Shown: positions 1 to 64,000 of the stretch, piece by piece
How positions within the stretch are numbered: position 1 is the stretch's first letter
How the letters are laid out: every line of letters starts with the position of its first letter
Source of the DNA: Branchiostoma floridae
Lineage: Eukaryota; Chordata; Leptocardii; Amphioxiformes; Branchiostomatidae
Length of the DNA: 64,000 bases
Assembly (NCBI RefSeq): GCF_000003815.2
Contig: NC_049991.1
Location: forward strand, 19,489,041-19,553,040
Direction of reading: 5' to 3'
Notes under the pieces: generated by a model
Seen by the model: only the letters and a program-made list of their open reading frames with translations
Database searches by the model: none
What the model was told of the DNA's origin: nothing
Position numbers and translations under genes: made by a program

Positions 1-1889
1 TATGACTTACCCATGTGAATGTATAATGTACAATAAGGTTCTTTATTCATCTATTTATTATACCATTCACTAGTGTTGCATTGGCACATGCATAAACAAA
101 TGGCTAAATAAGGAGATGTTTATGCTATAATAAGCTAACAATTTATCCTGACTTCTACAAGTAATTCTGTTAATGGTTCACAAACCAGTCTATAGCATCT
201 TCATGTAAAAAGCTGTCTCCATGACATGGAAATTATTGCTTTGGGACCCCCTACAAGCAGCTACATGTAAATGGTGTCATGGTGCTGTTTAATTTGTACC
301 CCAGCGGCTAAATGATAGGAATTACAGTCATCGTGTTATGTTATATTCTAATGGGGTCATTTTATCCATTAGCCAATGTGATCACATATCCCTCCCCAAT
401 GGAGGTCTCGTTATGCTCTTGATTCTTCTTTTTTTTTCTTTAACAAGAGCATCACTGCTTTCTTGAGTAACATTCATTGGACATTCTTTTATGAAACAAA
501 AGTATAGTTTGGTCTAGGTATTGAAAAGAGCAAGAAGGACATCTAATGCTGCTTATGGACTTAAAACTTTTACAAGTACTTAGCCTAAAATTACTATTAG
601 AATTACTATCCCAAATCATGAAATAGAAAGAGCTTTTAACTATAATAAAACTGCAGTACTTCCTGTAGCTCACCAGGAGTCTCTTCTAAATCCTTAACGC
701 CTAATTCTTGTCCAATATTGTTACTGGTGCAATTTTGAATCAGTTGATCAATTTCATGGATGTTAGAGTTTAGGATGGGAAAACTTGTTTGAAATGTTGC
801 GCTGTTTTTTTAATGGTTATGCACCCAACCATTTACAGGTCTTTACAATCTGAGTAAGCTGACAAGATGACTAACATGTTGTGTCTGAAAGTGCATTGCA
901 CACTTGCATTTGCACGATTGATGGCAAATCCGGCGCGAAGTTGCCTTCCGACGGAGCACTCAGGTATGGAAACAACTGCACCATTATCAGCACCATGGCC
1001 AAACGCCACTCCGCCAATGGACCATTTCCCAGCTGACAAATAGAGGCCATAAATGTAATGGGCTAACAGCTAACAGTTTGGGGTCTATCAAATCTACAGG
1101 AGAGGTCATTAGCAAGATGCAGGCCCATTCCAGCCACTTGCAGAGTGGATACAGAGGGAGGGAGGAGGAGGGGAAAATGGCTTTGGAACCTCAAAGGACA
1201 GACAAAATTTGAGAAGACTTTCATGGTTTGTACTAAGGTCACAGGAAAGTGTAGAATTGTACTTTGCAAAGTCAAAGAAGTAAGTGAACTGATGTGATTT
1301 GCGGATGATGTGGGCAGGAATTCCAAATGGTGGTTGGATGACAAAATCAATGTTTTTTTCTTACAAAATGGTCTGGAGATCTGATTCAGGGTCCAAATAT
1401 ATGCACACAACATATGATTATAGCTATCATTCGTGAAGGGGAACATTAAATTTAGAGCTGATAGTCTTTCCAAGTCAATGGTCTTAGTTTTATTTCAGTA
1501 TTTTGAAACAAGCAAAATTCCATTCTATCTTTACATTAATTGTACCCAATTGACACAGACCTGCAACTGTTCAATCGTACGTTTTGTGAACTCTAACAAC
1601 TCCGGTGAATAATAGTGTGCCCAAGAGAACCTAATCTCTATAAAGAACATCCCAGGGGCCTTTTGGTTTTATGTCCTTATCCAAGAAGACATAAAGTTAG
1701 GAACAAGGCAACCATACAATGACACTAGTTCCATCTTGCCAATATTTTTATGATCTCATTTTATGAGCTGTGAGGACATGCAGCAATGGTTGCCAAACTA
1801 GCCGACGGACTAGTCTGTAAGTTTGATCCAGTGAGTTGTGATCAATAAGTGTGTGGCTGAGGCTCTCCTTCAAAATGGGACCTCCATTT
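1..1889. other. Unique A+T-rich non-coding DNA
   Basis: No gene, RNA or clear repeat was recognised. The open frames are short and without family resemblance. A moderately GC-rich patch at about 880-1060, with several CpGs in an A+T-rich surround, stands out and could be a conserved element; no function can be given. Confidence 0.5.
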
Positions 1890-1894
1890 AACAT

Positions 1895-2062
1895 CCTATC
1901 TGAGGGACGGCCCTAATAACCAAAGCTACTCATTTTCACCTGAGTGAAGCAAGGAAAGTTGTGTTAAGTGCCTTTCCCAAGAGCACAACATCAGGACAAA
2001 TCCGCAGTTTCGAACCTGTTACCTCTGGGGTCCGATTGCACCACATGATGCCACGCACAACG
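1895..2062 (-). mobile_element. tRNA-derived SINE, minus strand
   Basis: Read on the minus strand, the sequence has an A-box-like TGGTGCAATCGG (near 2030-2045), a B-box-like GGTTCGAAACTGC (near 2004-2016), and then the core CTTGGGAAAGGCACTTAACAC-like segment (near 1965-1985) and a CACTCAGGTGAAAATGAG segment. The same order is seen at 28266-28595 and 55150-55310, so this is one dispersed family. The tail is truncated and no target duplication was found. It is a retroposed Pol III-type element, not a functional tRNA. Confidence 0.7.
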
Positions 2063-2404
2063 TATGGAGTGTAGTCTAAAACAGCCTGTCATACATAGTG
2101 AGAAGAATCATCCACCCAGTCCTAAAACTTGTCCGTGAGTCTCCTCTTTACTTTATGCCATCCACAACTGATTGTTTTGCCAATGTCGGTCTTGAATGGA
2201 AGGATCAGCAATTTTTCACCGGTCAGCTGCAATTTCTGAGAAACTGCCAAATGGACTTCCACCTAAAACCATCCCACGCTGCGGAGGTGGTTATGGGGAA
2301 AGATTCTTTGATGAGTTTCTGATGTAAAAGTATTTCAAAGAGAATTTTTAAAGAGTCTTTTTATCATTTTGTATGCCTGATGCCACATTTCCTTCTGCTA
2401 TAAG

Positions 2405-2617
2405 GCTAGTTCACCTTTATCCGCGGGGTAACCTATATTTGTCATTTTCAAAGACAGGCATTTAGTGAAAGCAAGTTGACAGACGGTGGTTTCAGACTGA
2501 AATATTGTGAAAATATTGCAATTTGAAACCACCATCCGTTTGCTTGATATATCTAAAAGCCCTGTTTTACGAACAACGGATATAGGTTACCCCACGGATA
2601 AAGGTGAATTGGTGTTA
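2405..2617. mobile_element. Palindromic MITE, family 2 (copy 1)
   Basis: The left end GCTAGTTCACCTTTATCCG is mirrored by CGGATAAAGGTGAATT at the right end. An internal inverted pair (GGTGGTTTCA / TGAAACCACC) makes most of the 213 bp foldable. Related copies lie at 8422-8634, 14138-14355 and, as a half, 56780-56916. There is no coding capacity. The ends are TAA/TTA-like, so the exact target duplication could not be resolved. Confidence 0.75.
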
Positions 2618-3000
2618 ACCCTAGACCCTGCTGATGCGTAGCACGCTCTGTCACAAAACATTCTTGCTAGCCAGAAATGACACTCAACTAAAATGTGATG
2701 ATGTTGAGTGTGATCTTTATTGTTTCCCCTTGTTCACAGACAGTGGTCTTGTAGTGTAGTTGAAAAAATGCATTGTGTACTAGAATATAGAAGATGTCCT
2801 GTTTTCACAGTACAACTTTCTTCCAACAGTATGGTGCATAAAATTTTCAACAACCACTGTTGATGTCTTCAGGATCGATACAAAAACTTGCAAGAGTTAC
2901 AGACACTTAAACTTGAGTCTGTTAGTGTTATTGATTAGAGAGACTCCTATATTCCCCTTCCCCATGCCCACAGATGGCACAGTCCTGTACTCTAGTCTAA

Positions 3001-3366
3001 GGCCACACCAATTTAATTTCTTGGTTCACGGATTTTTTTATTAAAAATATGGAGCGAGAGGGCGAAATAAAAATAAAAATTAAATTGTAAAATGGTTGGG
3101 GTAAAGGTAATGGCTAATCGAAAACATAAAGAAAAAAAGTTTTCAGCTTGAAAAAAGTACAAAAATACTATTATTGTACAGTTACAGCACCTGTACCCAC
3201 ACTTTAAGGAGCTTATAATATAAAGGCCAATTTGGTACACCAGAAAGTTGGTGAATGGTTTCATTAATGGTGAAAATTTTACTGAGTGATAATTTTTATT
3301 TTTATTTTTTTTCCAAAAAATAGGAGCGAGCGAATCCGTGAACCAAGAAATTAAATTGGTGTGGCC
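3001..3366. mobile_element. PIF/Harbinger-like MITE (copy A)
   Basis: Terminal inverted repeats begin GGCCACACCAATTTAATTTC and extend about 34 bp. The flanking triplets are TAA on the left and GAA on the right. Together with copy 43444-43824 (TAA/TAA) and copy 60085-60292 (TTA/TTT) this fits the 3-bp TWA target duplications of PIF/Harbinger elements. The interior is A-rich with no transposase, so the element is non-autonomous. Confidence 0.75.
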
Positions 3367-3605
3367 GAAGAGTATTTACACTAAACATTACGGAAGTCAC
3401 TCTTAAACTTGAGATTGTTAGACAGTAGGCATCTATATCCCCCCCCCCCAATTCTCCAGATGGTAAAGTCCAAAGGTGTGGGTGACAGAATGTACCATCA
3501 TGTATTTCTTGTGTAACAGAGTGTTTGCAAACTTCCAAAAAGTCACTCATATCATTATTCATCGTCTTAAACTTCAGAATGGTAGACATCAGGCAGCTAG
3601 ATTTG

Positions 3606-3623
3606 CCCCCCCCCCCCCCCCCC
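3606..3623 (+). repeat. 18-nt homopolymeric C tract
   Basis: Eighteen consecutive C. A shorter run of 11 C sits at 3439-3449 in the neighbouring repeat unit. The complementary G strand could form G-quadruplexes. The exact length is prone to sequencing error. Confidence 0.8.
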
Positions 3624-3779
3624 AAATTCCCCAGATGGTACAGTCCTGAGGTGTAGGTGACAGAATGTCTATCGACCCCGAGGAAGCTAATATCCCCCGC
3701 GAACTTTCCTCCCACGGTATGGATCAGAATTGATTTTCAACCTGACCTTGGGTTTAACGGCTTAGGGGCACAACATCTT

Positions 3780-4620
3780 AAGCTTATCTTAGTACCTTCT
3801 GTAGAAAAGCAGGCATGTACAAGACTTTATCCTTTCTTGTTAGGCACAGCAAATGTGGTTTTTAGTTTAACAGAACTCAAAGCCTGGGACATATGGAGTT
3901 AGTGCAAGAATATGGAGTTAGTGCTAAATCAAATTTGAAAATTTCCTTTGAACTCATTTCTTAGCTACTGCATAAAGCAAGGGTAAGACAGGATCTTTAT
4001 CCTTTCTTGTTTGGTCTAGCAAATATGGTTTTTAGTTTTATAAATTAACAGAACTCAAAGCCTAAAAGTATGAAACAAAATCTATCATATATATGATAAT
4101 AGTGCTTATGTGAAAATTTCCCATGAACTGGTCTTGCAGAAAGCCAACCACCCCCAACCCCCCCTTGACAGAGGCGGATGGAGATCAGCAATCAGACCTA
4201 AACGAGTTGAAGTTCATGAAACGTCCAACCCTTGCAAGACGGGAAACAACAGACACTACACTGGATAGTGAGTGTGTGTCTGAACTTGTTTTGTAGCTAC
4301 TACAGAAAGCAAGGGTGTATAATTATGACTTTATCCTGTCTACAGTTTAAAGCCCAGAGAATGTTATCCGAATGAAAGATCTGTGTTGGTAAATTCCATA
4401 GTGAAAAGTTTAAACTTTTCACCCAGAGAATGTTGTTTTCAGTGTAACAGAACTGGACAAAACAAAGCCTGTGACATATGATGATAGTTCTAATGTGAAC
4501 ATTTTCATTAAACTCATTTTGTGGCTGCCATATAAAGCAAGTGTGGACACGACTTAATCATCTTGTTTGGAGTCTAACAGAACTTGTATATATGCAACAA
4601 GTACAAGTTTGGGACATAAA
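3780..4620. repeat. Degenerate tandem array, roughly 170-250 bp units
   Basis: Units share GACTTTATCCTTTCTTGTT, GCAAATRTGGTTTTTAGTTT, AACAGAACTCAAAGCC and a TGAAAATTTC...GAACTCATTT segment. At least four diverged copies (about 3810, 3990, 4320 and 4540) are in the same orientation. No gene was seen. Confidence 0.6.
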
Positions 4621-4764
4621 AAAACAGTCAGTGGCATTAGTTGGAGATCAATGTAAATGTGAGAACTAATGTGAGCAGAGCCTATCCTTCTTCTTACACC
4701 ACCTGAATTTACATGTAGGATTGTAGATCTTGAACCACTCAAACTGGAAAGGAACCCTACTCTA

Positions 4765-4940
4765 CGTGCATTGGGACCTTCTGTGGAATGTCTCATGTAT
4801 GATGAGGAACGTTTCATGACATCCTGTTAGTCCCAGTGGTAGTGGCTATCATCAAAGCAGCAAAAATGGGTGGAAATGGAAACCATACTCAGGAAGGTCT
4901 GTGGCTCTGGTTTGTGTCTGAAACTATCATTTGATATAGG
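4765..4940 (+). repeat. Dispersed repeat, inverted partner at 52690-52880
   Basis: This segment, with GTAGTGGCTATCATC, AAAGCAGCAAAAATGGGTGG and GGTTTGTGTCTGA, reappears as its reverse complement about 48 kb away. The match runs over about 150 bp with moderate divergence. It has no terminal repeats or coding potential that I can see, so it is an unclassified interspersed repeat. Confidence 0.65.
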
Positions 4941-5739
4941 CAATGAAGTTGCAAACATGCTACTTCTTTATCAATGATACATGTACCTCTCAAGCCAAAT
5001 TGAGCTTCCAATTTTTGAAGGAGGAAAGTCATGATATGAAAAAAACATCTGGCCAGGAATCGAACCTTTGTTTGTTTATCTGTTTGTTTATTTCTATCTC
5101 CATTAGACTTTACAATTTATATACTTGGCCTCTTGAACTCATGTTTGCTAGCATAGTCGCTCAGCCATCGTACTGAGGAAATGTAACTTCATGAAAAAGC
5201 TACTTATCCAATACCACACACGTGCACAGACGTACATCTACCTCATTTTCTCGATTAAAGTACGCACGTTTTAAACTTTTCAAAGTTGAAAAGGTGCTAC
5301 AAGTTGTTGCCAAAGTTTGGGTTTCCAGTTGGAGGTACTTCTACCAGTTCATTGCAGTAGGCAATTCACATGTTCATAGAGCCAATGACAGTGTTTCCCC
5401 AGGCTAGTTTATGCAAAATAACCTGCGGAAAACATAATAAATTTAAATTCATCCAGTTCAGGGTCTGTTAGAATTTACAGTCCCACAGATCTGTCAGGGG
5501 TTCGTATTTTAATTGCGGTGCGTGCTTAATTCGAGAAAATACGGTACACACATCCAATATCATCAGAAGTTTTCCACCACAGGTATTGCCGTATTGATCT
5601 CCACCTTCTTGCGATGTTGTTATTGATGTAACCCGCCGTCCAGAGAAATCAATCCCAACCTCCCAGCAATGTACATAATTGGAAGCAACAGATAAAGATA
5701 CATGGGTGTATTCTCACCCCTCCGATAGATGGCAATCTT

Positions 5740-6010
5740 GCCCAAGCGGTAGCGTGCGTAGTCCATTGGTTAGCGGCCTTGCCTCTGGAACAAGATTCCG
5801 TGAGTTCGATTCCGGCTGTGTCGCTCACCCGACATGCACGCTACCGGAAAGGGTTGCAGTTGTTAAGCCGTGGTCCACTGTTCATTGTGCTTGTCGTAAA
5901 TAGCTATGGGAATTTCCCCTGTACAATGAACCTGTAAACACTGTACATAGCGTCTGTCATCTCTGTCACGACAAGTTGAAGACTAGCTCTTCAGTGAGCT
6001 AAAACTGGAT
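5740..6010 (+). mobile_element. tRNA-derived SINE
   Basis: An A-box-like stretch (GTCCATTGGTTAGCGG, 5761-5776) is followed about 25 bp later by a B-box-like GAGTTCGATTCC (5802-5813), the internal Pol III promoter spacing of a tRNA. The rest does not fold as a tRNA. The downstream body contains inverted segments (TTCATTGTGC... / GTACAATGAA). The 3' end is uncertain. Confidence 0.6.
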
Positions 6011-6559
6011 TGAGATCACTTTACGTTGTTTTCTCGAAGGTTGTGAGTTGCAGGGTAGGCAATATACTGGGCTGGGTTGATTCAATATCTTGTTTTCAGC
6101 ATCCTTCTGATATTCTCAAAGAGAAGTTAAACAATTTTTGAATACAATTCAATTTCTACAACTAGATAGAACTGAAGATTTTCCTCTGGATATTTTGAGG
6201 GACATCGGGACCATTACACTTCTTTAGGGTCACTAGAATGAACCAGCAGAGACTCAACTTTACTCTAACTTGTTCTTGCTCCTCCAAAACACATGAACAA
6301 CTTCTGATACAATCTGTTTATTTTCGAATCCATTTTTTCTGCACTGGACAAAGAAGAAGAAACAGCAGTTTTTACCGGTACGGTGTACCCACCCCCTTTC
6401 TGAATCATTATCCATGCAAACTTTGTCTGAATGAAACCTAAAATTTACTGATCAGCCCATAACTGGTACATTGTATAGCGTAACTCCTGTCCTTGCCTGG
6501 CCATGCTCGGTGCTCTGTTGTTCATTGATCTACCAGATGTGCCCTCCTCGTATTGATTG

Positions 6560-6801
6560 TGTTGTGTCTGCATTGTGAGAACTGAGCACGTTGCTGCCAC
6601 CAGACTTCAGGCTCTTACTCTTCAAGTTCAACTCTCCCCATCTCTCAGACATGCTTGCTGACATCCTTGCTTTCTTTGCGCAGAGCTCGGTGCGGACAGA
6701 GCGGTTGCCATAGAAACGCCGTCGGCAACGGTGGATCGCCGTGTGCTGCTGTTGGTGTGACCTCAGGTGTGGTCAGGGAGGTCTGAGACCCCGCAGATGA
6801 G
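6560..6801 (+). promoter_or_regulatory. Candidate CpG-rich promoter and first exon
   Basis: The stretch 6660-6800 is GC- and CpG-rich against A+T-rich neighbours and ends CAG-ATGAG followed by GTACGT, a good splice donor (GT at 6802-6803). The ATG at 6797 could start translation with only five coding bases before the donor, but its context is weak, so a non-coding exon is as likely. It contains an RFX-type X-box (6704-6717). No exon could be joined downstream with confidence, so the gene is unknown. Confidence 0.4.
6704..6717. promoter_or_regulatory. RFX X-box-like palindrome
   Basis: GTTGCC-AT-AGAAAC fits the X-box rule RYYNYY-N(1-3)-RRNRAC at every position. RFX factors bind such sites in promoters of ciliary genes across animals. 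It lies about 85 bp upstream of a candidate splice donor, inside a CpG-rich block, which is the usual promoter-proximal setting. Confidence 0.55.
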
Positions 6802-7299
6802 GTACGTGACTCGCATCTTAATTATCTCAGCACCTGTCATTGGAAAGGCCTAGGAAAAAATGCTGTGTTTCCTGTTTCAGTCCTGATGCACAACATAAGG
6901 CTGGGTATGTAGGGATTGTTGTTTTGTTCTGATAATTTTTTAGGCTGGCCAAAAGTCTAGTGAGATATGTTACATATATAAACTAAAATGCATGAGGACA
7001 CTTGTCTTTCAATGTCATACTTTAATTTTGTGCATAGTGGATACATTTAGCCTTCATTAGCTATGACATGCAGCGTTTTTTCTTCAAAAGGAAGCAAACC
7101 TCATGTATCGATAAACATAATGCTGTTATTGTTTATTGCACAGTTACATAATAGACTTCAGCTACATAAATATAGTTTGGTAGCCCTGGCTGTATTTCTC
7201 CCTATACAGCCAAATGAATCAAAGTAATGGAATCTTCAAAAGTAGAGCTATAGAAGAAAAATCAGTGGAAAGATTTAGATGAGAAAAGGCAAATATGTA

Positions 7300-7720
7300 C
7301 TTACTAGAGATGGTTTTAGATTCATTTAACGTTGTGGTCAATATAGGTCAATATTGCTATGTTGCCACACTACACACTGTTTTTCTCTAAATACAATTAG
7401 CATTCAATACATACTTGATTACATTTAAGCCACTGGACTGTCTTGAATGAATACTGGACTACCATTTATAAAGTGGAATTATGACATGCAATGTAATGTA
7501 GAAGCACAAAAACAAAACCATGTATTTAGAAATGGTTTCACTTTTATTTGATATTGTGGTCAACATTGCCATCTCAATGTACTACACACTGTTCTCCTCT
7601 GAATACTAGTATCAACAGTATTCAATGCAATACAGACCAAATCTTAGAATACAGGCTACTGGATTGCCTTAAATGAATACTGGACTATCACTGATGAAGT
7701 GGGATTATAACATGCGATCC
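7300..7720. repeat. Tandem duplication, ~235 bp units
   Basis: Two units share GATATTGTGGTCAA...TACTACACACTGTT, a TACTGGACT-ATCA/CATTTAT motif, and AAGTGGAATTATGACATGCAAT or its variant. They are head to tail and moderately diverged. No gene was seen. Confidence 0.6.
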
Positions 7721-7930
7721 CTCGCTCATTGGAAACCCTTCCCAGTGCAGGGGGAACGCCCGCTTTCTGAGCAATGAATAAGGAAGATGTCTCATACATT
7801 AATGCATTGTGAAATGCTGTATGCCAATTGATCTGGCAAATCGATGCTGACCCCCGGGCCAGTTAGGCAGTTCTGACACGGCACACTTATTGATGTGGAC
7901 TTTTAGCTGGCTCAGTAAACGGGCACATCA
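7720..7930. other. Unique GC-richer block, possible regulatory element
   Basis: Non-repetitive sequence between two tandem arrays, with ACATTAATGCATTG (homeodomain/POU-like core) and a CCCCCGGGCC segment. There is no open frame of note. A conserved non-coding element is possible but unsupported without alignment. Confidence 0.25.
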
Positions 7931-9385
7931 TTGCTTTGGTGGAGTCAACAGCAGTTAGGGACAGAGATACAAAAACAAAAAGCTGTTAACGTATTATTCT
8001 GTAGAGTAAAACAAAATACTGACTGAAAACTAGCTGGAAGTGAAAAGGCAAAATAATGCTGGAGAATGTCAACAGCATTTAGAAATTTGGCACTAGGAAC
8101 AGCAATACAAAAACAACATGCTGATAGCTTCTTGTCCTTCAGTATAAGATATTGGCTGAAAATAGCTCATATGAAAAGGCAAAATAACAATGGAGGAAGT
8201 CAACAGCAGTCAGAAAATCAGCACCATGGACAGTAATACTAAGATAAAATGTTGAAAGCTTATTGTCCTTTTAGTTTTGCTTTTTGTCCTTTAGTGTAGT
8301 GTCTTTGGTATAGATTTTGGCAAAATTTGGCTCAGTAAATGGTCACATCATTGATTTGGGGGAGTCAACAGCAGTTAGGGACGGCAATACAGAAACAAAA
8401 TAATGCTGATAACATCTTAATGCTAGTTCACCTTTATCCGTTGGGTAACCTTTATTCGTTCTTTTTAAGAACAATCTATCTAGGGATATCAAGTCGACGG
8501 ATGGTGGTTTCAAAGTATGATATTTTTAGTATAGTACAATTTGAGATTACCGTCCATTGAATTAATATCCCTGGATACCCTGTTTATAAACACAGCGAAT
8601 ATAGGTTGCCCCACGGATAAAGATGAATTAACGCTATACTATAGTGCAAAATATTGACTAAAAATTTGCTTGAAGTAAGAAGGCAAAATATTTCTGATAA
8701 AAGTCAACAACAGTTAGAAATTCAGCAATACAGAAACAAAATGCTGATAGTCCTGTAGTATAAAATATTGGCTGAAAACTAATTTGAAGTTAAAAGGGAA
8801 GACATGTCTTGAGGAAGTCAACAGCAGTCAGAAATTTAGTACCAGGGACAGTAATACTGACATAAAATGTTGAAAGCTTCTTGTCCTTTACTGTTGCTTC
8901 TTGTACTTTAGCATATTGTTTTTTGGTATACATTTTTGCTTGACTTGGCTCAGTAGAGGAGTGAAGAGCAGTTAGAAATTCAGCACTAGGAAATAGTCCT
9001 TTAGTATGAAATATTGACTGAAAACTAGCTTTATGTAAAAAGGCACATCATTGCTTTGGTGAGTCAACAGCAGTTAGACATTCAGAACCAGGCACAGAAA
9101 TAATATAAGGAAACAAAATGCTGATAGCTTCTTGTCCTATTGAATAGAATGTCGACTGAAAACTAGCTTGAAGTCAAAAGATGAAAATTTCTGTAAGAAG
9201 TCAACAGCAGTTAGAAATTTAGCACCAGGGACAGTAACAAAGAAATAAAATCCTGATAGTTTCTTATCCTATTGTATAAAATATTGATTGAAAACTAGCT
9301 TGAAGTGAAAAGGCAAAATATTGCTGGAAAAGTCAAGTATTCAGCACCAGGGACAGCTGTAATAAAGTGAAATGTTGATGCTTTA
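7930..9385. repeat. Degenerate tandem array, ~110-165 bp units
   Basis: About ten diverged units carry GTCAACAGCAGTTAG, CAGCACCAGGGACAG, ACAAAATGCTGATAG, TTCTTGTCCTTTAGTAT and GACTGAAAACTAGCTTGAAGTGAAAAGGC. Anchors lie near 7945, 8068, 8200, 8363, 8702, 8817, 8955, 9063, 9200 and 9332. The large 8363-8702 gap is explained by the MITE at 8422-8634. The short frames inside are by-products of the repeat. Confidence 0.75.
8422..8634. mobile_element. Palindromic MITE, family 2 (copy 2)
   Basis: The ends GCTAGTTCACCTTTATCCG and CGGATAAAGATGAATTAACGC are mirrored, with the internal inverted pair GGATGGTGGTTTCAAA / TTTGAGATTACCGTCC. It interrupts a unit of the 7930-9385 array, so it inserted after the array formed. 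Confidence 0.75.
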
Positions 9386-9799
9386 TTACGGTTGTAGAAG
9401 ATTTCATCATAAACTGGCTTGATGTGAATTTGCAATGCACTACTAATGGAGTAGTCATCAGTGTATGATTTAGTACAAAGGAAAGTACAGATGTATTGAA
9501 ATGCTAATTTTTGCTTGTCTTCCAATATAAAGACATCATGTGTCACCATAAAATCATTCCTGTAAGTGCCGCTTATGTGCCCCATTTTAAGCATTATCTA
9601 GGCCAAATTTTGCATTCACCAGGTGCATTTGACAAAGAAGTTAAGTCCCCAAAATGGTAGTGTCTACACTCCCTGTACTCTGATGGCTCCTGTACTTTTA
9701 TATTCTGTGCAAGGTTTGTAGTCCAACTTGCATTCAAACGTTAGTGATCTAACTATCCCCCAGGGCTTTTCTTAAGAAGGGAACAAGTTCACTGACCAT

Positions 9800-10090
9800 G
9801 CATACCTTACCCTGGGGAGCAGATTCTCTGGCAAGCCTACAATTCTGATTGAGGAAGGATGGTGCTAGGTCACTTATGGCCACTGTCTTCAAGTGTGACC
9901 TATCTGGCATTGATTTTGCCCATCAAGAAGCCTTAGAATGCCTTATCTTTATGTAAAAATTATTTTAAAATCCAAACTCTGGAAGGGGGAACACCAACAT
10001 AAACCCCATGACCCCTGTTTGGTAGATCATCTCCATCTCAGTGCTTTGAGTTGCAATTTTTTTCTAGAAAAATCCCCGACATCCATTAAC
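9800..10090 (+). repeat. Dispersed repeat, direct partner at 63010-63240
   Basis: GGGGAGCAGATTCTCTGGCAAGC, AAATTCTGATTGA-like sequence, TTATGGCCACTGTCTTCAA and GTGACCTATCTG recur in the same order and orientation about 53 kb away. The end segment TTTTTTTCTAGAAAA also recurs. Family unknown. Confidence 0.6.
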
Positions 10091-10179
10091 TAGACTTGTT
10101 GTAAAGCATTCTCAGGCATTTGGCTCAATCAGCCACCCTTGTAGCCAGTGCCTCGACTCTTGTGGTATTCTTCGTGCCT

Positions 10180-10430
10180 GCCTGACTGCCTAAGGTCTGT
10201 CCTTTGCCATGACCAAAATGTCCCTCTTGTCCAACACAGAATTGCGAGGAGCTTACAATTGGTGGGGCTAAATTGCAAGGGTCTGGAGTGAGCTGCCAAG
10301 TCTGTTGTTTCTGAAAAAATCGGAGCAGCAACAAAATAAATTTCCATGGCCTAAATCTTGGTGCCGAGTGTCTGATGTCTGTCCTTTGCCGTGACCAAAA
10401 CGTCCCAACTGTCCAACACAAGTGAGCCTG
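10180..10430 (+). repeat. Direct duplication, ~180 bp apart
   Basis: The segment GTCTGTCCTTTGCCATGACC...TGTCCAACACA occurs at about 10195-10245 and 10377-10423 with few differences. Minus-strand frames over this stretch simply reflect the duplication. Confidence 0.6.
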
Positions 10431-10959
10431 ATGATGATAAACGCACACAATCCCAACCAGTAGAAAACGGAGACATCAGCTGGCTAAATGTGTGCTACCA
10501 TTTTCTTCAATCAGCAGCTTGAGCAATGACTGTTGGAGCATTTACATTTTTATCTATCTATTTGTCCCACTGTTTGGGTTATTAGGCGCAAGTCTAGATG
10601 ATGGGAGTCGCCAATCCCAACTGAAAGATGGGAGCGTTTTCTAAATACTTGTGACCATTTTCTAATAGTATGCTTAACAACTTACATGTAAGCATCAACA
10701 GTTAAAGAGAGTCCTTGTCCATTTAGTTGTTAGATTAATGCTTATCAAATCATTGTGAAACGTTAAGCAGTCATGTCTGTTGTGTTTGTGGCTCTTGTGG
10801 TGCCATCGGAGGATTCCTTCAAAATTAGAGTCACGCACACACAAGCACGCCAAAAACAGATGATCATTTTTATGGACTCCGAGGTAATGAGCAAGGACGC
10901 AAACAGATCATATGGTTAAAATTCTTTCTTTTCCAACTCTCGTATAACTGCATTTTCCT

Positions 10960-12115
10960 CACTTGTTTTGTGCCTCTAAATTCTTTGATAAAGACAAACT
11001 CCAAGCCATTTCATTTCCAAGGACACGCACATTAGATCAAATGGCTGAATGTTTGCAACAATTTTGTTTCATTAGCAGCTATGGCCTTCCAAGTTTCCAC
11101 AATTGTAATTGCCCAATCTTCTTCCTTATCCAGTGTGTCCAGTACAAGTGTGAATGATCAAGACGAATTTCAGTACAAAGTCAGATGATTAAGACAAAAC
11201 GAACTATTCTGCCACCAAGGACACACAGATCAGATGGCTAAATGTTTGCAGCCATCTTGTTCAATAAACAGCAATGGTCTCATCTCCAGAAGCAAATTTA
11301 TTTCAGTGCAGATGCAGATTGGTTATAACAGACTGAAAACTATAAGGCCATGTTGGTTTGATTTTCTGGATGACATCCGCACATGCATGTTTTTTCACTT
11401 TTAAATCAAGTGCACATGCAGTTCTTTTCAGTACAGTGCAAATGATAAGATAGAATACTATTATACCACCAAGTACATAAACACCAAATGGCTAAATGCT
11501 TCCAATCATTTTTTTGGATTGACAGCAATGGTTTTTTAATCTTGAATCAATTGTACATTTCACTTCAATGCAGATGACTGGGATAGAATGAAAGCTATTA
11601 CACCACCAAGGCCAACTGTTTTCGTTCAAATGGCTAAATGTTTGCAACCATTTTGTCGTATTGACAGTAATGGTTTTTCACTCTTGAAGCAGTCGTACAA
11701 TGTCCTTTTTTTCACTACAATGCAGATGATGAGAATAGAAGAGGGGAAACTATTCTACAACCCAAGACAGATAGACCAGACCAAATAGCTAAATGTTTGC
11801 AATCGTTTTGTTAGGTCAAGAGGTTTTTATGGTTTTTGATTCTTGAAGCAATCATACTCATGCTTCTCTTCACTACAATGCAGATGATTGAGATAGAATG
11901 AAAGCTATCACGCCACCAAGGCCAACAGCATCCGATCAAATGTCTAAATGTTTGCAGCCATTTTGTTAGAGTGGGCTTTTTTTCCACTGCAATACAGATA
12001 CAGTACAATACACTTGATTGAAATAGAATGAAAGCTATCACGCCACCAAAGCCAACTGCATCCCATCAAATGGCTATTAAATGTTTGCAGCCATTTTTGT
12101 ACAATCCCATGCAAA
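10960..12115. repeat. Degenerate tandem array, ~130-250 bp units
   Basis: At least seven units carry CAAATGGCTAAATGTTTGCA followed by CCATTTTGTT, a cagcaatggttttt segment and AGATAGAATGAAAGCTAT-ACGCCACCAAGGCCAA. Anchors lie near 11038, 11231, 11486, 11627, 11785, 11937 and 12066. A related fragment sits at about 10485. Non-coding. Confidence 0.7.
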
Positions 12116-12530
12116 GTGTCCACTCCAACTGCAGCGTTGCAGCCAGAATTGTCCGATATCCCTTTTGTGGGGGACGCAGGCCCGCCTGATGAAGAGAGAC
12201 TGTAACAGCGCTCCTCATTGATCCGCCGATTGACCCGGGCCTCCTGGACTAAAACACCATTTATGTTGTTTTAAGTAAATCCACTGAGCTGCCATTTGGC
12301 ATACAAGGGGCTACCGCAGGGTATCAGCCAAACCCATTTCGGGTAAGCCCGGGATTGCTGGATTTTCCCCGGCCGATTTGATTGTGCGAATGACATGACC
12401 GATACCGGGTAATCCAGGTAACGAAAATCGATGGCGACTTCGGGTAGGTCGTATTGGGAGGCTGCAACATGTTATTGACATTGTTCCTCATTTTGCAGGC
12501 AGCCCCAGTAGACACATCTAGATATCACTC
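12116..12530. other. Unique GC-rich block
   Basis: Non-repetitive, CpG-containing sequence directly after a tandem array. It holds CATTGATCCGCCGATTGACCCGGG-like and TTTCGGGTAAGCCCGGG segments and a short inverted pair around GGTAATCCAGGTAACG / CCGGGATTGCTGG. No protein resemblance. It could be a conserved regulatory element. Confidence 0.3.
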
Positions 12531-12784
12531 CGAAATCCTGACCTCATAAGTGGAATTCTTTACAAAGCCCTAAACCCTTCTTGTCTCTATTCAACCAAAA
12601 ATCTGCTCCCAGAAATAAGGGTTCTTTCAAAATGTTGAAGTTCTTTGTGCAACTATTCCAATAAATTTTCAAGTTTAATTTTGATTGTATTCATAACTTT
12701 CGCAAATATCTTTTTGTCGAAAATCCATATTCTCGTTGCTTTCATAAGCAGGATATTTAGACACATTTGATTGTGAATTTGCCA

Positions 12785-13235
12785 CAATCAATAGCTGTAC
12801 CCAATTTAGCCAAACACACTGTATCTCTTCAGGCTTTTAAAGAAAACGTCTTAAATCGTAATCTGAAAAAGTCTTTGGGAAGATTCTTTGATATTATCAA
12901 AAATTAACAAAAACGAAGATGCTATGCCAAAACGTAAATTTGAAAAATCTAAAACAATCTCCTGCATCCATATAGCTGTACCAAATTTAGCCACACATCT
13001 CGAGTCTTTTAAGGAAAATTTCCTTAATCATAATTTTAAAAAGTCTTTGAGAAGATTCTTCGAATTTGTATTATCCAAAATTAACAAAAACGAAGTCTAT
13101 GCTATATCGAAACGTGAATTTGAAAAATTCTAAATAAACTGCTGCATCCATAGCTGTACCAAATTTAGCCAAACACACTTTACATGTATCTCTCGAGGCT
13201 TTTTAAGAAAATTTCCTTAAGCAAACAATTGCATT
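12785..13235. repeat. Tandem repeat, ~180 bp, about 2.4 copies
   Basis: ATAGCTGTACCAAATTTAGCC recurs at about 12790, 12969 and 13150. It is followed by CTTTTAAAGAAAA, CTTAAATCGTAAT, AAAGTCTTTGGGAAGATTCTT and AAAATTAACAAAAACGAAG. The 81-aa frame here is a translation of the repeat. Confidence 0.75.
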
Positions 13236-13379
13236 GCGCTGGCCTTAAGAACTGTTAGGGAAGAGGTGCAAATATGGTAATTTTCAGTACATTAAACTGG
13301 ATAAGACACAACACCAACGATTAAATAGAAGGTAGATAAGCTATTTAGCCTAGTCAGCTTTACTTTGTCCTTAACAGCC

Positions 13380-13900
13380 CGAAACTATCCGGCAAAATGC
13401 CTTCTTGATGGCCTAATGAGCACTAAAGATTAGGCAAGTAACAAAGTACCTATGGGTCCTTGCCTGTAATGGCTTCAGCATAAAGTTTGTCAAAAGGTTA
13501 CGGGATTAAACGAGCAATCTCGTCACGAAGCCGCCATCAAGAGAGAGGCATTTTGTCTGAGGTCGAAACTGGCTCGAGCCATATCAAAGACATCCCGGGG
13601 ACATTATTCGTAATCCGGCGTTTTACAGCAATCAGATCAGCACGGAATAGGGGCTGGGGCTTTATGGGTAACAAAGGCCGCGGCATCGTTTGCGATTTCG
13701 GCACCAGATCCGGTATAGAGGGTCCCCCCGAAAGGTTGGAGAGATCGCGGATCCGTTTGATGAACAAATCGCACGGTCTGTTTTAAACGATTCGGCGTGG
13801 TTTAATTTCCTCAGCTGCCGGAGGAAAACTCAATTAGAAGTTGCGCCGTCTAAATGGGGTCAGGTCCCCTGATACGTATTGATTGCGTCCTCAGATATGG
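13380..13900. other. Unique CpG-rich block, function unknown
   Basis: An otherwise A+T-rich area gives way to about 500 bp of CpG-containing unique sequence. Overlapping short frames on both strands (99 and 76 aa) show no recognised domain. Open frames on both strands are what raised GC alone would produce. Candidate conserved non-coding element or cryptic exon. Confidence 0.3.
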
Positions 13901-13954
13901 AACTAAAGCCATCAGGGCTGCCTCGGGTCTAGCCACCGAGGCTGGGTCTATGTA

Positions 13955-14560
13955 CAGTACCGCATTGACTGTTGCCAATGCAGTGGGAGACTTAATTTTC
14001 TTAGAATTTATATTGTCTAGCTGAGTTTTGCCTTAAGAGTTATAATATTGTTTTATTTTATCCCCTTTGTTCTTGTTTTTCCTATTATACCGCATTGACT
14101 ATTGCCATTGCAGTGGAAGACTTTTATTTAGATTAAACGCTTGTTCACCTTAATTTCCTGGGTAACCTATCTCCTTTGTCTGAAAAAGGCAGCCATGAGG
14201 ATGTTTAGGAATATCAAGTCGACAGACAGTGGTTTCAAGTTATAAATATCTTCAAAATATTGAAATTTGAGACTACCATTCGCCGAATTGATATCCCCAA
14301 ATATCCTCCTTTAAACAAACCGAAGGTTAGGTTACTGGCGGATAAAGGTGACCCAATGTTTTATTGTCTGGCTGAATTTGGCTCAAAAAGTTATAATTGT
14401 ATTATACTCTGTATAGTTATACTTTCGAGCTTTGGGTGACTTAAACCCGAGCATGCTGGGTCTATATGCAGTAACGTTACCTCATTGACATTGCAGTATG
14501 AGACTTTTATTAAAATGTATATTGTCCGGCTGAATTTTGCTCAAAGACTTATAGTTCTAA
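13955..14560. repeat. Degenerate tandem array split by a MITE
   Basis: Units share CCGCATTGAC(T)..GCCA-TGCAGTGGGAGACTTTTATT, ATTGTCTGGCTGAATTTTGCTCAAA and a GTTATAATTGTATT-like segment. Copies begin near 13960, 14090 and 14470. The palindromic MITE 14138-14355 lies within the array. Confidence 0.6.
14138..14355. mobile_element. Palindromic MITE, family 2 (copy 3)
   Basis: ACGCTTGTTCACCTTAATTTCC on the left is mirrored by GGCGGATAAAGGTGAC on the right, and the internal GTGGTTTCAAG / TTTGAGACTACCA pair is present. It is more diverged than copies 1 and 2 and sits inside a tandem array. Confidence 0.65.
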
Positions 14561-14599
14561 TTGTATTGTATCACACAGTCATAATATGTATCACTTCAG

Positions 14600-16960
14600 T
14601 GTCACTGACAAAAACTAATGGATGCTAGTTGAAACATTTCCAAAATTATTTCTAGCTGCTTGAGTAACTGCTTTTTGGAATAATTGTATAATTTTCTATC
14701 ATACTTTGGGGCTTTAGGTGCCTTATACCTGGGCCTAGTGCATGTCTGTATACAGTATTTAATGGTTAGCATTTCAGGCAGACAGCATTTCTTTTGTTGC
14801 ATTGCTTCTATTGTTTTCTCCATGAAGAATGAAGCTGGTGTAGTACACATATTTGCAGTCAGAACTTTAGAACCTCTGGTTGGATTGTATTGATATTTGG
14901 TACATGGGTAGGTGTTGGAAAGACAAAGATCGAAGTCGATTTTTGGTCTCCCGATGAACTTGGTACTGCAGCAAAACTTTTTTTTTCAAATACTTTTTTT
15001 TCCCTTTTCTTGGAATATTGAGGTATTGGTATTAGGCAACAGCAACATAGTCACTAGGGAAGAAAGATTAGCAGAGGACGTTTGCTTATTAATAGTCTAC
15101 GAGTGCTGCAAACAGCAAGTGGATTATCATTGGACTGGGCAGAGCACTTTGGACAAACGCTTGTAGCCTCTGATATTTTGTGAAAAACTTCTCTCAACGA
15201 ATCATAATATTCATATTGACGTCCAGCAGGAGTCTTTGCACCTTGTTGAAAATTGACAAATCTTGAGATTTTCATTCCAAAAATATTGTCATCTTTTTGT
15301 AGATTAATTCCAGTCTCCTGCTGTGTAATATGACACCCATCATATCAAATTACAAAGAAGACAAGGTCCACACATAGATGCACCTTTAAGTGGTTGCATT
15401 TTACTTTCTATCACTCGTGGCCCTGGGCCTTTTCTTGGGACAATACTAGTATTTATGAAGTGCTGTAGCCTAGTAAGTGAACGAGAAAGTCGTGTCAAGT
15501 GCCTTTCATTAAGTTTTTAAGGAAATTCAATGCAAGTTACTTCTATTTAGCTATTTATTCATTTCATCTTATGGACTCCTGGGTGGCCCCTTCAGCATGT
15601 TTTTGCTGATTTCCAAGTGGGTTACTAAGGTAACAAAACATGATACAATGTATAAAATCATATTGCAAAATTATACATAAACTTGTAACATAATGGAAAC
15701 TAAGAAATATATAATGATATTCTCATTCTACCCTCTTAACCACCCATAGAACAATACATCGTTTGTTACGGACGAATATTTCACAAATGTAGCACAAAAC
15801 GTGCACAAACATTTGGTGATTACCACATCACTCAAGCGTGGCAAAATCATCTTGTCTTCTCATTAAATTATCCCCATTGATTTTTTCAAGGTAATCAACA
15901 TGTCAAGTAGGCCGTATTAATGTCCTGCTCCATCAGTATGAGCCAGGTGATACTAATGCTATCAGGGAAATGGGGCAATCTGTTCTGCAAATGGTCATGA
16001 GATGAGGAATGACGGAAACAAATCAAGTGCAGTCAGCAGAGACTTGTAAAATGCAGCAGGTTTTTATTTATCTATTTTTTATTCTATTTCTGTTTTCTTT
16101 ATACAGCAGGGCTGTGCTTAACACACTGCTTTACAGGCAATTACCATGTACAGAATAACATAAACAAAGAAATAACAGAAACTACATTATAGGCAAAAAG
16201 GCAAAAAGGACAAATGTCAAGTAACCAGGGTGTTTGTTTTGATTTGTTTTAATTCTATTATTTGTGCAAAACATTATTACAGACCTTCTTGGAACCAGCA
16301 AATTTCTGTTTTTGATTCTTTTTGTTTAATTCATTTGCTCAAAGCAACAGAAGAAATGTAACAAGCTAAAGCTTTTGAATCTTAAAAGATTTAAATAGGG
16401 GCAGTATAGGTGTCTAAGGCAAGGTATTGGGAGGAAGAGTCCAACCATCTCCTCCCACTGCCTTTTACCTCCCCAACCAAACATGACTGCCGATGGATGA
16501 CGATGTGTTTGTGAACATTCAAACAGTATACTTCAAAGTGGCTAATAATATTGTTTTGTATCGATTTATTTTCTATCATACATTTCAAGAATCTTACTCG
16601 TTGAAAAGTAGAACCATACAGAAAGACAAAGTTTAACGTAAAAGGATTTTGCAGGTATGTAGAAAAAGGGATCAATGGCCGCTTCCAATCCAATTAAATT
16701 GTTACTTGCTTTGTCCAACTCCAGGTTCTATATACCTGTCGCTTTATGCCATAAGGCACTGTAATGATTATCTGACTCAGACTTAGATACAGATATACAA
16801 ATATTGAGCACATTAAGCATTTTATGCTTACAGGTACATCCACAGAAAATCCTCTTGCACCACAAGTGAGGCATAAGTCTATAAGTTGTCTCAGAATATC
16901 TTCCATGAAAAAATTATCCAATGATCCTTTCTACACAAAAACACAGTACAATAGACGTCA
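14600..16960. other. A+T-rich DNA, nothing firmly identified
   Basis: No gene or RNA was recognised. Fragments near 15540-15720 and 16070-16190 begin in TTTATTTATTC-like runs and look like 3' ends of old retroposons, but no family could be named. A SINE core fragment (CAAGTGCCTTTCATTAAG) lies at about 15498. Confidence 0.4.
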
Positions 16961-16964
16961 CCCT

Positions 16965-17340
16965 ATGACGGTCGCAGAAATGAAAATTCACTTTTGAAAG
17001 ACAAATAATGGCATCATCGGATTAGGCAGACAAAATCCCGCAAATTCCGTCGGCAGACACGTGTATCAGAATACGCCAGACAGCTGCGATCTGCCTAATG
17101 GAAAATCCAATATGAACCTTTAGAACGCCACAGAATAGCCCGTGTGTCTTGCAGAATTGTTTGCACTGAGCTGCACACCCGCTGAACCCATCCCTCAGAG
17201 TTCACCAGTACTTGTCTAAAGAGTGCAGAGATCAATAGAAAAGTCTTGTAGCCGATAGTTTTGGGGCAGCGATGCATTTACCTAAGCCTTTAAGAAGCTC
17301 GCCGACACGTTTTAATGTTGCGCTGTCAGCGGAAGCCGAG
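16965..17340. other. Unique block with inverted GGATTAGGCAGA
   Basis: GGATTAGGCAGA near 17019 is mirrored by TCTGCCTAATGG near 17090. GGATTA is the core bound by K50 homeodomains (Otx/Pitx/Gsc type). CpG content is raised and there is no credible coding frame. A regulatory role is inference. Confidence 0.3.
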
Positions 17341-17535
17341 AACGCATTATGAGTGATTAAGAAGGCTTTCAGGCAGGTGAGGAGGGACAGGAGATACTGA
17401 GGGTGGTTGACACACGGGCGTACTGCTTGTGAAGGGTTCTTGACTGGTGACGTCTGAGAATTGAAGATAAAAATTCTCGAGATTATACTACTATTAATAG
17501 ATGGGCTTGATAATGGTTATTCAAGATAGGACATA

Positions 17536-17743
17536 CTGTAAATGCATTTAAGTTCGCGGGGATTTAATTTCGCGGTAGCAGGAAAAGGGACTTTTCGCGG
17601 TGGACTTAATTTCGCGGCTACACCATAGACTGCAGCCTAATACCACAATAGAAAAAAATTCGCGGTGGATTTAAGTTCGCGGTGAAGTGGTCACCGCGAA
17701 AACCCCGAATATTAATCCACCGCGAAAATTTCTGCATTTACAG
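17536..17743. mobile_element. MITE with TTCGCGG repeats, TA target site
   Basis: The ends CTGTAAATGCA / TGCATTTACAG are perfect inverted repeats flanked by TA on both sides (17534-17535, 17744-17745). TTCGCGG or its complement occurs seven or more times inside. A TA duplication fits Tc1/mariner-like or ISL2EU-like elements; no transposase is present. Confidence 0.8.
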
Positions 17744-17961
17744 TAAGAGTTTCCCTTTACACATTGTCAACCAGTTTTTCTCACCTACTGATGTTTCGAT
17801 GTCTGTCAGACATCTTCCTCTGTCAGAGCTTCTAGCTGGAGTTCTGCATCTCATATAGCAACGAGAAGCAGAACTCCAGTTAGAAGCTCTGAGGAAGATG
17901 TCTGACAGACATCTTAACGTCAGCAGGTGAGAAAAACTGGTTGTGTAAATGAAAACTCTTA
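17744..17961. repeat. 218-bp palindrome abutting the MITE
   Basis: The left arm runs from TAAGAGTTT through GGTTGACAAT-like sequence, CAGTTTTTCTCACC, TGTCTGTCAGACATCTTCCTC and AGAGCTTCTAGCTGGAGTTCTGC. The right arm is its near-exact complement. The loop is only about 15-20 bp. The arms share motifs with 21985-22025, so the sequence is dispersed. Confidence 0.8.
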
Positions 17962-18056
17962 TGTTCTATGATCTACCAACCTGATGAAATTATTTTTGGA
18001 AGGTTATTCAAGATGGCAAGTGTTTTGCCTGGGTCCGAACCAGTATTTATTGCTGT

Positions 18057-18165
18057 CTAGAGGTGGGTACTGCCAGTAGAAAACCCATTTTGTATTGGAC
18101 TGGTCAAGAAAAAACGGACCTGAAAAAAAATCCGTGAACCGGATTTTGGACTGATCAGAAAATGT
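18057..18165 (-). mobile_element. hAT-type MITE end fragment
   Basis: AGGTGGGTACTGCC...TATTGGACTGGTCAAGAAAAAACGGACC...GTGAACCGGATTTTGGAC matches the reversed right end of the complete element at 53281-53737. Only about 100 bp remain and the other end is missing. Confidence 0.6.
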
Positions 18166-18299
18166 CAATGGAGATTGCAATGGATGCAGCTGTGGCAATT
18201 TTAGGTCTGTTATACGTATAGAAGTCATCATCAAAGATGCCCTAATGTGGACACTATGTTCTCCTAAAGACACGAATATTTCCATGCTAACTACTACTG

Positions 18300-18585
18300 T
18301 TCATTTTCCGCATTAGACATGATAAAATCATGTTTCTGGTGGTTTTAATGGTCCCCAATTCTGCATGATGACTTGTTTAATGGTGGCTTTGCATCTTAGT
18401 TATGTATAGGATGGAGATTGTAATGCATGTACCTGTGGCAAAGGTGCGCTAATCTGGAGACTATGTTCTCTTCATTTTCCGCATTAGACATGATAAAACC
18501 CCATTTCTGGTGGTTTTAATGGTCCCCAATTCTGCATGATGACTTGTTTAATGGTGGCTTTGCATCTTAGTTATGTAACGCTTGG
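18300..18585 (+). repeat. Tandem duplication, ~170 bp, two copies
   Basis: TTTTCCGCATTAGACATGATAAAA and the following 90 bp, through AATTCTGCATGATGACTTG and GTGGCTTTGCATCTTAGTTATGTA, occur twice with very few differences. This suggests a recent duplication. Confidence 0.8.
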
Positions 18586-18589
18586 GAAC

Positions 18590-18785
18590 GGTTTGTAATG
18601 GCCGCGGCACGTGTAACAAATGAGGGCAGCCTTTACTGCACACTGGAGAATGTTGAGCGATGATGCGTCATTGTAAATGGTCATTAACACGTCGTAAAAG
18701 TGCCGCTCGTTAATTTCAGGGCTTGATTAATGAGCATCGCTGATGAAATTTTTTGCAATAAAGCTTGGCTGGGATGTAATCATTG
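18590..18785. promoter_or_regulatory. Candidate cis-regulatory element
   Basis: Unique sequence with a cluster of factor-like sites: GTCGTAAA (18691-18698, posterior Hox/Cdx-type), CATTAACAC, GTTAATTTC, TTGATTAATGAG and the palindrome-like TGATGCGTCA (18661-18670). There is no open frame. The motif density and lack of repeats suggest a conserved enhancer, unproven. Confidence 0.3.
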
Positions 18786-19389
18786 AATTTTTTCTTCTTA
18801 TCTTCATTTCTTTATTCCAGGTATAAAAACCCATAGACACACAAAAGATCACACATACATAGTACATTAAACATTAAAAACATCTATCTGTACAATCGAT
18901 CATAGCAGTTGTGGAAAAACAAGTTTCTGTAGTACATGTCAGAAGTCAACAAGCGCTTGATAGTACAAATTATTATAAGAAGGGGATTAATCTTTGTAAG
19001 AAGGAAGTTCTGTTCTACGCTTGAATTGTTCTTAGTGTTATTGAAAAGATATGCAAGATACCTTACCTACCTAGTCCCTTGACCTCCAGGTCGTTGATTT
19101 TAATTCCAGGTACAATGTACCAGGTTACATAGACACCATAACTTAATCTTGAGCAAACCAGCAGTCCAGCAGGGACAATTTGTGGCTTTTGGACCTGGCC
19201 GGAGCTACTCCCTCTACAGTCACAGGTGCAATTGTGACCAAAGCATTAAATTAAATGCAGTATCAGTTAATGATGACCAAATGTCTATTTGGGAAATCAT
19301 ACCTATAGGTTAGTTGGATGCACACTTCAAATATCTACAATGTGTTCAAGCGAGCTATGCGCAAGCGCAGCAAACATCTATGACCCTGA

Positions 19390-20310
19390 ATTGCCTTATG
19401 TAATTTGATACGATCTCAAGCTCTGAGTCTTGATTCAACGTTCTTCATGACCTTGACAACCATCTGTTGTCCCTTGATCTCAGCCATTTCCTTATGTAAT
19501 TTGATACCGCTCCAGCTGCAGTGGTTACATAATGTTCACAAGACCTTTAATGATGCCCTGCTGTGCCTCCACTATTACGTCATGACTTCCTGTTCTGAAG
19601 TTCCTTCACAAATGAAATTTGATATACCAGCTGTGACTTAAGGTAATGTCCTTGAAAACCATGAGCTGCTGTCGACGTTTCCATATGTACCTTGATACTC
19701 CTTCAGTGACTTAATGTTCTGTCTGTCCTTGAACAAGCCCCTGGTCCACGATGTCCATGATAGTGGTTCTGCGTAACTTGATATGATGAAGTCAGGCTCC
19801 TTATCTGACCAGGAGAAGTATCTGTTGCCCCAGCCAGGTTCTTCGTTTCCTTAATGTAATATGATATGACCCCAGGCAGCATACTGGTGATTGGATATCC
19901 TTCATGACCTTGAGCAAGGTAACTCGATATTACCTCAGGCAGAGGGATGTCATAAGCAGATGCAGGTGCAGGTGGGATTTGATGACCATAAAAAGCATCT
20001 GTTATTCCTTGTCTTTGCCAAGGATTTTAAGTTTTCTGTAACCGGATACCACCTTAGACAGCATGATGGCCTAATGTTATACATTTTGTATCTGTTTTTG
20101 GCCAATACTTAATGTCAATGACTTGTTTTGTAATTTGATATGACCTCAGGTCCTCAGTGGAGACTCAATCTTCTTCTTGACCTTGAGGACCATCTGTTGT
20201 CCCTTAGGCTTTGACGAGGATTTCTTATGTAATTTGATATGACCCAAGGCACAGTTGCGACTTGATGTCCTTCATCATGACCTTGAAGATTTTTTTAATC
20301 ATCTAATCTT
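19390..20310. repeat. Degenerate tandem array, ~95-100 bp units
   Basis: Units start TTATGTAATTTGATATGACC-like and continue TCAGG-CTCAGTGG-GACTCAATGTCCTTCATGACCTTGA and ACCATCTGTTGTCCCTT. Anchors lie near 19396, 19492, 19685, 19778, 19853, 20130 and 20226. The short plus-strand frames are repeat translations. Confidence 0.7.
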
Positions 20311-20497
20311 GTCAGCCATTTTGACATGACGGTCCCAGTGGCTGAAGCCCTTATCAGGCAACAAATTATTTTGGTTCTCAACAATTTTCAGAGTAAAAAT
20401 TAAAGGAGCTTAAGGGACCAAAATAAAAATAAAAAGCTGGGAGGAGGAAAATTGAGAAGTTAATTAGGTTCAATCTTTACAACTTTGTGTACCATGT

Positions 20498-21625
20498 AAA
20501 AGGCACAAAAATCAGTCATCGATTACTTCCTACCAGTTCCTAGAAAATCTGACAGGTGAAGACTGAGAGGATTTTGTGAGAGACAGCGGTGCTCTGGAAC
20601 AGTGTCACCTTTATGACTGTGGCCATCCAAAATTCTCACCTTTGTCTAGTACAGTAAGAAATCTTCTGTGAAAGGTACAAAAATCAGTCATCGATTACTT
20701 CTTACCAGTTCCTAGAAAACGTGTGAAGACTGAGAGGATATTGTGAGAGACAGCGGCGCTCTGGAACACCTTTATGACTGTGGCCATCCAAAATTCTCAC
20801 TTTTGTCTAGCTGCATCTACTACCAGTATTAGCGATATTCTGTAAAAGGTACAAAAATCAGTCATCGATCACTTCCTACCAGTTCCTGGAAAACGTGTGA
20901 AGACTGAGAGGATATTGTGAGAGACAGCGGCGCTCTGAAACACCTTTATGACTGTGGCCATCCAAAATTCTCACTTTTGTCTAGCTGCATCTACTACCAG
21001 TAAGCGATATTCTGTAAAAGGTACAAAAATCAGTCATCGATTACTTCCTACCAGTTCCTGGAAAACGTGTGAAGACTGAGAGGATATTGTGAGAGACAGC
21101 GGCGCTCTGAAACACCTTTATGACTGTGGCCATCCAAAATTCTCACTTTTGTCTAGCTGCATCTACTACCAGTAAGCGATATTCTGTAAAAGGTACAAAA
21201 ATCAGTCATCGATTACTTCCTACCAGTTCCTGGAAAACGTGTGAAGACTGAGAGGATATTGTGAGAGACAGCGGCGCTCTGAAACACCTTTATGACTGTG
21301 GCCATCCAAAATTCTCACTTTTGTCTAGCTGCATCTACTACCAGTAAGCGATATTCTGTAAAAGGTACAAAAATCAGTCATCGATTACTTCCTACCAGTT
21401 CCTGGAAAACGTGTGAAGACTGAGAGGATATTGTGAGAGACAGCGGCGCTCTGAAACACCTTTATGACTGTGGCCATCCAAAATTCTCACTTTTGTCTAG
21501 CTGCATCTACTACCAGTAAGCGATATTCTGTAAAAGGTACAAAAATCAGTCATCGATTACTTCCTACCAGTTCCTGGAAAACGTGTGAAGACTGAGAGGA
21601 TATTGTGAGAGACAGCGGCGCTCTG
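20498..21625. repeat. Homogeneous 172-bp satellite, ~6.5 copies
   Basis: The unit AAAGGTACAAAAATCAGTCATCGAT... starts at about 20500, 20671, 20845, 21017, 21189, 21361 and 21533. The last intervals are exactly 172 bp, and units 3-7 appear almost identical. The first two units are more diverged (a CTTCTGTG variant and an extra AGTGTC). Each unit holds CAGCGGCGCTCTG. This is a young, locally homogenised array; the 172-bp length is near a nucleosome repeat. Confidence 0.9.
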
Positions 21626-22516
21626 GGAGACTATATTTTCCTCTCATTATGCGCTGTAATAAAATTAGCGCTTTGGTGATTATAGCGCCACCTCCTGTGT
21701 CTGAGAGCTAAACAGATTACGCTGTCAAACCTGAAGCTTTGTGCATAATTCTAGCAGACAGAGAGATTAGGGGGATCTTGCAGGTGGTGCTTTTAAAAGT
21801 AGAAGTTGCTGCAGAGACTTTCCTACACCCATTTTAAGGGATTACGGAATGAGGTTACCCGAAACACTCCGATCTGGTTTACCTCAGAAAATAATTTCAT
21901 CAGTTTGGTAGAACATAGGAAAATTCTTGTACACAACCAGGTTGAACTTACATGTACTTGCTTACATTTCGGTGTCAATCATACACCTTCCTCTGAGCTT
22001 CTGACTGGAGTTCTGCTTCTCACCACTATATGTAGCCGATGTAGGTGGCGCTTTTGCCTACTCCCTGGTTTCAGTTAGAATTCTACCTTCCACATTTTAA
22101 CAAATGCTGAACATTACCAACATAAAAAAGGTTTTGGATGAAAATTTTTGGTAACCTATTAACATGTTCCTTGTGTTCTACAGTCATGTGTAATCACGAT
22201 AACTTTTATGAAATGAATAACGATTGATTTTTTTCCTTGTGTAGGAGCAACCTACAAATTTCTTCTGAATCGTTCTTTCTGCTGTAATTCCTTCAAGAAA
22301 AATCTTTCCTGCAAAACATAATAATCTATAGGATGTCCACTTCACACTTATATATTATGTGGACTTTTCTTGCGGAACTGTTACCCATTTTTTCCACATC
22401 TCAAAGACTAAATGATTTCAAAGTATGGTATTTCTAGCATAACATCCAATGAAAAAAAACCCAGTCAATTTAGTGTTACATGTACTGTAGCTCACTAACT
22501 CACTATTTATTGTTTG
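21626..22516. other. Mixed non-coding DNA
   Basis: Just after the satellite, GCGCTGTAATAAAATTAGCGC and ATAGCGCCACC form an inverted GCGC-rich patch. A piece at about 21985-22025 resembles the 17744-17961 palindrome arm. No gene was recognised. Confidence 0.4.
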
Positions 22517-22661
22517 ATCATACTGCTGCTGGGATCCCTGACACAGTCTTCACACCACGCTTCCATGCGGTTCTGTCCAGTGGGTCTACCCGTTAGACCG
22601 CACTCCTAACACACTCCATCCATGTTTTTCTCAGTCTACCATGGCCCCGTGTTGCCTGACA
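22517..22661 (-). pseudogene. Decayed LINE ORF2 C-terminus
   Basis: One minus-strand frame reads RGHGRLRKTWMECVRSAV, an in-frame stop, then VDPLDRTAWKRGVKTVSGIP. The G-x-GRxRKTW...V and later DRTAWKR..V pattern is typical of the C-terminal end of non-LTR (LINE) retrotransposon polyproteins. It would lie downstream of the reverse transcriptase, which is not present here. About 45 residues remain with one stop, so this is a dead 5'-truncated copy. The clade cannot be named from this piece. Confidence 0.6.
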
Positions 22662-23110
22662 TGGAATTTATTTTCCATCACACCTTCATGCAGTGATTTC
22701 AACAGCAGGATCGAGTTTGTGCATGACTTTTGTGTGTTTAGCTTCAATCTTATCTTTAGGAAGAATCTGTGGAACTTCACTGGGACATACAAGTGTACAA
22801 ACCATGTATGGGTTATTAAGTCTTCCCAAGAAGGAAAACTTTCTAAATCTGTATTCGTTTCCAGTTTCTTCCAAATTTAGCCAATCAAAACTCAGATTTG
22901 GAAATGACGACATGAATACTGCTCAAAATCGTCTGGTACATAGCATCTTTATCCCCCTCATTCTCATTCTGATTGTGGTTGGCGTTCGCGGAGTGAATGT
23001 ATGCTTTTAATTCATTTTGCCATGCTTGCATTCCTCTTTTTACATAGCATATGATACATTTTGACAATATGTAATTAACTGTAAATACTGAAGGTTTACA
23101 ATGTAAAACA

Positions 23111-23175
23111 AAAAACACACTCTACTGTGCAATAATAATATTAAATATTATTATTGCACAGTAGAGTGTGTTTTT
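23111..23175. repeat. Perfect 65-bp inverted repeat, 1-nt loop
   Basis: Two 32-bp arms (AAAAACACACTCTACTGTGC... and its exact complement) are separated by a single A at 23143. The centre is AATAATATT-A-AATATTATT. No mismatch was seen. It is not flanked by obvious target duplications. Confidence 0.9.
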
Positions 23176-23529
23176 ACTTGGACCTTCACAGTCCCGACAA
23201 TTACCGTCATCTACAGCCACAAAACATCTGCTCGAACATTATCTTTACAAATACCACCATTTTGCCAAAATGTTGCCTTTCTAGTATTGAATTCGAATGT
23301 TAAGGTAGCCTCCAACTTTATTGGGTATTGACTACAAGCACCTTGTCCCTATTCCAATACACATGCCGAGTCATCCCAGCTTCCAACAGAGAACAGAAAC
23401 TGGATTCAGAATAATTCCCTTTGAAATCCATTCCGGTATCGGGAGAACTCGGAGAAAAACATAGGGGTCGGGGTACCAAGGTCAAATCCATCTGTGGCGG
23501 AACATCTTATGAACACCATTACCATTGAT

Positions 23530-23935
23530 CAGCTTGGCAAGTGGGGTGCACGGAATGGGAAAACAGGGCAAGGCGGGGGAAAGGTGGGCTTGTGGTTGGC
23601 TTTGTTGACTTACAATATCTCAAAGGTTCTTGGTTAAACTCTGTATACAAGGTGGTTAAACTCTTATATTAGCATGAAAGCTCAAAGTCCTGTACTAAGA
23701 CTAGCTATGACACTTATTCTTTATTCTATTCACATATATTTTGTGAGACAAAAAGCACAATTTGCTTACATGAACCTTTCTACTAAAAGGCATGAGCGTA
23801 AAACCATGTAAAACCTGCTCAGCAAGTGGGTTGCACAGAATGAGAAAACAGGGCAAGACGGTGGGCTTGTGGTTGGCTTTGTTGACTTATAATATCTTAA
23901 AGGTTCTTTGTTAAACTCTGTATATAAGGTGGTCA
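23530..23935 (+). repeat. Direct duplication, ~285 bp apart
   Basis: AGCTTGGCAAGTGGGGTGCAC...GGGCTTGTGGTTGGCTTTGTTGAC...AAGGTTCTTGGTTAAACTCTGTAT (about 23530-23655) recurs at about 23819-23935 with small differences. Confidence 0.7.
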
Positions 23936-24044
23936 TTCTTTGTTAAACTCAGACTGTATAGTACATAACCCACTTCCAATCTGTCACTCAAAGTACATGT
24001 ACTGTACACTAAGACTAGCTATAACCCAAGAAACATTGACTGAG

Positions 24045-24245
24045 AACTTCTTCATGTTGGAAAGTCTTGGAAAATGAATTTTTTGTAACACAACATTTTG
24101 GTGACTGTCTGTCAACTTCTTCAGGGCAATTCTGACCATTTTGTGACAGCATCTGAACTGTGAGCAGCGACACCTGTCCTGCAGTACAACGTGAGCCAGT
24201 CAGAAGAAGAAGGGGACAGACGATCACCGAAACGTTGGTAAGAAT
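24045..24245. repeat. Inverted repeat with CACCGAAACGTTGG end
   Basis: On the left, GGTGACTGTCTGTCAACTTCTTCAG (minus sense) mirrors CTGAAGAAG-type sequence at 24193-24235, which reads GAAGAAGGGGACAGACGATCACCGAAACG. The plus frame gives SEEEGDRRSPKRW then a stop. A relative sits at 48285-48425, so the module is dispersed, possibly a retroelement end. Confidence 0.5.
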
Positions 24246-24601
24246 AAACCAATGATTGTGTAAACCAACTTGAAGTCAGTTTTTTTCAGTCCTGCTTACT
24301 TTGAATCATGTCTGCAAACTTAGGAATTGTATTGGTATGGTGTGGCTGTATATTATACAGTCATAAGACGATGATGGAATTACCAATAGAATTTTTATCA
24401 AAACCTTATTTCTACACACTCCATGGAGAAAATCACAGGGACCATAACATATCATACGGACTTTATCAGACATGTTTATTAGGAGAGTGAGTGAGTGATG
24501 GCACATTCGTGTCTGGTGCTGGTGTTATCGACAGTCATACTGATACAACGGTGGCAAGCTGCTCAGGAGGATTGCCCACAGACATTATCACTTTCACGCA
24601 G

Positions 24602-25638
24602 CCATTCCATCCTCACCTTGCAGTGTCAGTTTGAAGAACGACATGCTCTGATGCTCGACAGGTCCTATCAATACAATATAGTATTAGTGTAGGTCGCATG
24701 GCGCAATCGGCAGGGTGTTCGATTCACAACCCACAGGTTCTGGGTTCGAAACTGTTGATGTGAAATTCTGTTCTCACCTTGCAGTGTCAGTTTGAAGAAC
24801 GACATGCTCTGATGCTTGACAGGTCCTATCAATACAATAGTATTAGTGGAGATCGTATGGCACAGTCGGCAAGGTGTTCAATTCACAACCCAGAAGTTCT
24901 GGGTTCGAATCCGTTGATGTGGCATTCTGTTCTCACCTTTCAGTCAGTTTAAGGAATGACATGCTCTGATGCTTGACAGGTCCTATCAATACAATAGTAT
25001 TAGTGGAGATCGTATGGCACAGTCGGCAAGGTGTTCAATTCACAACCCAGAGGTTCTGGGTTCGAATCCGTTGATGCGATATTCCGTTCTCACCTTCCAG
25101 TCAGTTTGAGGAACGACATGCTCTGTTACTTGACAGGTCCTATCAATACAATAGTGTTAGTGGAGGTCGTGTGGCGCAATCGGCAGGGTGTTCGATTCAC
25201 AACCCAGAGGTTCTGGGTTCGAATCCGTTGATGTGACATTCTGTTCTCACCTTTCAGTCAGTTTGAGGAATGACATGCTCTGATGCTTGACAGGTCCTAT
25301 CAATACAATAGTATTAGTGGAGATCGTATGGCACAGTCGGCAAGGTGTTCAATTCACAACGTAACCCAGAAGTTCTGGGTTTGAATCTGTTGATGTGACA
25401 TTCCGTCCTCACCTTTCAGTGTCAGTTTGAAGAACGGCATGCTCTGATGCTTGACAGGTCCTATCAATACAATAGTATTAGTGGAGATCGTATGGCACAG
25501 TCGGCAAGGTGTTCAATTCACAACCAGAAGTTCTGGGTTCGAATCTGTTGATGTGACATTCCGTCCTCACCTTCCAGTCAGTTTGAAGAATGACATGCTC
25601 TGATGCTTGACAGGTCCTATCAATACAATATAGTATTA
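24602..25638 (+). repeat. Tandem array of tRNA-like SINE heads, left part
   Basis: After a truncated first unit, six units of about 157-164 bp start at 24691, 24850, 25007, 25164, 25321 and 25485. Each has an A-box-like TGGCGCAATCGG or TGGCACAGTCGG and a B-box-like GGTTCGAATCC, followed by TTCTCACCTT-CAGTCAGTTTGA, GACATGCTCTGATGCTTGACAGG and CAATACAATAGTATTA. Two unit types alternate as A-B-B-A-B-B. The array is interrupted at 25639 by a transposon. Confidence 0.9.
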
Positions 25639-27784
25639 CCTCTGTGAAAATTCAAGCGTCTCAGACGGCGAAACGCCGTTTGCGACAACCGTCCAAGGCG
25701 TCTTAAATTATTGGGACGCTTTGGACGGTTACGGCGGCGGACGGCATGGGACGGGCTTTTGAACGCCCGACGAAACGTCCAAGACGGTCCGAACGGCATA
25801 ACAAACGCTTGGACGCGTCTAGATTGGCACTTTAGACGCGTCCGGTCGGACGTTCGGGACGTCCGAGACGGCGTCTGAAAGCGGGCAGCCGGACGCTCCC
25901 GCGCTCCGTCGGGCGGGCCCCCCGCTGGGAACAGACGTCTCTGCGGACGGACCAGACGCCGATTGCGACGGGCGTAAATGACGTAATCCAGGCTGCTGGG
26001 ACGGATCGGACGCCGGTTGCGACGGGCATAAACGGCGTAATCCAGGCCGCTGGTACGGGCGGTAGCCTCCACCACGCCTTCCCACGGGGGGTACAGATCG
26101 TAAAATTCGACAGAAAATGGAATGAAAGGCCAAGAGGCTGTCATCGCTATATTATTAAAGGTTAATATCTGGGCCAAACTCCTAGCAAAATATTTTTTCT
26201 TCAAGACACAGTTTTAGTTAGTCAGGCAGTACGGTAGAAACTCATAACGGGCCGGTGCATTTAATTTGGAACGTGCGTAGACGGCTGCCCGGACGCCGTT
26301 TCTGACGCCGTCCGGTCACGGCTATAATTTTATGGCCTGTTGGGACAAGCGTTGCCACATACCAAACAAACAAATATTCAGCCAGGCAGTGAATTGTAGA
26401 AGACCACCCACCACCGGGCCGTCAGGTTTAGCTAAAATCAAACACAACTTGAACAAATTTCTTCGTAAATTGTTTACACGTACTCCGCGGCGTTTAATCA
26501 ACTTTGCTACATGTACGAAATTCAATCCGGCCTTCAATCGTGTCCGCGGCTTTTTGTGCCGCCGTGCCGACACGTTACATCAGAATGGACGAGCCCACAT
26601 AACATCAAGGGTAAATACAGGACGTTTGAAATTTTCTATAGTAAATTTTAATTGCACCAGTATTTGCTAAAGACTGGATATATAAATGTGAAATAACGTT
26701 AAATTTTCTACAAAGATCATAAGTCATTTTTTTTATTTCGAGGTAGCGAAATAAAGTCTTCCGTTTCATAAGTTCCTAACCTCAAGTAGTTGGAAGAGCC
26801 GACTAAGATTTTGATTGGCACCGGCAAAATCGGTAGGTGCTATCTCATTATCTGTTGTCTAAATCTACATTTTAACAGCATTATCATTCTTAATAGAAAC
26901 AACAGATATTTTTACAAGTATTCTACAACGTGTTCATAATTCTTTTTATTTTGTGGCATCAAAACAAGATCCTAAATTTTATCATTTCTTCGCGTATGTG
27001 GGGAGGGCACCCGTAACAACAAGTCGTCGGTAAACTTTGCAACAGATGATTGTACAAAAAATTAGAATAAAATGCGAAGTATTCACTTACCGGCGCCTGC
27101 AAAGTATCGACAATCAGCTAACGGAAGAACCGCTGCTTCTTTTGACGTCTGTCACATCTGTGATTTCTGCTGTCCAAGGTTTGCTGCTTCGAGTAAGTAG
27201 TATAATTTTTCCCCCTTGTCGGCGCACGACAAATAATTTTTGTACATTCTTTTTAGTATAAATAACGGATACAGTCATCGCCGTAAACCCAACCTCAGCA
27301 CAATGTCGTACAAACATCAGCTGCTACGTCTAGACGTGAAGTCCTTGGTCCAAAAGTGCGCAAAATTTAACAAACGGACATGAAATCCACAGAAATAGTC
27401 ACCTTCTGAACATAAGTCCTGCAACCGCCGGAGTGTTCAACGGTCTGAAATTCGAATTCACCCGCTGAAATTGGCGCATGTGCAGAAGTTAAAACGTCAT
27501 GTTTCCCGTGGGGATCATAAGAAAAGACGCAGCCGTCTGCCGGCGTCGGGTGACTAAGTATTTTATAGCCCCATCAGTGGCCGTCTCCGACGGCAATGGA
27601 AGGTCTTTCAGCCGTTCGGGCGTTCACCATAAAAACTGACAGAACGGCACGGACGCTCACGATGTGTCCGCGGCCGTTTCGGACGGCAATGAACGCGTCC
27701 AGAACGTCTGAAACGCGCGCGGACGCCATTGGACGCTTGTAGACGCCGTCCGGGCAGTTTCGGACGCTTGAATTTTCACAGAGG
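25639..27784. mobile_element. 2146-bp DNA transposon, TA target site
   Basis: The ends are a perfect 22-bp inverted repeat beginning CCTCTGTGAAAATTCAAGCG. The flanking array sequence shows that TA (25637-25638 and 27785-27786) was duplicated on insertion. The outer about 450 bp on the left and 290 bp on the right are extremely CpG-rich, with dozens of GGACG/CGTCC motifs in both orientations. AGACGGCTGC recurs inverted at about 26279 and 27525. TATA-like CTATAAAATA faces inward from the right end (27559-27568, minus strand). Internal frames (112, 74 and 83 aa) show no transposase motif, so it looks non-autonomous. A TA duplication suits Tc1/mariner-like or ISL2EU-like elements. Confidence 0.85.
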
Positions 27785-27786
27785 TA

Positions 27787-28265
27787 GTGTAGGTCGCGTG
27801 GCGCAATTGGCAAGGTGTTCAATTCACAACCCAGAAGTTCTGGGTTCGAATCTGTTGATGTGACATTCCGTTCTCACCTTCCAGTCAGTTTGAAGAACAA
27901 CATGCTCTGCTGCCTGACAGGTCCTATCAATACAATATAGTATTAGTGTAGGTCGCGTGGCGCAATCGGCAGGGTGTTCGATTCACAACTCAGAGGTTCT
28001 GGGTTCGAATCCGTCAATGTGACATTCCGTCCTCACCTTTCAGTCAGTTTGAGGAATGACACTTTCTGCTGCTTGACGGGTCCTATCAGTACAATATAGT
28101 ATTGGTGGATGTTGCGTGGCACAATCGGCATGGTGTTCGGTTCACAACTCAGAGGTTCAGGGTTCGAATCTTTTGATGTGACATTCTGTTCTCACCTTCC
28201 AGTCAGTTTGAAGAATGACATTTTCTATTACTTGACAGGTCCTATCAATACAATAGTATTAGTGT
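27787..28265 (+). repeat. Tandem array of tRNA-like SINE heads, right part
   Basis: Three more units (27791, 27950, 28109; 157-159 bp) continue the array after the transposon in the same phase. They are closer to type A of the left part. The unit at 28109 is more diverged (ATGTTGCGTGGCACAATCGG). The array passes directly into the full SINE at 28266. Confidence 0.85.
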
Positions 28266-28595
28266 AGGTCGTGTGGCGCAATCGGCAGGGTGTTCGATTC
28301 ACAACCCACAGGTTCTGGGTTCGAATCCGTTGATGGGCCACTGATCTTGTGCCCTTGGGAAAGGCACTTTACTCGTCTTTCATCACTTCACTCAGGTAAA
28401 ATTGAGTACCAGAGGAGCCACATGTAAAAGAACCCACCGCACTGATCAAAAAGAGAAGGGGTCCTTCCCAGTGTGAATGGATCAGATAAATCTGTCTGGG
28501 TATACAGCTTGTACAGTTCAGTTATAACCTGTTGTGTTACACCTTAAGATAGTTTACCAGGTATGCAATACAAACAAAACAAAAAAAAAAGTTCC
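28266..28595 (+). mobile_element. Full-length tRNA-derived SINE
   Basis: It starts with the same tRNA-like head as the array (A box TGGCGCAATCGG, B box GGTTCGAATCC). It then departs at about 28336 into CACTGATCTTGTGCCCTTGGGAAAGGC, CACTCAGGTAAAATTGAGTACC, AGAGGAGCC and a body ending in an A-rich tail (28570-28592). Related copies lie at 1895-2062 (minus) and 55150-55310. It is the only unit in the array with the body and tail. Confidence 0.8.
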
Positions 28596-29053
28596 TAGAA
28601 CTATAACTTAAATCATGGTTGCTGGTTGAATAACACTCATCATAAGAAAAGAAAATTAAATTAACACAACTTTTGTTCCTTTTCATGTATTAGATTTTAG
28701 GATATAATACTGTAACATGTTTTTCCTTGTTTCCCTTGTGGAAACAAACCTTCTTATCGTACATCCTACTGTAATGGAATTCACGAGGCATGACAGTTAT
28801 GCTTCCAGACCTGGCCCCTTAGCTTGCCAGACGACGGGCAGTTTTCATGCATACACCCACTCACAGAGTCACCTTCTAAAGCCCGGAGTCTGGGTCAATG
28901 TCAGCAAAAGGAGAAGCCACATAAAGAGATCAGGGATTGCAGATTCCAGGAAGGCTCCGGCATGGAAACTTGAAGACGACAAGTTCAAAGACGTGGAGAA
29001 GAGAGACTGTCAAGGTGGAGGAGCAGGAGAGGCCAGATGATGTATTGATCAGT

Positions 29054-29500
29054 TGCACTTGGCAGTCTGAGCTTGACCCAAGCAGTTTGCTCAGCAGTGG
29101 CAGAAAAATGTCTGGTGAAATGTCTAGAAATGTTTGATTTGCATTCTTGCAGCTGGAACAAAGGCAAAATTGAAGATACTACTTTACTAAGTTTCTGATG
29201 TTTCATTTATGGTTTGCATGCTGAATTGTACATGTGTTGATTGCTTGCACTTGGCAGTCTGCGCTTGACCCAAGCAGTTTGCTCAGCAGTGGCAGAAAAA
29301 TGTCTGGTGAAATGTTTGATTTGCATTCTTGTAGCTGGAACAAAGGCAAAATTGAAGATACTACTTTTACTTAGTTTCTGATGTTTTATTTTATGGTTTG
29401 CATGCTGAATTGTACATGTGTTGATTGCTTGCACTTGGCAGTCTGCGCTTGATCTAAGTAGTTTGCTCACCTACAGTGCCAGAAAAATGTCTGCTGTTTG
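29054..29500 (+). repeat. Tandem repeat, ~185-192 bp, 2.4 copies
   Basis: TTGCACTTGGCAGTCTG-GCTTGACCCAAGCAGTTTGCTCA begins at about 29053, 29245 and 29429. The intervening ATTTGCATTCTTG-AGCTGGAACAAAGGCAAAATTGAAG is nearly identical between copies. The minus-strand 73- and 87-aa frames are repeat translations. Confidence 0.85.
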
Positions 29501-29919
29501 TCTAGAATTGTTTTTTGGGGGGTCAAAATCATTCTTTTTATGGTTGATGAAAAACATAGATGAAGAAAATCATGGCAATCATAGAAAATAAAGAAACACA
29601 TAAGCAACAACAACACAAAAACCTAACCGAGAACAAATGGCTATGATCAACAATTGTAGATCAGGACCCTTCCATTCTGAACAGAAGAATAACGTACCAA
29701 AATTAACTCTATAGAACAAAGTGTAATCCAATGTTCTTTAGAATCTTACAGTGTCTATTCTCTGTTTCACCTTGATAATAGAGATCTGTTGCTTATTTTT
29801 CTCATAACGCATGTAAGCAATCTAACATAAAAGAGAAAATTGTGAGAGAAGAGTATGAAATGTGCAGGCAGATAGACTAGCAAATATTACTTCATGCCAA
29901 GGAAACAAAGTAAATTTTA
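29500..29919. other. A+T-rich DNA, nothing seen
   Basis: No gene, RNA or clear repeat was recognised. Confidence 0.5.
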
Positions 29920-30141
29920 AAGTTATCTATGAATTGTCCTAAATTTTAGAGGTATCTGTGGATTGTCCTCAATTTTGAATTTATCTGGATTGTCCTCAAT
30001 TTTGAATTTATCTGTGGATTGTCCTAAATTTTGTATTCATCTGTGAATTGTCCTAAATTTCAAAGGTATCTGTGGATTGTCCTCAATTTTGAATTTATCT
30101 GTGGATTGTCCTAAATTCTAAAGTTATCTGTAGATTTTCCT
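29920..30141 (+). repeat. Minisatellite, ~28-30 bp, about 8 units
   Basis: Variants of TTATCTGTGGATTGTCCT followed by AAATTTTGAA or CAATTTTGAA are repeated head to tail from GTTATCTATGAATTGTCC to ATCTGTAGATTTTCC. Units differ by one to four bases. Confidence 0.85.
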
Positions 30142-30299
30142 AACACCCAGGAACTGTGCACTCACTCTAGTGGGGGGCTGTGTGCGGCATACACTCAGCT
30201 CCAATGACATAACCCATTTGTACACATTGAGGGTCGCCAGGGTTTAACTATTCATATAAAGAGCTGTATCAGTATTACCCGATGGCTGTGTAATTGGCC

Positions 30300-30850
30300 A
30301 TCCCATAGAGATGGAAGATAAGCAGCACCCGATCTGCCCTAAAAGGGACAGCCGCGGATGCCATATGCATGGAGGTTACCACGTCAAGATATTCAGCACC
30401 CTGGACAAAAGCCTGGCAAGTGTAAGCCCGACGAGGGATTGGATATTGATTGGCCCAGGGGTTCCGTTCGCAGCTGTATCAAACTGCGAGAGAGCCAGAC
30501 TGATATCTCCATCTCACCTCCACCCACCTCTCTCTCTCCCTTCTGCTCGAGGCACGCTGCGAGAAGCTGCGTAAATTATTCATCCCGACACATTCACAAA
30601 AATTTGAAAACTAATTGGGAGAGTGACTGCCTGCCAATCATGCGCGCTTCCCTGACGGCATCAGCCCGGTAGGCCCCACTTGATATTCATAGTGGGCAAT
30701 TACACTCAGGAAGGAATCGCTCTGAATGTCATGCCTTGTTCGGTGGCGGCGGTCCCCAAAATCAGGTTTGCCTCGTTGGTATTCAGGACGGCTTGCCAGA
30801 CCACGTGACCCGGACGGGCAAACTAGATTGGTTTGCATTAAGATCCTGGA
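30300..30850. other. Unique GC-richer block upstream of candidate exon
   Basis: Non-repetitive and CpG-containing, with ATGCCATATGCATGG and a GATTGGATATTGATTGG segment. Overlapping frames in several phases on both strands argue against real coding. Possible promoter-proximal regulatory DNA for the 30850-31475 block. Confidence 0.3.
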
Positions 30851-31475
30851 CGGCGGGGAACTGAGCACAACACCAATAACTTTATTGTGCGTGTGAGTGT
30901 CGGATTAGTGGGCGGTGCTCTCTCTCTCTCTCCCTTGCTACGAGCACCTCCATACGACCGACGGCAGCCGTGTGTTCGGCAGTCGGGCACGACGTATCGC
31001 AGAGCGCGCAGTTGTGGCAGTGTGCAAACAGGGATCACGATCTGAGTGGAGTACTTCTGTGTGCATCCTCTCTCTTGGCTGAGTGCTCCGGAATAGCTGT
31101 GTTCCCTCGACGGCTTCATGTAAAGGATTTTATTGCAGGAGATTGTGTAGAATCAGACGTCCGTCTCTCTCTCGGTCGGACCCAGCACCACGACCAACCA
31201 ATTGTTCTCTAATCCTATCAGGCATCGTCGGCCCTCGACGGAAGGCAACCCTGCAGGAGGCCCACCTACCCATCAGGTTGGAGCGTGCGTTGGCAAGCAA
31301 GCAGGCAGGCAGGCAAGCAAGCCAGCCAGGCAGGCCGCCTGCATACTGAAACTGATTGCACACGCACGGTGCACGGGGAAAAATCAGGCAGGTGGCTGCT
31401 GCTTGTGTAAACACAACACCGGCCCCAGAGCTGCGATCGGGAAGGCTTCACGGTCGGCAGTCTTGCGGTTTTGAG
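30850..31475 (+). promoter_or_regulatory. CpG-rich candidate promoter and 5' non-coding exon
   Basis: This is one of the most GC- and CpG-rich unique stretches of the window. A CT-repeat (30919-30934) is followed by CpG-rich sequence without a long frame. It ends TTTTGAG followed by GTGAGTG, a near-ideal splice donor (GT at 31476-31477). Such a profile fits a long 5' UTR first exon of a plus-strand gene whose coding exons lie downstream, perhaps beyond the window. The start site and gene identity cannot be told. Confidence 0.4.
31290..31345 (+). repeat. Imperfect GCAA/GCAG tetranucleotide repeat
   Basis: GCAAGCAAGCAGGCAGGCAG continues as GCAAGCAAGCCAGCCAGGCAGG, inside the candidate 5' exon. 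The repeat also creates short artefact frames rich in Ala/Cys/Leu. Confidence 0.8.
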
Positions 31476-32560
31476 GTGAGTGATTGTTTCTTGTGCTGAT
31501 TGTATCTCTGTGGTGTGTGGCAGTATGCGATAGTACTGGCTGTGAGGCCTCTGGTTTTGGCCAGGCGAAGGCCAGACGGTATCTCCTCATGTTTCAGGGG
31601 ATTTGATCCAGTCTGCACTCACCTACTCACCATGAACGACCATGCATGGCACTGGCGTTGCCCGGAGGCTTCCCCCATCTGGCACGAATACTGATGTTTT
31701 GCGATGATTACCGCTCAGAAAAAGCACGGACATAAAACGGCGTGGGGAAAATGCTCATGATTAGGGCACTTTTCCCGCGCTATGTGGACAGAGCATGGAC
31801 CAAGTTAATAGCCGGTTGTCTGATTTAATTTTGATTAATCAGGCTTCATTTGAAAGAGGCAGAAGGGAACATGGTGCGTTGGTAGACTGGCGCATCAGAT
31901 GGAGTCAGTTTACAGGAAGGATTTTGGAAAGCAATTTCATCGCCTCACACAAAAATGGCATGTGATTATCCATCTCAGTCCATCCTGCTTTATTTTACTT
32001 CAAAAGAGATAAAACAACCCTATCAATCAATGCCAAAGAAAATTGCGTGGTGCAGTGTTGAATACGAAGAATATTTTGAAGCGATGATAATAAAGGTAGT
32101 GTGGAGGAAAGATACTGCAACGTATGCTTCTCCATATCCGTCAAATGAATCGTTTCCTCTAATCATTTCCCCCAGTTAATTTCATCTTTACAAGGAATTA
32201 AATGCTTCATCAATCATGTCCAGAATAAGATATATTGTACGCTTTAAGACAAAGCAAATGTTTTAAGGGGAGAATATATATATTCCGGTCCTGCATCTAT
32301 GAATAAAGCGGTGTCGCCGAAGGGTCCCGTGCCTTCTTCCCAGACGGACATGCAAACCTGATTTTATGATTACATTGTCGTCTCCGCGGACTGGGACCCC
32401 ATCCATCATCCACAGTTGTCCGTTCCGTTGTTCCTGCCGTGTACCTCTTGCCGGCAGGTGTATCATCCGAGCTAAGCGTTATTAGATTACAGTTAGTTGC
32501 CCTTCATACCGATACCTTTTGTTTGTAAAGTAGATTATAGTCCCGTCAATCCCCATTTTT

Positions 32561-32589
32561 GCATTTTGCGACTTGCAGTCGCAAAATGC
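32561..32589. repeat. Perfect 13-bp stem, 3-nt loop
   Basis: GCATTTTGCGACT-TGC-AGTCGCAAAATGC directly follows the first copy of the 120-bp duplication. It has no U-run after it that would suggest a terminator. Confidence 0.8.
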
Positions 32590-32714
32590 CTTCTATCCAT
32601 AGTAGTCGCCGTTGTGATGGGGTGATGGGGTGATGGAGTGATGTTGAGATGAACGGACCTGTTCAATTCATGCCAAACATTTCTATACCTGTTAAAACAG
32701 GCGTTTCTTCAACA

Positions 32715-32798
32715 TGTTCGCACTGGCGCAGTGGTTAGAGTTTACGCATTCTAAACCAATGCACCCGGTTCGAATCCGGGGAGGTAGATTTTTTTTTT
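32715..32798 (+). tRNA. tRNA-like sequence, probably a pseudogene
   Basis: A-box TGGCGCAGTGGTTAGAG, an anticodon-like stem GTTTA/TAAAC with a 7-nt loop whose middle is CAT (32747-32749), a strong T-arm CCCGG-TTCGAAT-CCGGG, and a T-run (32789-32798) that could stop Pol III. The 5' acceptor strand does not pair with the 3' GAGGTAG, and the loop lacks T33. A tRNA pseudogene or SINE head is therefore more likely than a working tRNA-Met. Confidence 0.4.
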
Positions 32799-32841
32799 TT
32801 CTTTTTTACATCCATTGAAATACTAATTTTTACATCCATTT

Positions 32842-32920
32842 GGCCACACCAATTTATTTCTTTGGTTAACGGATTCGCCGCTTCGTTTTTTTGCCGAATA
32901 GAAATAAAAATTAAAAGAAA
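32842..32920. mobile_element. Half of a Harbinger-like MITE
   Basis: GGCCACACCAATTTATTTC-TTGGTTAACGGATTC matches the terminal repeat of the 3001-3366 family. No matching right end was found downstream. Confidence 0.55.
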
Positions 32921-33729
32921 AAAAACTTAAAAATGCCCGCAACAGAGCTCACTCAAAAACAGGCAGTGTAGTGAAATTTGCTGCAGTTCACGCAAATTTT
33001 AACAGGTGGCGTCTAGATCTAGATTCAGGCACATATGTGAATCTCTCCATGCGCCAATATCAGGTTTAGTTACTCTGTTCTATTTATATGACATTCTAAT
33101 AACTAGAAAAAAACGTTCACACACGCAAACATTGGCAAAATGCCAGCTTTTTTAAAAGCACTTGTTTTAGAGGGATTTGAATCTATGATTCGGTATCTCC
33201 ATTGCTGTTGGTAGCACCTATTTCCACAGAAGCACTTGTACCTCTTGCCGGCAGGTGTATCATCCGAGCTGTGTTATTAGACTGTAGTCAGTTGCCCTTC
33301 ATACCGATACCTTTTGTTTGCAAAGTAGATTATACTCCCGTCAATCCCTATTTTTTCCAGTGGGACTTGATTATGCGTCTCCGTTGGTGTAGCACCTGTT
33401 TCTACTGAAGCACTTTGTTAATGCATTGAATTCATTTTGGCTCGTGTCCTGGACTTAATTGCTGCAAGGTCTTTTAGTCAGCTCCTTGATTTTTGTAGAT
33501 GCATTTAGACAAACCAAACCAAATGTCATGCCAGGTATTTCCATCCACATGTAGGTATTTTTTCATGTTTTCTCAAAAATACCTTAGGATGTGTTCCGTT
33601 TGTTTTTTCTTACCAATAGGCGTGTCTCCTGCTTCCATTTTTAATTGCTTTCATGTTCCCATATAACTCCTCAGCTTTTTAGATTTAACCTAAGCCTCTG
33701 AAGGCAAATTCTTTCTGAATCAGCATTTA

Positions 33730-33985
33730 TGCCTTTGCAAACATTAAATGTCCATTCGACAACCATCTTATTCATCAAAGAAATGACCAATATACCTTAG
33801 ATCATAGTATTTTGATATTTTTTATTTAGTAATACTTTCAATAAGACGAGTTATCATAACTCCTTTCTATACCTCAGCTTTTCAGATTAAACCCAACTCT
33901 CTTTGTGTTTACATCAGCCTTTGCAAACAAAAAATGTCCATTTGGCAACCATCTCATTCATCAAAGGGCTGTTGTGCATCAGTGG
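33730..33985 (+). repeat. Direct duplication, ~170 bp
   Basis: GCCTTTGCAAACATTAAATGTCCATTCGACAACCATCTTATTCATCAAAG recurs about 170 bp later as GCCTTTGCAAACAAAAAATGTCC... with small changes. Confidence 0.65.
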
Positions 33986-34739
33986 CTATTCAGTGCACTG
34001 TAGTGGGACTTAGTGGGGAGGCCACAGTCGCTGATGGGCCATTTGCTGTCAGAGTCCCTCATCTGTGAGGGGTTTTGACGACTACTGAAACGTTCAACTG
34101 ATTGAATATTCACGTGTTGTAATTCCCGGCACAACGTGGAAGCTCAGTGGGAAACAGGCTCTTACGGTAGATTAGCACGCTAGTACTGCTGTCAGTTTGG
34201 GGCTGTGATGCTTGATGACTGGATTAACATGATAGTTTTGGACCATGCTAATTTATTTTCATGGTTTTTAGAGAGTAAGAAGTAAGTAAGTGCAAAGATG
34301 GATGCAGACACATGGAAAAACAAACAGTTTCTTCCAGATCTGTGTGTGTTAGAATTTAGTATTTAGACCACACTCAATCATTTCATGTATCTAGTCTTTC
34401 TTCACTTGCAATTAGCCCCATGAGCATGAATTTGCAATAGAACATTATCAATTGATGTAAGTAGACTGGACAGAAGAATAGAAGCTGATCAAATTCACTC
34501 CGAGGTACAAGCTAAATGCATCTCTTCAAGATCTGTTTTAGTGTTGATTTTCCAGTTTGGTGTTTATCTTTATCAAATACGAGAACCAACAATTTGAAAT
34601 CGTATGGCCTAAGCACCTCCACACATTCCTGTAGGGTTACAAAAGCTCTGGACTTACAGAAATGGGCATCGAGCAGTTTTTATGAGGACTCGTTACGCAG
34701 CAAACCACTGGGAAAGGATAACCGCGCAATCATGCTGCA

Positions 34740-35140
34740 ATTATACTCCCGCATCTAACACCGCGGGGGCGTGCAAAACTGTGACGAATCAGTCCAACCG
34801 TTAGAAATACGCCGCCAATTTTTGGCGCGCTTTTCTCTAAAGGGCACTTTGTTATTGTGCAATTCAGGGAATTGAGAAGTATTGTCTGATTTATTCTGCT
34901 GCATACAGGTGTGTGCCTGTGTAAATATCCCAGTGGATTTTTTGTTTGGATTGAAAGTCATTATAAAGCCCAAGGCCACGACGATTATGAAAATGGCTTG
35001 GTGAATCCATGCATTAGAAAAACAACGCCGGCAATCTATTTTGCTGATGCGGCAATGTTACGCAGGCGGAATTGCGCATTTCCGAGATTGGTGCTGATTA
35101 CAGAATTGCCAATTGTATTGCTTGGTTTGCGTATTTTGTG
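34740..35140. promoter_or_regulatory. Candidate cis-regulatory block with E2F-like site
   Basis: Unique, CpG-containing sequence. GCCGCCAATTTTTGGCGCGC (34811-34830) contains TTTGGCGCGC, a match to the E2F/DP consensus. TTTGTTATTGTGC is Sox-like. A+T-rich repeats lie on both sides. Short frames show no domain. Function is inferred. Confidence 0.3.
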
Positions 35141-35501
35141 AAGTTAAGGACACAAAAACCCCAAACAGAGAATAATATAGAAAAAAATCTTCATATCAAG
35201 TACAGTGGACTTAGACTGTTCAATAGGGTTGTCTTCTATGATGTTGTTCTACATGTATTCTAACCCATAGCGTGGTTTTCTCAGGAGGTTTGGTTGCATG
35301 TTAAAGAATTCATCAATTACACAATAAATTGGATTGGCGTTAATTGGTGCATATGTATTACAGAGTATGCTAAATTTGTTCAGCTTTAATGAACGTGGCT
35401 CAAAGGATTATTCAAATAAGACAATTTGTGTCCTTCAAGGTTTCTTGAAAATTTAAGATGTTTCACCGAGTACTCCTTGTTCTCTTTATCCTGAAGTCAT
35501 A

Positions 35502-35744
35502 GGCCATACCAATTAGATTTCTTGGTTCTTGGATTTTTAAAAGTGAAAATATAGCAAGAGGACATCATAAAGATAGGGGGTAGGGAGGAAAACTTGAATA
35601 TGACTGTATTCAACCAATAGAATGAGTGCACCAAGGCACAAACCTGGTCCTCAGACTTCATTATCATTATATGTTTTTGCAGTTAAGGCTTTTTTTTACA
35701 TTTTTTTAAAAATCCGAGAACCAACCTATCAAATTGGTGTGGCC
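35502..35744. mobile_element. PIF/Harbinger-like MITE (copy B)
   Basis: The left end GGCCATACCAATTAGATTTC and right end GAACCAACCTATCAAATTGGTGTGGCC are inverted relatives of the 3001-3366 ends. The flanking triplets ATA and TTA are an imperfect target duplication. Non-coding. Confidence 0.7.
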
Positions 35745-35829
35745 TTATGGATATTTCCAATGAATATGAACATTTTAGCCATGTTTAGTGGAAAGCCGTG
35801 TGTAATATTATACAATGTCATACTCATTA

Positions 35830-36895
35830 TAGAGAATATATAGTACCTCGAGATCTAGAAGCAGCATTGGAATCAATCCAATAAACGTATTTAGCAGAGT
35901 ATGATTCCTAAATGGTTATTTAAGGCTTCATCCTTTTGTCAAATGCACTTAGGCAAGATGTATCGTTTCCTGACTAATTAACCAAAACTTTGCATGTACT
36001 AAAATGTCAAGAGTACGTCAGGGGCTCAAAGCGGCTTTGGACTCATTCCAAATAGTGTTTTAAGCGGGGTGTAAAGTGAATGGTCGTTTTAGGCTTCATC
36101 CTGTTGTCAATTGTACTTACGCAGAAGATACGATCTGTTTCCATAACTAAGTAACTGTATTGAATTTTCCAGGGTTTAGGATTAGGTGTCCAATATCTCA
36201 GGGTAAAACAGGGTCCAACTCTTTAAGAGTTTGGAGCACAAAAGATTATAGGATATACCTCTAAATAGATAAGTTGTTTTATCAACTGAAATTAGCCAAG
36301 ATGGAGTTTAAAGTCAGGCCCCGTTTTCTGAGCTACATAGCAAAACCTTTGCATGTTTTTACAACATTTACGACGTTACTGTATCTTGGCCCTTGCACCC
36401 TTCTGAATAAGAACTCTGTCCTCCTTTTCTAAAATGATATCTACAACTGCATGAAGATGACCTTAAGTGCACTTTAGTGTAATACAGAAATTTCAAACCC
36501 CTAGGAGTTTGGGGCCTTAAAGTGTATGTGTCATTTTATGTCCCATAGAAGTAGTCTGTAACAGTAAAAAAATCGTTATCTGATGGAAAAAAGCACTCAA
36601 CTCCCTTAGAGTTGGGAGCCCGACAGAGTGTACCTCTAATGAGTTGTGTGCTAATAGCCAAGCAATGCCATTCAGCTCTGTGAGAAAATGTGTTTGTAAT
36701 ACATTTTTACATCACATAAAACAGTTGTACATGTATGATAAAAAAAGATGTATTCTTTTATTCAAAATGTCAAAGGAAAACAGAATCAAACTACCCAAGA
36801 GCTCCATGGGGCCCGACAGAATATATTTCTCCGCAAATGATGATTTCAGGCCAGCCATCCTGTTGTCAGATGTACTTAGCCGGGAAGGAGATCAG
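35830..36895 (+). repeat. Degenerate tandem array, ~165-190 bp units
   Basis: Units share GGCTTCATCCTTTTGTCAA, TGCACTTAGGCA, AAAACTTTGCATGT, a CTCTTTAGAGTTTGGGAGC-like line and TATACCTCTAA. Copies are strongly diverged (about 35850, 36010, 36230, 36490, 36600 and 36790). No gene was seen. Confidence 0.5.
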
Positions 36896-37137
36896 GGGTG
36901 ACGAGGCTGCCCTGGGAATGAGATGGAGGGGAAAGGCACCGCAGCTTAAACCAATCCCTGCGGCAATGGGAGGGGTCGCGGGGTCGCCGGTCGGAAAACA
37001 AATGGAGCATTTATCCGCCGGGAGAGGCCGGAATGTGTCACCATTATGGACGGAGTTTTAATGGAAGGGAAATGGGACGTGCCACATGGGGACCGGCGAT
37101 GGGGTCCGAACGGGAGTTCGCTGCATGTCGGCTGGTA
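36896..37137. other. Unique G-rich block
   Basis: GC- and CpG-rich unique sequence (GGGAGGGGTCGCGGGGTCGCCGG...) between two arrays. Frames are open on both strands by composition only. Possible conserved regulatory element. Confidence 0.3.
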
Positions 37138-38310
37138 AATGTCTCCTAGGTGGGAATATGCAACATTTGGGGGCTGAAGTAGGTGGGATAAATGCACCCA
37201 AAGGATAGGATATGTCATCTCAAATGAGTTGTTTTCGTTAATCAAATTTTGCTGTCTACGTCAGTAGGGAGATTGGATTGTATACACACATGATTTAACA
37301 GAGGATGGCAGATATTGTAAGCAAGTAGAATAAATGTAAACATCCAAAGGGTAGTTGGAGATGTGCATGAGGAAACCTTTTGGATTATGTGATCCTCAAA
37401 AGCAATAAGAACTCTCTGACTAGAGAAAAAAGGGAAGATACACACAGGGGATATCTTCTGGTTTACTTGTTGTTTGTTTCTCCTGTGTTTTCCTGAGTTT
37501 CAACTATTGAACTGAGCTTTGCGAGGGCTGAGTGTCTCCTGGGTGGGAATATGCAACATTTGGGGCTGATGTAGGAGGGATAAATGCACCCAAAGGGTAG
37601 GAGTTGCCGTGTCAAATGATTTATTTTCGTTAATCAAGTTTTGCTGTCTACATCAGTAGGGAAATGGGTTTGAGTGTACTACACACATCATTTAACACAG
37701 AGGATGGCATTGTTGTAAGCAAGTAGAATAAATGTAAACTCACCCAAAGGGTAGTCGGGGATGTCATGTCCCTTCCATTAAAAGTCCGTCTTCAAAAGCA
37801 TTAAGAACCCTCTGACTAGGGAAGAAAATGAGGTGTTTTCGTTAAGTCAATGTCATGACAAATGAGGTGTTTTCGTTAAGTCAACGTCATGACAAATGAG
37901 GTGTTTTCGTTAAGCAAGTTTTGTTCTCTACGTCATTGACAACATGGATATGTGTACAAAAATCATTTGATACAGGATAGGAGCTGAAAAACACCCCAAA
38001 AATAAGTAAAATTACATGATTATAAGTGGTTTGTTTGCTTTTCATCATGTGAAAAGAATGGCCTAAATGTTTGTAATTGAACTGTTTTTTACAATTAAAG
38101 AGACTCAGCTAAAACACCCAAAGGTATTGTATTGTACTGGAGATGCTATCATAATGTTGTTTTCCATTAATCAAAGACCATCAAAATTTGCTGTCTGTCA
38201 GAAAATGGGTTTGTCTACACGCTAGGCAAACAGACATTAGGTATCGTTTCCGCCACATGAAAGCAGGTCAAACGCACCCAAAGGGTAGGTTAAAGAGGCT
38301 GCAGTGATGA
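37138..38310 (+). repeat. Large tandem duplication, ~390 bp, with sub-repeats
   Basis: GTCTCCTAGGTGGGAATATGCAACATTTGGGG and the following CACCCAAAGG-TAGGA, TTTTCGTTAATCAA-TTTTGCTGTCTACGTCAGTAGGGA are repeated about 390 bp apart (37138 and 37530). AATGAGGTGTTTTCGTTAAG is then triplicated at about 37829-37917, and a diverged copy ends near 38300. Confidence 0.75.
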
Positions 38311-39180
38311 ATGATAAATGACTTATTTGTGCCAAACAAGTGCGCATATACATGTACATGATTATTGCAGCCATACAAGGCTGAATTGGTGTTTGATACA
38401 TGTAAATAATACTTTTGCTAAAAACTTCATTAAGATTTATCTAACAATGATACAATAAAAGGTAGTGTGCTATTTTTTAATCTAGATGATCTGCATCTAA
38501 ACTGTGTGTAGTTGTCCTTTGTACGTAGTTCCCTGCCATGAGCAGTTCCCTGTTTCGGGGGTAACCAGCCAGAGAATAATGGAGACTTAGACACAGACAG
38601 TGCAAATTTCAAACAAACACTATGGCGTCTCAGGTTCAGGGAACGATTTGATCCATCAAGAAGCTTTAATTTGTTACATACATGTATGCATGGGTTAGAG
38701 AGAATGAACAACTGAAAAAGATGAATGGGTGACATCTGACATGTTGACTATTTGGTGAACACATTTACCTATTTGTAGCAACCAAAGAGAAATTTTAATT
38801 ATCAATGTCATTTATGTCAGAATGAAGTAAAGGAGTATTAATGGTAATTGTGGTTGAAATTGATCTTCAGTTAATCAAAGGTAACGAATTAAAAATTTTC
38901 AAGTTCAATTTTTCGAGTGACCTTTCGAGAAACTTGTTCAAACATGACTGTTAAGCTCTATTCCATACTAGGGCTCTTCTATACTTTTATTAATAAAAAA
39001 TTTTCCAAGTTTTATCCACACCACTTAGCCAAGTCCTACAGTCTGCTATGTTTGAATGATATCAATTCATTACAGGTGTATGCAACATAGACTAAGTGAT
39101 GCATGAAAGATACTTCAGCGTGACTAATGTTAGCAAAAGTTTTCTCTGCTTTTATACATTTTTATAAGTTTTTCATCCGT
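38310..39180. other. A+T-rich DNA, nothing seen
   Basis: No gene, RNA or clear repeat was recognised. Confidence 0.5.
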
Positions 39181-39184
39181 AACA

Positions 39185-39790
39185 GTTACTGTTTCCCATT
39201 TCAACAGTAATCGCTTTCCCAGAACCACCGGCAAAATTTAGGATAAGTATGGCACTCATTTCCCCAAGAAACTTCAACATTATATCTACTTGTTTTCTCC
39301 ACCTCTATCAATGTTTCATCCTGGCACAATTATGGGACCCATATTTTTTGGCTAAAAAAACTTAAATGTGACTTGTTAGCACAATTTTCCTTAATGTTGT
39401 ATTAACTACAAGCCAACTCCTGTTGCCCCCATCTCAGCAGGGACCACCTGTCCGGAGCCCCCGGCACAATTTAGGTTGATTATCATCGGATCTATTGGCC
39501 ATTGCAAAGAAACTTTACTAACTAACATTTTGACTTGTTTCTTCCCTTATTTCAATTTTATCCTCAACAAGCTGTTCCCCTCATCTCAGCAGCGATCGCC
39601 TGTCCGGAGCCCCCGGCACAATTTAGGTTCAGATTATGGAACTCATTGGCCAAAGAAACTTCAACATTTGTACTGTCTTCTTTTCTCCACTTCTATCAAT
39701 GTTTCATTCACACCAAGTTAGCTCCAGTTGCCCCCATCTCGGCAGGGATCGCCTGTCCGGAGCCCCCGGCACAATTTAGGTTGATTATTT
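39185..39790 (+). repeat. Tandem array, ~150-230 bp, four units
   Basis: TGTCCGGAGCCCCCGGCACAATTTAGG occurs at about 39447, 39600 and 39752, with a diverged copy at about 39217. Between anchors, CCATTG-CAAAGAAACTT and a TTTTCTCCACTTCTATCAATGTTTCAT-like segment recur. The 93-aa frame with two copies of IACPEPPAQFR is the translated repeat, not evidence of a gene. Confidence 0.75.
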
Positions 39791-40055
39791 CCCGGGAGCC
39801 CATCGAGGCCGGGTGAGAGATTACACCGACCGCCAAATTGCTGGTCATCCACTTCCACAGCCTCCAAACAATTTGTGGAATAGTCTTGGAGGAGGTCGCT
39901 TCTCGCGCCCGGCGGCTGTCAATCACCTCGTTGCCCAGGGCGACGTCCTGCGGGGCCGTCCTAACGGCGGCGTCAGACGGCGATATCCATAACGGGAATC
40001 GCCTGGATATCTCGTAACATCTCCGTCATTATCCATATCATCAGGGCAGTCGATT
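39791..40055. promoter_or_regulatory. Candidate regulatory block with PBX/PREP site
   Basis: GC- and CpG-rich unique sequence between two arrays. CTGTCAATCA (39916-39925) is the exact complement of TGATTGACAG, the decameric site bound by PBX with PREP/MEIS TALE partners. No credible coding frame. An enhancer or promoter role is inferred. Confidence 0.35.
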
Positions 40056-41065
40056 GTGTCTGTGGAGGGTGATGGGGTGGGATGGGACCTGGGCTGTGAC
40101 AAGATCGGGATAAGGGCAGCATATTGGGATGGAGTCCAAGGGTTTTGGAGAAGACAGGGGCCCTGGGTGATGGTGTGCACGGGGTCTGTGGGTGATGGCA
40201 TTGGGTGCATGGGTTGTAATGTGGGGTTTATTGGTTTAAGAGAAGGGGTACATGGGTTATAGGACGGGGTCCATGGGATTAAGTGTATGTGGGGTATGTT
40301 TATGAGATGTATTTAGACAAAACAAATGGGATTCCAAGAGTTTTGGAGAAGACAGGGGGCCCGGGTGATGGCGTGGGGTATGTGGGTGATGGCATGGGTG
40401 CATGGGTTATAGGTGGAGTTCCATGGGTTGTGATGTGGATGGGGTGGGAAATGCTGTGACAAGATCGGGATAAGGGGAGCATATTGGGATGGAGTCCAAG
40501 GGTTTTGGAGAAGACAGGGGCCCTGGGTGATGGTGTGGGGCCCTGGGTGATGGCATGGGGTGCATGGGTTATAGGTGGAGTTCCATGGGTTGTAATACGG
40601 ATGGGGTGGGATGGGACCCAAACTGTGACAAGATCGGGATATGCCCGGGAGCATATTGGGATGGGTATGGATGAGGCAGGGGCCCTGGGTGGTGGCGTGG
40701 GGTCTGTGGGTCATGAGATGTACAGGTGTACAGGTTGTGATGTGGATTGTGTGGGTTCTGAGAAGAAATGCGGGGTTATACATTGTTTGTTGGATGTCCA
40801 TGTCATTGTGGCAAGATCGGGATAAGGGGACCATATTGGGATGGAGTCTAAGGGTTTTGGATGAGGCAGGGGCCCTGGGTGATGGTGTGGGGTATGTGGG
40901 TGATTGCATGGGGTGCATGGGTTATAGGTGGAGTTCAATGGGTTGTGATGTGGATGGGGTGGGATGGGACCCGCACTGTGACAAGATCGGGATAAGGGGA
41001 GCATATTGGGATGGACTTTAAGGGTTTTGGATGAGGCAGGGGCCCTGGGTGATAGTGCAGAATTA
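40056..41065 (+). repeat. G-rich tandem array, ~170-180 bp, about six units
   Basis: Units contain GACAAGATCGGGATAAGGGGAGC, ATATTGGGATGGAGTC, AAGGGTTTTGGAGAAGACAGG, GGCCCTGGGTGATGG and GGATGGGGTGGGATGGGACC. Anchors lie near 40101, 40461, 40630, 40812 and 40982, with a diverged unit near 40320. The minus strand is Pro/His-rich in translation (201- and 124-aa frames), which is compositional. The G strand has many G-runs. Confidence 0.85.
40074..40093 (+). other. Canonical G-quadruplex motif
   Basis: GGGGTGGGATGGGACCTGGG has four G-runs of three or more with loops of 1, 2 and 4 nt. Related three-run versions recur in each following unit of the array. Confidence 0.7.
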
Positions 41066-41225
41066 GCTGTCCACATACGAATCAAACACTCAAACTCCTA
41101 ACGTATATTCATTATCATAAAGAACCAAAACAGGTGGCTGCTAAATGCTAGGATGGGAATATTCCTCCAATGTCTCATTCCACAAACATTTCCCCTTTAA
41201 TCGCACATCTCTCATTTTCCTCTCC

Positions 41226-41562
41226 CTGGGTTGGACAAGTTTTCTAAGATTCACATGACAACGTCTTATCAGGCTAGTACATGAAAAAGAATTACTCGCC
41301 CCAAACAACTTTTTACAATTCCCAAAATCTAAATGACTTTTTTCTATGCATTTTCACTTCCAGCAATGGAATTCTTTTATTATTGGCTCTAATTTTCTGT
41401 GTTGACCATTTATGCTTGATACCATGACTGAAAAGTGACAAGCATATCAAAATCTCACTCATTGAAAAATCTTGTTCGGGCAAGTGCGTTAGGGCATAAG
41501 CTTGCCCGATGGACAATTTCACTTGCCTGGGACAATAGGCCCAGTGAACTTGTCCAACCCTG
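41226..41562. mobile_element. hAT-like MITE, ~337 bp
   Basis: CTGGGTTGGACAAGTTTTCT on the left mirrors GAACTTGTCCAACCCTG on the right (15 of 16 positions). The C-A/T-GGG start is common in hAT elements. TCTCC lies on both sides, but a clean 8-bp duplication is not visible. No transposase. Confidence 0.65.
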
Positions 41563-41589
41563 GTCTCCCTGGCTCACTGCCAGCGCCTA

Positions 41590-41860
41590 ACCTCATCGAT
41601 GTGTTGCTGCCTGCTCGGTTGCTGCCAGCGCGTAAAAGTTTCCGAATTCCTGATCATAAGGCATGACTGATATGGCTGTAACTTTTCATGGCCGGGGTAA
41701 TAGCGAATTCATTAAAGCGGGGAAGGACGGAGCATCCAACTCTGTGGTCTTTGACTGGTCTGCAATAATTCTCAGAGTCTATGGGATCGGCTCGCCTTCT
41801 CGGAGTCTCACAAATGCCAAGAAGCAATTCCGACACTTAAAGATGTTCGTTGTGGGAAGC
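41590..41860. other. Unique block, possible conserved element
   Basis: Non-repetitive sequence with CATGGCCGGGGTAATAGCGAATTCATTAAAGCGGGG and a TGCAATAATTCTCAGAG segment; AT-core homeodomain-like motifs lie in a CpG-containing context. Two short opposed frames (69 and 60 aa) show no domain. Confidence 0.3.
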
Positions 41861-41869
41861 AGCATTTCT

Positions 41870-42910
41870 TAACCTTGTACCTTCATGGTTTTAAGACAAT
41901 ATGTGACCTTAAAACATAAGGGGTAAAAGATTTGGTATCTCCATTCTAATACAAAATCTTCAAGCTTCGATTATGACTAATATATGGCTTATAAGTACGT
42001 CTTAGAAGATGTGTGTACAGTTGGACTACTGTGATACAGTCTTTGCATTTAATGTTGCAAAGAAAACTATGCGGTGTTCAGCATATCAATTTCATAGTAT
42101 ATTGATATATCTAATTATATTATATGTACCATGAAGTAGATTAAACAAAGACTTGATTCAATGATTTTGTGAACAGTAACTTGAATAACCTAGCTTAGAT
42201 TATACAAATGCATACTTAAGCAGAATTATCTATCCTTACGTTAGATTTCTATGCTGCTCTTATCTTATACTTATCAAATTGCTTTTTTATCGCATTCTAA
42301 TCTTTTAATTTGCTGTTTGTCTTTTAATCATAACTGAATTATATGGCTCTGTAGTCTATCAAAAGGCGCCTAGCCGCTCCAGAGGTTTTACTCCATTTCT
42401 TTATTGGCAAGGCCACAGCGGGTTTAATTTCTTGTTTCTCATATTTTGTATAGCAAACTAATGAGGCAGGTGAGAGAAATTAAAATGCTGCCAGTTGCAC
42501 ACTATAAAAATGTAGTTTAAATTCAGAATTTATTTTTGAATGTTTCACTTTTGCATGGGGTGATTTTGGACCAGCCCGTTTTGTACAGGGAGGGAAAATG
42601 GAGTGAAGTATTCTGTATTTGCTTGCAAATGTTGGCTTACTAGTAAGTACTGAACAGGTTAATGTTTTAAACAATGAATTTCCAACATAAAATGCATTTT
42701 TCATCAAATAGCCAGAAAAACAAGGACAATTGTGTTTCCATCAAAATGGCTGTGGTTGATTCCTTTCCTGAATGGAACATACTGAATTTAATCATTACAT
42801 GCAGTCTTAAAATAAAAAAAGAAGTAAAGCATAACATCTGAGTAGCAAGAGATTGAATTGCTTCAGCCTAAAAGAGGAAAAGTTTCAGCCAGAATAACTT
42901 TAAGTTTGAG
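41870..42910. other. A+T-rich DNA, nothing seen
   Basis: No gene, RNA or repeat was recognised with confidence. Confidence 0.5.
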
Positions 42911-42916
42911 TTGTTA

Positions 42917-43164
42917 AGGTGCGCTCTCACTGCACTTGCGTCACGCTTGCGTCACTGCAGGTCAAAAGATACAGTAACTCAACAGATTTCAGATTAAGAA
43001 CAATTCTTCTTACCCTTTGCGCATTGTGTCTTCTTCTAAGTCATACTTTTACGTATTTTGCAATATCTAAATTTTTAAAAATGGGAGAAAATAACAAAGC
43101 AGTGACGCAGTGAACGAACCCCGCAGTGATGCAAATTTGATGCAAGTGCAGTGAGAGAGCACCT
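42917..43164. mobile_element. Harbinger-like MITE, TTA target site
   Basis: AGGTGCGCTCTCACTGCACTTG on the left mirrors CAAGTGCAGTGAGAGAGCACCT on the right. TTA flanks both ends (42914-42916, 43165-43167). A TTA duplication fits PIF/Harbinger. The 64-aa internal frame is fortuitous. Relatives without a left end lie at 50025-50320. Confidence 0.8.
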
Positions 43165-43443
43165 TTACAGAAGGGTAGCTATATGAGAAAAATGATTTAT
43201 CAAACGCCGGGCAAAGCTTGTCAATTTAATTAATCCTGGAACTGTCTGGTTTAAATGTCAATGGATGAGGGAGTTAAGTAGGACTGCGCTTGCTGTGGAA
43301 GTTTACTACCTGAACCTGACCTTTTCAGCTGAACGTTCATCTTCTCTTCTTCGTAGACTCCAAAGAACTAACTTAAAGTTTCCTGTCTATTGACAATCTG
43401 GACAGACACAGGGATAGCATAGAATGTGTTCGTATTGCATTAA

Positions 43444-43824
43444 GGCCACAACAATTTAATTAGTTGGTTCTCGGATTTCCCGACCCATTTTTTTCCGATT
43501 TGAAAAAAGAAAATTGTCCCAAGAAAAATGATATAGGTTTTGCTATTGCAGACTTTTAAAAAAAACCATTCCAGGGGAACATACTGCTGATAAACCAATC
43601 AGAGCGCTTATTTGCAGTCAGATGATCAGAACAGTGGTGTAAAATCAAAGGAAGAGATTCATTGGATAAATCATGCCATGAAAAGCTGAAAAAATGACTA
43701 CTTACCTTGTTTTTTTTGTGTTACATAAGCTCACCACAGACTTTTGGCAATTTTTTTTTTCGACCAACCACCCCAATATTTTTCTGAAAAAATCCCAGAA
43801 CCAAGAAATTAAATTGGTTTGGCC
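43444..43824. mobile_element. PIF/Harbinger-like MITE (copy C)
   Basis: GGCCACAACAATTTAATTAG and AAGAAATTAAATTGGTTTGGCC are the inverted ends. A perfect TAA duplication flanks it (43441-43443, 43825-43827). This copy best defines the family's target site. No coding capacity. Confidence 0.8.
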
Positions 43825-44352
43825 TAAGCAGGAACTGTCTATCTGAGTCGTACTGTTGTTATCCATTAGAAAATTTGGGAAATTTTGTCAAATATCTAAC
43901 TTAAGATGGAGTAACTGTTACAGAGAATACTGGAAAATGAAAATGAATGAATAAACGAACAAATGAAGGAATGAAAGTCATGATCAGATACAAAAAGTGA
44001 ATTTGGGCTTCCCCAATTAGAAATGTGAAGTAAGAATAAAACCAACGATTTTTACTTTTTACAGATAACAGTTCAAATTCTGGCCGGAAGCATTTGTCCC
44101 AAAGGTTTACAGTAAACGGACAAGAACAATGATTATGGAAGGATCACGTTACACATCTGTGTTTTCCCCTGACGAATGACGCTCCCTCTACATTTTAGTA
44201 TTAAGTTACAGGCTCATTATGCTGTCCATTACCCACTTTGCATTAGTCATTGATGACTAGGAAGTAATGTGGTGATGGATCGGGCATTGGTACTGAAGTG
44301 GACTAAAATGCCATCTGCATAATGTACAATGTATGTTGCCTAGTGGTTACAT

Positions 44353-44580
44353 CCCCTTTCCACTAGGATGGCGCTCTTGCCGAGCTCTCTCTGCTACCTA
44401 ACATTTGACAGATCGCTCAACAAATTGTGCAGAAAAAAAAAATTTTTTACGCTTTGTGTGTTTTGTTGTCCTTTCAGTCACTGTCACTTTTACATGCTGT
44501 ATATATGAAATCAAAGGTTACACGTATCCTGTTTAGGTCACAGTGAGAACGCATCAGGATCGCCGTCTAGTGGAAAGGGG
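44353..44580. mobile_element. Inverted-repeat element (MITE-like)
   Basis: CCCCTTTCCACTAGGATGGCGCTC on the left mirrors GATCGCCGTCTAGTGGAAAGGGG on the right. The superfamily is undetermined because no clear target duplication was seen. Confidence 0.6.
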
Positions 44581-44734
44581 GCCTTTGGAACACAGTAGAA
44601 GCCATTTAAGCCGTAGGGGCAGCACAACAACAACTGTCATGCTGACTCAACAGGCTTTTAGTCCCCTGGCGGCACCATCTCCTCTCCGGGGTTGATGTGT
44701 GTATCAATGTACAAAAATTTCCCCTCATCAGTCA

Positions 44735-45400
44735 AAGAACCAACAGATGAAATTGGCGTAGCCTAACACACGTCGGATTCTGATGAATTAACCATTTTGC
44801 ATGTCTATTGAACACTGCCCACCCAGCCCCCAAAAAAGATAGGGTCGACAGATTTTTTCTGGGGTATATCTGGAAACAGGAACATTTTTCCCTAGGCCTA
44901 AAACATGTCGATGATGAATTAACCATTTTGCATGAACACAGTCTGTTTCCCCTGCGCTGAACAGAGGCAGGATGACTGCACTTTGACTGCAGGTGACAGT
45001 GTGTAAACGTATCTATTTTCACTTGCTGAAATTTTACTTGTGTGTATCATTGACTGAAAATGTCCCTTCATCTGAGTCAAAGAACCGACAGATTAAATTG
45101 GCGTGGCCTAACACATGTCAAATTCTGATGATTTAACCATTTTGCTGTGTGGCAAAATTATTTTCTCATTCTAAGAGAAAGGACCACTAAGACCAGAAAA
45201 CGTGTTTAGAGAGAGCACAAACATACTAAATTAAGCCAATACAATCACAACCGTAAAAGAAACAAATTAGTAAGGAATCGTGGCCTAACACATGTCGAAT
45301 TCTAATGAATTAACCATTTTGCATGAACACAGTCTGTTTCTCCTGCGCTGAACAGATGCAGGATGACTGCACTTTGAACATCACGGTGACATGCAGCTTT
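44735..45400. repeat. Tandem units built on a Harbinger MITE end
   Basis: AAATTGGCGTGGCCTAACACATGTCGAATTCTGATGAATTAACCATTTTGCATGAACACAGTCTGTTTC-like pieces recur near 44750, 44890, 45093 and 45280. The AAATTGG-GTGGCC start is the terminus of the 3001-3366 MITE family, so a MITE edge plus its flank has been duplicated. Confidence 0.6.
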
Positions 45401-46670
45401 CATTAGCAGGTAATGCATAATTGATGCTTGTACACAGGAGGAGCGCACCTGATTGCCCCATTTGTCTTACTGTTGTTTGTTTATGCACCATATAAGGGAA
45501 AGGCAGTACTGTAGCAAAGGTGATGTAGGTGTGACATAATTCTGCCATATACCAGAAGACTGCCACATTGAGAGAATGATGTAAAATGTTATGATTTTTT
45601 TTATTATGGACCAGAAAAAGAAGGGGTTATATAAATTAGGTACTAAGTAGGTACAAATGTATCAATCTCTCTTTTTTTCCCTTTAATAATCTTTAGCTTT
45701 TGCTAAAGTGATGCAACAAGTACATAAAAGCAAATATTAAAAAAATACCTGCCATTGCCTCAGGCTCTTTTGATGTCCTCTAGCTGATCTTCTACATAAA
45801 GAAAATATGTCTGGAACCAAGAAACTATACTGAATGTGGCCTGACCTGACCTCAATAATACTGGCTGTCATTCTATACTGCCTCCCAGCCACCCCAAAAG
45901 CACCTCACTTAGTCACTAAGCCACGATTAGATTAACCCAAAAACAAGTAGTATCAGAGGATTTCCAACTAACGAAGACAATATCTGTCTAAGTGTGTATG
46001 AAACCAGATGCCCTCAGGGTTATTTTGGGACAAGTCAACTTCTAATTCCACTTTCCCAGCTCTGCTTATTTCCAATGATTAACAAACACCTCTAGGGTTA
46101 AGCCTAATGTATATTAAGCCCATCCCAATCAAACCTAATTCATGGCACATACACTGTAATAGTGTGAGGTGTTTCTAAAGAATTCATTGAACCTATAAAT
46201 CATAGTAATAATGTTATACTTCTTGGAGGGAAAACACTTTTTTGTTGGCAATGTGTGTTTGACTTTCTTCTTCTGTCATGAAACAAGCACTCAGATTTAT
46301 AGAACTGCATGGGCTGTTACAGCAAATATGAACAACTACAATAACTGTAGTTTTGCGATCATGGCAAAATCTGTATTTGCTTAATATCATAGGTTTGCAT
46401 TAGCACTTTATTGGTTTCATTGAAGGTTACTGGGAGGGAAACATCCTGCATTTTCTCCAAATATTGCTGTTCCTGTTGAAAGGCAAGTTAATCTCTGCAA
46501 CTGGATAAAATTCACCATCACTAGAATGAACTGCCAGGCAGAGCAAAAATGATAATCTAACATCTCTCTGAAAAAAAAACAGTTGAAGGTATCAAAGTCA
46601 CTAACTTGTAAGGATTGTAATGCAAATGTCACACATATGTAGGTCATGTTTGGATGGTTCCTAGAGTGAG
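45400..46670. other. A+T-rich DNA, nothing firm
   Basis: A MITE-end-like GAACCAAGAAAC...TGTGGCC fragment lies at about 45812-45842. Otherwise nothing was recognised. Confidence 0.45.
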
Positions 46671-46674
46671 GTGA

Positions 46675-46790
46675 GGAAAGTTGTTTTATTCCTCAGGGTA
46701 CAAAGTTCTTAGCATGACAGGATTCGATCCCAAGACCTATGGGACTTAGCCAAACTGTATACCGTTATCCCACATAACCCCTCACAAGGA
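46675..46790 (-). mobile_element. Degraded tRNA-like SINE head, minus strand
   Basis: On the minus strand, TTTGGCTAAGTCC (A-box-like) is followed by GGGATCGAATCCTGTCATGC (B-box-like, near 46720-46738). The body is missing. Confidence 0.5.
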
Positions 46791-46799
46791 ATGACTTTT

Positions 46800-47595
46800 A
46801 AATATAGTAAAATTAAAGTTTGTGCATAATAAAGAATTGATTGAAAGGCATACATATAACTATGTGGTATAGATATGGCTTTGGAGACTTCTCAACTTCT
46901 ATTTCAAGCCTTTCCGTTTAATTCACATACTAGGTTATTATAAGCATTATACTATGTACCCCTCCTAAACTGAATAGTAGGAAACTGGTGCATAAGATGG
47001 GCATTCAACCATGCCAGATCATCAAATAAGGGAAGATTGGATACAGAGTGGCTTGTGTAATTGACTTATTAATCATTACTTGATGGTATTTTCCCTTTAA
47101 TCATCAATGATTGTGTGACTTTTTTTCCATCTAATGATGCCAGAGCTAAGGGACAATTAGATTTTGCTTGATGGAATGAATAACCTTCAATCTTTTCCTT
47201 GTGAAGAAATGAGTTATATATTACCATATTGACCTGGAGCAAAGGATAGCAACATTATTTCATCTCCCTCTTGAAGAAAGCCTTGTGGGTATTCCTGCAG
47301 GAAAAAAAAACTATTCCTGAAGGAGAGTCTACAGGAAAGAAAATTTCCAACATGAATATTCATAAAAGTTATTACAATCATATTTCAAAGCTGTACATCA
47401 TACTTACTGTCAATCATATGTAAAGACTTTTGACCAAGTACTTTAATTCATACTGAAAATATTAGCACTTGACAAAATGGGAAAAGGGAAATTCTAAACT
47501 GTATAAAGGCATAAAACAATCCAAGATAGAACTTTTCAAAAGGATGTATTGATGGAAGCATAATCTGCACAGACATGTAGGCGACACATAAAATT
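46800..47595. other. A+T-rich DNA, nothing seen
   Basis: No gene, RNA or repeat was recognised. Confidence 0.5.
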
Positions 47596-47599
47596 TCCC

Positions 47600-47810
47600 A
47601 CATTGCACTTATATTAAAAGGGTAGTGCTGCATGTGTCTTGCAATTCCTTCCAGGCAACTTTTTGTCACAAAAATCAGCTTTTGAACACAAATTTCATGC
47701 CTTGCACTTATATTAAAAGGGTAGTGCTGCATGTGCCTTGTAATTTCTTCCAGGCAATTTTTTATCACAAAAAAATCAGCTTTTGAACACAAATTTCTTG
47801 CCATGCACTC
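47600..47810 (+). repeat. Tandem duplication, ~100 bp, two copies
   Basis: TTGCACTTATATTAAAAGGGTAGTGCTGCATGTG and the next 65 bp to AAATCAGCTTTTGAACACAAATTTC are repeated with few changes (47603 and 47703). The 118-aa minus frame across it repeats RHMQHYPFNISA and is a product of the duplication. Confidence 0.85.
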
Positions 47811-48279
47811 TGTTACTATCAGAAGTACTCAACTCCCTCCTAGGCCTTCTTTTTTATAATTGCATATATCTATTAAGAGACAGGCACATAAAATGTCCTG
47901 CCTTGCATCAGGAGTGCACTTCGATGTACCTCAATGTTTCCATCAAAAGTAGCTAGCTCTTGGCAACCCTGTTCCTGCTGTCTCTCTTCCATGGCAAGAT
48001 GTAGGTAAAGACATTCACCTGCAAACATTAGCCGGAGATTTGTGGTGAGATTGGACGGAGAAGAAATCTGGGATTGACGGAAACGGGTCCTTCAAGACTC
48101 GTAAAACTTTATGTATCATATTACGACCACTTTTATGGTCTGGACAAAGTTGACTGCTGAGAGAGATAGGTAGACGAGTTGATCCTATATATAGATTTGC
48201 TGAATATCAGATTCTGATACAGTCTAGCTATCCGGGTGTCCATCCTAGCCAAATATAAATAAAGTCTTAGACTCTTTTT

Positions 48280-48430
48280 ACACATCATTCTTTATTCTCA
48301 CTGATGTTTCAGTGACCGCCTGTCACCTTCTTCAGGACAATTCTGACTGGTTCACATTGGACTCAGCAGGACAGGTGTTGCTACTCAGAGTTGAGATGTG
48401 GTCACAAAACATAAAGTATTTACATACAAT
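48280..48430 (-). repeat. Dispersed repeat related to 24045-24245
   Basis: CACTGATGTTTCAGTGACCGCCTGTCACCTTCTTCAGGACAATTCTGAC shares the GGTGAC-CTGTCA-CTTCTTCAGG-CAATTCTGAC order with 24060-24135. Only one arm is present. Confidence 0.55.
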
Positions 48431-49980
48431 GTATGTACAGACGGCTTTATGAAAAATATTTACAATGCAGTCCCAAACGCAAAAGAGTGTACATGTCTGT
48501 AACATGTATAACATCCACAACAGTTGTCATATGATGTACCCACCTGATGACGCTATTCACAGATAGCCTATTCCAGCTCCAGTCTACATGTATTTCCTGC
48601 GCAGCCTCGTAACCCCTGCTTTGCTTATTGAGTCAGACCAACTTGCAGAAGCTGACGATGTTTCTGACTAAGGGAGAAGAGATGCAATGGTCATACAGAT
48701 GTAGTTCAGTGCCCAGAAGTGGTCAATGGCTTTGCACTGAGCAAACTCATCAGAAGAAAAGCGTTTGCTCTAATGGTAGCTTCTCTGCTGAATAGTTGAT
48801 CTGACCCCTGTCCTCATTCAAACGTTTGATCCTGACAAACCAAACAGCAATTACCTGACAAGCAACCGGATATGATTTTAGAACTGGTTAGACATTTTAG
48901 ATATCTTTTGCTAGTGACACGTCAGATCTTCATGGAGAGCAGGTTTTATATCCTAACTATGAATTGATAAACAAATAAAGAGATGGAGGCAATTTTGGTA
49001 CGACTTCCTATAATGTATTCTATACCAATACAGATGAACTTGCACGGTACAGCCTCTCAAATACGCTTTCCTTAGGCTGGACAGGCTGTAACATGCATTG
49101 GCATAATACCGGTAGTAAGACTTATACCGGTAGATTAAAAATACTGGAACTTAAAGAGATCTACACATGCAACAATAGTTATTTCTGAGCTGTGCACACT
49201 TCAGACATCTAGGTGTCCAATACACCATTTACAAAGCATCGATAACAATGCATTCGAAGACAACAAGGCCAAAAGTTTTCAGTATTAATACTTTTTTTTA
49301 AATTTCGGGGTAGGCAGCTCGTCGTGGGACGAACACACTGTCACATTCATTGCCAAATTTATATAGATCATAATTACACATGCTCACGGCACAAGACGAA
49401 CATGATTCAACAACAATCTTGAATTTCTGTTGGTGACCTACAACTCATGTAAAAGTGTGAAGAACCGTTGCATAATAGCCCGGATCTACGACTGAATGGG
49501 CAAAATTGAACGTACGCTGCCATTTTCCCGCCATTTTTATATCTACGCTAGCAGTGAAGTGTTACGTCATAGCGGTTGTGACGGACAGAAGTTAAATGAA
49601 AATTCTTGACAGTATACGTCCGTTTTCTCATGACATTTTGTATGCTCATGCAGGTTTATGTTTTATGCATTTACTTACAGAAAAGGAAGGAACATCAGAG
49701 GATGTATAAATGTACATAGCGGCAGTTAATTGTGCCGTGTTTCTTCCTACCGGTATTTTGTACCCCCTCCCAACCACGCGCCCGTTCGCCGTGTAATTCC
49801 GCGGCGTGTTACAATTACAATATTACTCTTTTAGCAGGACAAGAGTGGCAGAAAAGTTACACAGAAGAAGTGGCAAGGGTAACCTATAACAGCAACATGT
49901 AACTGGAGAAAATGATGCGTTGACAATTTGTCAAATCAGTATGGCTAGAGAAATCGTCGTAAACGTACCGGTATTATTAT
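48430..49980. other. Mixed non-coding DNA
   Basis: No gene was recognised. The patch at about 49480-49570 and 49740-49810 is CpG-richer (CGCGCCCGTTCGCCGTG) and could be regulatory. Confidence 0.4.
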
Positions 49981-49984
49981 AGAT

Positions 49985-50345
49985 GTTATACATGCCTCCC
50001 AACTCTGCTTCCCTCCCTCAAAGGCAAGCCGACTTTTTTTATGATTTAGATATATTATATGTAAAAGTATGACTTAAAAGACAACCAAAAACACAAAACG
50101 TAAGAAAATTCCATCTCTTTATCGTAATTTTCAAATCCTGCAGTGCTGCACCGGTAGCCCAAGTGCAGTGAGATACCACCTTTAGGCTGGACAGGTTGGA
50201 CAACAAAAAGCACAAAATGTGAGAAAATTCCTTCTTCATTTCTTTATCTTTATTGTTAAGTAATTTTCAAACCCCGCAGTGCCGCACCCATGCCCCAAGT
50301 GCAGTGAGATATCACCTTTGGCTGGATATATGCCTCCCAACTCTG
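49985..50345 (+). repeat. Tandem duplication containing MITE right ends
   Basis: ATGCCTCCCAACTCTGCTTCC occurs at about 49993 and 50331, and TTTCAAA-CC-GCAGTGC-GCACC...CAAGTGCAGTGAGATA-CACCTTT occurs twice (50130-50185, 50265-50320). The latter matches the right end of the 42917-43164 MITE. Confidence 0.65.
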
Positions 50346-50389
50346 CTTCCTCTCCTCATAGGCAAGCTGTCAAATCAGACCACAATCTG

Positions 50390-50960
50390 CACCCTAATTC
50401 GTGCCTCCGTCTGGCCTCATTTGTTTGCGGTCTGGAATTTCTGAAAACCCGTCATTTTCCCCGATTGGAATGGCCGCCGTGTAATTGTCTACTAGATCTC
50501 CGTTTGGCTGTTTTGCTGCTGCGCGGGCCGTCCTCATCGCAAAATCAATTCTTTATTATTTCCACCCCGCAATTTCCGCCGGCGCAGACTAGAAGGTTTT
50601 AAGACCCGTTGGTCTTGATCAATTTTTTTCTGGGCAGGGGAAGTCAAAGCCACTGATAATGGAACCCGGATTCTTTATTGGAAATTCGGGAGATTTCTGC
50701 AGTCTGGGTCGAACCTTGGGAGTGGAAATTGATGTCATCGTTTCCAGCGGAAGAATGGCAGATTGGATTAAGGGGGGAAACAATTCATCAGGACAAATGA
50801 TTCAACAAAGTAGACACAACTTATGGGATATCGGATTTTGGGTCGTAATTGATCGTCGCTTTTCCCCGAATCTTCGGATGTAATCGGTTGGAATTTCCTG
50901 TCCTTGATGAGGAAATTTCTGATGAAAGAGGGAAGCGATATGTCATCGTAAGGACAAAGT
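50390..50960. promoter_or_regulatory. Candidate regulatory block, ~570 bp
   Basis: Unique, CpG-bearing sequence with GTGTAATTGTCTAC, ATTGGATTAAGGGGG (K50-homeodomain-like), AACAATTCATCAGG (Sox-like) and CATTTGTTTGC (Fox-like). Frames of 107, 74 and 65 aa lie in different phases and strands without a domain. A clustered conserved non-coding element is my inference. Confidence 0.3.
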
Positions 50961-51119
50961 TTCCAGTTGGAGATTTTGTTGTTTGATTGTTACAGAACAA
51001 GAACTTGGCAAGCAACATGGTATCTTTACCCTTGTCTTGCTGAGCACATATATATATACAAGATTCACATATAAGATGCCTCTATGTGGGTCCGGTATCT
51101 TGATGGGTTTGGGCATTTC

Positions 51120-51325
51120 TCACTTAAATGTAGCATACTGCAGCAAATCTCCAACTGAAGATTTTTTTCTGATTCTTGTCAACCAGGAAGCAGTGTGTCA
51201 CTTCAAGACCAAGAAAATCTCCATGGCTGAAGATTTTTTGTCTGATTCTTGTCAGATGGGAAGATGTTAAGTCATTTTAAGACCAAAAAAATCACCAGCT
51301 GAAGATATTTTGTTGGGTTCTCATA
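51120..51325 (+). repeat. Tandem repeat, ~75-85 bp, 2.5-3 units
   Basis: CTGAAGATTTTTT-TCTGATTCTTGTCA followed by TCA-TTCAAGACCAA-AAAATC-CC recurs at about 51147, 51226 and 51299. A weaker relative lies at about 51505-51565. Confidence 0.65.
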
Positions 51326-51569
51326 GAATAGAAAGTGCCATGTCAGGTTGTCTGTATGGGTGAGGAGCCCTCTCTTGACTGACTCGACTCAGTTCTTTTC
51401 TGCTTCTTGCAGTTCTTGGCCATGTGGGTCCCATGCGTTTCTGTAGATTGATTGATTGTTCCTTCATCTTGGACAGGGAACAATACATCATAATTATTGA
51501 GGATGACATCGCCAGAATATTTTTTGTCTGATTTGTATAGTTACAGGAAGTCATATATCATCTTAAGGT

Positions 51570-52245
51570 TTTCATCTGCAAATTCAGCATTCCTGTATTC
51601 TGTAATCCTATCATGAGATAAAGATACAATTATTCCCTTTATTAAAATTTGACCTGCACAAGAAGTAAATAACGAAATAGCACAACACACAACCCCTGCA
51701 TTTAAAGACAGTGCCATGTCTTGAGTCAGTAAATATCTTCTTCTGGCATTGAAATAAATTTACTAATCGTAATCAATCTAACAGTAATGAGTGGAAACTT
51801 GCAAAGGTTTCCACAACCTGAAGACATCTTCTTCTTTGTGTTAGCTCAGGCCGCAATCATCATGTTCATGTTTCTTCCACACTTATCAGTAGTGCCGATA
51901 GAAGATTCTAATTGCATGGAGCAGGTTATAACAAAGTAAGGAAGAAAATGGACTCCAAGTTCCTTATCAGAAACCACCTCTTAGTGCATTAAATATTCAA
52001 CATTTAGCTTTGAGAACTTCCCAGACTTTTCGTCGCCTTTTAAGCACATCGGGGACCACGGATAAGAACAAAGACAATTCTTGAAGACACAGTCAATTAT
52101 AAGATGTCGGGTGCTATCAGTGTGCGAGGATAAAGTAACTGACATGGCGCTGCTTCCAAAATTGAACATCTGAAGTTGTCTATTATTAAGCCTTTTGAAG
52201 GGAAAAACAAGCAAAGTTTAAAAGCCTGACCTTGGCCAGTGGCTT
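51570..52245. other. A+T-rich DNA, nothing seen
   Basis: No gene, RNA or repeat was recognised. Confidence 0.5.
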
Positions 52246-52250
52246 AGGCT

Positions 52251-52430
52251 TAGGTCCAATTTCCAAAACGGGGCCAAGCCAGGATGTTTGCAGAAGCAAA
52301 ATATAAGTGTTTGCCAAGAAATATTCGGAATTTTTTTTTTTTACATTCTGTGAATTTCGTTTCCTTTCTTATCATATTTTTCGTTTTCAAAAGCTATCCA
52401 GCCAGGCCCCGGGTTGGGAATTAGGACCTA
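52251..52430. mobile_element. Inverted-repeat element, ~180 bp
   Basis: TAGGTCCAATTTCCAAAACGGGGCC-AGCCAGGAT on the left mirrors ATCCAGCCAGGCCCCGGGTTGGGAATTAGGACCTA on the right. Arms are about 35 bp with several mismatches. The interior is A+T-rich. Superfamily unknown. Confidence 0.6.
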
Positions 52431-52689
52431 GGACTTAACAAATCGTCACACCTTGAAAAATCCTACCTGCGTGGTTCCCTTGGGTTGTATGGATCAAATG
52501 TGCAAGCTTAAGTTTTTCTAAGAAATTGAAGTATAGAAAATGTTTAACATGTAATAATTTATCAGAATTATCAATGAAAAAAGTCATATTTAGTTGATAT
52601 CCTTGGAAGTTGTAAAACAAGGGTGCCAAAACAGCATGGAAGCATTTGCTTTGCATTGGCGTTGGACTGTCATTGAAAAACTAGTAGCA

Positions 52690-52880
52690 TATGTGTATCT
52701 TCTTTACCAATATCAAATGATTGCCTCAGACACAAACCAGAGTCACAGATCTTCCTGAGCATGGTTTCCATTTCCACCCATTTTTGCTGCTTTGATGATA
52801 GCCACTACCTCTGGGAAATACAGGATGTCATAAAACGTTGCTCATTTTGCACGAGACAGTCCACAGAAGGCCCCAGTGTT
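52690..52880 (-). repeat. Dispersed repeat, inverted partner of 4765-4940
   Basis: This is the reverse complement of the left copy, with CAGACACAAACCAGAG, GGTTTCCATTTCCACCCATT, TTGCTGCTTTGATGATAGCC and CCACAGAAGG-CCCA in order. Confidence 0.65.
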
Positions 52881-53029
52881 AGGCTTTCCAGTGGCTAAAT
52901 GTCATTAAGTTGTGGGCATAAGATCTATTCCAGGGTAGTTAGAAACTTTTTATCCACGATCCTATGGGAAAAGAAGACTTGTAAGTGCATGAGGAATGCA
53001 TGGCACAGTAGATGTAGGGGCAAAGAACA

Positions 53030-53240
53030 CTATAAAATAATCATCTTTGAGCAGGTACTAAGTTAAGACAAGGTTGTATACTAAGTTACCTAGCTCTTAG
53101 TTGGCTCTTAGCTTAGTTAGTTAGCTCTTTTTTTTTCTTTGGGTGCAGGAGCAGATATTGAGGTAAAGACTAAGTTAAGACAAGGTTGTACGAATGTATA
53201 CTAAGGAGTTAGCTAGCTCTTTTTTCGTTGGGTACAGGAG
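53030..53240 (+). repeat. Local duplication
   Basis: ACTAAGTTAAGACAAGGTTGTA...TATACTAAG and TAGCTAGCTCTT...GGGT-CAGGAGC are present twice, about 120 bp apart. Confidence 0.6.
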
Positions 53241-53280
53241 CTTAAGTTGGCTTGCGTGGGTGGCAGAGTAGGGTTCCAAG

Positions 53281-53737
53281 TAGGGCTGGGTACCGGTACA
53301 GTAAATTCAGGTCCAGGTCAGTTTCAGGTCCAGAGGATCAGGTAAAGGTTTGGACCTGAACCTGGACCTGATTCAGTATGTGAGAACTTGTGAATGGACG
53401 ATGCTCAAAACTATCGTCCATTTTGCAACAAGGAAATCTGTTTTGTGGGGGTATTCGACTCCCACTGGCGTTTTGAAATCCTACAAGGCTAACTGACTAT
53501 TGACTGTACATGTAAAACCTGATAGAAATGACTATAGACTCTACTCTATACTTTGCTCTTGTTATTTTCCTTGACCAATAAATGCCCAAAGTGTGAAAGC
53601 CTGATCATTTTAACTATTCATTTTCCAATAGGTCCGAGATCCGGTTCACCAAATTTGTTCAGGTCCGTTTTTTCTGGACCGGTCCAATAAGAAAAAACTG
53701 TTTTTGTACCGGTACACTGTACCAGAACCCACCCCTA
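53281..53737. mobile_element. hAT-type MITE with perfect 8-bp target duplication
   Basis: GTTCCAAG occurs immediately before (53273-53280) and after (53738-53745) the element. The ends TAGGGCTGGGTACCGGTACAGT and ACTGTACCAGAACCCACCCCTA are inverted with changes. The 8-bp duplication and TAGGG start are typical of hAT. The interior carries GGTCCAGGTC-type repeats and no transposase. A terminal fragment of the same family is at 18057-18165. Confidence 0.9.
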
Positions 53738-53744
53738 GTTCCAA

Positions 53745-55145
53745 GTGCTAGAAAGTTCCGCATGTAGTCCTTCTAGTGAGGTAAGTTTTCAATGTCAAGT
53801 TTAATGTCAAGGTTTTTTGGATGCAGACAAGAGATGGATGAAAGCCGCTTTTTCTGGTTACCGTTATTGCCATACAAAATGTTGTATTACGCACAATGTG
53901 TGCCAGCGCAATTTGTTTTACTCTATGGCATGTACTTATGTCAATTGAGGCAGTTCTATGATTGTCATATTGCAGCACAGGAAGATGAAAATCTATTTTA
54001 GATACTGCACTTTGCAAATTGTGTAACATCTAATGTTGTTTAGTCCTATTACAAAATGGTATGGGTTGCACAATGCAAAAATGATATATCTATTGATGAA
54101 TTATAAAATCCATAAAAACTTTTGATATCATGGTTGAATGCATTCTCATTATTTCTGTATTTGAGATAAGCTGGTGTGCTAAATATAAACATCATTGTTC
54201 CATCACAAATATTAAATACATTCTATGTTTGCCTGTTAAGTTGGTTATGGTATCTCTTTAACATTTGTGTTCCTTTGAAACAAGACCATAAAGTCATTTC
54301 CTAAAGTATTTTCAAATTCTACAGACACGCAGACAGACTAAAAACTAAACATTCTGATTTTCATTTCTTATTATGTCATTAATAATAGTTACTATTATTA
54401 TTATTATTACTATTTTTGTAGGGGAGGCAATTGGAGGGTATTGTCACCTGATTTGTCTTTCCCACTATTTCTTCATAATGAATTTTGACAAATAAACATC
54501 TTTGCAGTTGATTATACTATACCTAATTTAATTTCTTTATTTTAGCCATGCAACGCTTAGAAAATAGCCACACAAACATAGGAACACAAAATATACACAC
54601 AAAAATCTATACCTGTGTGTCAGGTTTTTAAAAATAATTCTAAACTGACAATCTAACCTTAGGAGACCTTGTTTGATACTATTATTGCTGTTATATAGCC
54701 TGTTAATAAAGGAAAAGCATAATATTCTGCGTCTGGCATCAAACGTGTCAGTGGTGAGGTGAGCAAACTTCTATCAAAATTCTATTAATTCTTCCCAAGA
54801 ACATGACAAAGCCACGAGCAAAACCTTAAGGAATTCCTGACAATTGATTGCCAGACAGGAACCCTTTCCCAAGTTTCTTGGCACGATTTTGGAACTCATT
54901 AAATTTTTAAAACTCTATCAGACGGAAGAAGCGCACACCCATTAAAGAAATGTGGGGAGGATCTTCTTCCTGAATGGAGTTGCTCAACGTTGAACGATTT
55001 CACATTAAGATCTGCTTCTGCCATTAGTTTGCCTACAACAGATGTCTGATGTGCAACTGGATCGGAACCATGAATATGGAGGAATGTGATGGGAATGATG
55101 ATCTGAAGTGAAAATATTTTATTTTCATTGAGAAAAGACAACATT
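53745..55145. other. A+T-rich DNA with an ATT repeat
   Basis: A (TAT/ATT)n run lies at about 54385-54415. A TTTCTTTATTTTAGCC...ACACAAAATATACAC stretch at 54530-54600 resembles old retroposon 3' ends. No gene was seen. Confidence 0.45.
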
Positions 55146-55149
55146 TTTT

Positions 55150-55310
55150 GTGGGTTTTTGTGGTGCAATCGGCAAGGTATTTAACTCAAGAGGTTCTGGG
55201 TTCAAATCCGTTGATATACTACCGATCTTGTGTCCTTGGGAAAGGCGCTTAACACAGATTTTCTCACTTCACTCAGGTCAAAATGTGTACCTTGCTTTGG
55301 TTAGGAGAAA
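55150..55310 (+). mobile_element. tRNA-derived SINE
   Basis: TGGTGCAATCGGCAAGG (A box), GGTTCAAATCCGTTGAT (B box), GATCTTGTGTCCTTGGGAAAGGCGCTTAACAC and CACTTCACTCAGGTCAAAATG follow in the same order as in 28266-28595. The tail is missing. Confidence 0.75.
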
Positions 55311-55483
55311 ATATTGTATTTTTACAGAAAAATACTTGATAACTTTAACTACTTGACCTCCAGTTTGTTGGAGGGGAACTACAAAAGATGGAGAACTGTC
55401 TACAGACCCTTCTTTCCCGTGATCTTTCAACTTGGGATTAGATTATGTTTAACAACTCCATAATTCCTCTTTAGAAAAGAAAA

Positions 55484-56053
55484 TCATAGTGATGTTTTCA
55501 CTAGATTATCTTTCAGCTTTTTCATTGTACCCAGGCAATAATGAAAAGGTTTTAAAGTTCCATTTCCCTTCCCTCTTCTGTAACCTGTTTTTCCATGCCA
55601 CTCCGGCGGATAGAAGTTTGCTCTGACATGAAATAGGGACTCAGAAAACAAAGCCCCACCTCTAATGTCTGAAGTCTCAGAAAAATTGCTCTTTTCCGAA
55701 ACCCATTCTCCAAATGGATCCACCCACAGTTTAACTGCTCCTTTGGAGCTAGTTATCTTTGCTGTTAGAGAAAGATAGACCATTATTCTAAGCCCCAGAT
55801 TCTCTGTATTTCCTTTGGTATCGAAGAAGGTCGTTTTACCAGGTCTGGCCTCACCCTTTGAATTGGAATAAAGTGAAAATTCCTGACCCGTTGCCGGAGC
55901 AACATGGCTGCGGTGTCTTCTTCCAAACGCACGACTGATCTCCATTCCAGGAGCGATAAATCTTTCAGGGAAAATCTTCGACGCGGAAAGAAACAGCATT
56001 TCTCTGCGGGACTGCAAAACAGAAGGGGATTCGTCAGGTTGGCAACTTGCCAC
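55484..56053 (-). CDS. Unassigned 189-aa open frame, coding doubtful
   Basis: This is one of the longest uninterrupted frames of the window and lies in non-repetitive sequence. It has no recognised domain, signal peptide, membrane segment or catalytic motif. A second minus-strand frame (119 aa) overlaps its 5' half in another phase, which argues for chance openness. It may be an unspliced exon, a conserved non-coding block or nothing. The start is simply the first ATG. Confidence 0.15.
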   Translation of the reverse strand: MASCQPDESPSVLQSRREMLFLSASKIFPERFIAPGMEISRAFGRRHRSHVAPATGQEFSLYSNSKGEARPGKTTFFDTKGNTENLGLRIMVYLSLTAKITSSKGAVKLWVDPFGEWVSEKSNFSETSDIRGGALFSESLFHVRANFYPPEWHGKTGYRRGKGNGTLKPFHYCLGTMKKLKDNLVKTSL

Positions 56054-56139
56054 GTTTTTGGCTCAAAGAGAATCTTTATGATCATGCAACATAATGAGGA
56101 TTCAGAATGTTTCCTGTGCTGACTGCCAATCATACGTTT

Positions 56140-56645
56140 CATGTTTGGACCACAGTAACACCCGCCTTGTATCTTTCCTTTCCTTGGTGCTGAATATACA
56201 GTAGTGATTGCCCAAAGCCATCATTTTGGCTTTTGTATTTGAAAACCTGTAACTGTTAAGATATTGAAAAGATGAAAGTTGAATCTCTACTTCTGGATAA
56301 ATCAAATTTACTTCATTATATTCCTGGATGTATAATCTTCACAAACGTGTTAAGATATTGGTCGGTGAAATCGTCAAAAATAGAAAAGGAGCATGTGTAT
56401 TCTGATGTACTAGTTTTATCTTTGAGTGAGTTTAGTACTCTTCCATACCTTTATTTCAAAAAGGATCATCATATTTACAGATATTCTTCCTGTGTTACCT
56501 GTGGATCATTTGTTAGCATACTTGCACTTAAGTAATGTCCTGCCTGTGTGTACCTTTCCTTGGTGCTGCATTAGCGGTGATGATTTACTAAGGCCTTCCA
56601 CTGGCTGTTATTTTCAGTTAGCTGATTCCACTTCAGTTAGCTGAT
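56140..56645 (+). repeat. Degenerate dispersed units, partners at 62420-62800
   Basis: CCTTTCCTTGGTGCTG-ATATACAGT-GTGATTG-CCAAAGC, AAAACCTGTAACTGTTAAGATATTG, GTTACCTGTGGATC and TGTACCTTTCCTTGGTGCTG recur in the same orientation about 6 kb downstream. Copies are diverged and family is unknown. Confidence 0.55.
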
Positions 56646-56779
56646 TTTGTCCAAAAACTACCTACGGATTTGGTGCTGCCAATGTGTCAACATCTGCACA
56701 CTTGTCACTAAGACCCGTGAATTTCAAAGTTTGAAGCAATTTGTCTGTCCTTCGTGCAGAATGTAAATTGGTGTTTTGA

Positions 56780-56916
56780 GGTTGGTTTGAAATTGTAATA
56801 TTTTTAGGATATTGCAGCTTGAAACCACCATCCGTTAACAAAATATACCAACCTGCCCTGTTTTTTCTAAAACAACAGATATAGGTTACCCCATGAATAA
56901 AGGTGAACTAGCGTTA
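56780..56916. mobile_element. Palindromic MITE, family 2 (right half)
   Basis: GAAACCACCATCCGTTAACAAAATATACC...ACAGATATAGGTTACCCCATGAATAAAGGTGAACTAGCGTTA is the right half of the family at 2405-2617. The left terminus is missing. Confidence 0.65.
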
Positions 56917-56919
56917 CCC

Positions 56920-58495
56920 CTATAGGTAAATCAATTAACCCTGAAATAAGCTGTTACTAAAACAGGCGAGTATTTTGATATGGGGATTAATCATTTATTG
57001 CTTCTCTGGGACAGGTAAGTCAATGCAAATGTCGACTCCTGAACACAATATGTCTAGGTAGCGGAAATTGTACCCAATGGGTCAGTATGACTACAGTCCT
57101 GGCTCCAGACACAGTCAGATCAATAGCAATTACATGCACAAGTGGCCTTCCATGCCAGGTATTAAGGTGGTAAATATTCTGTTTGTCTTAGTGATACATC
57201 TGTCTTAGATGACAGTCCATGCCCCCGGGCACTGGGAGGGGTGTGGCTGGGACAGATGCAAATTTCATGCGCAAATCTTTGCTCCAGGACAAAATCGTTT
57301 GAACTGCTTGTTCCACGCTTTCATACTGTATGGTTCGTTCTAATAAAAGAATTCCTGGAGTTTGCGCATGATGAATATTAGAAGTCAGGGTTCTAACTAG
57401 GATTTTATTCTAGCATAATGGTATAGGTTAGGTGGTAAAGTGACCCTTTTGATGGATGGTATTGAAGGGGGTCTTGGCTCTTTATGGTAAAGAGATTTTG
57501 ATAATGTAGTGGGGAAAATTAGCATTCTAAGGGTACCCTAAGGGAACTTAATTTCTTTAACATTACACATAGTTTTTTGGTCAATTTGGAAGGTTGTATC
57601 AACATTTTTCACATTTTATCAGACATTGTTCATAAGTAAATACTAGCAAAATACCACTACGCTAGTTGCAAATTAGTGTCATTGTCCTTATTTATAGTGG
57701 TGAGGTGGCCTGAGACGCTAAAATGCACTAGCTGAGTGAGACAGAAAAAAAATTCAAAGCAAGTGATAGCCCTGCATTAGGGTTAATTGTACTCATTGAA
57801 AAGACCTAGAGGAATTTCCCTCCACATAGCCCTGTGCAACAGAAGGCGAGGTTCACACTTTGAAGTTTGAAGAAGTGTGGTGTGTTTTCTGAAAGGGCCT
57901 GTGGCATTGGCCTCCTTAAACGCATGACTTAGTCTTTAGAACATTCAGTCTGCAAGCCGTGTGAAATAAGGCTTTTGCCTTTACCTCCTAGTGAATATTG
58001 ATGACAGTGATTGGCTTTGAACTTCGGTTAGACTTTGAATGTTTGGAAACCTTTTCTCGTGCCTGTTCTGTCCTTTCCACATGATGGACTCCATTTGGAT
58101 CTGGAAATGGGCAGAGATGTACGGAGGGTTGGCATGATCAGATAGGGGCAGGTACTTGGCCATGGTTGTGCCTTGGGAAATCAAGTAATCTTGCAATTCT
58201 AAGGAAACTTTTAGATCATGTCCAAACTACTTACATGTATGATGTATGGCTTGTCTACTTTTTGACATTGGTAAAATTCATCATGGCCTTCCATAGGCTG
58301 TATTTTGGTAAGGTGAAAATGCCTACCTGACTTAAAATGACTTAAATGATGCATAAGCTAAACCATCTGAATTGTCTTTGATGTGCAAGACTATTTTGTA
58401 ATAAAGTTTTCTGAATGTATGTAATGATTCTATTTTTGTCACTCTTGTTAAGTCACTTACATTTGTGTGTTTTTGGAATTATAGTTATTTTCTAC
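56920..58495. other. A+T-rich DNA, nothing seen
   Basis: No gene, RNA or clear repeat was recognised. Confidence 0.5.
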
Positions 58496-58499
58496 CTAC

Positions 58500-58960
58500 A
58501 TAGTAGTCCCTTGACCTCCAGGTCATTGTGGGGCAAGGTAGACATGAAGACAGAGAGTTGTCTCCCTGCTCCTCTCCCTCTCTCACTGGAGATAGTCTTT
58601 TGAGCTGGTTTAGGGACATCTACTCTGCAATATCTTATCAGGACATCCTCCTTCCACGGTGCATAGCAGCATTGTCTTAGCCAGATCTACAGTCCTTTGG
58701 TTGCACATGGGGCAGTTGCTGTTGTATTTAACTCACCTGAGTTAGCGCCAAAGGGCAGCCAATCTAGATCCGTGTGACAGTCGTATTGAGGTCATCGTAA
58801 GTTACATGTAGCACCAAATGTTAGCTGCCCCAAACTCTTGCAATTTAACCCCGCCTTTTGTGTGCTTTTCACAATTCAGACCTTGGCTGCAAAGAGAGTC
58901 TAGTCGGCCCACCCCACAATAATAACAAAAGCCCAATAACAACAACCAAACCACTGAAGC
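58500..58960 (-). repeat. Dispersed repeat, inverted partner at 61078-61275
   Basis: GGCTGCAAAGAGAGTCTAGTCGGCCCACCCCACAATAATAACAA and GACAGTCGTATTGAGGTCATCG appear reversed at 61078-61275. CCCTTGACCTCCAGGTC at its left also occurs at about 19079 and 55345. It looks like a SINE-like interspersed repeat. Confidence 0.6.
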
Positions 58961-59689
58961 TTACATCCTTTGACTGTTGCTAATGGTTCCTGGGGCTATC
59001 CGAAATGCTGTTTCCTTCTACTTCCCGCATCTGAAGAGGCGAGGTACTTTTTATCTTCAGATATTACGATCAATATGTATTCCATTAGGCAGAGGATATC
59101 CCTGTGGCCTCGAAGTGTTTTCCATATCTGTTGAGTGCATTATTGGTAAGAGGTGGGCACAAGCACATTTCAATTTAAGATTTCTCCCACTTTTGTTTGG
59201 TTAATCTTCCCATAACCATAGGTGAATGAAAAGTCTTCAATACTAAACATATCATTAGAATCAAAACATTACCATTTTACATTTCTTTAAAATGTGGCAG
59301 TGTTTGAGCCCCCATCATTGCATCAGAATTATGAGATTTGATGTTATTCTTTTTTGGAACGTCTGTGTAACATTTAGGGTCTACGTATCCTCTAGAAATC
59401 TTGTTTTCAGACATATGACTTGAATTTTGCATGAGGGCAGTTCCTCCAACACCTTACTGTCATTGATCGTGATTTGCATTTGTCTACAGTCCTTTGGATG
59501 ATGGCAGTCCTCTGACACCTTACCATCATTGATCACATCTATTTGCATTTGCCTGGTGGAGGGAAGCGACGTGTGACCTCATGCGACCCTATCTCCCGAG
59601 TCCAGCCTGTAGGTTGCACCATTCTTCATGGAAGACTACAAACAATTTCCCCCAACGCTCGACCTGTTTCTTGACCCTGCAATCAATTA

Positions 59690-59970
59690 CAGCATTAGTG
59701 TAACATCCCAATATTCTGAACGAATGGTAGAGCCCGTCACCACCTTTGGGCAACTGGTAGATCCCACTGCTGCTGCCAGTGTAAGTGTCCTTATGTAGCG
59801 ACCATAGATATGGTGATAGATGAGACAAGATGACAAAGATGACTGGATGTGGATCTATTCGGAATGGCAACATAAACAAACGTTCTCTCTGCTCGGGGTC
59901 TACCACTCGCCGGAAGGGGGTGACGGGCTCTACCATTTGTTCAAAATATTGGGATGTTATATTAGTATAA
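59690..59970. repeat. Inverted repeat encoding a mirrored GDGLYH peptide
   Basis: About 75-bp arms (59697-59772 minus, 59897-59968 plus) face each other across about 125 bp. In frame they read GIYQLPKGGDGLYHSFRILGCY (minus) and GVYHSPEGGDGLYHLFKILGCY (plus); both are uninterrupted. Differences include synonymous and replacement changes. It may be an inverted duplication of an old exon or a palindromic element. No family recognised. Confidence 0.55.
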
Positions 59971-60084
59971 GCAAACAATTGCAGGAAGATACTTCATTCC
60001 ACATTTCTTCATCCCATGTCAGATGGCCCTAATGTGAGCCACCCCAGCTGGCCACTATATTCTATACCTGGTGTAGCTCCTTTA

Positions 60085-60292
60085 GGCCATAACAATTTAA
60101 TTTCTTGGTTCTAAGATTTTCAATAGTGAATATATAGCAAGAGGACATTATAAAGCTACAGGGAAGGAAGGAAAACTTGAACATGGCTGTATTCACCCCA
60201 ATAGCACCAAAGCAGCGAAGGCTTCATTACGATTTACCATTTTTTTAAAAATTGAAAACATCTGAGAAGCAACAAATTAAAATGGTGTTGCC
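60085..60292. mobile_element. PIF/Harbinger-like MITE (copy D)
   Basis: GGCCATAACAATTTAATTTC mirrors AACAAATTAAAATGGTGTTGCC. The flanking triplets are TTA and TTT. More diverged than the other copies. The beginning of a 162-aa frame falls in its right end. Confidence 0.65.
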
Positions 60293-60352
60293 TTTTGTCT
60301 CATTGGTCATGTCTTGTCTTCCATTCTCTATTCCTCCTTGTGGGACCTATAG

Positions 60353-60740
60353 TTCAATGGTCCAAGGAAAGCATGGTCTTGGCCTCCTCCCAACACACAA
60401 TATGCCAAATCTAGATGTTTTGAAGTCCACCTCATACAAAATTAGAATGTTCCAACTTCACCTCTGTCAAAAATGGACCAATCCTATGATTACAATGACC
60501 AAAATAGGGGACAAAACACTGAAGAAAACTTACAGGCACTGTAAAATGCTGGGACAGCCACCTATTTCAATCAGAAAGGGTCCTCAGAAAACAGCTATCA
60601 TGTCCAAGGACAGCAGTTGTACACATGGGGGCACAGGAAGTTCAATATTGTCTACTAGTTCATATTTTTCTGTAGAGAGGCAGCCCGATAACACCCCTAG
60701 TCAGGACTATAGTTATAACAGTACAGGGCAGATTTATTGA
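60353..60740 (+). CDS. Candidate terminal coding exon, family unknown
   Basis: A pyrimidine-rich tract (TTCTCTATTCCTCCTTG) and TATAG (AG 60351-60352) form a plausible splice acceptor. The frame then stays open for about 128 residues to a TGA at 60738-60740. The end is hydrophilic and Ser/Thr/Tyr-rich (SSILSTSSYFSVERQPD ... YSYNSTGQIY), like the cytoplasmic tail of a membrane protein, and the sequence is non-repetitive. No domain is recognised, no poly(A) signal lies close downstream, and the upstream part of the open frame is MITE. Chance openness remains quite possible. Confidence 0.3.
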
Positions 60741-61077
60741 TATTCAAACAATGACAACAATGTAGCTTATGTGATGTTTAATAGCTATTGGTTTTGTAGT
60801 AGCCAAGCAAGTAGCCAAGTTTGTATAACATATCCAAAGGTTATTTCATACAACTCTGGAGAACAGGGAACACATCTTTTGGACATACATGACATTGTAC
60901 AATTTCATATAACAAGATACTGAACTCCAAGTATTGAACATGTATACATGTACTTTTATATACAACTATCCATAAAGGTATAGGACAATCGGCTTGAAGT
61001 ACTGAACTACAAAATACTCTAATCCTACAAACTATTGTTCTATTCACAAATCCATTGTAATTTGTAACAAAGGATTG

Positions 61078-61275
61078 TGTGGGGTCATGTTGTTGTTATT
61101 GTTGTTGTTATTGGGTGGGCCGACTACTCACTCTTTGCAGCCAGGGGCTGAATTGCGAGGAGCAGCGAGCTGCCATTCGGCGCCACCCAGGTGACCTCAA
61201 TACGACTGTCGCAAGTGTCTGGAGCGAGCTGCCATTCGGCGCCACTCAAGTGACCTCAATACGACAGTAATTGCC
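61078..61275 (+). repeat. Dispersed repeat with internal 60-bp duplication
   Basis: It starts in a TTG-rich run. GAGCGAGCTGCCATTCGGCGCCACTCAAGTGACCTCAATACGAC occurs twice in tandem (about 61157-61206 and 61220-61264). It is the inverted counterpart of 58740-58950. Confidence 0.7.
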
Positions 61276-61600
61276 CCAGGTGCGGCCAAGGTACTGTAGT
61301 GTTATGGAGGGTGTTTGTCCAAGAATCATCAGGTCCTGGGCTCAAATCCTGTCATGCCACTGCTCTTATGTCCTTTGGAAAACAGTCAAACTGGGTGAAA
61401 TGGGTATCTGACTTTGATTGTTTATATGTGCAATGAATTGTATTGTATAATATGATATGTTTAATGATGTTATTGATTTATGCTAATTGACTGATCAATG
61501 TTATATGTATAATTTAAATGTATTTTAATATCTAGAGGACTCCAGGAAGAATAGTTCGATGTAACTAATGGAGATTCCTAATAAACAAACAAACAAACAT
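61276..61600 (+). mobile_element. Degraded SINE with CAAA tail
   Basis: A B-box-like GGCTCAAATCCTGTCATGCC (61340-61359), a weakened ATGTCCTTTGGAAAACAGTC core, and an AATAAACAAACAAACAAAC tail (61579-61598) suggest an old tRNA-derived SINE. The A box is unclear. Confidence 0.45.
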
Positions 61601-61834
61601 TGAGGAGGGAAAAGGCGGAGGAGGAGATGGATGGGCTTTGCCCTCAAATGGCCAATATACAGTGAATAACCCACTGCTCCTAAAGTCTTAAAAGGCTATG
61701 TGACAACCTTTGCCTTGCTCCAAGTATTGAATCCTTTACAGTTATTTTGAATAAAGCATTAGAAATCATTGAAGAACTTAGAAGTAACACCTGCTATGAA
61801 AGCAAGCTTCCCAAGAGATTTATCAATACTTATG

Positions 61835-62174
61835 CCGGGCTCGAAATACCACCTGCATATGCAGGTTAGTGCAGGCAAAATTGGAGCTGTGCAGGTATTT
61901 CTGATGTCTACCTGCACTTAAACTGCACTGGTCCATGTACTGGGTTTTATACATAAATGCCATATGATGTAGGTGTATGTGGATTGTTATTAGCTGCATT
62001 GACTGTTACCACCTATCGAGTATAAAAGAAAAAATAGCGATGCTTCCTTAACATATTTAGTATGTTCCATACTTCCTAAATTGAGAAGGTGCAGGTAAAA
62101 TTTGTCTGGTGCAGGTAATTTTCAGTGTTACCTGCACCAGTGCTGGTATACAGAAAAAAGTATTTCGAGCTCTG
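61835..62174. mobile_element. hAT-like MITE, ~340 bp
   Basis: CCGGGCTCGAAATACCACC on the left mirrors GTATTTCGAGCTCTG on the right. TACTTATG precedes it and CACTTATG follows two bases after the end, a likely 8-bp duplication with one change. The interior carries repeated GCAGGT/ACCTGC motifs, some palindromic (ACCTGCATATGCAGGT). Confidence 0.65.
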
Positions 62175-62419
62175 AACACTTATGCATGCATGAGGCCTTG
62201 ACACAACCTACCCAGGCTTCTAACTGTGAAATCTATCAGCCAGTGGCCTGTGTTTCTCCTATAATTATCCAAATTTCTTCATGTGACAATGATGATTGGG
62301 AAAGGCTTTGCACTTGGCTGTTGTATTGAAACATCTCCTGTACAATTGGAGTAGTTTTATCCTAAATAAGTTTAATCATATCAGTATACTCTTAACATCT
62401 ACTGGAAGAACATTGCCTG

Positions 62420-62800
62420 TTTCCATTGAAGTAGCACACACCTTGTGTTTTACCTGTCCCTGGTACTGAATATACAGTGGTGATTGGCCCAAGCTATCCT
62501 TTTGGATTCTGTATGGAAAAACTATAACTGTAAAGATATTGGTTTATAAAATCTTCAAAAATGAAAAAAATGGAATTTACTGATTTTGATTTATCAGCTG
62601 CGAGTAAGTTGGGTATTCTACGATTCCCGTCTTTCAGTTCAAAAGCTATCTTTATGGTTACACGACACACTTCCTGTGTTAACTTTGAATCGATGGTATG
62701 CATGTTTGCACTGGAAAAGCACAAAGTTCCTCTTTACCTGTCCTTGGTGCTGAAGGGGTGATTATTGGCTAGGGCTTTCCACCTGGCATTTCTATTGAAA
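62420..62800 (+). repeat. Degenerate dispersed units, partners at 56140-56645
   Basis: TTACCTGTCCCTGGTACTGAATATACAGTGGTGATTGGCCC, AAAAACTATAACTGTAAAGATATTGG and TTTACCTGTCCTTGGTGCTGAAGG match the left group in order and orientation. Confidence 0.55.
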
Positions 62801-63009
62801 GATCTACTTATTGTACAACTTAAGTGGTTTGGCCTAATGATTTAAAGCTTAATTCTATTGATATCTGCATCTGTATCTATATAGCAGGTATTACCGCCCT
62901 TTGGTGTGGCATATGAGCTTCAATATTACATCAGCATAATATTGCATCTGCCAGAAGAACTTGATCCATGTAGGACAGGGTTTTTTTTTTGCGCCCTCAT
63001 GCCCTGACC

Positions 63010-63240
63010 ATGTGTCCCCTTACCCTTGGGGAGCAGATTGTCTGGCAAGCATAAAATTCTGATTGACCAGGGATCACATGTGGCCACAGTCTTCAATTGT
63101 GACCTGTCTGATAGTAATTTTGGCCCCTTAGAAGCCATAGCATGCTCCATTTTAACTTTATTATTCTCTAAAAGTCTACACTTGGTGGCACCTCTCAGTT
63201 GCAGTGCTCCCTCTTGCAATTTCTTTCTAGAAAATTGCCT
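63010..63240 (+). repeat. Dispersed repeat, direct partner of 9800-10090
   Basis: TTGGGGAGCAGATTGTCTGGCAAGC, AAATTCTGATTGACC, GTGGCCACAGTCTTCAATTGTGACC, CCTTAGAAGCC and TTTCTTTCTAGAAAA are in the same order as in the left copy. Confidence 0.6.
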
Positions 63241-64000
63241 GCGTGACGCATGAACATGGCGTTATCATACTCTGCACCGACTCTTACTACAAAATCCATC
63301 AGCCTGTGTCCCTCCCTGTAATTCTCCAAATTTCTTCATTTCACACCTCACATTCCCAGTACCCATGCACATTCCTCCGACGCCTTCAGGCCCCCCTGTG
63401 TAATTTGTTGGTTCTACTTGGATATTTCTCTACCATTCCATGTAATTTTGCTAATATCTACTCTATTTCATGCCCATTACGGTAGGATTTGTTGGAATGG
63501 GAAGGCAATTTTTTTATTTCGTTCGCAATCACTTTGAGTCGTACTTTTCAGTGCTGATGCTGTAGAGGGAAACAGGTTATTGGAGCATCAATCAAAAACA
63601 TTTGTTGATGAAACCAGCATTTACAGGGCTTTGCAGTGAGTTGCACATCCATTATCTCCATCCCCCCCTTAAAAAAAAAGAAGAACATTGGTAGTGTTTT
63701 TTGTTAAGGGTATCTGGGAGTCTGCTTCCGCCATTTCAGTTTAGTAATTGTAGATTCAACAAATAATGATTTGTCTAAAAGAACAACAGAAGATGTAATA
63801 CATATGTCATCTTATGTGTAATACAATGCTTATAATGCAATCATGATGATTAGTCAAGTAAAAGCTTGGTATGTGGACCTGGTCTGGGCAACTTGCCCCT
63901 GAAAAGGATAGAGATGATGATGATGATGTCTCAAATATATTCTTATGGTTGCATCATGTGAAAGGTACTTTGAACTTTATAAAATTAACTCATTTCATTT
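63241..64000. other. Non-coding DNA with a short GAT repeat
   Basis: ATCCATCAGCCTGTG...AATTTCTTCAT at 63293-63340 resembles 62230-62280. A (GAT)n run lies at about 63912-63927. Nothing else was recognised. Confidence 0.45.

Follow-up and report, generated by a model that had tools for sequence, protein, structure and literature searches.

A single-locus tandem array of a SINE head and its probable 5′ flank in the genome of the lancelet Branchiostoma floridae

How does a SINE come to lie at the end of a row of copies of its own head? This question is raised by a locus of the lancelet Branchiostoma floridae, which a reading made from the letters alone (here the sequence-only reading) had described as a satellite array of ten SINE heads ending in one full SINE. 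We analysed the window, the whole stretch of 64,000 nucleotides located at C13:19489041-19553040, and searched the animal's own genome (513,431,437 bases in 431 contigs). We suggest, with a probability of roughly 0.85, that the array goes back to one DNA-level duplication of flank plus head which expanded locally; it would then be neither a dispersed satellite nor a multi-headed SINE, with the heads carried along as passive passengers.

Tandem Repeats Finder reported two stretches of units, at 24603-25630 (157 bp period, 6.5 copies) and at 27785-28335 (159 bp period, 3.5 copies). Using the last head of the array as the blastn query in the window, we found ten head copies starting at 24687, 24846, 25003, 25160, 25317, 25481, 27787, 27946, 28105 and 28262, each in a unit of about 157-159 bp and all in head-to-tail order. 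The ten tandem units of about 158 bp in the sequence-only reading are thus borne out by both programs, but the array is not continuous, being split by a 2146-bp element that had been overlooked. The left edge of the array lies at about 24601-24603 and the tail of its SINE ends at 28590, units and edges being read on the forward strand. From both programs and the alignment of the units, units 1 to 6 occupy 24603-24760, 24761-24919, 24920-25076, 25077-25233, 25234-25395 and 25396-25553, the head of unit 5 carrying a 5-bp insertion. Units 8, 9 and 10 lie at 27861-28019, 28020-28178 and 28179-28335; unit 9 is the most diverged, and unit 10 consists of a spacer and the head of the terminal SINE. 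Unit 7 comes in two parts, a spacer half that ends in TA (25554-25638, placed by unit alignment) and a head half (27785-27860, placed by blastn and unit alignment) that follows a second TA at 27785-27786. We joined unit 7 across the inserted element before aligning the units, and its two halves aligned as a single unit. In register, pairwise identity among the ten units was 82.8-96.8%, and a search for higher-order repeats left units 2, 3, 5 and 6 as the sole subgroup standing out. The inserted element itself (25639-27784) has inverted ends, CCTCTGTGAAAATTCAAGCGTC, with TA on either side, and interrupts the spacer of unit 7. Neither of its two long open frames matched Pfam, and a search of ten frames against Pfam gave two matches, both far under the curated cut-off. 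Such a TA-flanked inverted-repeat element would have inserted into one unit after the array had grown.

Within each unit the SINE part, from AGTG to GATG, takes up about 74 bp and is followed by a few junction bases, while the remaining 82-84 bp are a spacer outside the SINE. Aligning the first 20 dispersed places with the SINE of the array put the 5′ end of the SINE at AGTG, directly after the spacer. The description of an array made of SINE heads is therefore not supported, since about half of each unit is spacer, best read as the 5′ flank of the terminal SINE.

As the sequence-only reading had it, only the last head is followed by a SINE body and by an A-rich tail, the latter reaching 28590. 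This terminal SINE (28261-28590, forward strand; head, body and A-rich tail) makes unit 10 a longer terminal unit that extends to the SINE terminus at one end of the array. Compared with the consensus of dispersed copies, it has 33 mismatches over 314 aligned positions and a body about 65 bp short. The window holds two further clear SINE copies, both found by blastn and each single-headed: one at 55155-55300 on the forward strand (head plus start of body), the other at 1915-2062 on the reverse strand (head with a deletion, plus start of body). Together, the terminal element and its dispersed relatives show what marks a tRNA-derived SINE, namely a head with A and B boxes, a body, a simple A-rich tail and dispersal. 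We found no convincing direct repeat that could serve as a target-site duplication around the terminal SINE; this counts against our explanation and makes the insertion site a presumed one. One candidate, CAATACAA, is an exact match common to spacer and tail, and was set aside because in dispersed copies a similar ATGCAAnACAAACAAA forms the tail of the family itself. Another, GTTCCTAGAACTATAA after the tail against GGTCCTATCAATACAA in the spacer, is a loose resemblance by eye only and is not relied on. Divergence was likewise dropped as a clock, because the places behind the consensus were chosen by similarity to a query holding the head of unit 4; head mismatches to the dispersed consensus (0/73 for unit 4 and 2/73 for unit 10) are both biased by this choice.

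The heads had been credited with an A box and a B box in every unit, a claim that stands in full for the A box. Its pattern, TRGCNNARYNGG, is exact in 10/10 heads and occurs just two further times in the window. Only half of the heads (units 2, 3, 4, 8 and 10) match the strict B box, GGTTCGANTCC, in every base; units 6, 7 and 9 have one change in it, and units 1 and 5 have two. In 20 first-order simulations about 2.9 A-box and 0.05 B-box patterns were expected per 64 kb on both strands. The offset from A to B box is 44 in 8/10 heads and 43 and 49 in the other two. ARAGORN and Rfam found no tRNA in the window at default settings, nor did Rfam with E up to 10 return a tRNA match for the head and array region. 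The consensus head was accepted by ARAGORN at the 80% threshold, as were 12/1000 dinucleotide shuffles, and was not accepted at 90 or 95%. At 50%, where 156 of 1000 shuffles also pass, the fit is to tRNA-Val(CAC) and its 3′ strand reaches GCCACC; the unit break therefore falls where the tRNA-like part ends. Rfam at E up to 10 also gave three microRNA matches on the array region, far under gathering scores and two of them in the inserted element, which we regard as chance.

The genome search, which skips very common words, returned 49 matches to the unit, with 40 of 315 candidates scored: 11 are in the array and 38 lie elsewhere and match the head region only. We retrieved all 38 non-array places and compared them by blastn (E up to 0.01), counting heads of at least 35 bp. 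Every one has a single head (38/38) and 36 also hold body sequence, the exceptions being places L009 and L045; one place, L016, carries in addition a 27-bp head fragment on the opposite strand, which falls under the length limit. At the same E value the spacer was absent from all 38. Used as a genome query in its own right, the spacer gave 10 matches, all inside the array (2/2 candidates scored), and the left flank (24300-24625) matched only itself. A tolerant two-head pattern, in which 71-131 bases separate the B box of one head from the A box of the next, had four genome matches, all in the array, with nothing on the reverse strand or in a backward control; the sensitivity of this pattern is partial, because it detected only 4/9 of the array's own junctions. 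A stricter version had one match, again in the array. The exact single-head pattern of A and B box matched 25 times in the genome, five of them in the array, and among the 20 outside it no pair is closer than about 76 kb. Searches of the spacer and SINE core against viral contigs gave 0 matches, and a plasmid search gave none. Two findings that could have overturned the earlier proposal did not appear: the whole unit was found only here, not as a satellite elsewhere (40 of 315 candidates scored), and all 38 fetched SINE places are single-headed. The label of satellite is not supported, since a classical satellite has long arrays and many loci or copies, and what we find is ten units at one matched locus. 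As a side observation, Tandem Repeats Finder reported six further tandem arrays in the window, whose periods range over 132-184 bp. By blastn none of them matched the unit, the head, the spacer or the SINE body, and tandem growth in this window is therefore not special to SINEs.

What joined spacer to head may be read at the junctions. From the nine unit junctions we derived the consensus AATCTGTTGATGTGACATTCCGTTC and compared it with a hybrid in which the dispersed SINE consensus runs into the left flank of the array, the crossover being free within a shared GCCA. The hybrid leaves 4 mismatches in 25 positions (5 if the terminal copy replaces the consensus), against 9 for the SINE alone and 13 for the flank alone. 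GCCA is found today at both edges: at 24601-24604, in the single-copy flank that forms the left edge of the array, and at 28337-28340, where it closes the tRNA-like part at the right edge of the duplicated segment. Among random breakpoint pairs in the window, 1.9% share at least four bases. Because most units carry an A in place of the first C of the presumed GCCA, which counts against our explanation, a microhomology at this step is something we infer. Variants are also shuffled among the units. Across 20 two-state sites, 122/190 pairs are incompatible by the four-gamete test, and incompatibility grows with distance, from 18/42 pairs at 20 columns or less to 57/73 beyond 60 columns, a contrast matched by 0/2000 position shuffles. 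Such distance-dependent shuffling is the mark that unequal exchange or gene conversion would leave in the aligned units.

These observations suggest the following course. A tRNA-derived SINE would have retroposed into single-copy DNA, after which a tandem duplication would connect a site about 84 bp upstream in the flank with the end of the SINE head, probably through the shared GCCA. The product would be a direct repeat of flank plus head, from which unequal exchange, slippage or gene conversion would have raised at least ten units while reshuffling their variants. Body and tail would be kept only in the copy at the 3′ edge, because both lie outside the duplicated segment. The earlier proposal, in which the DNA itself was amplified through unequal exchange or slippage and not by retroposition, thus gains support from the locus-limited spacer, the flank-to-head junction and the recombined variants.

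The order of events could be reversed, with an older tRNA-like satellite or tandem tRNA-type array standing first and the SINE taking its head from it or inserting into it. The units are indeed tRNA-like by ARAGORN at the 80% threshold, and their length near 160 bp is a common one for satellites (PMC10702118). We consider this order very unlikely: unit and spacer were found at the array locus only (40 of 315 candidates scored in the unit search), the units hold SINE bases right up to the junction and flank bases after it, and in 36/38 dispersed places the head stands singly ahead of a SINE body. A SINE family with multi-headed members, from which a ten-headed copy was retroposed whole, has a precedent in dimeric SINEs such as Alu (PMC10702118). 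The single heads of all 38 fetched places, a spacer found nowhere else and the lack of a match outside the array to the two-head pattern at 71-131 bases make it highly improbable.

Tandem arrays are often mis-assembled, and a false tandem duplication could be considered on that ground. We give it hardly any credence, seeing that the units are 3-17% apart, have private indels and include one split by an inserted element, although the true copy number could still differ. Retropositional truncation normally takes the 5′ end of a SINE and not its 3′ end, which counts against a series of SINE insertions into one site, each trimmed to its head. Independent insertions would be expected to leave independent junctions, whereas one junction and one spacer recur between all heads. 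Although PMC10702118 lists repeated insertion at one site among the ways in which tandem SINEs may arise, we regard it here as the least probable of all these origins.

A different kind of alternative to the local expansion of flank plus head is that selection maintains the array as a cluster of Pol III or TFIIIC sites, acting as start sites or as a chromatin boundary. Several features could be read in this way: the A box is exact in 10/10 heads and the B box in 5/10, the array holds five of the genome's 25 heads with exact A and B boxes, and no TTTT was found from 24603 to 25756, so that a read-through RNA across several heads is possible on paper. Against this, half of the heads have an altered B box, and mean pairwise difference in the 23 box columns (0.098) is like that in the 82 spacer columns (0.092) and the 52 other head columns (0.119). 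By permutation, the boxes show no excess of conservation over random columns (P 0.48), and there is therefore no sign of a selected Pol III function. The functional role put forward in the sequence-only reading, that of a Pol III site cluster, finds no backing here, the box positions being as variable as the rest. Maintenance by selection strikes us as an improbable reading of these sequences. Similarly improbable is a locus-specific putative Pol III/TFIIIC cluster that the genome would have co-opted as a chromatin border or to supply multi-headed Pol III RNA.

We read the array as a tandem amplification, found at a single locus and at an early stage, of a SINE head together with its 5′ flank. 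It offers a clean case in which a mobile element gave rise to a tandem repeat, with parent SINE, captured flank, junction and recombined units together at one locus. None of the papers listed in our searches of open-access literature dealt with a tandem array of SINE origin from lancelets. In amphioxus, BflSINE1 is a tRNA-derived DeuSINE (PMC3747384); the terminal SINE is also tRNA-derived, and the two are likened by class, not by sequence. Amphibians have tandem families with Pol III promoters, among them PolIII/TAN of the newt, OAX/satellite 1 of Xenopus, Rana/polIII and Hy/polIII (PMC10702118; PMC9659126). Hydromantes Hy/Pol III and Xenopus satellite 1 are listed as derived from tRNA-related regions (PMC9659126), and the link of these families to SINEs is judged inconclusive in PMC10702118. 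The lancelet repeats likewise contain a tRNA-like Pol III promoter; unlike the amplified amphibian families, they lie at a single locus and have the parent SINE present at the end of the array.

The closest parallel is with the SINE-derived satellites of squamates (sSats), tandem repeats mostly with one longer terminal unit that reaches the end of the SINE (Vassetzky et al. 2023, PMC10702118). Among them, sSat3Ppi2 matches the tRNA portion, and sSat3Gja2, about 150 nt in total, combines the 5′ part of Squam3 with about 30 nt whose origin is given as unknown (PMC10702118). The squamate loci tallied there begin at 4-5 monomers (PMC10702118), and the lancelet array, with ten heads, lies above this. 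As in sSats, the units of the array draw on a single portion of a tRNA-derived SINE whose copies are dispersed in the genome, and the array closes at one end with a longer unit. Unlike sSats, which stem from Squam1, Squam2 or Squam3 in squamates, it presumably does not derive from a Squam SINE, it is found at one locus with ten units, and its extra part exceeds half of the unit and can probably be traced to the SINE's own 5′ flank. This last difference points to a possible origin for the extra nucleotides of some squamate SINE satellites: they may be the SINE's own flank, carried along in the first duplication. The authors of that study call the restriction of SINE-derived repeats to squamates uncertain (PMC10702118). 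The lancelet locus is no new kind of system, the process having already been described in reptiles; it is an sSat-like architecture in another genome.

Two of the dispersed genomic places that match the tRNA-like SINE head, L009 (497-572 within the fetched place) and L045 (503-573, minus strand), carry a head with no detectable body sequence. In both, the similarity passes the head/body border only slightly before it ends, and this end is close to the break point of the array units. Two further dispersed SINE copies, L037 and L038, lie on one contig with approximately 14 kb between them and are equal in match length and identity, and the pair is possibly the product of a larger duplication.

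The insertion that splits unit 7 of the array is an inverted-ended element of 2146 bp (25639-27784), flanked by TA on each side and G+C-rich in base composition close to both inverted ends. A Pfam search of its long coding frames returned no match.

Six further tandem arrays, whose periods span 132-184 bp, also occur in the window, at 8997-9336, 11559-11969, 12834-13175, 20495-21625 (6.6 copies, 95% matches), 29127-29493 and 40356-41015; blastn comparison of the SINE parts (unit, head, spacer and body) with these six gave no matches. A strong G-over-C skew (0.575) is seen at 40001-41000, a stretch overlying a G-rich tandem repeat with periods of 16-21 bp and 162 bp. Elsewhere in the window, weakly matching pieces of the array's SINE family lie at 61289-61381 (plus strand; 69% identity, E 1e-8) and 46664-46743 (minus strand; 64% identity, E 0.002), and both are probably older.
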